DNA from: Dacryopinax spathularia
Lineage: Eukaryota; Basidiomycota; Dacrymycetes; Dacrymycetales; Dacrymycetaceae
DNA: 64,000 bases
Assembly (NCBI GenBank): GCA_037974965.1
Contig: JBBPFI010000010.1
Location: 620,001-684,000, forward strand
Direction: 5' to 3'
Part shown: positions 1 through 64,000 of the stretch, piece by piece
How positions within the stretch are numbered: the stretch's first letter is position 1
How the letters are laid out: the number at the start of each line of letters is the position of its first letter
Made by a program: the position numbers and the translations under genes
The notes under the pieces: generated by a model
What the model was told of the DNA's origin: nothing
What the model saw: the letters and a program-made list of their open reading frames with translations, nothing else
Databases searched by the model: none

Positions 1-813
1 ACGAGCGCCGAAACGGCCTCTCGCGCAACGAAGACCGCGACTTGATTTCCTTCTCCGCGCTCCAGCTACGCTTGACCGTGCTGGCAGTCGAAACCGAAGC
101 ACCGTTGCTTGGAGCACCTAACGGTTGCTCCTAGCGAGAGCGCTAGCGGGCCTTGCAGATCCTTCGAGGACGTCTTGCTCGTCCGAAACTTTCTTGAGCT
201 TCTCTCGGGCTGAAACAGACGAGACCGCTTGACAGCGGTCCCTGCCTGTCCAGAATACGGCGGCGGCGACGACGGTGGTGGTGGTGGTGAGGTGGTGGTG
301 GTGGTGAGGTGGTGGTGGTGGTGAGGTGGTGGTGGTGATGGGGGCCGGTGGGGGTGATGAGTATTGGAGGCGTTGGAGACGCCAGAGCGGAAGCTAAGTC
401 CCTGCTCCCTTCCCTCCTCCCTCCTCCCCGTCCTCACTCCTCCTCCACAGCTCCTCATCCTCCTTGCCTCCCTCCCGCCCTACCAACTTGGCCCGCTGTC
501 AAGCGGGCTAGGAAGGTAGTAGATCAAGATCAAGACAAGTCGCCGCTAGGCGCAGAAGGTTCAAGCTCGCTGTTTGCACGTTGCGTGTCACAGCGGGCGT
601 GAAGGATATCGATCATCGAGCTCCCGACGAGCGAAGCCGAAGATTTGAGCACCGTCCGCTCATATACCGTCTCTTGTGTGGAAGACAGAGGCCGTACGGT
701 ACTGTCCAAGCACAAAGGCAAGAAGACTACGAAGATCACCGACCAGCTACCGTACCCACGGAGCTGTTTTTTGGCGCACGCACAAGACTCCCCGGATTCA
801 TAGCCAAGCCTCG
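1..813. other. Region with no supported gene; 5' flank of the RS-rich gene
   Basis: No conserved coding sequence is visible. The stretch contains a GGT-rich microsatellite (about 265-345) and pyrimidine-rich DNA (about 400-480). It may hold the 5' end of the gene that starts near 814, since an open frame continues upstream to 581, but codon content there is not convincing. Confidence 0.5.
265..345 (+). repeat. (GGT)n-rich microsatellite
   Basis: Repeated GGT triplets interrupted every 12-18 nt by GAG (blocks of 'ggtggtggtggtgag'). Simple-sequence DNA; the open frames through it encode only His/Pro or Val/Val runs and are not treated as genes. Confidence 0.85.
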
Positions 814-3460
814 GATGTCGGCTGAAGTTCGAAATCCCAGCATGGATGCTACCGATGAGGAAATGGTCGAAGCAGAGGTTATGGGGCTGGAAACGTCAGG
901 CGCGGTACCGCAGCGACAGGAGGTGGGCATCCAGGCCGGGGAAGAAGGAGGTCGAGATACCGCCATGCTCTTAGACACCTTGCTCCCTCCTGGCGCAATA
1001 GACATCGACAAGCACCAGCCGGCTGGTACCTCAGCAGCCCACATGCACTTGCGTACCGAACACGGTGTGCAAACCCTTCGACCTCGCCCAAGGTGAGCAC
1101 CTGCCTCTCGTGTCTTTCTAACGTGTCTGACTTTGGACGTTAGCTTTCGTAGGGTCGCCAAAGAACCAGCAGTAAAGATACCACGTATTTGCCGAATTCT
1201 GGAAACGATCCCGACCGTCGACGAACCCATCTGGATGCCGGCAGGCCTGAATGCTACGCTCGAGGAGATTGGGTTGAAGCCGATCGAAATACTGGATGTT
1301 GGCGGCAAGCCGGACGCTGCAGCGCGTCGTCGCCGTCGGGAGAAGTTCTATCACGATGTCATGGTGCTGGGTGTTATCATCAAACGCCATCATAGTCTTT
1401 TGTACTTCTGGTCCTTGTATCTACGAGAAGTCGCCTTCCAGCAAGGACTCGTCCTTGTACAAGCACAAATAACAGCCCCTGATCACCGTGATCGGATAAT
1501 GAGCGTTATCGAACGATGCTGGGCGGAGCGGGTTTATCTGGAGCCCATCCTTGCGCTGTGGGACATTGCGAGGCACTCAATCAGTGCTGTCCAGAACAAA
1601 GAGCAACTCCATTATGCCGCTGTGGATGAAGCGTACTTGCACTGGCAGGCCAAACTGGGAAGAGAACGATGGCGCGTAGAGCCAGATGAACGAGATTGGG
1701 ATTTCGCCGAAATTTTGCAACCCGCCTTGTCGGTCAGTCCGGCTCAGGAGCTGCTTCCCTTCGTCTGGCCCGGCTGGTTAACATCCCAGCAACTCGCTAT
1801 CCTCGGTCCGCCCCGTATCATCAATGATGGATTTGAAGTTCAGACGGACTTCGCTCAGTGGGGATACCCTCGATCTCGCGAGCGGCATGTCACCTTTGTC
1901 CAAAGGCTCGCGCGCGATATTTTGCTGCAACGAGAGCTGGATGAAAAAGTGGCCTCCGAACTCGTACCCGCTGACGCCCCCCTCCCACACGAGCAACGAT
2001 CGCAGCCGAGCGATAGTCGCAGGGACCAGCCCACTTCCCGACCCCCTTACGCATCAACGCCTGGTCATGGAACCTCGTCTTTCTCTCGGGGTCGATCTCC
2101 AGAGCGGACGAAGTCCCTCCTACCAAGGGGACGGCGCTCTCGTTCTCCCATCACCACACGAAGGCGTAGCCGGTCTGCGCAGCGAGACAGAGGCCGGTCT
2201 CCGCAGCGAGACAGAGGCCGGTCTCCTACCCGCAACCTGGCGTATCGCGCGTACAGCCCTCGCCGTTCGAACCGCGAGAATGAAAGGGAACCGCGATCCT
2301 CAGGGTACCGCCCCCAAGCTCCGAAAGCAGCAGGAGAGCATGGCTTTGGCAGGACATCGGCAGCACGTCTGGATTCCCCTCCCCTTCCATCAGCATCTCT
2401 CGCTTCACCTCGAGCACCATCACGTCGAGATCCTGAATACAATCATCATTCCCACGATGGCCGTCCAGCTGGCGCAAGGCCCGCTGAAATATCCAGGGGT
2501 ACAGAAAGGACGCCAACAACTGAAACCATGCTCCCTCCTTCTGTATCGTTCCCTGCTCCCCCTCGGCCAAGTGAGGTGATTGCTGTAACGCCATTTCATA
2601 TCTATCCTCGCGATTCAGCAGCGCGGCAGAGGCGACAAGCGCTTGTCATGGAAGCCGAGAGTCGTCTGACAGCCAGAGATCGTGAACTCGGTGGTGATTA
2701 CGTCCCATCCACCGACAATCCAGCTTGTCTCGCGGACATTAAACCCTTTCTCCGAATTGTTGTCGACGAAGCTTTGTGCAAAGATCGGGCAATGGGCTCG
2801 GAATGGGTACGACGCGTATGCCTCCCTGAAACTACGTATGCCGAAGCTATCGCAATCCGGAACCGTGCTGTACAACGCATCCGTTCGGGTGACCTGCCGG
2901 GTCCATGTGCGGCTAAGCTTCGAGCTACACTTGTGCAAGCGGCTAACGAACGCTGGCGAGCGAACCCGAAAATATCGAAGGGTCAAACCGAAGGTGCTGT
3001 TGCTGCTTATCGCTTCGCTCTACGTCAACCCACACGCGAAAAGCGAGAGGCTCTCTTTCCTAGAGCAGCATTCTGGCTGGACTACCTACAGGAGGATGAG
3101 CCTCGTGCTCAATCCAAGTCACGCGAGAGCAGCGGAGGGGCTGCCTTGCCCAGCGAGAAGGAGCATCGGGAATGGGCAGATGCAGCCTGGAAGGAAGTGC
3201 AGGACGACCTCAAGCAAGGCTTCCAGCAAGCATACCTCTCTGTCATGCTATTCGATGACCAGCCGGAGGCGATCGACCGGCCGCAGCGACCTGTTTCGCC
3301 TGCTCTTTCTGATGATAGCTGGCGTGGCGCGGAGCTTTCAACCGGCGCTCATCTTAAAAAGACATTCTACGTGAATGCCGTCGCTACCACCAAGGATCCA
3401 CGCAGAATGTTGTCTTCAAAGTCGCACAGCTACGATCAGTCGAGCGACGAGGAGATGTAG
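814..3460 (+). CDS. Hypothetical RS-repeat protein, probably transposon-associated
   Basis: Two exons are supported: 814-1092 and 1144-3460, joined across a GT-AG intron (1093-1143) that keeps the frame. The start at 814 is a guess; an in-frame ATG at 581 is possible. The product is about 865 aa. The N-terminal half looks globular and alpha-helical, with several Trp-rich stretches around 1,600-1,900. The middle (about 2,080-2,300) is an Arg/Ser-rich, RS-domain-like segment with RDRGRSP repeats. The C-terminal part is again globular and ends in an acidic Ser-rich tail. I do not recognise the family. Its stop lies 193 bp from the stop of the convergent Tnp2 transposase gene, and I see no host-type function, so an accessory ORF of the same transposon or a neighbouring host orphan are both possible. 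Confidence 0.6.
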
Positions 3461-3652
3461 CTAGTGGACTGTTCTCTGCCTTTCAATAATTTGCGACTTC
3501 CTCGACCCCCTTTTCTCTCTCTCCTGGGATCCTTAGTCAGGTGCATATATTCGATTGCGTCTATCCTATATACAGAACATTGTAATGCTATACGAAGTGT
3601 TTCTCTTCTCTTTTCATGAAGCTGTTCCTCATTTGCGGCGGTGTGTGCTTCG

Positions 3653-6600
3653 TCACAATATATCCGCATATTCTTCTTCTGAGAAGCCGCCGACCTGCAC
3701 GTTCCTCATCCTGTCGATCACAGCCCAATGGCTCCGGCCTTCCGCACCAGCCCGATCGTTTTTGCCGACCTCCACACGACCAACTACGCCTTTGATCCAC
3801 TCCACGTAGATATACAGCATGTGACCCATCTTCTCGAAGGCTGCAGCGGTACAAGGTGGCTCTCGCACCCCTTGCGTTTGCTGTATTGCCGCCATTCTGA
3901 TCTCCTCGTGGACATCACCGATTTCAAGGTCGAATACGAAGAGGTGATGGAGCTGCCCGTATTTTGGACCGTCAAAGCCACAACCTGGAGCAAATTCAAA
4001 CTGCCAAGGACAATAAACGAATGTACTCCTGGAATAATGCAACCGACTCACTCGGACGAATGACATGTCTCTCACTCCACTCGGAATTCGCCCACCATCG
4101 TTATTACCCACCCCTCTGGTCCTCCCTGCCGGCAGACATTTTGCGGCGTGAACTGTATCACCTCGCGGAGAGATCCTCAGTTTGCCCCACTGCACAACGG
4201 TCCGCGGAACTCGAGGAAGGAGTTGTGCGACTGTGAAACGGAAGCGGTATTTCCTTTCAAGGCGCTCCGCGATCCTTGCGCGCTGTGTGCCGGTCAACTT
4301 CAAGGTTCTTGTCGGGGAGAGCAGTTGATACTCTTCGTCGTCTTCGTATTCCGAGTGGGATCTTTTGGCCCACCGTTTGCGGTCCAGCAACAAGCACAAC
4401 TGTTGCCATTGTTCTCGCTCGACAATATGGCGGTCAATGCCCGGATAAGGATTCCTCCTCAACGTAATGCGCTGTTGAAGAAGTCCGCAGTATCGCTCCA
4501 TCGGGAACGCCCAATAACAACCAACCGGTCCCGCCCATTCGATATAGTCGGCTAGATGCAGAAGTGCGTGTATTGTCCCTGGGCACAGATCAACCCTCTC
4601 GGGCCGACCCTTGTAGTAAAGTCTTTCATAATCGACGACCCAGTCTGCGATGCTCTTGCGTATGGCGTCCACGGCTCCGGTTTCATACCGAAAAGCGAGG
4701 CACGAATTCACCCATTTGACCATTGACACAAAATGGTCGTAATAGGCCCGATTCCGCCACTGGTTGCAGAGCACGGACGATCCAATGTACTGGATGAATA
4801 CCATCCATGCTTCAGCAGAGTACTCGTGCCGCTTCTCAATTGGGTGAGGTACCCGGCGTCCAAAACCTGAAGGTATTGTGTCGCCACTCCTCTCTATCGC
4901 CTGGTTGATGGCGGTGAGGTTGGCCTTCTGCAAAACGAACGGATTCTCTTCGGGATTCTCATAACCGGCTGCCCGTCCCGCCCACAGGTCGTACAGATGC
5001 GGCATGACATTTTCAAAGATAAGATGCATAAAGTCGAGCGGGAACGACCAAGGCCAGATGATACTGCCGAACTCCGCCCAAATGCTTCGACCTTTAATCC
5101 CAGTGGATCGAGCGATTCGGCCTTGTTCAGCAAGTGTCCGCGCCTTGGCGAGCTGGGATCTGGCGTCCTTGAATGATTCTTCAGTGCGATTCGGTAACTG
5201 GTCGGCTGTGTAACGTGCCGGGGAACCATCCGGGAGAGTTGCGAATCGTGTTCGATCCAGAGGGACGTAGTGGACATGAGAACAAGGCCCGGTAACACCC
5301 ACAATGCCGCAAGCTCGGCAGGGCCTGAAGCCGTTGTGTCCCTTCATGTTCATCAGCTTTGCCTCGGCTGGCATGTCGCCGAACAGGAGGATAAGGTGGG
5401 CGCGAAGGGTGAACTCCTCCTCCGCGAAGGCATCCCAAGCGCGTACCCCGCGAGCCAGCTCGGCCAGCTCCTCTGCGAGGGGGAAATGGAAGGAGTCGCT
5501 GTCCTTCATCTGCTTCGGGCCGGGGATGCAGCCTAAGCCGAGCAGATTGTTCGTATGGTTGCGAACCTCTATAGGAAGGTTGTAATTGACCAGGACCGTT
5601 GGCCAAGCCGTATATCGTCGTTTTCGGAATGGAGCGAACCCATCGAAGGACAAGCCAAGAGCGATCTCTCGCCGGTCGCTGAAGTATCGTGTTCCAAGCC
5701 CTTTGCTGTCAACCGAGATCTCCCGTTCACGGAGCTCTCGGTACAGTCTGCTGTCGAAGATATCCTCTATAGCTGTGACAGGACCTGTTGCGGGTGTGTT
5801 GATGCGCTCCTTGCCCAAGATTCGCGCGCGTTCCTTGTTTGTGTACTGGCTCACCAGTCGCGGAATGAGCGGCACATACGACCATTGGCGAGCTGGAATC
5901 TTTTTATCGACATCCTTGTATCGAGGGAGCCGACAAAAGGGGCAAGACAGGCTGTCCTTGTACTCGCCGGTATAGCTGATGCACGAGTTGTGACAGCAGT
6001 CAAACTGCCTAGGCTCAACACCGGAAAGCTGGATCACGCGCGCTTTCACGCCGGGCCAAAGAGGGAAGAGTTCAGTCCCGAAGTGCTTCTGCAGCTTCTC
6101 ATACTGGGCGAGCGTCAAGCCGCTGTCCACCCTTGCACCGAAAGCGATAAGTCTTGCGTCGTCCTCAGGCGAGAGAGTGTCTGTTCGGCTGTCAGTATAC
6201 TTCCGCGGTGCCGTACAAGTGGTCTCACTCGGCGCATCCCTCAGTCTCTCCTCGAACTCAGCAAGCAACACCTGCGCAGCATATTCTTCCTCATCTTCTC
6301 TATCCACAATGGCGTGGCCTTCGTAATCCTCGTCTTCTCCATGATGATCGCTCAACTCTACATCGTCCTCCTGGTCGAGCACGTCATTGCTAATTTCCTG
6401 CCACTCTCTGGTCGTGACTTCGGCTAAGTCCTGCGGTGCTTGACTTGGGCTAGGCGTGGCGTCAAGAGTGGCTGGGTCGACAGGTCCGCTCAGTTCGTCT
6501 GCTGCTTCCCCGGACGTTGGATCCAGCAGGCCTTCTTCGATTGGTGCCTTTGCAATTCGTCTGGCTTGTTTCCTCCGTGCGGACTTGAATCCACCTTTCT

Positions 6601-6724
6601 TGACACCGGCTTTTGCAGTGAGCTTTTTCAAGGCCCTCTTTGCACGCCGTTGGTCATGTTCGAACAGTGTCCGGCGGCAAACGTATCGGTCGCAGCATGT
6701 GCAGAGGACCTTCGAGCCACCCAT
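3653..6724 (-). CDS. tnp2: Tnp2-family (CACTA/EnSpm-like) transposase
   Basis: An uninterrupted 1023-codon frame. The N-terminus has a basic, Cys-containing region (C-T-C-C-x-R-Y near residue 10, then Lys/Arg-rich). A long acidic linker follows. The Tnp2 core begins near residue 240, with the Cys-rich motif C-C-H-N-S-C-I-S-Y and then S-C-P-F-C-R-L-P-R-Y. That is the diagnostic arrangement of the Transposase_21/Tnp2 family of fungal and plant CACTA elements. Further conserved blocks include LSFDGFAPF, HFPLAEEL, the Asp-rich MPAEAKLMNMKGHNG segment followed by CRACGIVG, and WPLDFMHLIFENV. Length and integrity suggest a potentially functional copy. The element's terminal inverted repeats were not found in the window. 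It is divergent from the gene at 7107 with a 382-bp gap, a layout compatible with a two-gene CACTA-like element. Confidence 0.9.
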   Translation of the reverse strand: MGGSKVLCTCCDRYVCRRTLFEHDQRRAKRALKKLTAKAGVKKGGFKSARRKQARRIAKAPIEEGLLDPTSGEAADELSGPVDPATLDATPSPSQAPQDLAEVTTREWQEISNDVLDQEDDVELSDHHGEDEDYEGHAIVDREDEEEYAAQVLLAEFEERLRDAPSETTCTAPRKYTDSRTDTLSPEDDARLIAFGARVDSGLTLAQYEKLQKHFGTELFPLWPGVKARVIQLSGVEPRQFDCCHNSCISYTGEYKDSLSCPFCRLPRYKDVDKKIPARQWSYVPLIPRLVSQYTNKERARILGKERINTPATGPVTAIEDIFDSRLYRELREREISVDSKGLGTRYFSDRREIALGLSFDGFAPFRKRRYTAWPTVLVNYNLPIEVRNHTNNLLGLGCIPGPKQMKDSDSFHFPLAEELAELARGVRAWDAFAEEEFTLRAHLILLFGDMPAEAKLMNMKGHNGFRPCRACGIVGVTGPCSHVHYVPLDRTRFATLPDGSPARYTADQLPNRTEESFKDARSQLAKARTLAEQGRIARSTGIKGRSIWAEFGSIIWPWSFPLDFMHLIFENVMPHLYDLWAGRAAGYENPEENPFVLQKANLTAINQAIERSGDTIPSGFGRRVPHPIEKRHEYSAEAWMVFIQYIGSSVLCNQWRNRAYYDHFVSMVKWVNSCLAFRYETGAVDAIRKSIADWVVDYERLYYKGRPERVDLCPGTIHALLHLADYIEWAGPVGCYWAFPMERYCGLLQQRITLRRNPYPGIDRHIVEREQWQQLCLLLDRKRWAKRSHSEYEDDEEYQLLSPTRTLKLTGTQRARIAERLERKYRFRFTVAQLLPRVPRTVVQWGKLRISPRGDTVHAAKCLPAGRTRGVGNNDGGRIPSGVRDMSFVRVSRLHYSRSTFVYCPWQFEFAPGCGFDGPKYGQLHHLFVFDLEIGDVHEEIRMAAIQQTQGVREPPCTAAAFEKMGHMLYIYVEWIKGVVGRVEVGKNDRAGAEGRSHWAVIDRMRNVQVGGFSEEEYADIL

Positions 6725-7106
6725 GCTATCGATATCGTCGTGGTCGGAGTCTAGGAACGAGGTAAATAGGGTTCAGATTCTTCCAGGAATTTGCGCAACT
6801 TTGATGACCCGACAGACTGGATCAATACCTAATGTGGCGTGATAATTACCGGATCCGGATTGTTGGAACCCACAAGATCGGCTCCGATTCGCAAAACGCG
6901 TCCTGCCTCAGCTGTTTACGCGTTTATTTTCTATCACGGGGACCTTATCAACGATATATTTTTCACTGCCATATAATCACCCAGAAATGCAATGGGTCGC
7001 CTGCAAGTCCCCTTCCGGCCCTACGGTCGTCTTCCTGACGAGCTGCGATCCCCCTCCTCCGTCTCCTTTGGGCTGCACCATACATCCTCTATCCTCCTCG
7101 CTGCTC

Positions 7107-8779
7107 ATGGTGTCTACGCGCTCTCTCAAGTTGGCCCAGCCCGCGCCCAGCCCGACCTCTCCGAAAATGGGTGCAAAGCCTGCCCGCAGCAATCGAAAGC
7201 CGGCAAAAGAGAAGATCCTTCCGGGCAAGCCCCAGGCGAGCACAGGAAAGAGCGGGGTGGCGAGGGGCGGCATGAAGAGGCAAGCCAAAGCTGGGACTAA
7301 GGCTACGGCTGTCGGGTCAGCGACTGGAGTCAGGGGTGAGACAGGAGGTACTGGCTCTGAGGATCTCGCTATTGCTGCTGGTGGTTCGTCCACCTCTACT
7401 CTCCTGTCGCCAGCACTTCCAACGCTGACCTTCCTGCAGCTCTCATTCCTCTTCCCCCGCCCGCAGCTGTCCCTGCTGTCGGCGTAGCTGAATGCTCATC
7501 TCCCGAGATGATGCCTATCGAATGCGGCTGGTCCCAGCCCATCACGGACGCTATGAACATCGACTTCGACCCTATCGCAGTCCCCACAGGCGACTCTGCC
7601 GCGATTTCGGTTGACAAAGCAGCGGCAAGGGCAAAGGCGAAGGTTGACCGACGGCATGCGAAGGCAGCGAAGGCTGCCGCAGCTAAGAAGGCTCATGCTG
7701 ATCTCTTGCGGAAAGCCCTTGCTGACCGTAACCCTCTGAAGCCGGCTATGTCTACGGCCTTGGTCCTTGCAGATCCAAAGGAGAAGACTCTCGCGGTGCC
7801 TAAACGTGTTGCCAAAGCTGCGGGCAAGGAGAACAACGTTGCGGACGTTGCCGCAGTCTACCATAAAGCACCTCCGAAAAAGGCTCAGCTCGCGGTGCTG
7901 CAAGAGCAGCTGAAAGCCGCACTAAGCGAGGCGGACAAATATAAATGTGCGCTTCCTGTCTCCCTTCTGATCTGGGTTACTCTCACACGTTGCTAGCGAT
8001 GGCCCTTCGGCCCAAGAGCGTGCCCAACGCGCCTTTGCCCAGGATTCCTAAGCCGCCTGGTACTGCCGGAAAGATCAAGGAAGGGGGGTATAACCTCATG
8101 ACAGCAATGGGGTTCGATAACCGGAAGCCAGGAGAGAAGGCCAAGTACAAGCAGATGCAGGTATGTTGATTATGTACGAAACGCTATCTGTTCTAACTAT
8201 CAACCCACCCCCAGAGATTTGTACGAAACCTGGTACATGGATTGAATCTGCCTCATGTGGGCTGGAATGAACAATCCCACCGAAAGATCACTAATGTCTG
8301 CACTGTGGTGCGCAAACCTCTTCCTGTTTCCCTTCAGTTGACTTCTTGATTTGTAGGCTCGTGCCGAGTTCCCCCGTTTGGCCTGGTACGTCGATGACTG
8401 GGCGACAAAGGATTTCATGAGGACTGCCCTGAAGAATCGTCGCCAAACCAACGTCAAGACCGAGAAAGCCGTAGCCGCCTGCCTTGCGCTCGAGGCAAAC
8501 AATGCACCTGAGCCTATGTGCATTGCTGAACCCCTCCCTGCGGTGACGTCCTCTATCGCTGTTGATCTTGATGCAGATAGCAGTGACGACGACGACGACG
8601 ACGACGACGATGATGATGATGAAGACGACGATGATGACGACGACGATGACGACGATGAGGACGACGACGTCGATGAGGACGACAAGGAGGGTGAGGACGA
8701 GGTCGATGAGGACGATGAGGACGATGAGGACGCTGAGGACGATGAGGACGAGCCGGCGCGGGTCGTGGAAGTGGATTAG
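7107..8779 (+). CDS. Hypothetical transposon-associated protein with poly-Asp tail
   Basis: Five exons fit with consistent phase: 7107-7380, 7440-7946, 7997-8160, 8215-8307 and 8357-8779, giving 486 aa. The N-terminal third is basic and Ala/Lys-rich (coiled-coil-prone, with KAAKAAAAKK-like runs). The central domain spans exons 3-5 and contains 'IPKPPGTAGK', 'AMGF', 'MQRFVRNLV' and 'W-x-DFMRTALKNRR'. I recognise this pattern as a recurrent orphan family in agaricomycete genomes, often near transposons. The last 60 residues are almost all Asp/Glu, encoded by GAC/GAT repeats. It is divergent from the Tnp2 gene. By analogy with CACTA elements it could be an accessory (TnpA-like) DNA-binding protein, but that is inference from position only. 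Confidence 0.65.
8582..8755 (+). repeat. GAC/GAT trinucleotide repeat (codes poly-Asp)
   Basis: GACGAC/GATGAT/GAGGAC triplet repeats inside the last exon of the preceding gene, read as Asp/Glu. The antisense strand gives a long poly-Ser open frame that is a shadow. Confidence 0.9.
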
Positions 8780-9783
8780 GGAACCCTGCTATACAAAATG
8801 TAGCCCGCCGTGAACGGCAAAATGTACATTTGGCATCCTCTTATGGAGGACCTACCGTTCCTATCTGGCATGTCCCTTCAGTCCGCTCTACCGTCGCCCA
8901 GAGTGCTGCATAGCCGCCCCTCCAGAACAGCTCGAGCAGGACATAGCTGCACATGTTTGCACCCCTCTGGGGGCGCTTCTAACGTTACCTGTGTTACCTC
9001 CAGAAGTGTTTAAAGGGTTCCGATATGGGCAATTTGGAGCCATAGAACAGCACCCAGGAGCATGACATACTTCTTCACAAATGCATTACAGTGTTGTCTA
9101 TACATTACCTACGGAGCTAACTAACAGCACTTAAGGTGCCGTTCTGGGGTATGAATCCTCATTACCTTCTAAGGGTCCAGTGCCAGTTTCGACCCAAGGA
9201 AATCATGAATTGAGCAGGGCTAATAGGATTCCAGCTGGGTCGGTGATGGGATTGGTCCGATATGGACGATGCGGCTTCTGAGTCATATTTGGGACTTGCT
9301 TCGTTCGTGGCGCGATCCTCATCACTCCTATTATTCTCTTCTGGTTCTTTTCGGGGCTGGGCAACGTGTTCTCTTCCCTGGAGAGGAAAGCCGGCTGATG
9401 CGCGCTCCTGACTTCCTTTACGAACTGGACTTGCTTGCCGGGCAGAAGAGGGGAAGAAGGAATCCAGGACAGATACGGTCCACGTCTTCACCCCGCATTG
9501 CATGCTCGTCTGATGGGAGATCTGCTCGGTCTGATGGATGCGAAGTGATACGTTGTCTGATACGCTCTGGATCTGGTGGTGCTTCGGCTCCCACCTCGGC
9601 ATATAAATCCAGGGCTTGGAATGGTGTCTGTGTCTTCCCCTCCCCTGGCTGGTCGTCCTCGTCCGCCTGCCCAACTGCGCCCCATCTTCAGGCTGTTGCA
9701 CCGCTCCGGCCCACTGCCTACAATACCGCCTACCTTTCTCATCAGCCACCACCCGTCTTGTACATCTTCCTCCCACGCACGCG
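8780..9783. other. Intergenic region, no supported gene
   Basis: Roughly 1 kb between the poly-Asp gene and the Cys-rich gene. Open frames on both strands overlap each other, and no conserved motif or convincing splice chain was seen. The boundary of the Tnp2-type element may lie here, but I could not identify terminal repeats. Confidence 0.4.
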
Positions 9784-10605
9784 ATGTGCTTCGAAGACCT
9801 CACCCTCGAACGCTATTCCTGCGGGGCGATCGAGCCCGTCCTAACCTTCAAGCGATGCGAGAAAGTGCCCGTCCAAGGCTTTATCTGCTACCGCGCAAAA
9901 TCGCGGGATCTCACGAAGCCTCAAAGTCAAACTCAGAGCTCGGGGCAGGGCGCTGAGGGTGGAAAAAGCGCTGAGGAAGGAATGGCGGGAGAGGGAGGAC
10001 AGGTAGAGGGAGAGCCGGTCGTGAAGCGCGCGAGGGGAGATCATATGGGCTGTGCGGATTGTGCGGATCTGGAGAGGTGGAATTTCGGTGCGTTGGATTC
10101 GTGCCTTTCGCCCTTGTGCTGGAAAGGGCAGGGATGGGCTGACGAAGAGGGCAGGACGATATGCGTGCGGCCATTAAATGCCCGACCGTGCTTGAAGATC
10201 TTCAGGACGATCCACGCTCAGGACGGTCCCGGCTGTCTTATCACACCCAACGAGCACTTCTTAGTCGATGCCTCGCACAACCCCCATCAACCTCTTTCTC
10301 GAGCTCAAACACAGTCCCGCAATCAGCTACGCAACATTCAACTTCCCATCTTCACTTTCTCCTCTTTTCCAGGCTTCTGCTCTTCACGTTTTCTGGTCAC
10401 TCTAGGGTTGGTTCTCAGGATGTTAGGATGTCAGTCTTACGTCAACATTCCGCTGTACATATACCCGGTCAGGACTCAGCTTGCTTATGTCTTTGTCTCG
10501 GAACACTTCTTAACAAACAATGGGATTTCTGTTGGCTCGTGGTCCATTGTACAGGCAGTTCCTTCTGAGACCGGTCTATTGGGTGGGGCGATCCCTAGGG
10601 CCTAG
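9784..10605 (+). CDS. Hypothetical Cys-rich protein
   Basis: The start ATG at 9784 opens with MCFEDLTLERYSCG, followed by regularly spaced Cys (CEK, GFICY, MGCADCADL, LSPLCWKG). The first about 125 residues form a Cys-rich unit interrupted by a low-complexity Gln/Ser/Gly segment (residues about 45-75). The reading after about 10,150 is less protein-like, and an intron or an earlier stop may lie there. No signal peptide is seen. Family not recognised; short M-C-[FY]-type Cys-rich proteins of unknown function are common in filamentous fungi. The 3' end at 10605 is therefore provisional. Confidence 0.4.
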   Translation: MCFEDLTLERYSCGAIEPVLTFKRCEKVPVQGFICYRAKSRDLTKPQSQTQSSGQGAEGGKSAEEGMAGEGGQVEGEPVVKRARGDHMGCADCADLERWNFGALDSCLSPLCWKGQGWADEEGRTICVRPLNARPCLKIFRTIHAQDGPGCLITPNEHFLVDASHNPHQPLSRAQTQSRNQLRNIQLPIFTFSSFPGFCSSRFLVTLGLVLRMLGCQSYVNIPLYIYPVRTQLAYVFVSEHFLTNNGISVGSWSIVQAVPSETGLLGGAIPRA

Positions 10606-10810
10606 ATGGGTCTGGAGCTGTCGTTGACGGCTGAAAATACGAGGAGCCAGGGGAGGGGGAACGGTCGAGGGATGGAAGGATTTATGTGCCTATGCTTCTG
10701 AGCTGCATACGTAACCGTTACTATACCTGTGGGCTATCTTGCAAACCGGAAAGCCGCCTACAATCCTCCCGCCTTTGCATACGCCGGCTCCATAGCTCCG
10801 AAGCGTAAGG

Positions 10811-12503
10811 TCATAGCCTAGCTCGGACATCTTGATATGTCCTCGGAGGGCCAAACCGGCGCACGAGCACGGCGGCGATCTCGTCCGCTAGTTCATCGTC
10901 AGAATCAAACTCTGGAACTTTGGAACTCAGAGCACTTACCAACCTGTTCCGGCGCTTCCTGGGGTACCTAATCGCCAACGATTAGCTTTCTTTTGCCGAC
11001 CAGACTGAGATTCGACGCTAGGACTCACGAAATGGCTCACCCCCTCAACAACGACGTTCGAGCTGTTCGCCGGTCTCCGCCAGACCATATGTCTCGTCCA
11101 TTCCACCCCGGCGGTAAACGACTCCGGCTGGGAGCCCATCACCCATCTGATCTCTACCCGCTCGTCCAGCGTCGGAAGGAGATGCCACGTCTCTGACGGA
11201 CCGGGCGGTTCGTAGAAGCTTTGCACTTCGTCGAAGGGAGATTGTTTGAGTGCTACTGCTCCTTCTGGGAGGCTGGGAGGGGAGTAGAAGGCGTGTGGGA
11301 TGTAGCCTTCGAGCATCGCGGGGTGCCAGTTACGGAAAGCTGTACGGCGGAGTGATTCGCGGGCGTCGGTTCTACACTCAGGTCAGAGCTGGGTTCGGCA
11401 GCGAGCGATGAGAGGGACGGACATTGAAGGCCAGACGCATCTGCGCGACAAGGTCGACTTGCGCATAAAGTCCCAGCGTTTTGCTTGCCCGAACTTGCGG
11501 GACCAAGAGACTTCGGGAAGAATGATAGGGTCGATCAACAGCAGTGACCAGAAATGCTCAGGTCCATGAATCGCCGTGCGAGCTCTGGAACAGCATCAGC
11601 ATATGAGAACGCTCCTGCACACCACGTTGAAGCCACGTACAAAAGCTCGCCGCCTAGTGAATGACCAACACCGATCACCCGACGCGGTTTGCGTTCCGGC
11701 TTGTGGAGTGGTAGATGTACAGGCGCTCTTTCTCGCGTCAAGGGTCGATGATATGTCAGAAACTGGAGCACATCGCGTGCGCAATCGGCCCAGTCGTCTA
11801 GGAGCGATATTGTCAGATTTACCATCTCCTTCTCGGTAATCTGGATGATCGTACAGCTGTCTCCCAGGTTTGGAGCGTTGACTAGCGCCGCATCTCCTTG
11901 GTTGAAGGATTCCCAAACGAGTATCTCGTCAATGTCGGGATAGCGTTGCAGGAGCATGTCAATGAGCGGTTCCCAAGTCTACAGCTGGTCAGATGTCCTG
12001 CTCGGTCCCGGAAGGGGACGACTCACCTCCTTGGGATATCCATTTCCAGAGGCAAACAGCAAGGTCGCACCATCTCCTGTCCCCTGTTTCCGAAGGAATC
12101 GGTTGACCACTGCCCAGAGCGGCGGCTCGTCCGCAGATCCCTTCCAGCTTGGTTCGCCTTGCGTTTCCTCCCATTTTGCCCAAAGCTTCTCGGTAAAGTC
12201 CTTCACTTCTTGAGCACGCTGAGCCTTTGCTTGAGGCGTGCTCTCCTCATGTTCCACGGTAGGCGGATACGGAGGCCTAACCGTGCCACGAGTTCCAGTC
12301 CGAGACGCACGTGGTCGAGCCCAGGGTGTCAGGTGAGTAGTGAGAGTAAAGTCTGGGAAAGGTGATGGTCGCTGTGGGGTAGGCAAAGAGGGCAAGGTGG
12401 TCGGCAGAGGCTGAGGCACAACAGAAGGCAGCACGCGACAAGCGAAGGGCGCGCAGGCGGGAGGAGCTCCCGTAGGCGGCGGGTACGAGTTATGACGTGC
12501 CAT
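10811..12503 (-). CDS. Alpha/beta-hydrolase superfamily protein (copy 1)
   Basis: Multi-exon minus-strand gene. The start codon is at 12501-12503 and the stop at 10811-10813. Exon 1 carries a Pro-rich N-terminus and then 'LLFASGNGYPKEV' (first beta strand/oxyanion region). Later exons read 'LVWESFNQGDAALVN', 'DWADCARDVLQFL' and the nucleophile elbow GHSLGG near 11,650, then LLLIDPIILPE. A 41-nt GT-AG intron between the elbow and LLLIDPII restores the frame, so what looks like a break is a normal intron. The C-terminal exon gives 'HFVSPSVE' (probable catalytic His region) and ends ADEIAAVLVRRFGPP. It is clearly paralogous to the gene at 29,607-31,554 along its whole length, including exon order. 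The substrate is unknown. The Ser nucleophile and the G-H-S-L-G-G elbow point to an active serine hydrolase. Confidence 0.8.
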
Positions 12504-13258
12504 GGGAGGTTGATGAAGCTGAGAGCGTCGAAGAGCACTTTGATGCTCGAATGATGTCGTCCATCTGGATCCTCATATACCTCGCAGATAGACGCCGCGG
12601 GCGCGAGCATGCTGGAGGCCCACGCACAGCGAGATAGACGGCCGCAAGACACAAATAGTGAACGTTCGTACGATTGATGCAGCCATTTTCTCTCATTGCG
12701 CCCAGCCTCTGATGGCCGTGATCTGACGGAGAGGACAGGGGTCTGTTGCCTCGAGTTCGCGGCCTACAGGCCCAGAAGAACGGGACCAAGCAAAACCCGA
12801 CCCAGTCTTGCAGCCACGGCTTCAGTAGTCGTCAGTTAGCGTGGATATCCAGAGGTGGATTGCGGTCGCCATGCCTGTGACGGTCTCGAGAAGGTGGTCC
12901 CTTTTACGCTGGAGAAACCCGGTGCAATGGGCGGCTTTAAAGAGGCTCGGTGACTCCGTATTTCCGTATCGCTTATATGTCACCAGGGCCCGGGTCCTGT
13001 ATCGCTTCCTCCTGCGGTCGTGGCGATGCACCTTAACGCCGTGCAGAAGTTCGGACTGAAGCTGATCAAAGTCATTCGTGGCAAATAGGTCGCCCTGGTA
13101 AAAGGTCCGAAATCGGATCAATATTGCCCCCTGGATATGCACGATAGTACAATGGGAAACGAAGGATACCCTACTTGCCCTCCCACTCTCCACCGATCCG
13201 CCGATACAATCCTCCTCCTGTTCATCGTTCGTCTCTGCTGGCCATTTCTGTCGTTTTT
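12504..13258. other. Intergenic region, no supported gene
   Basis: Lies between the 5' end of the alpha/beta hydrolase gene and the 3' end of the sugar-nucleotide transporter (both minus strand). It should hold the hydrolase promoter and the transporter 3' UTR. Overlapping short open frames show no recognised domain. Confidence 0.5.
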
Positions 13259-14546
13259 TCAGTCGATGCGCTCGCCCTCCTCCATCTCCTTCATCGGGAC
13301 TTGCTCGTATGCTGCCTTTGTTGGCTCGGCTCTGGGTTGGCTTTCCTGGTTGCGCACCCATGTATAGTAGATCGAGCCAAGCAGGATGAGCGCGATGCCC
13401 GTAGCGCGTCCAGCAGTGATGATATCGCCGAAGAACCACACGCTCAGCAATGACTGGAGGACACCACGAACCGCCGAGGAAATCATGTGCGTTATAGGTG
13501 ACGTGACCTTGATGGACAGGAACCCGGCGATGCAGATGAGGAAACCGACCACGCCCTAAAACCTACGTTAGCCTGTTGCTGGAATACCACACCTTCGGAC
13601 CGACCGTTATAAGGGATCCCCACACGAAGGTTTGCAGTGCGCTGACACCCGTATCGACGCCCGTAACAGGCGCATTCCCACTCAGCAACTCTATGATTCC
13701 CGGGCCTTCGCCAGCCAGCAGCACGAGCGGGATGAGTGCCACAGCGCTGAGCAGATTGCTGTACCAGGCAAGTTCGAGTGCGGAACCGTGCACGGCCTCT
13801 AAGCTGCGCTTGATGACCACTGCATGCAGCGCCGTTGTGCAACTGCTGAGCAGACCAAAGAAAGGGCCGAGCCAGCTGTATCGCGAGACGGTCGAACTGG
13901 GCGATGTTGAATATGTTCGGTCGAGGAAGACACCGGCAAGGAAACCGGCGGTGACAACGCCGCAGGCGATGAGCACGCGAAGCGACGGGCGGGCGTGTAG
14001 TACGAGGAAGGAGATGCCGACTGTCAGCGGGAGTACCAGCCCACGAGCGACCTGGTAGAAGGACGCGTCGACATATTTGAGAGTGTAGTTGTTGAACCTG
14101 TACAAAGCTTAGCTTATTGGCCTGGTAGCGCAAGAGGACGAGGTGCGCACGTTAGCCCCAGCACATTGATCGCCACCAGCGGCGCCAATCCCCTGCATAC
14201 ACCCAGGTCCAGCCGTGCTGGTAGCCGTAGCAGACCAGCCAAATGCGCGAAGAACAGGAGAATGACAGCAATGACGAGCTGCACGAAGAGGAAGAATAAG
14301 GGGAGCGTCGTCTTGTCAAGCACCCATTTGTTCGCCAGTACCATCTGCACCGTTTCATTAGCTCTCCATTGCACCACAAGGTCTATGGCGGCCGTGAACG
14401 ACATACAGCAATGGCTGCGACCAAGTAGAATGTCACTGTCGCTGCCTATATGTGCGCGTTAGCGTATATGCGCGCGTCTGTACGCAATGCAGACGTACGA
14501 CGAGCGTATTTGACGCTGGCTGCTCTTGCGGGTTTGATTGAGGCAT
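13259..14546 (-). CDS. SLC35C-like nucleotide-sugar (probable GDP-fucose) transporter
   Basis: The start is a short exon at 14,546 (MPQSNPQEQPASNTLVV), followed by short exons across introns with good GT-AG borders, and the stop is at 13,259-13,261. The product is a multi-spanning membrane protein of the drug/metabolite transporter superfamily. Visible segments are AATVTFYLVAAIA, then ANKWVLDKTTLPLFFLFVQL, AINVLGL, NYTLKYVDASFYQVARGLVLPLT (the signature of the SLC35C/TPT group), LGPFFGLLSSCTTALHAVVIKRSL, WYSNLLSAVALIPLVLL and GFLICIAGFLSIKVTSPITHMISSAVRGVLQSLL. It ends with a cytosolic acidic tail. The 'KYVD-x-SFYQVAR' motif and the nearby GDP-L-fucose synthase gene on the same strand point to GDP-fucose (or GDP-mannose) import into the Golgi. 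The KDZ transposon lies 214 bp upstream of its start codon. Confidence 0.85.
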
Positions 14547-14751
14547 CTTGACAGGTGACCTCTACGGTGTCTAACGAAAGGGAGTAGAGGAGGTCAAGTT
14601 CAGAGAAAGAGAGTGAGGTGCAAGCTGGGTAAATGCTGGGTCGTTGTCGGTAAGGTAGAACTTGGCGTCGTCGTGTCTTACTGGTGGCAGTGATCGCAAT
14701 CAATGCGAGACGCGCTTCCTTCAGATGCGATCCCTCGCACTGTACGCGCCT

Positions 14752-14759
14752 CACAACGG
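14752..14759. repeat. Target-site duplication, left copy (CACAACGG)
   Basis: The 8-mer CACAACGG occurs immediately outside both ends of the KDZ element (here and at 24,993-25,000), each copy exactly 9 bp from the perfect inner core of the inverted repeat. Zisupton-type KDZ elements are reported to make 8-bp duplications, which agrees. Confidence 0.88.
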
Positions 14760-14894
14760 CAGAAGGGACAGGATAGGGGCGAGAACGGCCAACGGCCAAC
14801 GTTTGGCCGGCGGAACCTTTTTTTGGCCGACGGAGGTTTTTTTTGGCCGACGGAAGTAATTAGAAGTAGTTAAAATTAAAAGCTTTGCTTCCGC
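14760..14894 (+). repeat. Terminal inverted repeat, left
   Basis: The outermost 9 bp match the right end poorly. Next come the perfect 23-bp core at 14,769-14,791 (CAGGATAGGGGCGAGAACGG...), a shared GGCCGACGGAGGT (14,825-14,837, repeated once as GGCCGACGGAAGT) and a shared TTTGCTTCCGC (14,884-14,894). The three blocks occur in the same order in the right repeat, inverted. Confidence 0.9.
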
Positions 14895-14941
14895 TTTACC
14901 TGGCTTCCTTAGTCTTCTGCTTCCCCAGCACAGCCGCGTTG

Positions 14942-14992
14942 TACCGCGCCTACCGCTTCTACCGCGCCTACCGCACCTACCGCACTTACCGC
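14942..14992 (-). repeat. GCGGTA array 1 (subterminal left, 6 hexamers)
   Basis: TACCGC at 14942, 14951, 14960, 14969, 14978 and 14987: six perfect hexamers at an exact 9-bp period with variable 3-nt linkers, 182 bp from the element's left end and 17 bp before the transposase ATG. Confidence 0.95.
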
Positions 14993-15008
14993 AGATTGCG
15001 CTCTCTCA

Positions 15009-17386
15009 ATGAATCTTCATCAGCTTGTTCACTCATTATGGCCTCATCTGTCACGCCTTGGTCATCTTCCCGCCCACATAGCGCTCAACCTTCTTTCTGT
15101 CGTTCGTCACTGGCAGCCACTACTTACATGGCTCGCTTCCCTGCCTAAGGACACCCCACCAAGAGCTCTCCCTCCTGCACTCTCTACAAGCTTATCCACA
15201 CTTTTCCACATGGCAATCCCCGACGTCCAGCTTCTCTGGGGGGCACTATTTCCTCTCGTGTGGCAAACTGGTCCAGTGGGACATCAGCAGACACCTTCTC
15301 TGCTTAACCCTGTCCAACTTCTTATTGCCACTGCTCCCCAAGTCGAAATGGGTAACTGTCTGTCTAAATTAATTGACCATTGCTGACACCTTGCAGGTGT
15401 CGAAGAGTTGTTCCCCCCTACTCGCGTCTGCACACAAGAAGACTGCCCAGCACCTGGACGACTCGTTGATGCACGCCGCTTTTCTGCCCACCTTTACACC
15501 TTGCACCAGGGTGTGCTCCCTGTCTTTATCACCTGCCTCCGATGCAAGCGTATGTACCATTCCAGTCCCTCTGAACCACGCCCTGAATGTGTCATAGGCT
15601 GTCATTCAACATATTTCCTCAATTATGTCCGCAGAATGGATTCTGACGGTGTTCAACGGCGCTACTACTACCTTGGACGGCCGGCCATTGTCCAGGTTGA
15701 GAAGCACATTCTCATCGACCGCGAACTGGCCTTTCACTTCAAGCGTCAAATGTTGCATGCTCAGTAAGTCCATCGTCATAGCCCATGCGGTATCGGCGGT
15801 ATCTGCGGTATCCGCGGTACCTGCGGAACGACGTTGAGTTTTTTCCTGTGTACCGCACATACCGCATATACCGCCGGTACCGCCGCTACATTCTGTCGGC
15901 CTCAAAGCCGTTAGACAAAGCTAACTTCCTCCGTAGTACCAGTGGACAAGCACTCGAGCGTATCTATATGGAATCACTGTCCTATCGTGCCGATTTTGGC
16001 ACTTGTTGTCCTCCCATCCTGCGTCGCCACTACATTTGGGACTGCTTCTACCTCGATGCCTTGCTCCAGCATCATGATGAGCAGGGCAGTATCCTCGTCC
16101 TTCTGGAGCACCCTGAACATGGCAACCCAGCAGGCGTGCAAAGGGCAAGACTCAAGGAAGCCTTACGAGTGAGGAATGCTTTCATGGCTGGCACTGGTCA
16201 GGAGCTTTATGCTCATGCCTGTGATGGCTGCCTGCGTGTGGTTCAGCGAGATGGCACCCATTGTTAGCTTATTCTGCCCTCTTCCCCACAGACTTTGACT
16301 GACATGGTGCTACAGACACCATTCATGCAGCTATAACCGATGGTGTCGCCATTGGTCATCCCTGCTGTGCTGTGCATAACTGCCATGGGGAACTCTCACC
16401 CATATCGTCCCGCTTCTGCCCCATGCATCAAGCGCTGAATCAAGTGTGTGGAGTTGAAGGGTGCACTCAAACAGTCCGCACAGGCGCTTTGACATGCAAA
16501 GACCCTTTGCATAAGGCTATGGAAGACGCCCATGATGAGCAGGCGAAATCCATGTTTCAGCTTGCTTGACGACTGGCTCTGAATGGGCCCAGACAGCGGG
16601 AGGGCCACCACCGGCACAACGACGATACCGCATTTACCGCCTGTACCGCGTCTACCGCGCCTACCGCCGGTACCGTACGAAGCTCCACCACTCCCCTCCT
16701 TGCCCTTCCTGAAGGCTTCGAGTCGTTGTCTCACCTACTCCAGGTGGATTCCAGAATTTCCGGGGGGAAACGACCGCAAAAGGCTCAGTTCACTCGCGCT
16801 TGGACACACAATGAGCAGTTGATTGTCCGTCCTTGTGGTATCATTGTGGCTAGGGCCACATTCTATGGTGCCGAGGCGATCTCCTCAGTAGCGGTATGTC
16901 CTTCAACCATGAGTCCAAGGAGAATACTAATACAGCATCTTCCAGGATATGTTACGCGCGGTCTTTCCAACTAAAGGATCCGTTCCTGATATCCTCTTCT
17001 ATGACAACAATTGTCAACTACGACGGCATCTGCAAGCTCTGGGAGACTCCCATTTCGAACGAATGGGTCAGCCAGTTGATGTGTTCCACTTCAAAGCCAA
17101 GCATAGCGAAAACGACACCTACTGCGGTCAACATTGCAACCCCCTCCTCTTTCCAGACATCTATGATGCTCAGAAGCAGAAGTGGCACTTCAACTCTTCT
17201 GCAGCGGAGATGGTGAACGCCTGGATTAATGGGTACCATGCCATGGTCAGAGACCTCGATGCTGTGTGTGCAGAGTTCTTTCTCGATGAGATGGTGAAGG
17301 AAAGAAACAGGTTCACAGAGAGACAGCTCCGCGAGAGAGGTTTGAACCCACACAGGGTTCCCGAAGAGGTCTTACAAACGCAGTAG
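15009..17386 (+). CDS. KDZ (Kyakuja-Dileera-Zisupton) transposase
   Basis: The exon model is 15009-15351, 15397-15549, 15598-15763, 15937-16262, 16316-16893 and 16946-17386, all in phase (668 aa). The N-terminus has the KDZ Cys pairs C-x4-C and C-L-R-C-K-R-C-H-x-x-Y, then R-R-Y-Y-Y-L-G-R-P-A-I-V-Q-V-E-K-H. Candidate DDE residues are Asp256 in W-D-C-F, Asp542 in Y-D-N-N-C and Glu610 in N-S-S-A-A-E. Other signatures are the Cys/His insert (CAVHNCHGELS...RFCPMH...CGVEGC...TC) between the first and second acidic residues, WTHNEQLIVRPCGIIVARATFYGAEA, VDVFHFKAKHSENDTYCGQHCNP, and FFLDEMVKERNRF. One problem: codon 414 (16,567-16,569) is an in-frame TGA. It disappears only if a weak 201-nt intron (16,554-16,754, donor GTTTCA) is spliced out, so this copy is either interrupted or uses that intron. 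The introns carry GCGGTA arrays. Confidence 0.9.
15787..15883. repeat. GCGGTA array 2 (facing inverted pair, intronic)
   Basis: GCGGTA at 15787, 15796, 15805 and 15814, then TACCGC at 15851, 15860, 15869 and 15878. The two halves are in mirror 9-bp register, so the intron RNA (15,764-15,936) or the DNA strand could fold into a segmented hairpin with four 6-bp stems and a loop of about 31 nt. Confidence 0.95.
16567..16569 (+). other. In-frame TGA in the KDZ transposase
   Basis: The triplet TGA falls in the transposase frame between ...MFQLA and RLALNGP, 57 nt before array 3. Either the copy carries a nonsense mutation or the segment 16,554-16,754 is removed as an intron. The open frame otherwise continues through array 3 to the WTHNEQ catalytic exon. 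Confidence 0.7.
16626..16676 (-). repeat. GCGGTA array 3 (6 hexamers)
   Basis: TACCGC at 16626, 16635, 16644, 16653 and 16662, plus TACCGT at 16671. It lies either in an exon of the transposase (read as Thr-Ala-x repeats) or in an alternative intron. Confidence 0.95.
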
Positions 17387-17432
17387 TAGTATTCGGTAGT
17401 AATGAACGATGTGCCCGCCCTTTCCGTTTCGT

Positions 17433-17529
17433 GCGGTACCCGCGGTAGGCGCGGTACCTGCGGTTGCTGAAACGGAATTCCGAGAAGTCGACAAGGTACC
17501 GCAGATACCGCAGGTACCGTCGATACCGC
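17433..17529. repeat. GCGGTA array 4 (facing inverted pair, between genes)
   Basis: GCGGTA at 17433, 17442 and 17451 (GCGGTT at 17460), then TACCGC at 17497, 17506, (TACCGT 17515) and 17524. It sits between the transposase stop and the next gene's start, so it could act in terminator or promoter DNA. Confidence 0.95.
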
Positions 17530-17669
17530 TTCCGCCCTCCACCCGTCCGGCTAAGGGCCTTGCGTGGCTGCCTTATGTAAGGCGGTTCCAATTAACCGCC
17601 GGCGGTTTTCCATGTCTTCCAACGAATTCCAAGTCCTTCTCGGTGGCATCAAACACACCAGTCTGCTAC

Positions 17670-19585
17670 ATGTCTGAACTCAAGGCCCTTCAAAATGAGG
17701 GCATCCGCCAGTACTGGAAGCAGCATCCAGAGCTGATGAATTGTGCTGTGGAGGATGTGGAGCACTGGTATTGTGAGAAGTGTGGGCGTCGCTGCATGCC
17801 TGTCACTGTGGCATTTACTGCAGGACACTGGGGATCTTTATTCACTAAGGTGCGCCAAGGTTGGTGGCCTGGGGAAGGAGGAGAGCTCATTCGCACGATG
17901 CAGTGCTACTGGGGCCATGTGTTTGTCTGGGTTTCCCAACAGATGCCTGCGCTGCAGAAGGAGGTGTTCCAAACGATCTACGACGGCTCTGTGGATGTTC
18001 AAGAGACTCCGGAGCATTCTGTGGGCTCTCAGCAGCCTGTTCAGGACTGGCATAATGGCGTACCTCGTGGAATTCACTGGGGGCCCTTGCCCTACTTGCA
18101 TGGCAGTAGCACCACAGCTCTTGGCGCACCAGGCAAGTGCGGCGAGTGCAAGACCCGACCACCGCACTCCAAGTGTACCCGAAACATGTGCAAGGCTTGC
18201 TGCATTGCCCAGCAGAAGACCACTGGCTGCAACAACCCTGAAGTCGATGAAAGCGGTTTATGCGGTACCTGCGGTAGGCGCGGTACCTGCGGTACCTTGG
18301 CGCGTGTGTGCCCCGCCCCAGGACACTCCGGTGAGACAGTGCCTGCTCGTGTATTGGTCCTTACACTGATCATCGAACAATAGTGAAGGGGAAGGACAGC
18401 GGTGGTGGTCTGGATTCCTCCACCTCGAGTAATGCTGGTGGGGGAGGAGCCCCTATTGAGCCCTCTTCTGCCCGGTACCGCCGCTCTTCAGTCGCTGGAA
18501 ATGTCACTCCTCACTATGTTGGCAAGGCGCTACACCCATCCTGGGGGGAGAGGCTATCCGGCGGCGCGTCGCCGTCCGGAAGTCCGGTGGAAGCTATACA
18601 GCGAGCGGGAGAGCAGGACAAAGCGTCCCGATTGTTCACAATAGTCATACTTCAAGCGGTGAGTGTTGTTATCCATGGCGGTACATGCGGTACAAGCGGT
18701 ACCCGCGGTTTCGACGGTAGCATGTTGACTTCACGGAAAAACAAGCTACTGCGGCTACCGCGGGTACCGCTGATACCGCGCACCGGGAAACTTCGTCTTT
18801 CTGATCTCCCTCCTTTCCAGAGCTGCCCTCCAGTCGAGCTACCCAATCTGGAAGCACGTGGACGTCCGCCCGCCCTGTTTACTATGATGGAACACTGGCT
18901 CCCGTCGGTCCTGGGCCGCATGGCCCAAATCTGTGGTGTGGATACATCCTCCCATGCCTGGACTGTGCCTGTGCTGGACAAGAAGAAAGAACGATGGGTG
19001 GAGATCGGTCCCGGCCAGGTCATTTCACTGTTCAAGGAGGAGCACATCATTATCAGCCCTTCCGCTCTCCCTCTGGATGATCAGCATGTTCAGGAGGAGC
19101 TCCAACTCTTCTCTGTGCAACAATGTCTCCCCAAGGCTAAGCGACCTCGATCCACCAGTCAGCAATTCCTCCACCTGCCAGATACTCCCACCAAGAAGGC
19201 TCGCTCTCCCTCAAGGCTCGATCTCCTTGTGATCTCGGACAGCTCAGACGATGAGCCTTTGGTGATTTCACCCCTTGCTTTTAAAGCCTCAGGGCGCGAC
19301 AAAGGAGCAACGTGGTCCAGGGGTAGCTCTTTTACCGATGTCAGTCGTGGAATGGAGCAGTACCACACCCTTCGCCGAAGTGGAACTCTGTCAGGGGAAG
19401 CCCAACGCATCGCCTTTCCTGGCAGCAACATTCCGGAGCGCACGCTACGCCGTCACTACGGAGTCTGGAAGCAAGCGCCCTTGACTTTACTGAATGAGTG
19501 GACCGCTCGCTGGGGCCATCGTCGCTGGGTTCAGTTCATAGCAGAGGTTGAGGACACCACGAAGGTGTCTAAGAAGGAGGTATGA
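17670..19585 (+). CDS. KDZ-element gene B: Cys-rich protein with SUMO-interaction-like motif
   Basis: Exons 17670-18330, 18384-18658 and 18821-19585 join in frame to 566 aa. The start was chosen as the first ATG (MSELKALQNEGI) after array 4. Residues about 30-45 have a zinc-knuckle-like WYCEKCGRRC. Residues about 150-180 contain KCGECKTRPPHSKC...MCKACC, a dense Cys cluster likely to bind zinc. The 195-209 segment is encoded by array 5 (Gly-Thr/Cys-rich). The middle domain is tryptophan-rich (MEHWLPSVLGRM, HAWTVPVL, KERWVEIGPGQVISLF). Near residue 430 the sequence LLVISDSSDDEPLVIS is a hydrophobic core followed by phospho-acceptor and acidic residues, like a phospho-SUMO-interaction motif. The C-terminus is helical and rich in Trp/Arg (YGVWKQAPLTLLNEWTARWGHRRW). 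I do not know the function. Position and Cys clusters suggest a transposition accessory or host-interaction factor. Confidence 0.8.
18253..18294 (+). repeat. GCGGTA array 5 (exonic in gene B)
   Basis: GCGGTT at 18253 and GCGGTA at 18262, 18271, 18280 and 18289, 9-bp period. Translated in gene B as a Cys-Gly-Thr-rich stretch. Confidence 0.95.
18678..18779. repeat. GCGGTA array 6 (facing inverted pair, intron of gene B)
   Basis: GCGGTA at 18678, 18687 and 18696 (variants at 18705, 18714), then TACTGC at 18747 and TACCGC at 18756, 18765 and 18774. The pair fills most of the 162-nt intron 18,659-18,820. Confidence 0.95.
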
Positions 19586-19662
19586 TGTGAATACGCCGTA
19601 GAGAGAACACTTTGTTGCGGGCGGTAGATAGAAATGCCCATGTTTTGGACAATCGGCAAGAG

Positions 19663-19765
19663 GCGGTATGTGCGGTATCCGCGGTAGGTGAGCTAGCGAC
19701 CATTGAGGGGTCCGTCCGAAATTGCGGTATCGACGGTACCCGCGGTTTCCGCGGTATCGGCGGTT
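19663..19765 (+). repeat. GCGGTA array 7 (two same-strand blocks, intergenic)
   Basis: GCGGTA at 19663, 19672 and 19681, a 37-bp gap, then GCGGTA at 19724 and 19751 with one-base variants at 19733, 19742 and 19760. A single GCGGTA also occurs at 19621. It lies between genes B and C. Confidence 0.93.
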
Positions 19766-19973
19766 TACTGGTTGTGCGGAACCGCTGAACCGCCATCTGG
19801 ACCCTTATGAAAGTCTCCAGTTCGATGACTGGAATGCGTCTTCCCCCCTTTCCGGCCAACCACCATCTTCTCAGATCTTCTTCTAGCACAGTCACCTATC
19901 TCTGGCCTCTCACAGTTAAATTCCTTTGCCAACAATCATTTCTGTTCCCACACCAGGTATCAAAGTGTGACCA

Positions 19974-20659
19974 ATGTCCCGTCAAACTGGTGCCTCCCGA
20001 AAAGGACCTCCCAACCCAGCAGCCAGCAGAGGTACCAATACCGTCGATACCGCGGGTACCGCGGGTACCGCCACTACCGCGCGTACCGTCGCTACCGGCG
20101 CTGAGCCGGCCCCCTTCACTGCTGCTGAGCCTGAAGCGGCTCGACGCATCCCCATGGCGAATTCGGTGAGCAATCTATTGGTGGTCACACAGAAGTTCCA
20201 CTTAATGTGTGCCCATCCAGTGTACATACTGCGTCAGGCGTGGATTAGAATGCTTTCGGCAGCCAGGGAAGCGCTTCAAAGCGTGTTGGCACTGCCAAAG
20301 GGCACAAAAACAGTGTTCAGCCGGCCCAACAAATGGTAGTTCCACACTCGCATACATACCCCACTCACTCACCATTTGCAGATGCACGCCGAGGCCGTGT
20401 GATTCGGCGAGGACCGCAACACGGTGTGGCTACTTTGAAGGCTTATACCGCGGGCTCTAGCAATGTTATGCAAGGCCAGTTAGGTACGTGCGGTAGGTGC
20501 GGTACAAGCGGTACAAGCGGTACTCATGCCTTGCCAGTTGCCCTTGTTTCAGAGACCATGGAAGAACTCAGGCAGGCCGCACATGCGCAAGAGAGGGCCA
20601 ACCGAAATCTGCAACTTGTACTGGAGGCCACCTATGGACTCCAGAGCCAGCAGCCATGA
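19974..20659 (+). CDS. KDZ-element gene C: small zinc-cluster protein
   Basis: Three exons, 19974-20165, 20221-20335 and 20382-20659, give 194 aa. The middle exon is exactly a zinc-cluster cassette: C-T-Y-C, six residues, C, ten residues, C-W-H-C, six residues, C. This is the C-x2-C-x6-C-x10-C-x2-C-x6-C spacing of GAL4-type Zn2Cys6 proteins. The basic residue pattern differs from classical GAL4 (Glu, not Lys, precedes the third Cys), so base specificity cannot be read off. Residues 22-42 and 138-149 are translated GCGGTA arrays (Thr-Ala/Gly-Thr repeats). The C-terminal about 35 residues (TMEELRQAAHAQERANRNLQLVLEA, shown here only by its ends TMEEL and LEATYG) form a helix suited to dimerisation. 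It is paralogous to gene D, and the zinc-cluster exon has the same intron phases (0 before, 1 after). Confidence 0.83.
20039..20098 (-). repeat. GCGGTA array 8 (exonic in gene C)
   Basis: TACCGC at 20048, 20057, 20066 and 20075, with TACCGT at 20039 and 20084 and TACCGG at 20093: seven units at a 9-bp period. Translated as Thr-Ala-x repeats in exon 1 of gene C. Confidence 0.95.
20490..20522 (+). repeat. GCGGTA array 9 (exonic in gene C)
   Basis: GCGGTA at 20490, 20499, 20508 and 20517, all perfect at a 9-bp period, in exon 3 of gene C (read as Cys-Gly-Arg/Ser-Gly-Thr). Confidence 0.95.
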
Positions 20660-20761
20660 TTAGGAATGCCGTGTAATATCATGAGCATTGTAATGTCGTA
20701 TCCGGTCAAATGTGAGTATGCCCCTGTGTGTTAAATGTATTGTGTCAGACCACAAATAGTT

Positions 20762-20876
20762 GCGGTAGCGGCGGTATCAGCGGTATCCGCGGTACAGCCG
20801 GTACCTGGTTGGCCCAATGGCTGCAGAGCAGCCCATGGCCTGCGGCGACGACTACCGCTGATACCGCTGATACCGC
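20762..20876. repeat. GCGGTA array 10 (facing inverted pair)
   Basis: GCGGTA at 20762, 20771, 20780 and 20789 (CCGGTA 20798), then TACCGC at 20853, 20862 and 20871. Just downstream of gene C's stop. Confidence 0.95.
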
Positions 20877-21500
20877 ACCATCGAGCCCCACCTGGTGTGG
20901 TCGAATGATGGGAGCCCTGCTCTTCGACATCCCAACAGTGTGCCCGGTGGGTCGTATACTTACCATGGTCAACACCTGGCCTGGCCAGTCACGGTCCAAG
21001 GGCCATGCGTGTCTACCACTCCCACCACACCCACACGCACTATGCCCTATACTTGAGGGACAAGATTGAGGCTCGAAGGGAACGGTCTAATTTGCTGCAT
21101 TGCTCTTTATGTTTTCCACATGCATCCAATCAGTTCTTGCATCTCTAGAAAGCACTGGAATCACAAATGACGGTCAAAGGAGAAGTGGTTATTTGCAAAG
21201 TATACTTATGTACTTTGTTTCAAACCAGGTTGCACTGCAAGCAGAGGCAGCCCCAGAGGAGATGAAGCCACAATGCGAGACTGAGCGCATAATCCATGCC
21301 ATGTGCAAAGGAACAGAGAACAAAATGAGATTGAAAGTGAAGAGCATGTTACTTAGACAGACAACACACACTGGTACATCAATTGGGCTCATGCTAAGGG
21401 AAAAGACAAAGCACAAAATTGAATGTCACGGTGCAGCTCACACCATATCCCTACACTGGTCACTCACCACTCATCACACATCCCCTTGATGAGCCAGTGT

Positions 21501-21557
21501 TGCCAGGAGCTCTGTGACAGCTATTGACCCTTCGCTGCTTCAATCGCCGGTGAGCTA
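21501..21557 (+). repeat. 57-bp direct repeat, copy 1
   Basis: About 80% identical to 21,801-21,857 by eye; both contain TTGACCCTTCGCTGCTTCAA or CGACCCTTCGCTGCTTCAAT. Both copies could be translated as S-S-V-T-A-I-D-P-S-L-L-Q-S-P, so a duplicated exon end is possible. Confidence 0.8.
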
Positions 21558-21559
21558 GC

Positions 21560-21856
21560 TTGTCTGAGCTTCAGGATATTTTGCTTGCTTCTCCTCCCAT
21601 GAGCAGCTCACGCCCACCTAACAACCAGCGTCTGCCACTGCCCCTGAGTGGGGATTGCACCCTGTTTGAACTTGTGTGTCCGGACCAGTGGATCCCTAAA
21701 GGGACAGAAGGCAGCAAAGGCCTGCATTTGGCTGACCCTTACGACGTCCTCAAAGTATCCTTTGGGCCTCAGCGCAGGCTGAGCCCTGTACCAACTACTC
21801 CCACAAGTTCTGTTACAGCAATCGACCCTTCGCTGCTTCAATCACCAGCGAGTTAG
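21560..21856 (+). CDS. Doubtful short ORF in the array-free core
   Basis: 98 codons (MSELQDILLASPPMSSSR...), rich in Pro/Ser at both ends with a more protein-like middle (CTLFELVCPDQW). It ends inside the second copy of a 57-bp repeat. No family recognised. It could be an exon of a decayed gene or chance. Confidence 0.2.
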   Translation: MSELQDILLASPPMSSSRPPNNQRLPLPLSGDCTLFELVCPDQWIPKGTEGSKGLHLADPYDVLKVSFGPQRRLSPVPTTPTSSVTAIDPSLLQSPAS

Positions 21857-21857
21857 G
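21801..21857 (+). repeat. 57-bp direct repeat, copy 2
   Basis: Second copy of the repeat at 21,501-21,557, 300 bp apart. Confidence 0.8.
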
Positions 21858-22305
21858 GAGCTGGGAAGCATTGGACTTGAACTTCAAGTCCCGTGCTCTG
21901 AGGATGCACCAGATCTCACTACCATTCCATACCTTCATTGGTGAGGGCGGTGTGCCAGTCACTATAATATTCCAGTATGCACCCAAAGGTACTCTCTGAA
22001 TGTGGGCCTGCAGTGGGAGCCTGGCCAATGGCCATTGCTGCTGCAACATCTTGTACCAACTGTGCACCCACCTAGCCTGGTTACCTGTGTGTGTTCATCC
22101 TTGCCTATACCGCACTGCACCTTACTGCCAGCCCGTCTCAGATGGACCAGATGATAGCTGCAGCACTTCCAGTCCTGCCCTCTGCCTCTCCAGTCACTCC
22201 AACCATGCCAATGTCCAGCTTCATGCATGAAGAGGGATAGAGAGATGAGTGTCATTTAGGCAGACAGATACCGAACCGGTTGCTTGCTTGATCTACATTG
22301 TCCAA

Positions 22306-22502
22306 ATAGGATATATGCTCATGAAGATGACCTGCATGCACAGGCTAACAGACATCTGCTCTCCAACAGGAACAGATGTTCATCATACCATACTCACAGG
22401 AGAATGTCCGGCAAACTGCATATATGCCAATGAAGAAGACTAACAGGCCTCCAGTCTCTAACAGGAACAGATGTTCATCATGGCCCTTCCACAGGAGAAT
22501 AT
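22306..22502 (+). repeat. Two-copy tandem repeat of about 85-100 bp
   Basis: Copy 1 is about 22,310-22,408 and copy 2 about 22,421-22,502. Both run from ATATATGC through AACAGGAACAGATGTTCATC to CACAGGAGAAT. They differ by one indel of about 12 bp plus substitutions. Confidence 0.8.
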
Positions 22503-22616
22503 CAGCTGTAACATGTCATTGAATGCACCATTGCCAATACACTGCAGGAGTGCTCTTGAACTGCAAGCACACCCCGTTGACAGGTGAGGCTGGGAGAACA
22601 ACTGCTTGGGGTACCG

Positions 22617-22731
22617 GCGGTTTGCGCGGTACCCGCGGTATCCGCGGTATGGTCGGTATCATACCCTCGAAAGGACTTAAGCAAATCACGCCTCGAGCTA
22701 CCGCAGATACCGCGGATACCGCTCCAACCGC
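22617..22731. repeat. GCGGTA array 11 (facing inverted pair)
   Basis: GCGGTT 22617, GCGGTA 22626, 22635 and 22644, TCGGTA 22653; then TACCGC 22699, 22708 and 22717, and AACCGC 22726. Intergenic, downstream of gene D. Confidence 0.95.
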
Positions 22732-22881
22732 TTCGCCTGTTATACGCTTGGCTTGCACGCTTTCCCAACTAAAAAGACGGGGAATTCCGGGCTGAACACG
22801 TCGCATTACTGCACCCGACCTACTCCTACACAAACACCAGGGCATTTCTAACTTCCGCCCCTCTGGCCCCCGTTGCGCCTC

Positions 22882-22914
22882 TACCGCCGCTACCGCCACT
22901 ACCGCCATTACCGC
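22882..22914 (-). repeat. GCGGTA array 12 (abuts stop codon of gene D)
   Basis: TACCGC at 22882, 22891, 22900 and 22909. The last hexamer is immediately adjacent to the gene D stop codon (22,915-22,917), so the 3' UTR begins inside the array. Confidence 0.95.
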
Positions 22915-24675
22915 TCACCCCTCGAGCGAGGTCAGCGTGCTCGTGCTGTGGCCGTCCTCCGTCTCCGGCCCGTCACTCGGCAACCCCTTCCACTCTTCCT
23001 CCTCCTCCTCTTGCTCCTGCGCCTCCTCCTGCTCCTGCTCCTGCTCCTGCTCCTCCTGCAGCTCCTCCATCCGCTCCAGCTCCCGCTCCGCCTTCTCCAG
23101 GATCTCCTGGACGTGGCGGGTACCCCGGGAGGACGAGGGTGTCACCCTTGTCCTCTTTTCGGGCGGAATCCACCGTCCTGCACGCCCGTCTAAGAAACAT
23201 GTTAGTACCGCTGGTACCGCGACTACCGCCGATACCGCTCACCTTTCTGGGCCACATCGCAGGTCTTGCCCAAGCAACGGCAGGTCCAGCACGCCTTGCT
23301 CAGTGCACCCGGCGCACGAAAGCAGTAAGTACCCTTTTGGATACAGTGAGTGCACTAGAGAGGTAGTAGTTAGTTTAAATATTAGTAATTCAATGATAAC
23401 AATGCTTACCCTCGTGGGAAAGAGGCGGCGCTGGTCTGGGGGCGGAATGGGAACGCTTGCTGGGTCCTTGTTACGCCCTGCAAGCTTCTGGGTTGGGCGG
23501 AGGACACCATCCTCAATCAAGTCCTAAGTCAGAGTATCAGTACCGAAGCTACCGCGGATACCGCCGAAACCGCAGAAACCGCACTTACGTCGTACGGCCC
23601 TCCCATGGTGCGAATCGCACCATTGTCCTCGCTGGGCACTCCCCGCTTGTGCCCACGGCTGGGGGTAACGGGCGCCGTCGTACGCGCCTTCTTCTTCACC
23701 TCCTGCACCTCATCCTCATCTTCTTCTCCTTCTTCTCCTCCTTCTTCTCCCGCGTCCTTCCCCTTCCCCTTCTTCTCCTTGCCAGATCGCACGGGCGGCT
23801 CGTAGCTCTTGTCCTGGGCGCGATCGTCGCCCGAGTCGGAGGAGGATTCGGGGGGAGCCTTGCCCTTGCCCTTGCCCTTGCCCGTACCGGTGGTACCGCC
23901 GGTACCGCCTGTACCGCGTGTACCGCGCCTACCGCCAAGCATGGCGGCAGTCTTGTCACGAGCTGCCACAGCAGCACCGCGGCGGGGACGGCCCTCCGGC
24001 ACGTCGGACGTGTCGGCGGGGAGAGGACCATCCGTCTGAGCGGGCGTCCTCCCCCCTGCGGTGGTCGCTGGGGTGGCTGGGGCGGTGGGGAGGGTGGTGG
24101 TGGTGGTGGCCTTGGGGGCCTTCGCCATCTTGCCGATCTCGAGGGCGGAGATGTCGAGCCCAATCGCGGGGCCCACAGGGATGTTGGCGCTTTTGAAGTT
24201 GGCCTTCACCTCCTCCTGAGTGTAAGAGTTAGTAAGATAGATACCGCTTGTACCGCCGGTACCGCTGGTACCGCGGATACCGCAATGGGCGCACCGATTG
24301 CTGAAACAGCCAGACAGCCTGCAAGTTGGGGCCGAGCAGCTTTGCCTCTCTCTCCGCCCACTCCCCCACCCTGTGCGGCGCAATACGAGCCGCTGAGACC
24401 GCAAAAGACTATTCAAACGTTAGTAGATATTATGGAGGTAGAAAGATAGGGCTTACCCTGTAGGTTCCAAGCTGATCCGAGCCAGCATCAACCCCCAGGC
24501 CGTCGAAGTTGTCCACCATCTGCTTGCGGAGGTCGGCGTACTCGGCCTCCGCGATAAGCTGCGACGGAGTGCGCTCTGGCGCCGTCGGATTCCCGGTAGA
24601 GGCGGTAGGCCCGGTATCCGCGGTTCGCGCGGTACTGCGAGTGGTGCGGCGATTGGGGTTGGTAGGGCCAGGCAT
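22915..24675 (-). CDS. KDZ-element gene D: zinc-cluster/coiled-coil protein
   Basis: Six exons in genomic order from the start: 24457-24675, 24295-24408, 23589-24215, 23410-23523, 23243-23354 and 22915-23189. All borders are GT-AG and the phase is consistent (486 aa). Exon 5 is a zinc-cluster cassette with C-T-H-C, six residues, C, ten residues, C-W-T-C, six residues, C: the same GAL4-like spacing as gene C, and alignable with it (CTxC...G..CFRxPG...KACWxC). Exon 6 encodes a Glu/Gln-rich coiled coil (VQEILEKAERELERMEEL...). Exon 3 is long, basic and disordered, with Lys/Gly repeats and an acidic stretch, like a chromatin-tethering or nuclear-localising region. Arrays 15 and 17 are translated in exons 3 and 1. 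Arrays 13, 14 and 16 almost fill introns 5, 3 and 2, while introns 1 and 4 have none. The likely role is a dimeric DNA-binding regulator of the element. Confidence 0.85.
23206..23238 (-). repeat. GCGGTA array 13 (intron 5 of gene D)
   Basis: TACCGC at 23206, 23215, 23224 and 23233, occupying 33 of the 53 intron bases (23,190-23,242). Confidence 0.95.
23541..23582 (-). repeat. GCGGTA array 14 (intron 3 of gene D)
   Basis: TACCGA 23541, TACCGC 23550 and 23559, AACCGC 23568 and 23577, inside the 65-nt intron 23,524-23,588. Confidence 0.93.
23885..23935 (-). repeat. GCGGTA array 15 (exonic in gene D)
   Basis: TACCGG 23885, TACCGC 23894, 23903, 23912, 23921 and 23930. Read on the minus strand as Gly-Gly-Thr/Arg-Gly-Thr repeats (about residues 205-222 of gene D). 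Confidence 0.95.
24242..24283 (-). repeat. GCGGTA array 16 (intron 2 of gene D)
   Basis: TACCGC at 24242, 24251, 24260, 24269 and 24278, all perfect, inside the 79-nt intron 24,216-24,294. Confidence 0.95.
24602..24634 (+). repeat. GCGGTA array 17 (exonic in gene D)
   Basis: GCGGTA 24602, CCGGTA 24611, GCGGTT 24620, GCGGTA 24629. Read antisense in exon 1 of gene D as Thr-Ala-x repeats (about residues 14-29). Confidence 0.93.
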
Positions 24676-24810
24676 TGTTGACAGTTGAGGACGTTGAGAG
24701 CTGAGCTAGCGGTGGTAACGAGGAGAGAGGAGACGAGATAAAGGAGGCGCAGCGCGCAGAGAGAACACACGCGGAAGCGCAAAACATGCGGTTCCGTGCT
24801 TCTTACACAT

Positions 24811-24843
24811 GCGGTACACGCGGTATCTGCGGTACCGGCGGTA
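24811..24843 (+). repeat. GCGGTA array 18 (subterminal right)
   Basis: GCGGTA at 24811, 24820, 24829 and 24838 (plus GCGGTT at 24788), 149 bp from the element's right end and upstream of gene D. Its orientation is inverted relative to array 1, so the two subterminal arrays are symmetric with the terminal repeats. Confidence 0.95.
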
Positions 24844-24867
24844 CTTTCGGTTTCCCGCAAGGCCGCT

Positions 24868-24992
24868 GCGGAAGCAAACGGAAACAAAACGGAATTAAAT
24901 TACTATATACGGAATCTAATCTAAAAATCTACCTCCGTCGGCCAGAACGGGATTATATTCTGGCCGTTCTCGCCCCTATCCTGACGGTTCCC
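24868..24992 (-). repeat. Terminal inverted repeat, right
   Basis: Contains, in inverted order, the blocks of the left repeat: GCGGAAGCAAA (24,868-24,878), ACCTCCGTCGGCC (24,931-24,943) and the perfect 23-bp core at 24,961-24,983. Confidence 0.9.
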
Positions 24993-25000
24993 CACAACGG
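24993..25000. repeat. Target-site duplication, right copy (CACAACGG)
   Basis: Exact match to 14,752-14,759; same 9-bp distance from the 23-bp inverted-repeat core. Confidence 0.88.
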
Positions 25001-25237
25001 TACATTCTTTACATAACTCCGTGCACGTCGGTCTCGACTGTAATAACAAGCTCGGACACGTACGCAGGCTTGGTAGGGTGCTGGTAAACCTTTATTGCTC
25101 TGTTGTAGCTTACAATCTCCTCTGGATATGTCTCACTGGATAGCGCGCCCCGACCCGCCTGCTCTACGAAACGCGGTCCCCTCTGGACTCACATCAAGCC
25201 CAGTGCCGTGCATCCCCAAGGTACTCGGCCAAGTTGA

Positions 25238-26524
<1,287 letters not shown>

Positions 26525-27147
26525 ATTAGATGTTGGTATGAAGGAGCGACAGGAGGGAGGAGGGAGACGTAGAGGTGTTGAGGAGAGGTTGGAAGGCAGA
26601 ATGCAAGGGATCCGAGCCCGACGCGCTCGGCACGTTCCTGAACCAACGAGCGATGGTCTCTGATCGTCGCGCTCACACCTTGGTCATTGATGTTACAGCT
26701 GGCAATGAGAACAGCGAATACCCGATGCCTGCGGATCATGGATAACAGTTAAGAAAGGATTTCAGACTGGATGCTCCTGCATGTAATGATAATGATGATA
26801 ATGCTGTGGTTGTCTAGTATTGTCCTCCCATGACGCGTCCAATAATAGCGACATCCCGTCTAACAACTGATCTGACACTCTTACAACTTGTCAAGATTGT
26901 TGATCATAGACAGAGTACGACTACCTCCTTCAGCGATAACTATCGCATACACACCTTACATGGAAGTACTCGCACAAGATGGAAGATAGCCTTGTTAACG
27001 TTGCTCTGTAGGTACGGTCACGGTCTAATGATGAAGAATGTTGTCCAGGGTTCAACGCGTCTCTTCATCTTCACCAACGCGCCGCCAATTATTTGGTCTC
27101 CTCCTCCTCTCAGACTGTGACGCGAAGGAAAGGCATTGCACGCTGAA
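26525..27147. promoter_or_regulatory. Divergent intergenic region (promoter region for both flanking genes)
   Basis: 623 bp between the divergent starts of the GDP-fucose synthase and C2H2 genes. It should contain both promoters. I see no further gene and no specific element I would name. Confidence 0.45.
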
Positions 27148-28935
27148 ATGAGCCAGGCTGCACCGAAACTGTACCACTGCCGCTGGGACTGGTGTCGCAA
27201 GTACTTCACAACATCCGACGCCCTGCTTGACCATGTCGTTGAGCATTTCGCGGCTGTCGAGCCAGTGCGAGCGGGTGACATACCTGCGCTGAGGCGAGCT
27301 GAGGAGGGTTGGAGTTTCGAGCGTGCGTCTTCTGGGATTCTGATCACAATGTGGGAGTGCTGATGTTTGCCTGCAGAATCGTTCCATCCGGACTTTAGTC
27401 CACCAGACCTCTCGAGCATCATCTCTAGTGAAAAAGGGCCGTCGCCGCCATCACCTGCCCAACCCGCTGTAGTCATCACCGAAACAATAATCAAAACATC
27501 AACAACCTCCACCACCTCAACAACCTCTACTACCTCGACGACCCAGTCTTCCTCTTCTGCGGACAGCTATTCTAATGCACTACCCAGTACCTCCTGGGGC
27601 CGCCGACCTCCTCAGCCCCAGCTAGTCCCGGACGACAGTACTGCTACTATTCCCCACCTTTCTCCCTCTGGCGACCCAGTCCCGTATGCACCTTACTCAC
27701 CATATCGTGCCGAAGCAGTGCTAAGCGGAGACGTGTCCATGTCCTCGGAGGTGGACAACACACCCGCGGCCGGATCAGGACAGAGAATCGAAAGCACATC
27801 TGGCGAGGGCGGAGCAGAGGAGGAGGAAGGGGAAGGGAACGCAAGTGGTGAGCTGGGGGAGATGGAGCAGTATGTGAGGCTCAGTTCGCCTGATATGGAG
27901 CTGGATAGTGGTGCACCACCTCCGGCCCGAATGCGCTCGCGAACCCCTCAAGCAGGCCGATCATCGCAGTTGCAGTCGCAGCACCTCGTTCCGCCTCCAC
28001 AAGCGGTAGAACCGACCAGCTCGCAGATTGCCGTCTCCCAGATCTCTGAGGATATAAGGCTGGACAGCCAAGTGCCCACGTCCACCCTCCCGGCAGAGCA
28101 GCTGCGTGCAGCAGAACAAGCCCAAGCGCACGAACACGCAGAAACGTTCGCCGCCTCGATCGTCCTTTCCTCCATGGCACTCCCGCCTTCCTCCTACGCG
28201 GCTGAGGAACTCCCACCCAGATCGCTCAGCTTCGACATCCACTCCCAGTCCGCACATGTCACATTCGCACATACCCAAGCACCTCTACCAACCTTCGACA
28301 CCCAACTCCCCTCGAGCCCGCCACAGCCGGCTTCTCAGCAGTCGCAGCACCTGCAGGCCGTATTATCACAAAGTACGGATCACAGTATGGACACCGAGGA
28401 CAGTGTGGACGATATTCCCCCGCCTGATGTGGGCGCTGGAACGCAAGCGATGTTCTCAGCCATGGCTGATATCCTCGGCGTCTCGACTTCTCCGCCTACA
28501 GGGCCAGAAGAAAGCATACAACCGAAGAATGAAGTGCCGAGCCAAGTGCCTCTCGCTCAGTCAGCTCCTTCAGCGCCCGAATCCGCCAGTCAGCCCGTCG
28601 AACGCGAACAAGCTGCCGAATCTAAAAGCCCCAGCCAGCAGCACCCGCCAAGCACGTCCCCCCATCCCGAGAAAGAGAAATCCACCTCACCCTCTCGCAC
28701 CACGCCGACACCAAGTATAATGTCCCGCATCATGTCCAACTTCTCCTTCTCTCGATCTCAGCAGTCCTCGCAGCCTTCTCAGTCCCAGTCTCAATCACAA
28801 TCACAAGGGAGCCTGGATGGAGTTGGCGCGAGTGGAGGAGCAGGTGGGACTCAGTTCCCTAGTACGCAGGATGGGTTTGGGGGGTTTGCGAGTCAGGTGC
28901 CTGTGCCCGAGTATGAGAGTCAGATGGAGCAGTGA
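27148..28935 (+). CDS. C2H2 zinc-finger protein with disordered Ser/Gln-rich tail
   Basis: Two exons: 27148-27322 and 27377-28935 (GT-AG intron, 54 nt). The N-terminus (residues about 8-35) has a single C2H2 finger, C-x4-C-x12-H-x4-H (CRWDWCRKYF...LLDHVVEHF), a slightly atypical finger of the kind seen in chromatin and silencing factors. The remaining about 540 residues are low complexity: Ser/Thr repeats (STTSTTSTT near residue 100), acidic patches, many Ser-Pro and Ser-Gln pairs and a terminal Ser-Gln run (SQSQSQSQ). The repeated S-Q dipeptides resemble an SQ/TQ cluster of ATM/ATR-type kinase substrates. The function is unknown; a nuclear regulator is the reasonable guess. Confidence 0.75.
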
Positions 28936-29606
28936 TATGCTACTGTACACTGCTGTTGTTTCTGATGGTTTCGTGATTGGCTCGGGGTGTGATCGGTATG
29001 TACAGGAATGAGGGGAGTTTGACATTTTCTTGCGATGTTTTTCGGGTTACGTGGTGGGGCGATCATATATTACTGTACTGTAATGGGATAATCTTTACGA
29101 CTGTGTCTTCTTCCAATTTCTTTTTCATCTTCGCTCAAAACTGCTCATCGTATCTGCCACTGTCTGGCTCAGTATAGCAAGACTAGTCGAAAATCTCCAC
29201 CACAAGGAGAAGCCAAAATCAACCAAAATCAAAGCATGATCCCCTCGCCCCCGCCCAAGCTTGTGTGAAGCTGTGGTTCATCACATCCGCGCAGCCGTAT
29301 TCTTGCGCATGCGGGTGTTGGTTCACACTGGATGTTCTGCGGAGAATCCCTCATTCTTACTTCTAAATGGGGGAAGTGCATACAAAGACTCGCGATATCG
29401 AGATCCGTCCAAGTCCATTCGCAGGTAACGCTAACCTTTACAACCCAAGGCAGAAAGTTCAGCAGCTTGCATATTCCTCGTAGCCAACGGCCTTAAGCCC
29501 TCTTCTGACTCGAATCAAGGGAGGAAACGACCGAAACTCCCTGCTCAACCAATTGACATGAAATATCCTGTACAACCATCCGGGACCGGCTCCCCGCGCA
29601 GTCAGT
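28936..29606. other. Intergenic region, convergent 3' ends
   Basis: Lies between the stops of the C2H2 gene (+) and the second alpha/beta hydrolase (-). AT-richer than its surroundings; presumably 3' UTRs and terminators. No gene seen. Confidence 0.5.
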
Positions 29607-31554
29607 TTACAGTCTAGCCTTGCCTTTCTTCTCTTCATCTCCCTCATTCTTCATCTTCCCTTCCGGCCCATATCTCCTCATCAACACCTCCGCAATCTCC
29701 TCCGCTAACACCCCAAATCAGCCTCTCCCCCAAAACAAACGAAAGACACCGAAAAAGAAGCACTTACCAACCCTCCCCGGCGCCTCAAGCGAAACCAAAT
29801 GCCCCCCCTCCCCAACCCTCACATTCCGCGTATTCCCCTCCCTCCTCCACACCGTCCACCTCGTCGCCTCCTCCCCTCCCATCGCCTCTGCTCTCGTCTT
29901 GCCATTCAGGATCCATTTGAGCTCGATCCGGACTGGGAGGAGGGGGAGGAGGAACCAGGTCTCGGCTTGGGCGCGCGGCTCGGCGAAGAGGGTCGCTTCG
30001 TCGTAGGGGTGTTGTTTGAGCATTACGCCGCGCGGGGTGGGCGAGCCGGTAGGCGAGCCCGAGGTCGAGCCCGAGGTCGAGCCCGAGGTCGAGGCCGGCG
30101 GGGGAGAGCCGGTAGGGGGACCGGAGCTGGGAGGGGAGGGGGAGGGAAGGGGACAGAGACCGTGTTCGACATAAGCGTCCAACACTTCCGGGTCCCAGGC
30201 TTGGAAGAACGGGCTCTTCAAGAACTGCGCTTTCGCTTCCTCCCTACCAAACGGGCGTCAGCCACATATCCCCCATCTTCCCACTTGCGAGGATCGAAAA
30301 TGCACGCCACAGTAATCGCGAGCCGTTCATTCAGGCGAAGCAAGCGAAGCAGGTAAAGCAGACAACGCAGATCACGTAGATAAGGTAGACAAGGACGCAC
30401 CTCGAGCCCCAAACGCTCCTCCTCCCCAAAGCACCCCTAACAAGCCTCCCAAACCTCTCCGCCTCCCCCACCCTCCGATTCCCAGAATGCTCCATGATGA
30501 TGATCGGGTCGACCAGCACCAAAGCATCAAACAGGGAAGGGTGGGAGAGAGCGGCGCGGGTTAGGGTGCCGCCCCCTAGGGAGTGGCCGATTGCTATTAT
30601 TTTGCGGGGGTGAGGTGAGGGGGGGTGAGGGGGGAGATGCGTGGGCGCTGGGGAGGAGGGGAGGGGGCGGTGAAAGAGGAGGAATTGGAGGATATCGCGG
30701 GCGTTGTCGGCCCAGTCGACTATCCACATCAAACCCCCACACGCATCAAATCAGCATATTCCTCTCACTGCCAATGTCCCACTGCATGGGAGGAGAAAAG
30801 GGAGAAGAAGAGAACGCACACGTATCACCCAGATTATCCGCGTTGACCAGAGCGGCATCCCCGTGGTTCGCCGTTTCCCAGACCCAGATCTCTTCTATCC
30901 CCACTGGGTAGAGAAGGAGGAGGCGGCGGATGAGGGGTTCCCAGATCTCTTTAGGGAAGCCGTTTGCATGGGCTAGGAAGAGTGTCACTCCTTGGCCTTC
31001 CTCTTTCTCGTTTTCTGGTCGGGCTGCGTAGATGTTCGTTAATGACCGAAGAGGGAAGTAGGGGGAGATTGAGGGTGGGTGGAGAGGGAGGACGTACAAC
31101 GAACAAACCGATTCAGTACGTTCCACAACCTCGGCTCCTCCTCTCCCTCCTTCAGCCGCCAGGAAGGCTCCAACAACGTCCGCTCCCTCTGCGCTCTCAT
31201 AGCCCTCTCGAGTCTCTCCACCTCCTCCATTCTCTCCTTCTTCCCCTTTCCCTTCCCATTCCCATTCCCATTCCCATCCTGAGCGACAGGAGGCGGATAG
31301 GGCGGCCTGAGCAGCCTCCTCGTAGCTGTTCGCGAAGCTCGAGGGTACGCAGCGGGGGAGAGGTGGGTCGTTAGTACATAACCGGGGAACGGGGAGGTCC
31401 GCTGGGGTGTAGGGAGCGGTGGGAGGTGGCTGGGGAGGGGGAGGGGGGTGGGTGCGGGGAGGGGGCGGACTGCGAAGGGTTTATAGTTTGGAGGAAGGGG
31501 GGAGGTGGGAGGGGGGTAGGAGGTTGGGTAGGGCGTTGGGGGCAGGTTGGACAT
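29607..31554 (-). CDS. Alpha/beta-hydrolase superfamily protein (copy 2)
   Basis: Paralogue of the gene at 10,811-12,503 with the same exon plan. The start is at 31,552-31,554 (MSNLPPTPYPT) and the stop at 29,607-29,609. Recognisable blocks are LPTPQRTSPFPGYVLTTHLSP, LFLAHANGFPKEIWEPLIRRL, VWETANHGDAALVN, VDWADNARDILQFL, the nucleophile elbow GHSLGGG and ALVLVDPIIIMEHSG. After these come FFQAWDPEVLDAYVEHGL, a Gly/Ser/Thr repeat insertion (STSGSTSGSTSG) not found in copy 1, HLVSLEAPG (probable catalytic His) and a last exon AEEIAEVLMRRYGPE. The coding strand is strongly GC-rich. A soluble serine hydrolase of unknown substrate is the best call. Confidence 0.82.
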
Positions 31555-32798
31555 CCTGTTGGTTGAAGCTGGTCCGGGTTGAAGGAGGTTGACAGTTGTC
31601 GGTCGTTCGCTGTCTATGGAGAGTGGGCTTGACGTGATTGACGATGGTTGTCGGAGATAACAAACCTCAAATCCAAATCGGCAGCTTAAGGAAGGGGAAA
31701 GAACAAAGAACAAGGTCCTCACGCTCGACGTCCTCGCTGTAGTTATACGATGTTCTGACAGGCAGGCCGGAGAGAGGGATTCACGAGCCCCTCCGATGAT
31801 AACCGGAGGGGACGTCGGTCAAGGCGTGGGAGGTTGTGGGGGATCAGCGTTCTGCCGAAGGGGAATGCGGGGTTAGCGCCGAGGAGTGTTAGGGCCGATG
31901 GGCTGGCCGGGGTCGGCTTTTAAGAGGAAAAGAAGTTAACGCCGATTGTCGCTCTATGTCAGTTTGGCGAAGTTCTAACCTGCTTGTCCACTGTGGCTGT
32001 AGCCTGAGTGATATACGTACGGGATAAAGACAGAGCCAGGCACAGTGCGCCCTGGAATGAACCCACCCACATCTGCCAAGCAGCGAGACAGACACGAGAG
32101 AGCAGAGACACGACCCACCCCGCCCAATCAGCGCGTCCCATCCAACGCGTCACCGCACATACCTCCCCCTCCCCCTCTCGCCTCGCACATCGCTCAAAAT
32201 TCCTCATCGCCCGTACATCCAATTTCGAACCAGGCCATCTCTCTCTCACTCCTCCTCTCTCCATCTCTGACGGTCCAACAATGATTTTCGATGTCGTATC
32301 ATTCGCAACAACGAGGCCCCAGGAAGGCAAACGACAGTCATGCCCGTACGCGTCCCCGCTCACGTGCCACCCACCTGACCCGAACGCGCGACGCGCCCCA
32401 CAAAGGAAGTCATCGTGACGCGGACATCAACACCCACACAGACGCACACGAGGCACACAGAGCCGTCCTTTTCATGACCTTTCGGCGAATTGGATGAGCG
32501 AGTGGGGGTTGTCTCACTTATTCCCTCTCTCTCTCTTGACTTGGCTTGACTGCGAATATACCTCGATTCAAGATTCCTCGAATATAATCAACATCGACAA
32601 CGACAAGAACACTTCAAGACTCTTTCGACATCAACTACAACCTCAATCTACTTCGACCTCACCGACCGACCTCACCCTCGCCTTCGACAACAACCTCTAC
32701 ACCGACCTTTCGACCTCGCCACCACCCCTCAACACCAACACCCACCTACCCACCCGCCATCGCTCTATAGAACCCTCCCCTAACCCAAGCAAGGCGGG
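31555..32798. promoter_or_regulatory. Long divergent intergenic region
   Basis: 1.24 kb between the divergent starts of the alpha/beta hydrolase and the giant PH-like gene. The part from about 32,560 to 32,798 is CA/TC-rich and looks like a 5' leader (TCGACAACGAC-type repeats). No conserved gene was seen; several overlapping open frames are non-homologous shadows. Confidence 0.5.
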
Positions 32799-35700
32799 AT
32801 GTCCCAGCCCCCCCGCTCATCCCTCACAGACTGGGAATCAGAGCAAGGCGGCTGGGCACCACGCTCGCTCGATCCTCGGCATCTCGCTCGTCTGTCCGCT
32901 CAAACGGGTCAATCGTCCCGTACGGGCGGCATGAGGGGGTCGGCGTTGACGGAAGAAGACGACCCGCGAAGTCGGAGTCCGAGTCGGAGGACGGACTCGC
33001 AGGCTGGCGACTATGACCAGGATGAGGAAGGGGGAGATGAGGGGGACGAGGGAGAAGGAGTGATGAGGGAGGAGGATACGATGTCCTCATTCGTCTCCTC
33101 CCCGCCTCGTTCTCAGACCGGTACCGGTACCAACACCAACACCGGAACGGGATGGATGTCCCCTTTGGCGTCGCCGCCTGCTCGCGCTGGCCCTTCTTCG
33201 TCCAGAGCAGGTCAGCCGATCAGCCCTCCCCAGTTGCAGCCCGTACGCCCACTTTCTTTCCTCTCCTCAATCGGTAAGCCCCTTCCCTTCCCTTCTCCAA
33301 GAGGTCAGTCGTTGACATATCATGTTGGGGGAAACAGAACGTCAATCCTCCCGAGCCTCAGCAACATCCTCAGGCTCAGCCGCCTCCTCGCTCAACCTCC
33401 GACGCGTAATAATCTCCCCCGCCCGCACACCCACCGCGTCCGAACGCTCCCTCCCTCCCTCCGAATCCTACGCCGGCTCCGAGACTCGCTCGCGCACTGG
33501 CTCGGGGGCGTTCTCGCCCAGCGCTTCACGCTCTGTGGCAGGCTCGGACCTGGGGCCAGAGGACGAGGAAGCTGAGGTGGAGAGGTCGTTATTCGCCTCT
33601 CCGCCCCGGACACCGTCGCAGAGGAGCGCAGCGTCGTACAACTCGTACGCCTCCTCCGCCCCATCAGCGCAGTCAGCGCAGTCAGCGCAGTACAGCCATA
33701 CCGGCTCCCGCGCCTCCCAAGCCTCGTACGACTCAGCAGCTACGAGGGACAGCGAAACGGAACGCCTCACGATCCTAGAAGAACTCCAGCGCTCGCTGCG
33801 CTACCCAGATATCTACACGTTTCCGAGGACGCAGCTTACGCATATCTCGGAACGGTCTGAGCCGTTGGGGAGCGTGAGAAGCGGGAGGACGGGCGGGACG
33901 GGGAGGAGCAGTTTTTACGCTAATGTTCCGGGCCCGAGGGAGAGGGAGAGGCCGGCGAGCACTGCTCCTAGTACGTCGGCATGGCAGAGCTTGACTGGCA
34001 CCGCTACTGGCACGGGGAGCGCAGCTGGCAGTGCGGGTAGTGCGGGCATCCCTACCCCAGTCCGGAGCGCCCCCCCCGGCCGGGAGAGGGAGATCGACTC
34101 TGCCCTCCAGCGTCTTACCGGCCGAGCGGGCGAGCTGATTACGTTGTTCGAACAACGCTCGACTCCCAACTTGCAAGCCACGCCCACAGGATCGGGGCCA
34201 GCAAGGATCGTGCCCATTTCCCCACCGCAGGGTCTGACGGGCAGTAGGAGTGTGCCGTCCTTCCGCCTCCCACCTCAACCTCAGTCTCAGTCTCAGCCTC
34301 AGCCTTCGGCAGCGGGGAGCGAAGGATGGACTCGGAGCGCTACGTTCCCCTCCCTTTCGGGGGATGTGTTCGGCCCTTTTACTGCTGTTCCCTCTGCTTC
34401 TGCTTCTGCCAGCGCCACCGGAGGGTTGGGCACTGCCAGTCCGAGGGGCAGCAGACCACCAAGCCCCAGTAAACGCTCCCTCGCGCCCTCTCCATCCCCG
34501 TCAAGGCCTAGGAGCGCCTTATCAGACCTTAACCGCCCCCTTCCCCCTCCCCCACCCTCCGAACCAGAACCAGAAGCAGAACCATCCGAACAACCACCCC
34601 CCTCCCTCCGAACCCCTTCCCTCCCCCTCGGCCCCCGACCCCTCAGCCTCCCGCACCCCTCGTCCCTCCGCCCGCCTTCCGACCTCACCGGAGCAGGAGG
34701 TGGGGAGCGGCCGAGCAGTATGCCCTCCATGGGGCAGGGGCAGAGGATGCCGTTGAGCCCGCTCGCGAGTCCGAGGACGAGGGCGAGGCAGGTGCTTGAG
34801 GGGAGGGGGAGTCCGAGGAGTGGGAGTCCTGCGAGTATTGGAAGTTCGGGGAGGAGGAGGAGGAGTGGGCGTGTAGGTAGTGGGAGTGGGAGCTTGAGGA
34901 GGGAGGGCAGTGGGAGGGAGAGAAGTGAGAGGGAGGGTGAGGAGAGGGAGAACGTGCCGCCTGCTTATCATGAGGCGAGGGGCCAGGGAGGGGGGAGGGG
35001 GGATGAGAAGAAGCCTCTTACTCCCCTGGGCGGCGGGAATGGGGGGAGTGGGGGCAGCGGTGGGAGTGGGAGTGGAGACAGTGGTGGCGGGAGTGGTGGA
35101 AATGGAAGTGGAAGTGGAAATGGTGGAGGGAATGGGAGTGGGGAGAGCCCGATGCATGGGAGTGATCGGGAGGCTCAGGAGTACCTTGACCAAACGCAGG
35201 AGGTGCGTCTTCTCCCTCTTTTTGAGGGCTGTAGAACGATTGCTGATTTCCTGTCTTTGCGTGCTCGCAGCCCATCCGAACGGGCTACCTCTGGTACCTC
35301 AACGTCCACCAATCCCCGCCCTACGAATGGTATCGCGCCCGCGCGCTGCTCTACCCCCAAACGCTCGTCCTCACCTGGCTTACCCCCGGCGGCGGACGCG
35401 CACTCGTCCGGCTCTCGCTCGTCCATGCCACCGAAGTCCGCAGTGTGCCCTCGCCGATGCACCCTAGTGGGTGGGACGACCTTGGCAGCCAGGCGGCCAG
35501 GAGGCAGTCAGAGGCGGCTATTAGGGCGGGGGAGACGGGGAGGCCGTTGGAGGAGAGGCTTTGTCCGTTCGCGTTGGTTTATCAGGATGGCATCGAGAGG
35601 CTAGGGGCGGAGAGCGCACGGGAGCGGGTACGATGGGTCAGCGCCATTTGGTATGTCCCTTCCCTTGCTTCGTAAGAACAAGAAGGGCGGTGTGCTGATA

Positions 35701-38700
35701 GTTTGTTTGTGCACATAGGGACTTCGTCTCCCGTCCTCCTGGTCCTATCGGCGCTGCGGCCTTGACCCCACAAGGGTCCATCCGCTCCGTCGCCTCTCGC
35801 CCCGAATCGATCGCCTCCGATCGCTCGGCCGGCTCGAGGCACTCGTCCTTCCACCCCGCCGAAACCGTCTCTCCTCTCCCGCTCTCCAGCGCAAGTGGAA
35901 GTGTGAGCGAACATGACTCCGATGCTGCCCCGCCTTCTGCGCGCAGTGCCAGGCTGAGCTTGCCCCCTCTCGGCGGGGGGAGGGCGATAGACGATGCTGG
36001 CCCTCTTCCCCTCCCTGGGCAAGAGATTGCGCTCAGCCGGAGCTCCAGTATCAGGCGAACGAGTTCTGTAGGAGACTTGCAAGAAGAGTTCCTCAGCGTA
36101 GGCCCGCAGAGGATGAGCAGTATTGGCAGTACGCGCGCTGTTACCGCCAGCAGCGGCGCTATCACCGGTTCGCACGAGCCTCTCCCTCCGCCTCCGCCTC
36201 CTGGACAACGGAGGAGCGGCTATGGCACGCCCAGGAGCAGGCTCAGCGTCGTTAGCGAGTCCCAGGCCCAAACGCCCAGGAGTAGCATGTTCATGACTGC
36301 TAGCGAACCCAGCGTGGTGGATGTTGTTACTGGCAGCAGTAGCAGTCTTACCCCGGGTACATGGGTAGCACCCAGCACGCTTAGCCTGCGCAGGGCAGAC
36401 GAAGGCAGTCTCCTCGGCGACACGCACGACGAACTCTCCGCTCCTTCCTTGACCCGTTCAGGGGGGATGCGTCGTCGCTCGCCGCTCGTCACGCGTACCG
36501 TTTCGGCCGCCACGCCCTCTGCCGCTGGAGGATATGAGACAGCCCAAGAACGTCTTAGCGCAAGCGAGTACGGGACCGCTTCTGCCCGAACGCCGACACC
36601 GCGCTCGCATACCCCTACAAGCTCGCTCGGGTTCGACCTGTGCTTCGAGACCGACCTCAGTGGGTTCACTTCCGCCGGAGACCCCTTCTCGCCCGAACCG
36701 ACCTCGCCAATCCCGATGATGAGCATGATCGAGCCCGTCGTGTCGCAGATGGCGACGCCGACAGGAAGTTACGCGACTGCGTCGGAGAGGCTCACGCCTG
36801 TGCCTACGGAGTCGGCGTACTTCTCGCCTCCTGAGCCTGGGAGGACTCGTACGCCGACGTTGTATGCAACTCCTGCTGAGCCGGCTGCTACGCCTCTTCC
36901 TTCGATGTATGGAACTCCGCCGGAACCTGTTCCGAGCCCTCTGCCGTCATCATACCACACCCCCCTCGAACCGCCCCGCACGCCAACGTCGTTTTACACC
37001 CCCTCAGAAGCTCCGCCCACGCCTTCAGTCGATGGCTCGTTCGTCACTGTCGAGACGGAGTACTCGACCGCACCAGCCGCATCCACAGAGTACAACACGG
37101 CGGACGAAGCGCCCACAGAGTATGCATCACTTCCCGACTGGGCGCGCAGCGACACGGACTACATGACCGCCCCAACGCCAGCTATGACAGAAGACGAGTT
37201 CTTCACTGCAGAGCGTCCTCCCTCAAGCAAGGTCCCGACGCCAGCGACGATCTACCCTCCTCTGCCAGAATCGGTCGCTGAATCGTCCGTTTACCCTCCT
37301 TTGCCAGAATCGGTGGCGGAATCGTCGACTATCTACCCGCCCTTGCCGGAGTCTGTGCCGGAGTCGTCAACCATTTATCCGCCTCTGCCAGAGTCGGTTG
37401 CAGAGTCGTCGACTGTCTATCCTCCTTTGCCAGAATCAGTCCCAGAGTCGTCGACTGTCTATCCTCCTCTACCAGAGTCGGTACCGGAGTCGTCGACTGT
37501 CTACCCACCTCTTCCAGAATCTGTGCCAGAGACGGTGCTTTCGCCTGAGCCGATACCTCCATCTCCTTCCCCGGAACGTGAGCCCGAGCCCGAGCCTGAA
37601 CCCGAGGAGGAGACGGAGGTGCCCGAGGAGCCTGAGCCTGAACCTGAACCTGAACCTGAACCTGAAGCGGAGGAACCCGAACCCGAGCCTGAACACGAAC
37701 CCGAACCTGAGCCGGAGCCCCTCGAGCCATCTCCTGAGCGCGTGCCCACGCCTGAGCCATTGCCCAGCATCCCAGACGAGTCTGTGCGCAGGACTCCAAC
37801 GCCTCGCGCTCCGTCAGTTCGCTTGCCATCTCCACCGCCTAGGGAGCGCACGCCGACGCCGACATATCGTCCTCGCTCTATCACTACGGAATATGAGCCC
37901 ACAACGCCCGTCTCGATCGAGCAGGAGTATGAGCCGTCCACGCCTCGCTCGTTGACTCAGCCTTCGGATCGCACAATGGAGAGCATATACTCGATCAGTC
38001 AACTGGAGCCGTCCACGCCACGGGCACCGTCTCCGTATGCGCCTTCGTATGTCAGCAGTTCCACTGGTAGCCTGCCGTACCCGGAGACCATCCAGAGCCC
38101 ACCAAAAAGTCCTAGCTTCTCGCTGACAGAGGAACCTACGGAAGACGAGCTGACTGCAGACATCTCTGTGACGGAAGGCTCATACGACTCTACCTTCCTA
38201 TACGCGACGGATCTGACAGAGTCGCCGGCCCTGCCGCAGAACGATTTCTCCTTCGACACATCCTTCTTGCGACCTTCGTCACCGGGCGAACCTGGCGAAC
38301 CGGGCTACGAGGTCATCAGAGTGCTGCCGCCCCTGCGTACGCCACCTCCCGTATCTCTTCCTCCGGAGTCACCAGTTCCTCCCTCGCCACCGCCTCCGGG
38401 GCCCATCTACGTGGATGAAAATACACAAGTGGTATGTAGTCTGATATGTTTGTTTGATGCTTCACTAACCTTGCTGCAGACGCCTCCGCAACCAGTTTCT
38501 CCAGAGCCTTCGCCGCCTCCACCGTCGGAACCTCCTCCTTCACCGCCGCCGGTCGAACCCAGTGATGTGCCAACTCCGTCCACGTATCCGCCATCGATCC
38601 ATTCCATCATCACTGTTCCTTCGGATATCGATGACTATGGGGAGCCTCCCATGCCTAGCCATATTGTCACGCATGATGTGAATCGCTTGCTGGAGTATTT

Positions 38701-41700
38701 GCACGGCGTCAACCAAGCCCGCGAGCAGGACACTCAAGAGCTCCTTGATCACATCAGCCGCATAGAGGATGGATTAGAGGATGTGACTAACATGCTGCGG
38801 CGCAAGCCTACGCCGCCTCGACCTGATCGGCCCACGTCCCCAAGTAGGAGCCCGCGGCTCTATGACGAAACTCGTGCGCCACCAAACTCTCAGGCGTCGG
38901 AGTACATCGAAGTCCCCGATCGCATCACGGAGTTGAGCCCCCTGCATCGTCAAGGCTCAGTACGCTCTGTTGACTCGTCCGTGTCATGGCTTTCCTCTCA
39001 CTATTCAGACGATTTCACCGATCTCGATGAGAGCTCTCGCGGCCCATCCCCAGGAGCGGGGTCTGATGTCACCATCAGACCTCCTAGGCGATCTCCACCT
39101 CCACCGCCTCCGGCTCCTCCTCAAATGCCAAACATGGACGCTATTCGGGATATGTTACAGCAGGTTTTGGATCAAAACAACCGCCTGATAAACGGCCAGC
39201 GAATTCTGGAAGATCAGATGGAGAGGTGTACCGAATTGCAAAGGCCCAACGTCGACCAAGAAGAGCTTGAGCGACGTCGCGCGTCGACACTTGGAAGAAT
39301 CGAAGATGTTTTACGCAATATTCTGCGACGAGTCAGTGGCGATTCAGATATCATCACAGAGGCGCCTTCGGAGTCGATAACGGAGGAGATCGACGATCAA
39401 GAACCTGTGCCAGAGCCCCTGCCTGCTCCCCGAGCGAGACCACCTGTCGACTTTTCATCCCTAGAGGGCTCCATATACGCTCCCACTGAATCGGAGATCG
39501 AAGTGCCCAGGGCCCCGCCGCCTAGCATGGACATTGCAGACGTCGACATCGAGATACCAAGAATTGTTCGGCGACCACGCCCAACACGACCTAGAAGCGC
39601 CAGTCCTGTGATGCAGTTCCGGCCAGCGGAAGACCAGCTGCCCGAATTCCAGCCGGATTATATATCGCCACCGATGTCAGACATCTCTGAGTTCAGACCA
39701 CACCGAGCTGGGCGTCCATCACGAGGCTATCCGTATGATCTTGACTTTGAGGATCTCGTCCGTCAACGTCGGCGGATGAAGCCTGGCGCTCCAGCAGATG
39801 GTTTCTACAGGCCCCCGGAACATCCCTTACCACCAGTACCGCCACAACCTGCGCCAGGGCTTCCCCTAGTAAGTCTGTCTTTCGCAACATGTCGTTTCGT
39901 GCTAACTGATAAATAGGTCGACTTACCACCACCTCGTCCACCTAGCGCACCGCCAGCTGTAGGAACCGGTCGTCCGCCGGTATCCCAGACTTGGTATAGC
40001 TCCCCAACTCGACATGAGCAGGGGTCAAGACCAGTAAGACTGCTCTTCTACGGTTTGCGTCGTTTCTAACCAATCGTAGGGCGGGCCGTTGCCGGGCCAT
40101 GGAGCGCAAGGGGTACCGCTCATTCCTATGGGTCCGCCTGGGCCTGGCATACCACCCATCATCCCTCCAGGAGGGCCGCTTCCTGTAAGAGCACTGCTCA
40201 AAGCCTAAATGTTGGATCTAACGTCCTTTCGTAGGGTCCGGCCGGTCCACCTGGCGGTATCGAAGAATTACGCGACATGATCATGGTGAGCGCTCTCTGC
40301 TGTCGTACCGAGTTGACAGACAGTAACTAGCCTCCAGGATGGCAATCGGCATGCGAGAGAAGGTTTAGAGCAAGGCAACGAGATTATGCGCTATTTAACG
40401 GCACTAAACGACTGGATGAGACGAGATGTTGCCGACCGGCATAACGAAGCGCGTGGTATAAACGATCGCCTGGATGAATTACTCAACCGACTTGGTGTCC
40501 CCCATCCAGGTACGCTCAGATTCGTTCAATCATGCACGCCGCTGATAGCATATGAAGGCGCTTATCCCGGAGGCCCAATACCGCCGATATCTGGCATGGG
40601 TGATTTCCCGCCAGGCGGCCCCTTGCCCGGCGGCCCCATTCCTGGGTTCGGGATGCCACCCCCTGGGATGCCGATGGGTGGCGGAATACCGATTCCTGGG
40701 ATCTCGATAGGAGGTGCTGTTCCGCCTGGTATGATGGCACCCATGCCGGTGGGTGGTGTGCCTCCCGGGATGCCAATCCCTGGTATAGTACCTGGCATGA
40801 TGCCGCCGGAAGGTACCTTCATACCTGGCATGCCGGTCTACCCTATCCCGCCGCCTGGCCCTCTCGGCCCAGGCCCGGGGCAACCAATACCTGGAATTAT
40901 ACCCGGGTTGACGCCTCTAGGAACTGGATATGTTCCACCACCTTTCCCTGGCACGGTAGCCGGACAGCCAGTCTTCCCTCAGCCCATCCCAGGCATCGCC
41001 TCGGACGCTGGGTTGCTGTCTCCTCGTCGAAGGTACCCGACAACTGCTGCCGACGCTCCGAACGCTCCCAGCCGTCCCGCTACGGCTGGACCAGCGCAGC
41101 AGGCTCCAGCTCCCGCGCCCGTCAACGTCAATATCGGGACGCAGCCTCCCCCTCCTGCAACCAGCGCCCAAGGAGTCCCTATTCCTCCAATGCCGGGATA
41201 CCCTCAAACAGGATACCCTCCGGCCGGTTACCCCCCAGCACCTCCTCCGGTCGTTACTGGTCCTCCCTATGGCCCTATTCCACCGATGACCGGCCTTGCA
41301 CCTCAACCTCTCGTGCTTGGTAGTCAACCACAAGGAGTGCCCATTCCTCCAATGCCTCAGGCCCCGGTGGAACATGATCACGAGGAAATCATTCACGAAC
41401 CTGTCGTCATTCCGGTTCCCTCTGGGCCAGGAGGGGAGCCTGCAGGAACTCATCCTTACTCACGCTTGGGCGGAGAGGCTCCCGCTCCAGTACCGGCAGC
41501 GCCTGCACCTGTTCCAAGCGCCCCGGCCCCTGTTCCGTCTGGCGCAGTTGTCGTCCCTCCCGTGATCGGTGGTCAGGCCCCCATCGTGGTTCCCCTGCCA
41601 CCAGCTCCGGAGGATGTACCGTTACCAGAGTCCGGCTCTCCATCGCCACCAAGAGTACACGAGGATGCGGCACATCTGCGGCCCACCGAACACCCTGTCA

Positions 41701-44700
41701 CTGAACATGCGCCGTATTCGCCGAGGGCTGAACCCACTGTTGCCCCTTCAGGTGTAACGCATGCCGTTCCCACCATCCAATTGGATGATGATGGCGGCGT
41801 TACCGTCCATCCCGATGGTGGTCCAGTTCACATCCGCCCGACAGATCACGGCTTCAACGTGCAAGGCCCCAGTCGTGCACCTTCACCAGCGTATCCTCAA
41901 GCGCATTTAGCCGATCCAGAAGCGCAATATGGCGTTCCACAGTCACACATGGCGGTGCCTCAGAGCGAGATGGCTCAACCGCAAGCATATGCGAATGAAC
42001 CTGTAGGTACTACTCCTCAAGTTCATCTTGCGCAATCTCCTCTCGCTCCTCCGACCCATCTTGCGCCGTCTCCGGCGATGCCGCAGGCCCATTTGGCGGC
42101 CGAACCAGCACCCGCTCCAATTTACGTGCCTCAACCGACCACGTACCCCACCGTTGCTTCCCCGCAACCCACCGAAGTACCTATGCGGGTGGTATCGCCC
42201 GGCGGTCAGCATCTAGAACCTCAGATGGTCCGTATCAGTTCTCCTGTACGGCAACCGTATATGGCCCCGTCAGTTGCGGCCACGGCGCCTTATGGCGATC
42301 AACCAGAACATCAACCAGAGACCCGGCCCATTTTGCAAGCACCAGGTGCTCCAGCACATACAGGTCATGTCGCCTTCGCACCTTCGGATGTGACGCATGC
42401 TCAGCCAACTCATCCTATGGTTGCGGCTGAAGAGTACGCAGAACTCCACACTTATCTCTGTTCTTTGACTGACGCTCGTGCAGGCCACAACATGCAGACT
42501 ACGGCACGGAGCCTCCAGTGTCGGAAGGCGACTATGCCCACGAGCCGGCCGGTGACCACTATGGCGGGGAGTCTGCTCATGAGCCAGATTACGGACAAGC
42601 GCCTACGCCGACGGCACCCCAGTCCACGCGGTCGTCTCCGCCGCACGCTCCGGTGGAGCACGCACCTACGGAACCACCAAGAGTTACTATTCCACCTTCA
42701 GGCGGTCAACCGCATGCCGCCGAGGAACAGTCTCCCGAGCAGGGATACCCAGGAGATCAACATGGAGAAGAAGAACAGCCATCTCAAGGTGCTCGACCAA
42801 TGTCCGTCGCTCCCTCGCGTGTTCCGTCTCCTCCGGAAACAGCACAACCCCCTTCGCCGGCGTACCGTCCGGTCTCTGACGCTCACGAGGGAAGTCCGCC
42901 TCCTCGAGCGCTTCCTACTCCGCCTCAGCAAGCCGTGGAGGTTGCGCATGAGGCTCCCCCCACGGGCGCTCCTGTGCAACATGCCGTCATCGCTGAACCC
43001 AGCGAGCATGCTGCTGGAGGGGCCCCTGTCGCGGTGCCGGTCACTGCTCGGTTAGCTGCACCCGGAACGGAAACTGGACCACCGGCTATCCGGCTTATGT
43101 CGCGTGATCGACCTACGATTCGTCTGGCACCTTTGAGCGGAGGGGGAGAACCAGCCGCAGAACGGGCGGGCGCAGCGCATCCGGAAGGGTACGATCCATC
43201 TTCCCAAGCATACGACCCGCAGGCATTCGAAGACTTGCTGAACCGCCACGACACGGCGGCGCAGGAGGCCGAGAGGCGGAGACAGGAGGCTTTCGAAGCC
43301 CAGCATGGGGAGCATCGGAGGCTCACAGAGAATTTGCAGGGAACAGAAGAAGAGCGACAGCGGCAGTTCGAGGAAGCAGAGCGTGCTCGACAGATTGCTT
43401 TTGATGAAGCCGAGAGTCAAAGAGCAGCTGAATGGGAGCAACATCGCCAACAGACAGTTGCTGAAGCAGAGGCCTTGAGGCAACAGCTGGAAGATAACTT
43501 GGGAACTCGATCTCGATTCCCGTCCCGCTCCCGTCCCGGCTCCGTGGTTGAAGGCCCGGGTGAGATCGGTTCAATTCATGGTGAAGAACCTTTGGCAGAG
43601 CGCCCGCCTTCCCTTGAAGGTAGTCCTGCTAGAACAGCATCCGTTCGAGAGGACGTAGAAGACCACCGCCTGTCGCCACAGGCACCCATGGAACCCCAGG
43701 CTCCCTTCGAGCCGGAGATACCTTTGGACGAGATAGAAGCGCCCGAACCAGTTCCCGAAGAACCTGGGGAACCCGCGTACTCGCCCGTGGAACATGCGGC
43801 CGCTAGCCAACCAGACATGCCAGTAGTACGAGTGAGTTCTCCGGCTCCTGAATTCATCCCTGCCCAGAGCGTTGGAGATGTTGGACCGGTTCCGACACCC
43901 CCTGGGGATTTCCCTGCGGTTCGGATCACTTCACCCTACCGTATTCAAAGGCCCGGTTCCGTACCTGCTGGAGAATCGGCCCCGATATCTGAAGGTGAAA
44001 GTTACTATACCTGACTTCGACTAAGGCTGACTTTTTCACAGCTGCTCCGGGTGTCATCTTGACAACTGATGGCAGCCCGCGGCCCATCGTCACGGTACCC
44101 ACTGAGGGTGCTGTACCTGTCGTCAGCCTGGGCGATCCCAATACCACCACGGCGCCGGAGCTCGCTGAGCGGTTACGTATTGCTGAAGAGGCTGCTGCAG
44201 CAGGTGCAGAAGCTCAACGGCAATTCGATGAAGAGCGACAGGCGCGTGAAGCTGCTCATATGGAAGCGCTCGAGGCGGAGAGAGAGCGTATCCGTCAACT
44301 GGAGGCTGAGCTCGCAAGTGTTCGTGCTGCGGCTGAACAGGAGAGGCAAGAGCGTATGGCAAATGATCTGGAACGACTCGAAGCCGAACGCGTCGCTACA
44401 CTGGAACGCGAGGAATCTTACAGACAAGAGCTCGCGGATATCAAAAACATGCTCCAGGACCGTACTAATGAGCAAAGGACGTGGCGTGATACCGACGAGG
44501 AACGCTTCCAAGCTAAACAGAACCAGTACACGGAGAAGCTGGAACGGTTGCAAAGGCTTGAAGAGCTCTTGAACTCGGTCTTAACCGGTCAAGAGAGTGA
44601 CCGAGAGAAGGCGAGGCAAGATGCGGAGGGACGCCCAAGTACGTACATTTTCAGCGCACGTATTGACTTCTTACTGATCGATGAACAGCCTTGGAAAGCG

Positions 44701-45686
44701 TGTTGGAGCAGTTACAGGCTCAGGCTGTCGAACAACGCAACCTTATCAGTCAAATGCAGGAGGGTGAGTGCCTCGACGCGACCTAACCGGAAACACGTGA
44801 TTGATAATGTCTGTCCTCGTGTTTGCAGCATGGCGTGCGGAGGCAGACACAAGGCACTTCCAGACTCTTGAGGCCGTGAGGGAGACTGCAGCTCAGCAAG
44901 TGCCCTTCAACGTTCAAACTGTGTGTATCTCTCCCATCCTCCCTCAATGGCTTCAAAGTCTTATACGTCTGGTCCTCCCCCAAAGTACCTCAATGATTTC
45001 AGCAAAGCGCTCGCTGCAGAGGTTCGTCTCCTACTACAGGAGGTCGGCAAGCTCCGGGAAGAGCGTCGTGCATTACAATTGTACGTGGCTTTGCTAATGA
45101 GCGAGCTTCAGCGCCTAACGTTGTCCACAGCGAAATTGGCGAGCTCATGTGTCTGAAAGCCAAGCACGGGCCAGGTGGTGCATTCGCGCCCGAATTCCCT
45201 CTTCCTGACGTGAGTGCGACCAAATCTACAGTCATCGTCCAGCGCTGACAGCAGGATGCCTTTTCTAGAATAAGCCGCCTGCACCAGCTGCAGCGCCCCC
45301 TGCTCCGGAGCCCACGCCGCCCCCTCCCCCGGCGCCTGCGGCATGGCACCGCGTCCATGGCAAGGCCGAGCGTCCGCGCCGAGGCAAGAAGGCGAAGGAG
45401 GAAGCACCTGCGCCGGCCGCACCTCCCCCGCCGCCGCCTCAGCCCGCTGCATGGATCACGTGGCAGCGTAAGTGACCGAGACCCGTGTAGCGACCTAATC
45501 TCTAATCTGTCTGCAATAGCAAACCCAATGCTGCCTCAAGCTCCGCCCACCGCTCCCTCCACTACCGCATCGGCTCGCGTGCCCGGCGTATGTCCTCTCT
45601 GACCTCTGACGTCCAAATTCGCTAACGATTCCTAATAGCTGTTCGGCCCTCGCTCGCCTCACCGCTCTGGTGGCGACCTTCCTTAA
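32799..45686 (+). CDS. Giant disordered protein with PH-like domain and conserved coiled-coil C-terminus
   Basis: I read one gene from ATG 32,799 to stop 45,684-45,686 with at least 15 short introns, giving roughly 4,000 aa. The N-terminus (32,799-35,200) is Ser/Pro-rich and disordered. A compact domain follows (about 35,273-35,740), reading TGYLWYLNVHQSPPYEWYRARALLYPQTLVLTWL...ALVYQDGIERLGAESARERVRWVSAIWD. The terminal Trp helix and seven-strand-like pattern fit a PH domain. The middle is a mosaic of Pro/Glu-rich repeats, including seven copies of YPPLPESV[AP]ESS (37,253-37,542), Glu-Pro runs and a Gly-Pro-Met-rich GIPIPG region (40,560-41,000). The C-terminal part (43,200-45,270) is a long coiled coil, ending in a conserved block F-S-K-A-L-A-A-E-V-R-L-L-L-Q-E-V-G-K. 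I recognise that end from other agaricomycete orphan proteins. It could be a cell-cortex or vesicle scaffold. The single-gene reading is the weaker part of this call. Confidence 0.65.
37253..37542 (+). repeat. In-frame peptide repeat (YPPLPESV-AESS), 7 copies
   Basis: Seven 13-14-residue units (39-42 nt), synonymous positions diverged, so the peptide rather than the DNA seems conserved. Confidence 0.9.
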
Positions 45687-46128
45687 ACAAGACTTCGCTT
45701 GCCCTCTCTTTCCCTGTCTCATTTTCTGTAGTAGTCTCTTCTCTTTTCTCTCTCCTTTTTCTTGATAACCAGTTCACGAAGATTATGCCCTCTCATGACG
45801 TATTCCAATCTTGTATATGCCCCGAATATGAATAGGTTGAGCCTGAAGCGTTAGCTGCACTCGAGCGCGAGGGCGGGCGTTCGAGTGCGCCGCACTTCGA
45901 AAGCCTGCTTGGCCATCCCGAGGGTACTTACTCTCACTGGTCGCGCGAGCAGGGCCGTCTCATGACAAATTCCAGCGAATATACATTGCAGTCGGCCACT
46001 CCATCAGTTCACAGTTCACGACTTCAGCGACATGCACCATCATATTCATAGTCGACCATATCAGCCCGGACGCAATGATGTGTACATGATCATGTAGGAA
46101 GTGGGAAGCCCGTCTCTCCGACCACCAC
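45687..46128. other. Intergenic region, convergent 3' ends
   Basis: Between the giant gene's stop (+) and the eS17 stop (-). Contains a T/C-rich 3' UTR-like stretch after 45,690. No gene seen. Confidence 0.5.
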
Positions 46129-46765
46129 TCATGCCCTGGGCGCAGCACCAGGCACGGTCCTCCTCTCGCGTCTCGGCCTCTCAGCGGCAGCGAAGGCAGT
46201 GACGGGCTGGACGATGTTGACCTTGATGTCGGAGTTGAGGGCCGTAAGGAGGGCCTGCGCAAATATGTAAGTATGAAGCCGTTTGAGGGAGGGCGTGCAA
46301 GCAAGCGCACCTTGGTATCAGGATCCACATCAAGCCCCGCCTCGCCCACATCCAGCGCGGAAACCTCCGGCACGTAGTTATCCTTCCTCTCACGCTCCTC
46401 CTCCTGGAGCTTGAACGAGATACCCCGGACAGGCCCACGCTGAATGCGCTTCATCAAGTGGGTTGTGAACCCGGCGATCTTGTTCCTCAGCCGCTTGGAG
46501 GGGATGACAGCGACCTCATCCGCGAGCCGCTTGTTCGTGTGGAAGTCGAGCGTCAGCCGCGGGTAGTATTTCTCGATAAGGATGCGCGAGGCGCGCTTGA
46601 CGGTCTTGGTGCGGACGCGGCCCTACAAAGGGATTTAGCATGTAGTCCAACCATTCCGGATGATAATGGAGAGAAGCGCGGGACATCCGTAGACAGCCAG
46701 TACGATGGCAGACGATAGAACATCCCAGTAGCATTCCCCCAGCAATAACGAAGTATACTGACCAT
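46129..46765 (-). CDS. RPS17: 40S ribosomal protein eS17
   Basis: Exon 1 contributes only the initiator ATG (46,763-46,765). A GT-AG intron of about 137 nt then leads to [23 protein letters not shown], continuing as [67 protein letters not shown] second intron separates the last exon ([21 protein letters not shown]...GAAPRA, stop 46,129-46,131). Identity with eukaryotic eS17 is unmistakable in the [12 protein letters not shown] and [19 protein letters not shown] blocks. An ATG-only first coding exon is common in ribosomal protein genes. Confidence 0.96.
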
Positions 46766-47961
46766 TTTTGCGAGAGTGTCGGGGACTTGACGGACGGTTG
46801 GCTGAGGACGGCGACGGCGAGCAGCGTAGTATTGCCCTTCAGGGAGGGAGAGGTGGAACGGAAGCAACGAGGAAAAGAACTGTACAGTTGCACCATACTT
46901 AGGACGCCACAAGTTGCACTGCCACTGACTGCGACATTGTCAGGGATGAGCCTCTGTAGCTCATCGACCGTAGTCGCACCGAGAATACATAGATGATGAT
47001 GATGCAACCCTCTATTTGGTTTACATCTCCAATACATGGGATCTGCTTTGTGTCTGTCTTCGCCTCCCTTGAACTGCTCTAGCGAAACTGCCGTCGGCCC
47101 TTTATCAGACTCGCATTCGACTGCCTTCATTGTCGCTTCCCAATCACTTCCCCCCGCTCGGGGTGGTCGCGAATTGTTGCCCACGCATGTACTCGATACA
47201 TCGCCAAGAACGCATCCTATCGCAGAACACGATTGGTACTTTTCTATAGATTATTCCTCGTAAGTGTCTTCCCTGACGCAAAGGAGCACTGGCGCATAGG
47301 CAGGACAAAGGAACGACAGGGGAAGCCCTCCTTACAGAATGTTGCGGAGCAGCTTCACATGAGTGGCCTAGCCCAGACGAGGGCTCACAGACTGCTTGAC
47401 TTGATCAGTCTGTGGGGTGAGAAGGTGTTCTGAGCGTAGTCAGGAGACGACAACCACAGTAGACACTAAATGATGCGCCGTGCAGAAATCTTTCCGGCAC
47501 AAGATTCTCGGTCAAAATTCCTGGAAGCGCTTAACTGCCGGGTGCTCCCCTCTATTGAGGCTGTCGGACTTCCAGTATGTTAATTTCAGTAGGTTGTTCG
47601 AGCACCGAGACACCGTAAATGCCAGCGGCCCATGGACGCCCGATCAGCTCCCGATTACGGTCTGATCGGCCCGACGAGCCGGGCTCAGTCTAACCCAAGG
47701 GCTGGACGCCGAAGATTAGGATCATCAAGTCCATCAATATCGCAGCAAGCACGAGAACCGGGCTGGCAAGCTTGCAACACCGCTGTCGGACCTAGGTCAT
47801 CAATCTCGAGAGGAGTGAAACCATGTCCGACCGAAGCATCAGTCCTCGGGCCGCAAAAGGTTATGCGACCCTGCCAGCACCAGCACACAGCGTGCGGTAT
47901 ACAACTCCTGATCCATACCATCGAGCTGTTCTCTTGGCCGATCAAGGTCAGATAGAACAAG
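46766..47961. other. Intergenic region, no supported gene
   Basis: 1.2 kb between the divergent eS17 gene and the first kinase. It should hold both promoters. A TC-rich stretch flanks the eS17 start. No protein-coding potential with recognised motifs. Confidence 0.45.
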
Positions 47962-49204
47962 ATGCTTGAAGCTATGGCAACCGGGGTGGTGGAATATGCC
48001 CCTCAAATGGACCATCTACGCTTCAAAGTGGTCGAGCCGAAGGAAGAGATGAGCACGGACTGGATGGTTACATATGCGTGCGTATTGTCCTCTTAGACGC
48101 TGAGTGCTGGATCTGATTGTAGAACAGCAAGAAGGTCGCGTCTGATAAACAAGAGTCTGACTTGATCAATCTCCTTCGATCCGTTGAGGACCTCTCACCT
48201 CACATCACCGGGGTGTCCGAGATGCAGAGGGCGTCCGGCGCAAGGGGCACGATATGGGAGGGGAGATACAAGAACGCGCCGGTAGCCTTGAAGACGATCA
48301 TTCAGACCAGGCCGGGAAAGCAAGTGAGCATCTTGGTTTTGTCCTGCTAGCGAATCTTGTTGCTGATTCCCGCTCAGGTTAAGCATCTCATCAGAGAGCT
48401 TGAGAGCTGGCGCCGCCTGCACAACCCCAATATTGTTGAGCTTCTGGGTCTATACAACTATGGCGCCTATGGCCCCGCCATGGTTGCGCCGTGGATGGAC
48501 TTTGGAAACCTGAGGGACTACCTAAAAACAACGGCTCAGGCGGCATATAAGAAGCTGGTGCGAGGCAATCAAAGCGTGCAGTCAGCGCTTGTTCCGCTGA
48601 CTCTATCTCTCAGCTACTCGATATTGGGAACGGCCTGGTTTACCTGCACTCCCTTAGACCAGCTGTTGTTCACGGGGACCTCAGAGCCGTAAGTCGCGAA
48701 GTTTCGCCATGTACCCTCTCCTGACTACGACAACAGGCTAATGTGCTCGTCGGAGCGCATCATGAAGCGCGCTTGGCTGACTTCGGCTTGGCGAGCATAT
48801 TACACGAGTCTGAAGAGGTTGGCGAGGATGAAGATGATGTCTCTCATTCTAGATCTGAAACAAGCGGCAATCCTCGCTGGATGTCGCCCGAACGCCTCAT
48901 TCCAGAGAACTACAACTTGACGCGCCACACCGCAATTTGTCCCGCTTCTGATACGTGGTCGTTCGGCATGGTCGTATACGAGATGTATACCGGCTTAGTC
49001 CCCTTTCAATATCTGGGACACGCGGTATATTCCATCGGGCTGGCTATCCTGGAAGGAAAACGACCTCAGTACCCCGAGGATATGGTCGGTAAGCCAGCGA
49101 TGGAGCCTGCGCTCCGGGGGATTGTTGAACAGTGCTGGAGGCAGGAGTGGAATGAGCGGCCAAGTGCAGCTGGGCTTGTCGAGAGTCTTAAGGCGCTGTT
49201 GTAA
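47962..49204 (+). CDS. TKL-type protein kinase, catalytically complete (K1)
   Basis: The ATG at 47,962 opens an N-terminal helical part, and exons join cleanly through the kinase fold. Visible blocks are GTIWEGRYKN-APVALKTI (ATP-binding Lys), LIRELESWRRLHNPNIVELLGLY (alpha-C and hinge approach), MDFGNLRDYL, LVYLHSLRPAVVHGDLRAANVLV (catalytic loop), LADFGLA (metal-binding DFG), GNPRWMSPERL (activation segment/APE-like), DTWSFGMVVYEMYTGLVPF, and RQEWNERPSAAGLVESL (C-lobe end). The catalytic loop reads H-G-D rather than H-R-D, common in basidiomycete TKL kinases, and the Asp is present. It is therefore likely an active Ser/Thr (possibly dual-specificity) kinase. First of four related genes in tandem. 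Confidence 0.88.
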
Positions 49205-49539
49205 CTCAGATGTACGACCCACGATACTTGTGCCGGGAGCCGTGTGGAGGTTGACAGGTTGTTCACAAGGGCCCCCATTCAGCCGATTATCTCTTGTACA
49301 GGTCCTACAGGCTCCTTTGGACTAGAGGCAAGCTCTTTCAAACGGCGTGCACCTCATTCGCTTTTCGGCCCGGCAGAGTGGCTGTGAAGAAGCGCGGCCG
49401 AATATAGAGGTACGCATCAGCGATTGACGGTTGTCCGCTGTTTGTCGTTCAATAATGGACACCTCGACCCTGGGCGCCAGCATGTCGTTAGGAGCTTCAA
49501 CTACACGCCCTAAAGTCAACAACCACAAGCTCTACTGCC
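49205..49539. other. Intergenic region between kinases K1 and K2
   Basis: 335 bp; no gene or named element seen. Confidence 0.5.
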
Positions 49540-51206
49540 ATGTCCTCATTTTCCCACTCTGTCCGTATGTTCACAGGAAGCAATCACTTGGAAGCCATTG
49601 CTGCCCTCATCAACTCTGGCGATGATGTCCACAAGGCCGAGGAAACGTTGACGGCATTCGTAACGGCGAATAGGAGAAGGAATAGGGACGATGCCTACAT
49701 CGTAGAAAAAATAGAGCGAATCGAGGTAATATTAGGCTATTTCTCCTATAACATTGCACTGATGGGCGAACAATCAGAGAGCCTTTCTCGTTGACCCATC
49801 CTTGCATCCAGCTTTCCATCTGGTTCGCCAAAGAGAAGGGCTTCCTCAAAGTCAGGTCCTCCCAAAGCAGGATGATCCAAGAGGGGCACATCGGTCGAGA
49901 GCCGCCGGCTCAACTGAGGATCCACTTCCAAGTCCGCGAATGGAACCGGAACCCCATCGATGGGTTCCTCCTATCGAATCGAGTCCTCCAGACTCGGCTC
50001 GTTCTTCAAAGGGCACGTCGCTTGTGTCCGAGACGCAGCCGTTCCTTGACAAGCTGCCCGCTCCTTCTACACATTACGGTCACGCCGACACGAGAGTTCC
50101 GAAGCCGCTGCAAGTGCTGTTACCAGGGGTTGAGATCTCCGACATAAAGGCTGACTTCAACCTCCGCATCTGGGATGGCATGAAGAACGGCAAGAAAGTG
50201 GTCATCAAACCGATAAGACTCTCTCCCAGATACCGGAGTTTAGCGGATGCACCGGTATGTTGTCACGGAGATGATAGGCAAACTGGATACCAAAGTTGAT
50301 GGAGGCACATCTAGCTCCTTTTCCGGGAGCGTCTTAAGCAGCTTACCGATCGCAATCTACCTAAGGAGTACGTGGTACCAGCTGATGGAGTGTGGGTCGA
50401 AGAAGGTCTCATGAGCTTATGCCTGCTTTCTCCCTGGATGGAGAATGGAAACGTCCTTCAGTATATGAAGGCGGGGGACCCTCATGCATCTCCGTTTCGA
50501 TCTGTGTGTCCCTCGCCTTTCTTGCGCCAGCACGAAGTGACAAACAAACTCAGGTGGTTGACGTAGCGCAAGCACTCAAGTATTTACACACCGCTGTTCC
50601 ACCAATCGTGCACGGGAATCTGAAAGGGGTGCGTGTGCACTGTACGCTGATTACCATCGAGTTTAACGTTTGGTGCTACAGACCAATATTCTCATCAACT
50701 CTGTAGGAGAGGCCGCCCTGTGCGATTTCGACTTATCAAGTTATACTCTTGACGAGGGCGATCATTTTTCAGAAATGTCATCAACCGACGTCACGAGTAA
50801 TGTGCGATGGCTATCACCCGAACGGATCGCTCCCGACAGATGCGGAACGACGGTAGCCGGGTCTATCACGCCGGCGGCTGACATGTACTCTTTCGGCATG
50901 GTAATCTACGAGATAATGACGGATCGGAAGCCCTTCCACAACCTCAAGAACCCCTTCGTGATCGCCATGCGAATTTTAGAGGGTGAACGACCCGTTCATA
51001 CAGCGGGAACGCAAGATCCCGAGCTCGATTTACTGTGGAGCGTCGCTAGGCGCTGTTGGGCACCAACACCAGAAGGTCGACCAAAGGCGACGCACGTCGT
51101 CCACGGCCTGATGGAACATCTGCAGTATACCGAGGGGCTTGCTACGTACTTCGAAACGGGCCAAGACTCCGACAGCTCTCCAACATCACAAGAAGGTGGG
51201 CGATGA
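49540..51206 (+). CDS. TKL-type pseudokinase (K2)
   Basis: The start ATG at 49,540 gives an N-terminal helical segment (about 65 residues) and a Pro/Ser linker, then the kinase fold: DFNLRIWDGMKNGKKVVIKPI (Lys kept), MENGNVLQYM, ALKYLHTAVPPIVHGNLKGTNILI, ALCDFDLSS, NVRWLSPERI, DMYSFGMVIYEIMTDRKPF, and RRCWAPTPEGRPKATHVVHGL. The catalytic-loop Asp is replaced by Asn (H-G-N) and the DFG motif by D-F-D, so phosphotransfer is unlikely. The exons are otherwise intact with sensible introns, and the rest of the C-lobe is conserved, so the gene looks like a maintained pseudokinase rather than a decaying copy. Confidence 0.85.
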
Positions 51207-51701
51207 GGAGTGGGGAAGCGAGGCTGGACGTCTTGGTTATGATAACGTCCACTGAGTTGGCTGGTTCAGGTGATGATTCCTTGAAGAAACACAAGAACTG
51301 AGAGCACGAACCCCGACTACATAATCACAACCTTCCCCCACTTTCGCGAACTGTTTCCATCCTTGTTTCTATCCGGCTATGTTCCTCCGATTTGCTATCT
51401 TGCTCAAGCAACCCTCCTCTCTGTTCCTGTCCGGCAGTTCATGAGTACAGATAACGAGTTTTCCGTCTCCAAGATTGTTTTACTGGTGCTTATCTCACCC
51501 TCTCCCCTGAAAAGGGAACTCGAGTGCCTCTGCTACGTGTATGTACATCCAACGTGTGCTCGCTACCCGGCATTTGAAGGACCGATCGCATGAGACAAAC
51601 CGGAGCTAGACTGTGACCGGTATATCAATGGTCCCTTTCGCCCCTTCCAACTCGCTGAGACAGCTTGACCGGGAACACCTATCTACCCCTATCTCTACAT
51701 A
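51207..51701. other. Intergenic region between K2 and K3
   Basis: 495 bp; probable promoter of K3. No gene seen. Confidence 0.5.
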
Positions 51702-52806
51702 ATGTCAGATGTGGAACAACGACATGCACAACCTTCTGGTCAACCTCGACATGATGATGGAAGTGACCCCTACGAAGACCTCAGGCGGACCTTACCCACC
51801 ATCGCACCGGAGATGCCCTATAAGGATGGAGTCGTCGCGGTCAAGGTGGGCGGCAGCCTGGACATACCCACCGGATACTATCAAGGTAGCCTAGTCGCGC
51901 TCAAGCCACTTCGATTGGTTTCGAATGCATCCTCTCCCGATACAGTGAAGGCCAGTTCTTACCTCTTTCTTCTCGCGGTATGGCACCCGTGAACTTACCA
52001 TGGCGTCTGTTCAGACCACAGCGGTGATTTTGACGCAGCTCATGTCGCTCACCCATCCGAATGTTCTTCGATTGCACGGCGTCTGCGACATACGGCCCTA
52101 CAGACTCTCCTTGATACTGCCGTACATGGAAGAAGGGAATGTGATTCAATATCTGCAAAGAAATCCGGACGCTTCCCGTCTGTCCCTGGTGCGCTTATGA
52201 GCTGACTCTGCGCAAAGTCCCGCTGACTGCCCTCCATCAGATCCGCGACATTTCGGAAGGACTCCACTACCTGCACTCACACGGCGTAGTCCATGGCAAC
52301 CTTAAGCCAGTACGTAGACACTATACGGGAATGGTTTGATGTCGACCATATTTTCACAGCCGAACGTGCTCATTACTTCGTCGGGTCAAGCCTGTCTTGC
52401 CGACTTCGGACTCGCTCTACTTCAGGCGATGCAAGACTTCGACGAGACATCCCAACTCAGCAAGGCGTGGGTAGCTTTGCGATGGCTGGCCCCAGAGCGG
52501 CTTCTCCCTGAAGAGTACGGCATGACGCTGTCCGACTCCGTAGCTCCCCCGTCGGACGCCTACTCTTTCGGTCTAGTGGCATACACTATCTATACCGGGA
52601 AAAGGCCATTCCACCGCTTCAGCGATGCTTCAGCTCTCTTGCGAACTATGGCCGGCGAGCGCCCCCCTCGACCATCGGAGCAACAAGCGCATCGGCAGAT
52701 CATGGGAGATGCGATGTGGAGTCTTTTGACAGACTGCTGGAAGGCAGCTCCAAACGAGCGACCAACATCGAAGGAGATCCTTCACAGACTGCGTAGCATG
52801 CATTAG
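51702..52806 (+). CDS. TKL-type kinase-like protein, probable pseudokinase (K3)
   Basis: The start ATG at 51,702 gives MSDVEQRHAQPS..., with IAPEMPYKDG-VVAVKVGG, YQGSLVALKPLRL (Lys kept), LMSLTHPNVLRLHGVCDI, MEEGNVIQYLQ, GLHYLHSHGVVHGNLKPPNVLI, CLADFGLALL, ALRWLAPERLL, DAYSFGLVAYTIYTGKRPF and AAPNERPTSKEILHRL. DFG is intact, but the catalytic Asp of the H-[RG]-D motif is Asn. It is most similar to K4 (the IAPEMPYKD and YQG--ALKPL--VSN blocks). Confidence 0.85.
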
Positions 52807-53323
52807 TCTGGGCTTTGAGGAGGTGTTGTGAGGACTCTGAAGAGGCAAATAGGCACTCGATGGTGCTTTGTACAGGTACCTTCCGCTCTCAACCGACATC
52901 AGCGGTAATGTTCGATGGCTGCCACCTGAGCGAATCGGATGCTGCGCGTGCGGACGAATGGGGGTTACAAGGAAGGCCACCTGTTGTCTTGAAATCAAGT
53001 CATGGACGGCGTTCATTCGTCTAGGAACAGGCTCGAGGGACAGAGGAACGAAGGGATGCAGGATCCATAGTCACCAAGACACCGACGCGGCGTTCCATTC
53101 CTTCCTTTTTCCTTGAGTAACTTTCAGTCTATGATGGTAATACAACAAATATGCATGAGCGATAAAGATGCCCGTCAACCAGTCGAAATACTCGCGTTTG
53201 GCCCATAATTCTAAAGCATCCAACTCCCGTCGCGGTCCCAGCCCCATTCCTCCGTGTATGGAGATCACTCCCTCGTCCCAGACGTTCAACCCTCCAAGCC
53301 CGACATAGTTGCATGGAAGAGAA
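52807..53323. other. Spacer holding a kinase relic and 3' flank of BNA1
   Basis: Contains a short recognisable kinase fragment (about 52,868-52,960) and nothing else of note. Confidence 0.5.
52868..52960 (+). pseudogene. Kinase activation-segment relic
   Basis: Reads STDISGNVRWLPPERIG, closely resembling the activation segment of K2 (STDVTSNVRWLSPERIA). No catalytic loop precedes it and no C-lobe follows in frame. A leftover from tandem duplication or unequal crossing-over in the kinase cluster. Confidence 0.75.
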
Positions 53324-53971
53324 TCATTTGGGCGGCGCCACCCAACCACACTCGCATTTCCTCAGATCTGCATTCTCTTGCCATCGCCGGATGACGGGCT
53401 TGAGCTGCGAGCCTAGGTCGGTAACGTGGAAGGCTTCTTCCCGGATGATATGCGGTCCTTTGTGAGGCGAGGACGGGGATCGGCAGTACCATCGCAGACG
53501 ATCTGTACCGCCGGTCAGTGTGAATGAATAAGGAGCGAGATCCGGGAAGATAAGACGCACCGACACTCTTCTCCGGCCTCTTACGCTCGATGACAACCCC
53601 GACAGTGTTGGCGAAGCGGACAGGGTTGTGCGGCGTATTCGCAGGGAGGAGGAACATCTCTCCCTCCTTGATTGGTACATCCCTGAACTCTTGTCCATCC
53701 ACAACGCGGAGTAGCATATCCCCCCGATGTTGGTAGAACCATTCCTGTCGCATTCGGTCAGCATGCTGCACTGCGGTGTGGGTAGCAAGGCATGAGAGCA
53801 ATGACGAACCTCTGTCTCGTTAACATGATAGTCGTTTCTTTCATTCGGACCTCCGACGGCCATGACGATGAAGTCGCCTCCGTCATACAGGCAGAAGTTG
53901 TTGACGGGCGGAGCGAGCTTGTCGCTGTTCTCGCTGAGCCATTTGGGCAGGTTGAGCGGTGGGGGGATCAT
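53324..53971 (-). CDS. BNA1: 3-hydroxyanthranilate 3,4-dioxygenase
   Basis: The start ATG at 53,969-53,971 ([25 protein letters not shown]) and stop at 53,324-53,326 enclose three exons. The cupin iron-binding residues are visible: [22 protein letters not shown] carries the first His and the Glu, and [26 protein letters not shown] carries the second His. The C-terminal part has the conserved WYC...[22 protein letters not shown] and ends RKCECGWV. The enzyme opens the ring of 3-hydroxyanthranilate in the kynurenine route to quinolinate and NAD. It lies inverted inside the kinase cluster. Confidence 0.95.
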
Positions 53972-54745
53972 CTTCCTTCGACACCGGCTGCTGGAGTGGG
54001 TGCGAGTGATGGTTGACGTGCCAAATAGGCGAGCAGCGTGTTGTGTAGGATGGTAGATGATGTGTACGTTATTCAGAGAAGGTGCTGGCAAGATATTAGG
54101 ATAATGTTATTGTAAGCATGCAGTGGGATGTCGATATTTCGAGTGGCGCAGGGTAGGCTTACACACCGTCCACGCCGGCCGATAAGCGATTCGTCCGCGG
54201 CCCTTGACCGAGCTCGTCGTCGTCCGCGCATCCGGCGGCGGAGGAACGTTCAGTTCCTCGTCGGCGGTTAGCTGGCCCTCGTCGTAGCTGACAACGAGTG
54301 GTAGACCAGGGACAGCGAGCGGACGTCATCTTCCTTCTGGACATTCCCACGTTCTCGGGGACCATCCTGCAATCGTCTTCTGCAATTCCCTGTTGTCCCC
54401 GCCTTCGCATTACGCGACCCCATCCAAACGGACCGCAACAACGGTTACTCTCCTCCATCAGCACCAAGGGAGTAAGAGCGTACAGGCCTGCTAGTGCTCC
54501 CTAGGTGGGGAACGCTGTCTCCAAGACCCAGGTGGTGCTATATCTGTCTTCTCTTCCTCGCATCTGTGTTCCTTTCCTGGCCAGAGAAGGCCGCATCTCC
54601 CCTACGCAGCTGTGTATATCACCTGTCGACGTGACCATCTCCACGCTGAAGCTCAGGCGAAGGGCACACCTTGTGTTCGGGTATATCGATGATCTCTATA
54701 CCGACTTGATCTGTATACCGCCTTTGCTGGGTTTTATCCATGATC
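53972..54745. other. Divergent region carrying half of an old duplication
   Basis: Between BNA1 and K4. The part 54,125-54,600 is recognisably related to 56,020-56,500 (see that entry). No intact gene. Confidence 0.6.
54125..54600 (+). repeat. Ancient segmental duplication, copy A
   Basis: Shares blocks with 56,020-56,500 in order: TGTCGATATT...GTGGCGCA, TAGGCTTACACA, CCGGCCGATA, TTC[GA]TCCGCGGCC, GGCGGA[GA][GC]AACGTTC, GACATTCCCA, GGTGCTATATCTG. Overall similarity is moderate, with indels. It contains an in-frame stop in the frame that is open in copy B. Confidence 0.7.
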
Positions 54746-55859
54746 ATGTCTGTCTCACACGGGCAGCACGAGCCCTTCATCAGCCCTCGTTCCCGGAACG
54801 ACCCGGTCCTGTACCGCAACCTCAGGCAGAATCTCCTATCCGTCGCGCCAGAAATGCCCTATAAGGACGAGTGACGCCTGCCGACACTATCAATGCTTAT
54901 ACACTCCCAATCTCAACAGGATATTATCAAGGAAGGAAGATTGCGCTCAAGCCTCTGAAGCTGGTCTCGAACTTTTCTCCTCCAGAGAAGATCAAGGTAT
55001 GCCGTCTTTATTCTGATCAATACAGCCCAATGCTCACGGAAACGCCGCACTCTGTAGGCTATCGCCGAGATCGTCAACGAGCTGATGACGCTCTCTCATC
55101 CGAATATCCTGCCTATCTACGGTCTGTCGGACATTGGACCGTATAGTCTCTCGTTGATCTCGCCCTGCGTGGAGAACGGCAATATCATCGACTATCTCAA
55201 CCAGAATGCTGAGGCATCGCGCTTGCCTTTAGTACGTAGGTTCTCTGAAGCTTGCTAAGTCCACAAGATTGAAGCGTGATGTAGGTGCTGGATATTGCGG
55301 AAGGACTGGAGTACCTACACTCGAATGGGGTGGTACACGGTCGCCTTAAACCTGTATGTGGATGTTTCACTCACGTCGCATGTCCGAGTCTAACCCCGCA
55401 TTCAAGTGGAACGTCCTAATCCTCCCCTCGGGCCGAGCGTGTCTGTCCGACTACGGACTCGGCATACACCAATCAGAGCAAGAAATGAGGGAATCAACCC
55501 TCACAAGCAAATTCTGGGAAGGGATGCGCTGGCAGCCGCCCGAACGACTCCTCCCCGAACGATACGGCGTCACCCTCGCCGAATCAATCTTGCCCGGCGG
55601 GGATATCTACTCGTTCGCGCTGGTCGTGTACGAGATGTATACGAGTAAACGGCCGTTCTCGGACACGAAGATCGCTTTCCAGATCGTTTTCTGGGTCCTT
55701 GCTGGCGAGCGTCCTACCCGACCCGAGAACCAAACTGGATCGAAACCCATGGGCGATGGGATGTGGGCGTTGCTGCAGGAGTGCTGGAAACCGGCCTGGC
55801 GCGATCGTCCGACCGTGACTGAGGTTGTCAACAGGTTGCGTGCTCCTCCTGATACGTAA
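54746..55859 (+). pseudogene. TKL-type pseudokinase with frameshift (K4)
   Basis: The ATG at 54,746 gives MSVSHGQHEPFIS...SVAPEMPYKDE and then an immediate stop at 54,871-54,873. The homologous reading resumes one frame over (INAYTLPISTGYYQGRKIALKPLKLVSN), so a one-base-class frameshift separates the N-terminus from the kinase body when compared with K3. The body then reads well: LMTLSHPNILPIYGL, VENGNIIDYLNQN, GLEYLHSNGVVHGRLKP, CLSDYGLGI, GMRWQPPERLL, DIYSFALVVYEMYTSKRPF, RDRPTVTEVVNRL. The catalytic Asp is Arg (H-G-R) and DFG is D-Y-G. With both motifs lost it cannot be an active kinase. Either a decaying pseudogene, or a pseudokinase using a downstream start. Confidence 0.8.
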
Positions 55860-56594
55860 CGGGAAGTAGGAGTGCGCCGGTTGTATGACCTTGGATCATG
55901 ATTTGGGGACTTGAGGGAGATACCTTGTATTTTGCTTCTTTCAACCTCGTCCTCCCGGTGTTATCATGATATCTGTCTATGAGCAATACGATGCTGTACG
56001 TGTAAATTAGACTGCGAGCGAGGTGTCGATATTCCATGTGGCGCAATATAGGCTTACACATTGCCGGCCGATATGCTGCGAATCGTTCATCCGCGGCCTT
56101 TGCTGCTACCCTACAAAGTCCACGTCTCACGATCCAGGCCGGCTCATCGACCCCGACGGCGGAACAACGTTCCTCATCGGCAGTCAGCCCGCTCATCGCA
56201 CCAGGCAACGGCGAGCAAGCAACCAGGCACAGCGAGCGTCATCCCCTCCTCGACATTCCCATCCCCTCGTCGACCATCCCGCACCCTCTCACATCGCCGA
56301 CTGTCGCCGCTCACTTTCACCTGCTCAACATCACGGACAGCAACGACGTCCTCTCGCTCAATATCAGCATTCGCAAGAGGTTATAGGCTTGCTAGAACTC
56401 TCCATCAGCGGTCTTCCCACCCTCTGGAGAACGTGCGCTCTCTGTCGCCGCCGGTGCTATATCTGCCTTCGCGCCCTGGTTCCCGAAGGCACGCAGTCGG
56501 CCATCGAGAGGTGTATGATACCCTGCTACGACATTCCTACGCTACCCAGCCCCCTGTCCACTTTCAAGCACGGTCACTACTACGAAGATATATG
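55860..56594. other. Region upstream of FAD synthase with duplication copy B
   Basis: Holds the duplicated block 56,020-56,500. An open frame at 56,036-56,386 starts MWRNIGLHIAGRYAANRSSAAFAAT, which resembles a mitochondrial presequence, but no downstream domain is recognised. Confidence 0.5.
56020..56500 (+). repeat. Ancient segmental duplication, copy B
   Basis: Partner of 54,125-54,600. It is adjacent to the FAD synthase start, whereas copy A is adjacent to K4, so the duplication copied an upstream or leader region together with part of the kinase cluster. Confidence 0.7.
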
Positions 56595-57966
56595 ACAGCC
56601 TTGCATACCACTTCCTCCGCTGGAGGGAGCGGCAGCTCCACCCCTCCCGCGCCGACGCATACAATCACCACCCCTTCGACAAACCACGCCAATTCAGACG
56701 AGGTCGAGACTGTGGACCTTGATTCCCTCAACCGGCTGTATGTCTATGCCACGTCCCCGGGACCGGAGGGTGATGACCTCCATCCGCTGGTGAAGGAGGC
56801 TGTGGAGGTTATCCAATCTGCGCTGGATGAGTTTGGGTGCGTGCTCCTTCCTTGTCGTCTATGCCTTGCCCATCCTTGTCTGCGATACGGGAACAGAGAG
56901 TACTGAGAGCTGATATGATTAGTAGTGAGGAATGCGTCGCTATTAGCTTTAATGGGGGAAAGGACTGTACGTCGCCTACCCATCCTTCTCTTCCCGAAGT
57001 ATTTGAGACTTACCCTATGCACAGGCACCGTCCTTCTCCACCTTCTCGCATGCGTCCTCCTACAGCGACACAAGCCCCCATCACCCTCCCCCGCCGAATC
57101 CAGCAGCTCAACCCCTCGTCGCCCACCCTGGCCTCCCATCCCCTCGATCTACGTCTCCCAACCCTCCCCCTTCCCGCTAATGGAATCCTTCGTCCACACC
57201 TCCACAACATACTACAACCTCACCCTGCATCGCACCTCAAACCTCAGCATGCGTCACGCTCTCTCTTCTTACCTCTCTCTCCGGCCCCAGACGAAGGCAG
57301 TCATGGTCGGTACTAGACGGGCAGACCCGCATGGAGGGGAGCTCGAGTTCTGCCAGGTGACGGACAGGGGCTGGCCGGAGTTCGTCAGAGTGCATCCGGT
57401 CATCAATTGGCGGTATGGAGATGTGTGGAAGTTCTTGAGAGGGTGGGAGGTGCCGTATTGTAAGCTGTATGATCAGGGGTGCGTGCTGTTCTTCTCCTCT
57501 TCGGTTTGCTTGTGCAATTCTAACCCCTGTGTACAGGTACACGTCCTTAGGAAGCACCTACAACACCCACCCTAACCCAGCTCTCCGTCTTCCATCTGGA
57601 GAATTCGCACCTGCCTACGAGCTATTGGACGAATCACTAGAACGCGCAGGGAGGGACGATCCCGATCCTTCAAGCAGAGCGAGGTCGCCGGCGCTTGGCT
57701 CACCCACGGCTGGAGGGTCCGGCTCGCCTGCTCTGGGCGGTGGAGTGGGTAAGAGTGGGCTCAGGAATGAGCTGGGACAGGGAGAGGGGGAGAAGGAGGG
57801 AGCGGGAGTGGTGGACGGTATCCAGGCGGGGTTGGGGTTGTTCGCCGGGAAGGACAAGCAGAAGATCGGGAATGGGAATGCGGTACATGGTCCCGATGGG
57901 AAGGGGGACGTGCAGGCTCAAGCCAGCTCTTTGGCTGGCGGTGGAGTGGAGGAAGTCCTTCTCTAA
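56595..57966 (+). CDS. FAD1: FAD synthase (FMN adenylyltransferase)
   Basis: The ATG at 56,595 leads through several short exons: VDLDSLNRLYVYATSP...VKEAVEVIQSALDEFG, then CVAISFNGGKDC (the PP-loop-like SFNGGKD motif), TVLLHLLACVL, and SIYVSQPSPFPLMESFV. These are followed by the PAPS-reductase-like active-site block VGTRRADPHGGELEFCQVTDRGWPEFVRVHPVINWRYGDVWKFLRGWEVPYCKLYDQG-YTSLGSTYNT, which is diagnostic of the fungal FAD1 family. The enzyme transfers AMP from ATP to FMN. The C-terminus has a low-complexity Gly/Ser/Pro extension of about 110 residues beyond the conserved fold. Convergent with an FAD-dependent oxidoreductase gene (stops 317 bp apart). Confidence 0.93.
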
Positions 57967-58283
57967 ATGGTGTTGTGTGTTCGGGATATATCTCGATGTT
58001 GCATGTAGCACTAAGGACGCGTGTTTGGCTCGGTTGCCCCAACCGGGGAAGCGGGTTGGGTAGGGCATATTGTAGACGCTCAAGGGAATACAAATGGAAT
58101 CTTTATTGACTTTTGTACAAGTGAATCAAGCCAGTGAAAACCCGAGCTCAAAACATTACCGAGAACCGGGGTGCACGCATATACGCGGAGCAATGACAGC
58201 TCGTATCGCCGATAGTTGGAACGAAGGGCTACGCATTGACAGTGTTGAGGCTTTGAGCATTGAGCGGCGCCTCTGAAAGTCCT
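57967..58283. other. Convergent 3' region
   Basis: Between the FAD synthase and FAD oxidoreductase stops. No gene seen. Confidence 0.5.
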
Positions 58284-60435
58284 TCAGGCGGCCAACGCCT
58301 CCCAGCGGTTTGCTGCCACGGTGGTATCAGAATCCAGATGCTCCTCAGTCTCAGTGTAGCGGATGCGAGAGAAAGAACTCCACGCCTTCCCCGTCCTGCG
58401 TACGCCGAGACCTAGCTCTTCCAACCGCTCTACGACGCGTTCCGCAGCATCGCGTGCACCGCTTAGATTGGCAGCGCCCGGTCCAATCTGAATTGTAGAA
58501 TGAATAAGGAGTAATAGGTTCTGAAGCAGCGTTCACTGACCTGTAAAGCAGCAAAAGCGCCAACGAAGAACAGCGGCAGGTCTGAATTCCACTGAAGGTC
58601 GTGCGTCAACCATGGGAGTCCTCCTGGAAAGTAATCCGAAGTATCTTTGACAATGGTCTCGGGAGGTGTTGCAGGCGGATATTCGGGGATGAGGTTCCCT
58701 GCCGCCACAAAAGGGAGCCGGGCGACATCCAACTTCGCGCCTGTTGCGGCAATGATGAAGCCGAATTGACTGATGCGTGTCTGAATCTTTGGCCCTGTGG
58801 TCTTCATTTCTGCCTTTTTCTGGGATGGTTCTGGCGTGCAGGTCTCCAACTTGACCGTCCAGGATTGCTGCTGACCGTCCCATGTCGCGTCTTGGATCTG
58901 AGTCCACGTCAGAAGCTCCATCTTCTTGTCTCTCTCCCATTCCTTCAGTCTTTGAGCGTAAGCCGGGTTAACAGAACCTCCGTTCCGAGCTTCTCTAACA
59001 TGTGCCAGTCGAGCTTTCGGACAGGATTCTTGCCAGAAGATAGCCTTGATAATGGCCTGTCAGCCGTCGATAAGCACAACCTTAAACAGGATACGCACCT
59101 TCATCAAATTCTGGTATTTGCCAACCCATTGCAGATCGAGGTCGAAGTGTTTAACTGCTCGCCGGCCTTTAGGACGCATTCAAACATGGCAAAGAGCTTG
59201 CGCACCTTTCAACCAACCCCGCATGACGAGAGCGACCTTCGACCATCCGTGCTTGAGAGCGGCTTGTACGACTTGCGCCGATGTAAGGCTGTAAGAAATG
59301 TGAGCCCAGTCGTCCTGTTGATGGACAACTAGCCGCACCCTCCACCAATGACAAGGAGAACGTCATCAGGCCGCTTCGGGATGGGAAAGCCGTAGCCCGG
59401 CAGGCACAGAGCTGCCGAATGACACCAGCCGTCCCCAAATGGTCGAGGTTTCTCCGAGGGGCTCTGACAAAGAGCGGGCGGTATCGAAAGCTGTCCTCCG
59501 TTGCCCACCCCGACAACAACCGCTCGAGCACCAAGCAGCGTCCCGTCTTCCAGTCGAATACGGAAAACGTCTTGTTCCAAGGTCTGACCTTCCCCTGTAC
59601 CGATGACCGACATGCATCCGAAGGTCAGAGCAGCGACCGTGCCTTTCAGCGTGTGTATGCGTCCTTCTTCGTGTGGACCGTGGCAGTTCAGGCCCGACCG
59701 TCTGATCACACGCTCCTGAGTGAATTCGCAGAAGAGGGACGTGGATGGCCGATAATAGTCCTTCTTACTGCGCTGGTTCAGTCCGATGGGAGTATATGCG
59801 CGACCGCTGCGCATATATTAGGCCGAGTCCTTTGCGAGTGGGAGCCACTCACTTCTTTCTCTTCTGCTTGTGCTTGCTTAGCTCGCGGCCGATCACGTCC
59901 CGTATCTCCGCTAGCTCATCCTGTCGCCCAGTCTCCTCAGCGTACGCTATAAGAGCATCCACCTCATTCGCAGCAACATGGAAGAACATCGGTGAGCGCA
60001 GATCTATTATGACAGTCAGACGGGCATAACAAGGACGGAGCGTGCAGACATACGTTCAATCTCATATGCTGCGAACTGTCTGTTCCATTGCCCCAGCCAG
60101 CGATCTTCCACTTTGTCTACCATGCACACCCGCGGTTCGATGGTCTCTTGACGATCATCGCCAGTTCCCCAGAGTGCGTGCCCATGTTGTGTGCTTTTCT
60201 GACCCTGCGACTTCTTTACGAAGTTCGGCTTTCCTGCTCTCCTCGCTGCAGCTGCTTTCAGGAACTCCAGCCGTTCGTGCTCAGCCTCCGTATACAATGC
60301 AGCTGGAACAGGTTCGAAGAGGCGAGCGGCAACAGCGAGACAAGCAGGGCCACCTCCGACGAGTAGGATGTCATAGAAGTAGTCGCGCTCGACGGTAGGG
60401 GCGATGGGGTCGTCGTGGAAAGGGGTGTCTCCCAT
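58284..60435 (-). CDS. FAD-dependent oxidoreductase (N-hydroxylase/OSGIN-like)
   Basis: Multi-exon minus gene. The start was taken at 60,433-60,435 (MGDTPFHDD; an upstream in-frame ATG at 60,453 is possible) and the stop is at 58,284-58,286. The N-terminal dinucleotide fold is ILLVGGGPACLAVAARL. Next come GQWNRQFAAYEIE-RLRSPMFFHVAANEVDALIAYAEETGR, RELSKHKQKRK, KKDYYRPSTSLFCEF, VVVGVGNGGQLSIP and VLLVIGGG-LTSAQVVQAALKHGWSKVALVMRGWLK. The tail includes HFDLDLQWVGKYQNLMK, AIFWQES...VREARNGGSVNPAYAQRLKEWE, FIIAATGAKLD and LPLFFVGAFAALQ. This is the arrangement of FAD-NAD(P)-dependent oxidoreductases related to ornithine/lysine N-hydroxylases and OSGIN proteins. The apparent interruptions near 59,200 resolve as a 39-nt intron. 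The substrate is unknown. It is adjacent to FAD1, the supplier of its cofactor. Confidence 0.82.
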
Positions 60436-62067
60436 CGCGGATAGACGATACACGGCCTTGTAATGTCGAGCTCCGTCGACACCTGCTCCATGCTCTGATA
60501 ATATGGGCTACTTGAGCGGGAGCGATGACCTCGAAAGCAGCAGCAGGTTCGGAAGTCGCCTGAGCGGTCATGACCGGTCGGGTACCGCATGGTCTTCAAC
60601 TAAGACGATGTGGCCGGTAAGCATCACATGTCGATATTCAACCAGCCAATTATCAATACCATTCAGCGGAGGCCATCGAATATTGTTGTCCAGGGGGGAG
60701 CTCAATGAGAAATGATTGCGCATGGGCTCGCGAGTGGCATATAACAGGATGTTTGGCGACGATGCCACTTTATGGGTCGACATTTAGCTGGATCGGTCAA
60801 AGTTCAGTCCAGCCCAGCACACCAGAACAAACAAGCGTCAGGCGACCGTGAATCGCTGAACAGTTAAGCTAGAAGCTAGAATCCGTCGACAATATAGGAG
60901 GTGCATGAAGGAGTAGGTCGCTTCGTCGTCGTCGTCGTCGTCAGGGACTGTGCCCGAGCCAGTCTGACGGCCCGCCGCTTCCAGGCGCCGTCGATTCCAG
61001 TCCGTGCATCGGCGATGGCTCCTCAGCTGCATAGTCTTGCTGAGCCATACAGGTGTCTTCCGATGCATCGGGCAATTGCTCGTTACCCATGAGTCGACTG
61101 AGTGTCAGTGTCCGACTAGGCAAATACAGTAACCAAAGCGCGGGACAGATGAGGGTGTTAGCTGGGGTGACAAAGTTGGCGTCGGGCGAGCAACGTCATG
61201 TGCAAGGGCGTATCGGCCGGCCTGGGAGGTAGCAGCGTCTCACTGTCGCCCATTGCTTTGTGATAACCGGTCGTCCTGTGGTGGAATGATTTTTCTCCAT
61301 GATCCAAGAAACCATGTACCCAGGTTCCCGTCCGGCCAGTGTCTTTGATAAATATGGAGAATGGATCGAAGTACTATATGAGCGGACAGTCCGTCCTGTC
61401 GCACCTCACCTTCGCTGCTGAGCTTTGGTCTACATTGGTATGCGGAGAACTTCCAGATGGAGAGATTCTGTTGTGTAGGCCTATGCGCCGCTTTAGTGTG
61501 ATGACCACGACTGCCCAACTTTGGGATCAGAATGCCAACGTCAGGGGACTTCGACAAATCACAACAAAAACATTTCATTCGGTAGATCGATATTTGACAT
61601 GAACCTAGTGGACTTGTACAGGGCGATATATCCGAAAAGGAAGGCGTATGAACGAGCTATGTGGATCCAACAACAATTGTGACGCCAAGAGGAAAAACGT
61701 TTCATGATACAATTGAAGAAGCGTAGATCGTAGGAAGTTGTTTCGCAGTAGTGAGTGCACGAGAGAGATATCGAGATGATCGAGATGTGCGAATCTTGCC
61801 TGTCGTCAAGTACAGCGATACAACGATGCGGCCGAGTTGAGTGAAGAGATTCGGTGGTATCGTATTGTGTCTTCCTTGATGCCCATGAAGAAAGAAAACC
61901 TTGCCGTAACATTGTTGGAACTGAAAGAATGTTGAAAATGGATCGAATGATGATAACGTTGATGAAGTGGCCGTATTGCTGGTTACGCAGTCGTCTTCGA
62001 TTGCTTGTCGCTGTTCAGCGTCAGTCAGGTTCTCACATAAATAGTGATGACGAACATCGGAATGGCT
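60436..62067. other. 1.6-kb region without a supported gene
   Basis: Upstream of the FAD oxidoreductase and downstream of the Ras-like gene. Contains a (GTC)n run near 60,925-60,945. Short open frames overlap on both strands without recognised motifs. AT content rises after 61,300, consistent with UTR/intergenic DNA. No tRNA cloverleaf was noticed. Confidence 0.45.
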
Positions 62068-63313
62068 TTAGTCGCCTCTCTTGAATCGCGAGAGCATCTT
62101 GGTGAACATCCCCTCTTTCTTCTCCTGATCCTTCCCCCTCCTGATCCTCACGGGAGCGGCGTTTCCACTGACTGAGGAGCTCGGACCACGTGCACCAGCA
62201 AGTGAACCAGAACCTTCCATCGAGCGTGTGTTTGCAGGGAGGTGTGGAACCGGAGGGGGAGGCGTATCGTCAACGGGGGATTGGAGAGCTGAAGTCGAGT
62301 TTCGCGGCCGCAGGATATGGAAGGCTCTCGAGGCGGAACCTCCAGCGTTATTCTCGTGTCCAGATGATGAGCGAGGGAGCGGATATGCGGAGACGCTGGA
62401 ACGAAGGGTGGGTACACTGCCCTGGCGAGCACGGGGAATCGGGACGTCGAGATGGCCAATCGAGGTGGGATTGGGAGTGTTAGGAAGGCTGAAGGCGCTC
62501 GGAGAAGGTGCGATGGAGGACCCTCCAGCTGTTTTACCTGCTCCTCTATTGGGGAGCGGTGAGGTCAGCTTGCCATCCCTACGCGCTCGTAGTCCGATGA
62601 CACATAGCTCAAAAAGTTTGAGCACGTTGTAGCCGGACTTTGCAGAGACCTCCAGAAACTGGCCCCCGAAGTACCGAGCAAGTCGTTGCCCTTCTTCAAT
62701 CGTAACTTCCCATTCACCAGATTCGGGGTCTACGTCGATCTTGTTGGCAACTACAACGATCACTGGATAGGAGCGCCCAGATCGGTAGCCCACGCCGAGG
62801 AGTGCCTGGTTCATGTTCACAATATTGTTGAAGGATTTTCTTGAAGTGACTGAATACACCAAGCCGATGGCATCCGCCTGGCTATGTAAACATCAGCCCG
62901 CCGTATAAGAACACGTTAGAAATTGGCTACCTTAGCCATTGGTCGCGAAGAGTGTGGTATTCCTCTGTTGCATAAGGTAAGCATGGAAGGTAGCGAGCGC
63001 TAAATCTCTTACCTTGACCGGCAGTGTCCATAACCTCCACGACCGCTCGTTCACCTTGAACAGTGAGCGTTTTTCTATACGAGTCTTCAATCGTAGGGTC
63101 GTAGGTCTGCAGATGTAAGAGGCGAAATCAGCGCGAGGGATTCAGAAAACGCGCACCTCAAGAAAGTTGTTTTTTGTTAACTGGTACAATGGGCGGTCAG
63201 TAGTCAGTCACATGAGTCATTCATGTGAATTCACTTACGCGCCAAGCGATGGCTGTCTTCCCGACAGCCCCATCGCCGAACAGAGCGACCTTCCAAAATT
63301 CTTTAGGTTCCAT
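62068..63313 (-). CDS. Ras-family small GTPase lacking a CAAX box
   Basis: The start is at 63,311-63,313 (MEPKEFWKVALFGDGAVGKTAIAWR, with the P-loop GDGAVGKT) and the stop at 62,068-62,070. Following exons read LETYDPTIEDSYRKTLTVQG (switch I, YDPTIEDSYRK), VVEVMDTAGQ-EEYHTLRDQWL (switch II, DTAGQ), RQADAIGLVYSVTSRKSF, ANKID (NKxD) and LEVSAKSGYNVLKLFE (SAK). The effector loop YDPTIEDSY is Ras/Rap-like. The C-terminus extends about 150 residues as a Ser/Pro-rich tail ending in KKEGMFTKMLSRFKRGD. It is strongly basic but has no CAAX or other C-terminal Cys, so it cannot be prenylated there. Membrane binding through the polybasic tail, or a soluble role, is likely. Confidence 0.9.
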
Positions 63314-64000
63314 TCAGAGATAGATCAGACACCGCGACGAGTTGACAAGAGTGAAGGAAATATGCTGTCGCCTGAGAATTCCGCCTCTGCAGGGTCGAGG
63401 GTGAATGTGAGAGGGAAGTTGTCGGCACAGTGGGGGATGTCGCTGGGCCCTTTTGAGGAGGCCGCTTTGCTGGCTCAGAAGCAAACGCAACGCCTCGAGG
63501 CAGCAGCGCTCTCTGGAAGCGGCGTTATGTCAGAGCAAGAGCACACGGTCGAAGTAGGGAGCAGTCGGGCAGATACACTACACAGGGACCAGGGAGCGAG
63601 TTGTTGTGAGCCTTCTCCAAATGGTTGACAGATAGGCCAGGCACGGCTTGCCCGAAAGGGAGACTATCAGAATACGTCACCCATATGAAGGGCCTTGTGC
63701 TGTGCACCCTTCCATTGATTGCGCGGCGGCTCGTGCTGGTGCTTCTCGGTAGAGAGGGGATGCGGAATTGGGCAGTGCTTCGCCAGCTGTTGGGGACCGG
63801 CAGGCCCGGTGATGGACTGTATATACGAAAATGCTTGAGCGGCCCGTGCCGCCAAGGAAGCCTTTGAGTTTAGACTATCGCATTACGCGATGGCAACGAT
63901 CCTCGAGTGCATGGAGACCCGCCGCAGACGGGCTGGCTTTGCTGTGGGAAAACAGAATACTTAATGGATATGCCGGTTACTGGAGATGCCGGCCTTTGTG
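63314..64000. other. Upstream region of the Ras-like gene; no supported gene
   Basis: 687 bp to the window end. An open frame on the plus strand (63,167-63,628) overlaps exon 1 of the Ras-like gene and has no recognised motif. The next gene may start beyond the window. Confidence 0.4.

Follow-up and report, generated by a model that had tools for sequence, protein, structure and literature searches.

The window, that is, the whole 64,000-nucleotide stretch of Dacryopinax spathularia DNA analysed here, contains a complete KDZ-type DNA transposon in which arrays of the hexamer GCGGTA accompany genes C and D, a pair of paralogues that each encode a six-cysteine protein. An LTR retroelement of the same genome, unrelated to the transposon, was found to have a gene of the same zinc-cluster type and to carry the hexamer in the form GCG(G/T)TA. 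This suggests that the zinc-cluster proteins read the hexamer to control their own element. We consider it probable (roughly 0.6) that C, D and their relative in the retroelement act as VANC-like regulators: zinc-cluster proteins encoded by the elements themselves, with putative binding to GCG(G/T)TA; binding, dimerisation and an effect on chromatin or transcription are what we infer from the sequence.

The transposon and its zinc-cluster genes

The element has inverted ends and is flanked by a target-site duplication (Table 1), whose 8 bp are exact at C10, C8, C1 and C16 and agree at 7 of 8 positions at C4. An 8-bp target duplication and inverted ends are common to the element and Zisupton, whereas Kyakuja families have 7 bp and lack inverted ends (PMC12730594). 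Genes C and D and the arrays were found together in all three full copies (C10, C4 and C8), which is the co-occurrence that the original prediction proposed to survey across KDZ copies. Two deletion derivatives of about 774 bp, with 8-bp target duplications, retain only the ends and hexamer arrays.

Table 1. Features of the transposon, in positions of the window
Feature	Position	Strand	Remarks
Complete KDZ-type DNA transposon	14760..24992		10,233 bp; homology to C4 (98%) and C8 (81-93%) copies begins and ends here
Target-site duplication CACAACGG	14752..14759 (left), 24993..25000 (right)		8 bp
Terminal inverted repeat core	14769..14791 (left), 24961..24983 (right)	+ (left), - (right)	exact match, 23 bp
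Gene A, transposase	15009..17386	+	from ORFs; outer limits approximate; CxC5 exon 15387-15767; catalytic-type region by eye
Gene B, Cys-rich protein	17670..19582	+	at least 2 exons; boundaries approximate
Gene C	19974..20659	+	start codon at 19974; exons 19974-20165, 20221-20335, 20382-20483, 20553-20659; 171 aa
Zinc-cluster motif of C	20221..20316	+	
Gene D	22915..24675	-	start codon at 24675; about six exons
Zinc-cluster motif of D	23259..23354	-	
GCGGTA run, 7 units	14942..15001	-	upstream of gene A
GCGGTA runs, 5 plus + 4 minus units	15787..15883		intron of gene A
GCGGTA run, 6 units	16626..16676	-	within gene A, exon or intron
GCGGTA runs, 4 plus + 4 minus units	17433..17529		between A and B
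GCGGTA run, 5 units	18253..18294	+	within gene B, exon or intron
GCGGTA runs, 5 plus + 4 minus units	18678..18779		probable intron of gene B
GCGGTA run, 4 units, and further hexamers	19663..19756	+	upstream of gene C
GCGGTA run, 7 units	20039..20098	-	inside exon 1 of C
GCGGTA run, 5 units	20481..20522	+	last intron of C
GCGGTA runs, 5 plus + 3 minus units	20762..20876		downstream of C
GCGGTA runs, 6 plus + 4 minus units	22608..22731		downstream of D
GCGGTA run, 5 units	22873..22914	-	immediately 3' of D stop codon
GCGGTA run, 4 units	23206..23238	-	intron 3' of D zinc-cluster exon
GCGGTA run, 6 units	23541..23591	-	intron of D
GCGGTA run, 6 units	23885..23935	-	glycine-rich coding linker of D
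GCGGTA run, 5 units	24242..24283	-	intron of D
GCGGTA run, 5 units	24811..24852	+	upstream of D

Gene A has a Pfam match (E 1.4e-19) to CxC5, a domain associated with KDZ transposases. None of the 52 genome matches listed for the Pfam KDZ catalytic model PF18758 lies inside the element, and by eye the catalytic exon of gene A resembles KDZ. Matches to gene B are confined to the three full copies. With C as the query, C and D were likewise found in these copies and nowhere else. The reading frame of gene C is free of stop codons in both C4 and C8. Its zinc exon is under purifying selection (dN/dS 0.07 between C10 and C8), and the zinc-cluster exon of D shows no amino-acid change among the copies.

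Both C and D encode C-x2-C-x6-C-x10-C-x2-C-x6-C, as had been predicted, and judged by eye it is plausible that a helix or coiled coil follows the cluster; the C-terminus of D looks like an acidic coiled-coil stretch. The 64-kb window has two instances of the exact cysteine pattern, 100 simulated windows have none, and a slightly wider pattern gave no match in 203,536 bases of other sequence from the same genome. Protein searches with C, the CxC5 exon and the retroelement zinc protein returned no relatives at the thresholds applied, in a collection that is possibly poor in fungi, and a PDB sequence search with C gave no match at E up to 10.

Fungal Zn2Cys6 proteins follow the spacing rule C-x2-C-x6-C-x(5-12)-C-x2-C-x6(-8)-C, and the HAP1 site consists of CGG direct repeats six bases apart with TA three bases after CGG. 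The six cysteines follow the rule of this family (Pfam Zn_clus, PF00172), and the GAL4-like spacing, a basic linker, a probable helix and CGG repeats at the HAP1 spacing make up the likeness of C and D to GAL4 and HAP1. The caution that had been attached to the HAP1 comparison was justified, as TA is directly adjacent to CGG in GCGGTA. C and D differ from these proteins in being encoded by transposable elements and in falling below the Pfam cut-off: C scored 11.8 and 14.4 bits and the retroelement protein 9.6 bits against the curated 21 bits, and D gave no Zn_clus match. None of the Pfam transcription-factor domains matched in C or D.

According to PMC5559640, Lys18 of GAL4 contacts CGG, and Pho7, which also lacks a lysine at this position, yet binds a CG-containing site. 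At the Lys18 position (the fourth residue after the second cysteine), we found Gly in C and D and Lys in all six retroelement copies. The original prediction was right that C and D lack the contacting lysine, but the Glu (C) and Tyr (D) that it named there occupy the Lys20 position. Strict membership of C and D in the GAL4/HAP1 class is not supported, on three grounds, namely the Pfam score, the Gly at the Lys18 position and the position of TA.

Arrays of GCGGTA

We counted 92 GCGGTA hexamers in the element and 27 in the other 53.8 kb of the window. The hexamers lie mostly in 22 runs with a 9-bp pitch (CGG-N6-CGG). Of the window's 66 same-strand neighbour spacings no longer than 60 nt, 60 measure exactly 9. 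The predicted CGG-N6-CGG direct repeats were recovered 101 times in the element, compared with 36 in the 53.8-kb flanks. The runs are distributed over most of the element, beyond its ends. By the gene models, 18 runs are in introns or outside genes, two are in coding linkers of C and D, and two are exonic or intronic.

A genome-wide search for three units in register gave 128 matches and none for the reversed control. The three full copies hold 123 of these, the two derivatives three and a retroelement one, and one was unplaced. A scan of viral contigs for four-unit arrays returned 54 stretches. Between copies, the hexamers are conserved, and the spacers have diverged more quickly than the remaining sequence of the element: the columns differing between C10 and C8 are 35/718 in hexamers, 101/291 in spacers and 958/8963 elsewhere. 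Of the 83 intact in-array hexamers of C10, 77 are also intact in C8. Between C10 and C4, hexamer columns did not differ significantly from other columns.

A second hexamer-rich family

The one placed three-unit array outside the KDZ family adjoins a third zinc-cluster exon, in a gene of a Ty3/Gypsy-like LTR retroelement with six copies in the genome. The copy that was read has RT_RNaseH (3.9e-16) followed by Integrase_H2C2 (1.3e-15), which is the Ty3 order; no reverse-transcriptase or integrase core Pfam model matched at E 0.01, and reverse-transcriptase motifs were seen by eye. A 446-bp stretch occurs twice on the same strand at all six places as the LTRs, with TG..CA read in the C7 copy only. 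In the one copy read, the zinc gene lies on the strand opposite to pol.

The retroelement zinc exon encodes C-x2-C-x6-C-x8-C-x2-C-x6-C and, like those of C and D, begins exactly at the first cysteine, after AG. The three genes have intron positions in common, with hexamers inside those introns. With C and the retroelement protein as queries, neither found the other at E up to 10, so their homology rests on a short RRGRV-like linker together with the spacing of the cysteines and the placement of the introns. The zinc-cluster type is the only gene of the KDZ element seen in both hexamer-rich families; among the matches listed, none to CxC5, KDZ or gene B lies inside the retroelement family.

In the parts of the retroelement examined, GCGGTA reaches 4.2-7.1 per kb, compared with 0.50 in the flanks within the window and 0.10-0.75 across five further loci with CxC5. 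In the pol of one copy, GCGTTA ranks first and GCGGTA second among 1617 hexamers for over-representation against synonymous shuffles. Copies that are 72% alike keep 10 of 13 sites (control 0.21, P 2.5e-5). Four homologous sites exchange GCGGTA and GCGTTA; all four swaps separate C17 and C13b from the other copies and may therefore represent few events.

Candidate readers and related systems

The arrays might instead be read for transposition by the gene B protein or by the transposase through its zinc domain, CxC5, with C and D acting otherwise. Both proteins are also Cys-rich, arrays lie near both element ends, and the short derivatives with their target duplications keep just ends and arrays. 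To weigh this, we have five of the 25 other CxC5 loci, two of the five probably being one family. None of the five, at which no C/D-like or retroelement-type zinc gene was found, shows a significant GCGGTA excess, the weak excess at two being 15 vs 9.6 (P 0.07) and 12 vs 7.9 (P 0.10). These counts, the runs along most of the element and a hexamer-rich retroelement that has no CxC5, KDZ or gene B match among those listed make this reading unlikely. Arrays of other words at three of the five loci led us to consider arrays as a general KDZ trait, but as some of these could be coding repeats we base nothing on them.

A host DNA-binding factor could read GCGKTA if both families had gained their sites independently. 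The word is indeed common to two unrelated element classes, and at least 24 further zinc-cluster matches are present in the genome. However, 127 of the 128 three-unit arrays fall in the two families, GCGGTA in the window flanks is near expectation (27 vs 22.0), and the shared zinc gene would be left unexplained. We regard a host factor as distinctly improbable.

We give similarly little credence to the absence of any reader. On that view, slippage and conversion between short repeats would generate the arrays, and the zinc link would reflect a single gene, introns included, that was exchanged between families. The fast-changing spacers are what unit turnover would produce, and the hexamers do sit in the shared introns; with two families only, common descent of gene and introns could partly explain the link. 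Slippage predicts nine like bases, whereas the spacers are near random and six positions are fixed. Moreover, the motif survives G/T swaps, and the retroelement hexamers extend into pol coding sequence beyond codon choice. A role of the arrays at the RNA level, whether in the splicing of introns or as paired hairpins, is very unlikely: many runs are intronic, several directly 3' of a donor, and five convergent run pairs could fold, but others are found on either side of genes, within coding linkers and in gene-less derivatives, and 12 of the 22 are outside convergent pairs.

We therefore return to the element-encoded regulators. C and D would be small, sequence-specific DNA-binding proteins with six cysteines, a basic linker and a probable dimer helix, recognising GCGGTA, usually as direct repeats at the 9-bp pitch. 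The proposed sites are dispersed over introns, gene-flanking DNA and disordered linkers in coding sequence, all within the transposon that encodes the two proteins. Coating of the element by C and D would most likely hold its promoters open, as transcriptional self-activation or anti-silencing, in the manner of VANC in VANDAL elements. The sites may additionally aid transposition-complex assembly, because the deletion derivatives retain them. The related zinc protein would do the same job with GCG(G/T)TA in the retroelement.

The original idea of a self-contained pair of reader and sites gains from the element-encoded C and D, the conserved hexamers and the second unrelated family, and loses its strict GAL4/HAP1 assignment. 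Among the roles it proposed, transposase recruitment is unlikely to be shared and was set aside as the only role, given that one of the two families is a retroelement. Control of transcription or silencing escape fits both. More tentatively, and at somewhat less than even odds, reader and hexamer may form a portable control module passed between the KDZ transposon and the Ty3/Gypsy-like retrotransposon. Each element would write GCG(G/T)TA along its own length, even in pol through synonymous codons, and a small change of reader, with Gly or Lys where GAL4 has Lys18, would match a small change of word (G only, or G/T).

If the main reading is true, VANC-style self-recognition is not confined to plants, and fungi have a version with a different type of protein, VANC not being known as a zinc-cluster protein. 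The same system would work in cut-and-paste and copy-and-paste elements, the function of small zinc-cluster proteins in fungal transposable elements would be explained, and silencing escape would become testable using one probe. The candidate probe repeats for zinc-domain binding are (GCGGTANNN)4 and (GCGTTANNN)4. Our searches of open-licence papers turned up no description of such a zinc-cluster/hexamer system.

The closest known system is VANC of the Arabidopsis VANDAL elements, as described in PMC5735166 and PMC10398659. VANC21 is a transposon-encoded protein whose nine-base motif, YAGTATTAY, is densely arrayed with a single orientation in the introns of the element's own genes and upstream of them; the tandem units turn over fast and the motif varies between families. 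Likewise, 18 of our 22 short-motif runs occupy non-coding DNA in or around the genes of the element. The present system differs in its fixed hexamer, 9-bp pitch, presence also in coding sequence and sharing by two element classes. For VANC, both the binding and a loss of methylation from the DNA were measured (PMC5735166, PMC10398659), whereas the system described here is predicted from sequence.

By its description in PMC2613891, TNPA of the CACTA element Spm/En is also an accessory element-encoded DNA-binding protein with repeated short sites, and non-autonomous derivatives retain the sites and move in trans. TNPA sites are subterminal, whereas here the runs extend along most of a 10-kb element. 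TRP28 of the plant Retand Gypsy elements has another domain, and the available part of PMC11963269 claims no link between protein and repeat word. It is nonetheless encoded by an antisense gene between pol and the 3' LTR, with predicted DNA binding and tandem repeats in the same region (PMC11963269), and our second family is arranged in the same way in the one copy read.

Copies and gene content of the KDZ element

All results come from one genome (29.2 Mb, 24 contigs), probably that of a basidiomycete judging by its KDZ elements and introns. By comparison with two other copies in this genome, we set the ends of the KDZ element, the KDZ-type DNA transposon of the window, at 14760 and 24992. 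The element is complete (10,233 bp), with an exact 8-bp target duplication, CACAACGG, on both sides. Its 23-bp inverted core, CAGGATAGGGGCGAGAACGGCCA, has 10 genome matches at ≤3 mismatches (9 exact), indicating five insertions. Three are full copies, on contigs C10 (the window copy; the window is C10:620001-684000), C4 (98% alike) and C8 (81-93% alike); the other two, on C1 and C16, are deletion derivatives (774 and 773 bp).

Gene A encodes a CxC5 domain (Pfam, E 1.4e-19), and its catalytic-type exon resembles KDZ by eye; in a genome profile search, the Pfam KDZ model had no match inside the element among the matches listed. Gene B is Cys-rich, and its listed matches are confined to the three full copies. 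Divergence varies along the C8 copy, which is a mosaic (dS near 0.5 in gene C versus near 0.04-0.1 in the exons of gene D), with in-frame stops in gene B and none in gene C. An extra insertion of ~560 bp lies near its left end (stretches L023/L024). Between genes C and D, window 20877-22607 holds 1.7 kb without arrays or clear genes, mostly present in the C4 and C8 copies and possibly an old nested insertion.

Both derivatives keep the ends and the hexamer runs, and neither has a match to C, D, B or CxC5 among the matches listed. This fits sites that are acted on in trans. Genes C and D and the arrays occur together in all three full copies. Telomere-like TTAGGG repeats lie between the arrays of the C1 derivative (L025, ~5315-5435), and likewise in the C16 derivative.

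Zinc-cluster genes C and D

Gene models were made by eye from splice consensus and comparison among copies, and give C and D several introns each. Both zinc-cluster exons start exactly at the first Cys following AG and end in phase 1, 6 (C) or 5 (D) residues past the last Cys. The two clusters match each other over 34 residues at 47% (E 2.8e-6) and are paralogous. With gene C as query and E up to 10, all six matches were C and D of the three full copies. The exact Cys pattern appeared in none of 100 Markov simulations of the window, and a slightly wider pattern had no hit in another 203,536 bases of this genome.

In the zinc exon of C, the C10 and C8 copies are separated by 2.5 non-synonymous differences at 90.8 sites and 7.5 synonymous differences at 23.2 sites. 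The resulting ratio of 0.07, versus 0.64 in exon 1 and 0.27 in exons 3-4, indicates purifying selection on the zinc cluster of C. For D, the zinc exon shows 0 non-synonymous and 2 synonymous changes, and the D copies are too alike to say much on selection.

The original prediction put C and D forward as candidate readers of the CGG arrays, by comparison with GAL4 and HAP1. It gave the Cys spacing and the CGG-N6-CGG sites correctly. GAL4-family membership was not supported: Pfam Zn_clus falls below the cut-off, and the position of GAL4 Lys18 (numbering from 1d66), a residue described as contacting guanines (PMC5559640), is Gly in both. By sequence, we file C and D as zinc-cluster-like rather than as GAL4-family members. 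The prediction was right that the CGG-contact Lys is not conserved; the Glu and Tyr that it named stand at the Lys20 position. This absence need not be fatal, since Pho7 is described as binding a CG-containing site without this Lys (PMC5559640).

GCGGTA arrays in two element families

GCGGTA occurs 92 times in the KDZ element (9.2 expected from trinucleotide composition) versus 27 times in the remaining 53.8 kb of the window (22.0 expected). Runs of this hexamer number 22, 22 and 23 in the C10, C4 and C8 copies, and nearly all positions correspond. Among same-strand neighbours ≤60 nt apart in the window, 60/66 spacings are exactly 9. Over 109 C10 units, the six hexamer positions carry 1.3-1.9 bits, a figure inflated by accepting units at ≥4/6 matches, and the three spacer positions 0.03-0.32. 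By these gene models, 18 of the 22 runs are intronic or extragenic and two fall within linkers encoded by C and D; the last two, in A and B, may be either exonic or intronic. Five run pairs are convergent, with ~22-49 bp between runs (table). Three-unit array matches number 128 genome-wide: 123 in the three full copies, 3 in the derivatives, 1 at C7:1316640 and 1 without a listed position.

Between C10 and C8, differences affect 35/718 hexamer columns (4.9%), 101/291 spacer columns (34.7%) and 958/8963 other columns (10.7%). The fast-changing spacers suggest turnover of the array units, and the fixed hexamers suggest constraint. When the element is split into three regions, the hexamers are less divergent than the other columns in all of them (P 0.016, 2.5e-5, 0.0018). 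Between C10 and C4 (7/736 hexamer, 35/300 spacer and 150/9184 other columns), the same split gave no significant difference between hexamers and other columns (P 1.0, 0.80, 0.37). Of the intact in-array hexamers of C10, 77/83 are also intact in C8, and CpG loss is 3/114 in hexamers versus 48/435 elsewhere.

The array at C7:1316640 lies in an intron directly 5' of another zinc-cluster exon, CDFCTDRKQDCLISHEGGQCTACHTRRKTC, which likewise starts at the first Cys following AG and ends in phase 1. It is followed by ERRGRVRG, versus DARRGRVIRRG in C. This gene has six genome copies (zinc exon dN 0.08-0.12 and dS 0.37-0.58 between copies), and all six have Lys at the GAL4 Lys18 position. All six loci have a same-strand repeat of 446 bp, and the elements bounded by it measure 10.6-10.7 kb in five cases and 20.5 kb on C7, the latter apparently longer owing to a nested insertion. 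In the C7 copy, this repeat has TG and CA as its terminal dinucleotides. At L028 1-3860, a different element that carries ~345-bp repeats and recurs several times elsewhere apparently disrupts the C7 copy. Within its 446 bp, the terminal repeat (L028 6513-6958) contains 8 GCGKTA (GCGGTA or GCGTTA) sites, including a same-strand pair at a distance of 9 bp.

Pol was read in the C13 copy only, as a minus-strand ORF of 1209 aa with RT_RNaseH (3.9e-16) and Integrase_H2C2 (1.3e-15) Pfam matches; RT motifs are visible by eye, and the RT and integrase core models were unreported at E 0.01. The zinc gene occupies the opposite strand, in the interval that separates pol from the nearer repeat. From the arrangement in the C13 copy, we classify this second family as a Ty3/Gypsy-like retroelement that carries its zinc gene in antisense orientation. 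Such a position would let the zinc-gene introns survive retrotransposition.

GCGGTA density is 4.2-7.1 per kb in the examined parts of the six retroelements, 0.50 in the window flanks and 0.51 in the remainder of L028. In pol of the C13 copy, GCGTTA (20 versus 2.87 expected) and GCGGTA (12 versus 2.93) rank 1 and 2 of 1617 hexamers, and none of 2000 shuffles holding protein and codon usage constant reached 12 GCGGTA. Eight second-family stretches contain no GCGCTA and 0-3 GCGATA each (0.4-2.2 expected); the KDZ element has no GCGTTA (1.7 expected). In the zinc-gene introns, pairwise identity is 323/420 in hexamer columns versus 1757/2862 in others. Between C13a (one of two C13 copies) and C17 (72% alike), 10/13 motif sites are kept versus 0.21 for other 6-mers (P 2.5e-5); this is one of six non-independent comparisons, the weakest being C7 versus C13a (8/11, P 0.02). 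GCGGTA and GCGTTA are swapped at four homologous sites, all following the split of C17/C13b versus the rest. Nine bp is the commonest short spacing in C7 (5/9) and C13a (3/13); in C17 and C13b, spacings of 9 and 10 bp are equally common (2/5 each).

CxC5, KDZ and gene B have no match in any of the six retroelements among the matches listed. Across two independent families, the second found via its own array, the C/D type is the only gene among A, B and C/D seen in both, again among the matches listed. Five of at least 25 other CxC5 loci (20 kb each) have 0.10-0.75 GCGGTA per kb; those on C1 and C8 score equally for CxC5 and may belong to a single family. The two highest show a weak excess (15 versus 9.6, P 0.07; 12 versus 7.9, P 0.10). 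Three of the five bear short-period arrays of other words, some possibly coding repeats: GTGGGA at an 18-bp period, AGAGTGGGA at 18, and a 16-bp unit with TGCGGCTCTCGAATCA. The C/D-type Cys pattern is absent at these three loci.

Convergent GCGGTA run pairs and arrays of other words
Feature	Location	Sequence
Convergent run pair	window 15787-15883	GCGGTA then TACCGC
Convergent run pair	window 17433-17529	GCGGTA then TACCGC
Convergent run pair	window 18678-18779	GCGGTA then TACCGC
Convergent run pair	window 20762-20876	GCGGTA then TACCGC
Convergent run pair	window 22608-22731	GCGGTA then TACCGC
Other-word array, CxC5 locus	L042 2167-2268	
Other-word array, CxC5 locus	L042 2708-2852	
Other-word array, CxC5 locus	L047 3063-3336	
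Other-word array, CxC5 locus	L039 from 3794	
Other-word array, CxC5 locus	L039 from 5397	

Possible function and known parallels

Transcription control or silencing escape would fit both families. Since the derivatives keep the sites, these may have a second role in transposition, as described for TNPA of Spm/En (PMC2613891). Transposase recruitment, also put forward in the original prediction, is unlikely as the shared function because a retroelement lacks that kind of transposase.

VANC proteins of VANDAL elements are described as acting in transcription control or silencing escape, and the likeness extends to a nine-base motif whose arrays occupy introns and sequence upstream of the element's own genes, with fast unit turnover (PMC5735166, PMC10398659). 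Plant Retand elements likewise are described with antisense genes between pol and the 3' LTR, predicted to be DNA-binding, and about half have tandem repeats between pol and the 3' LTR (PMC11963269).
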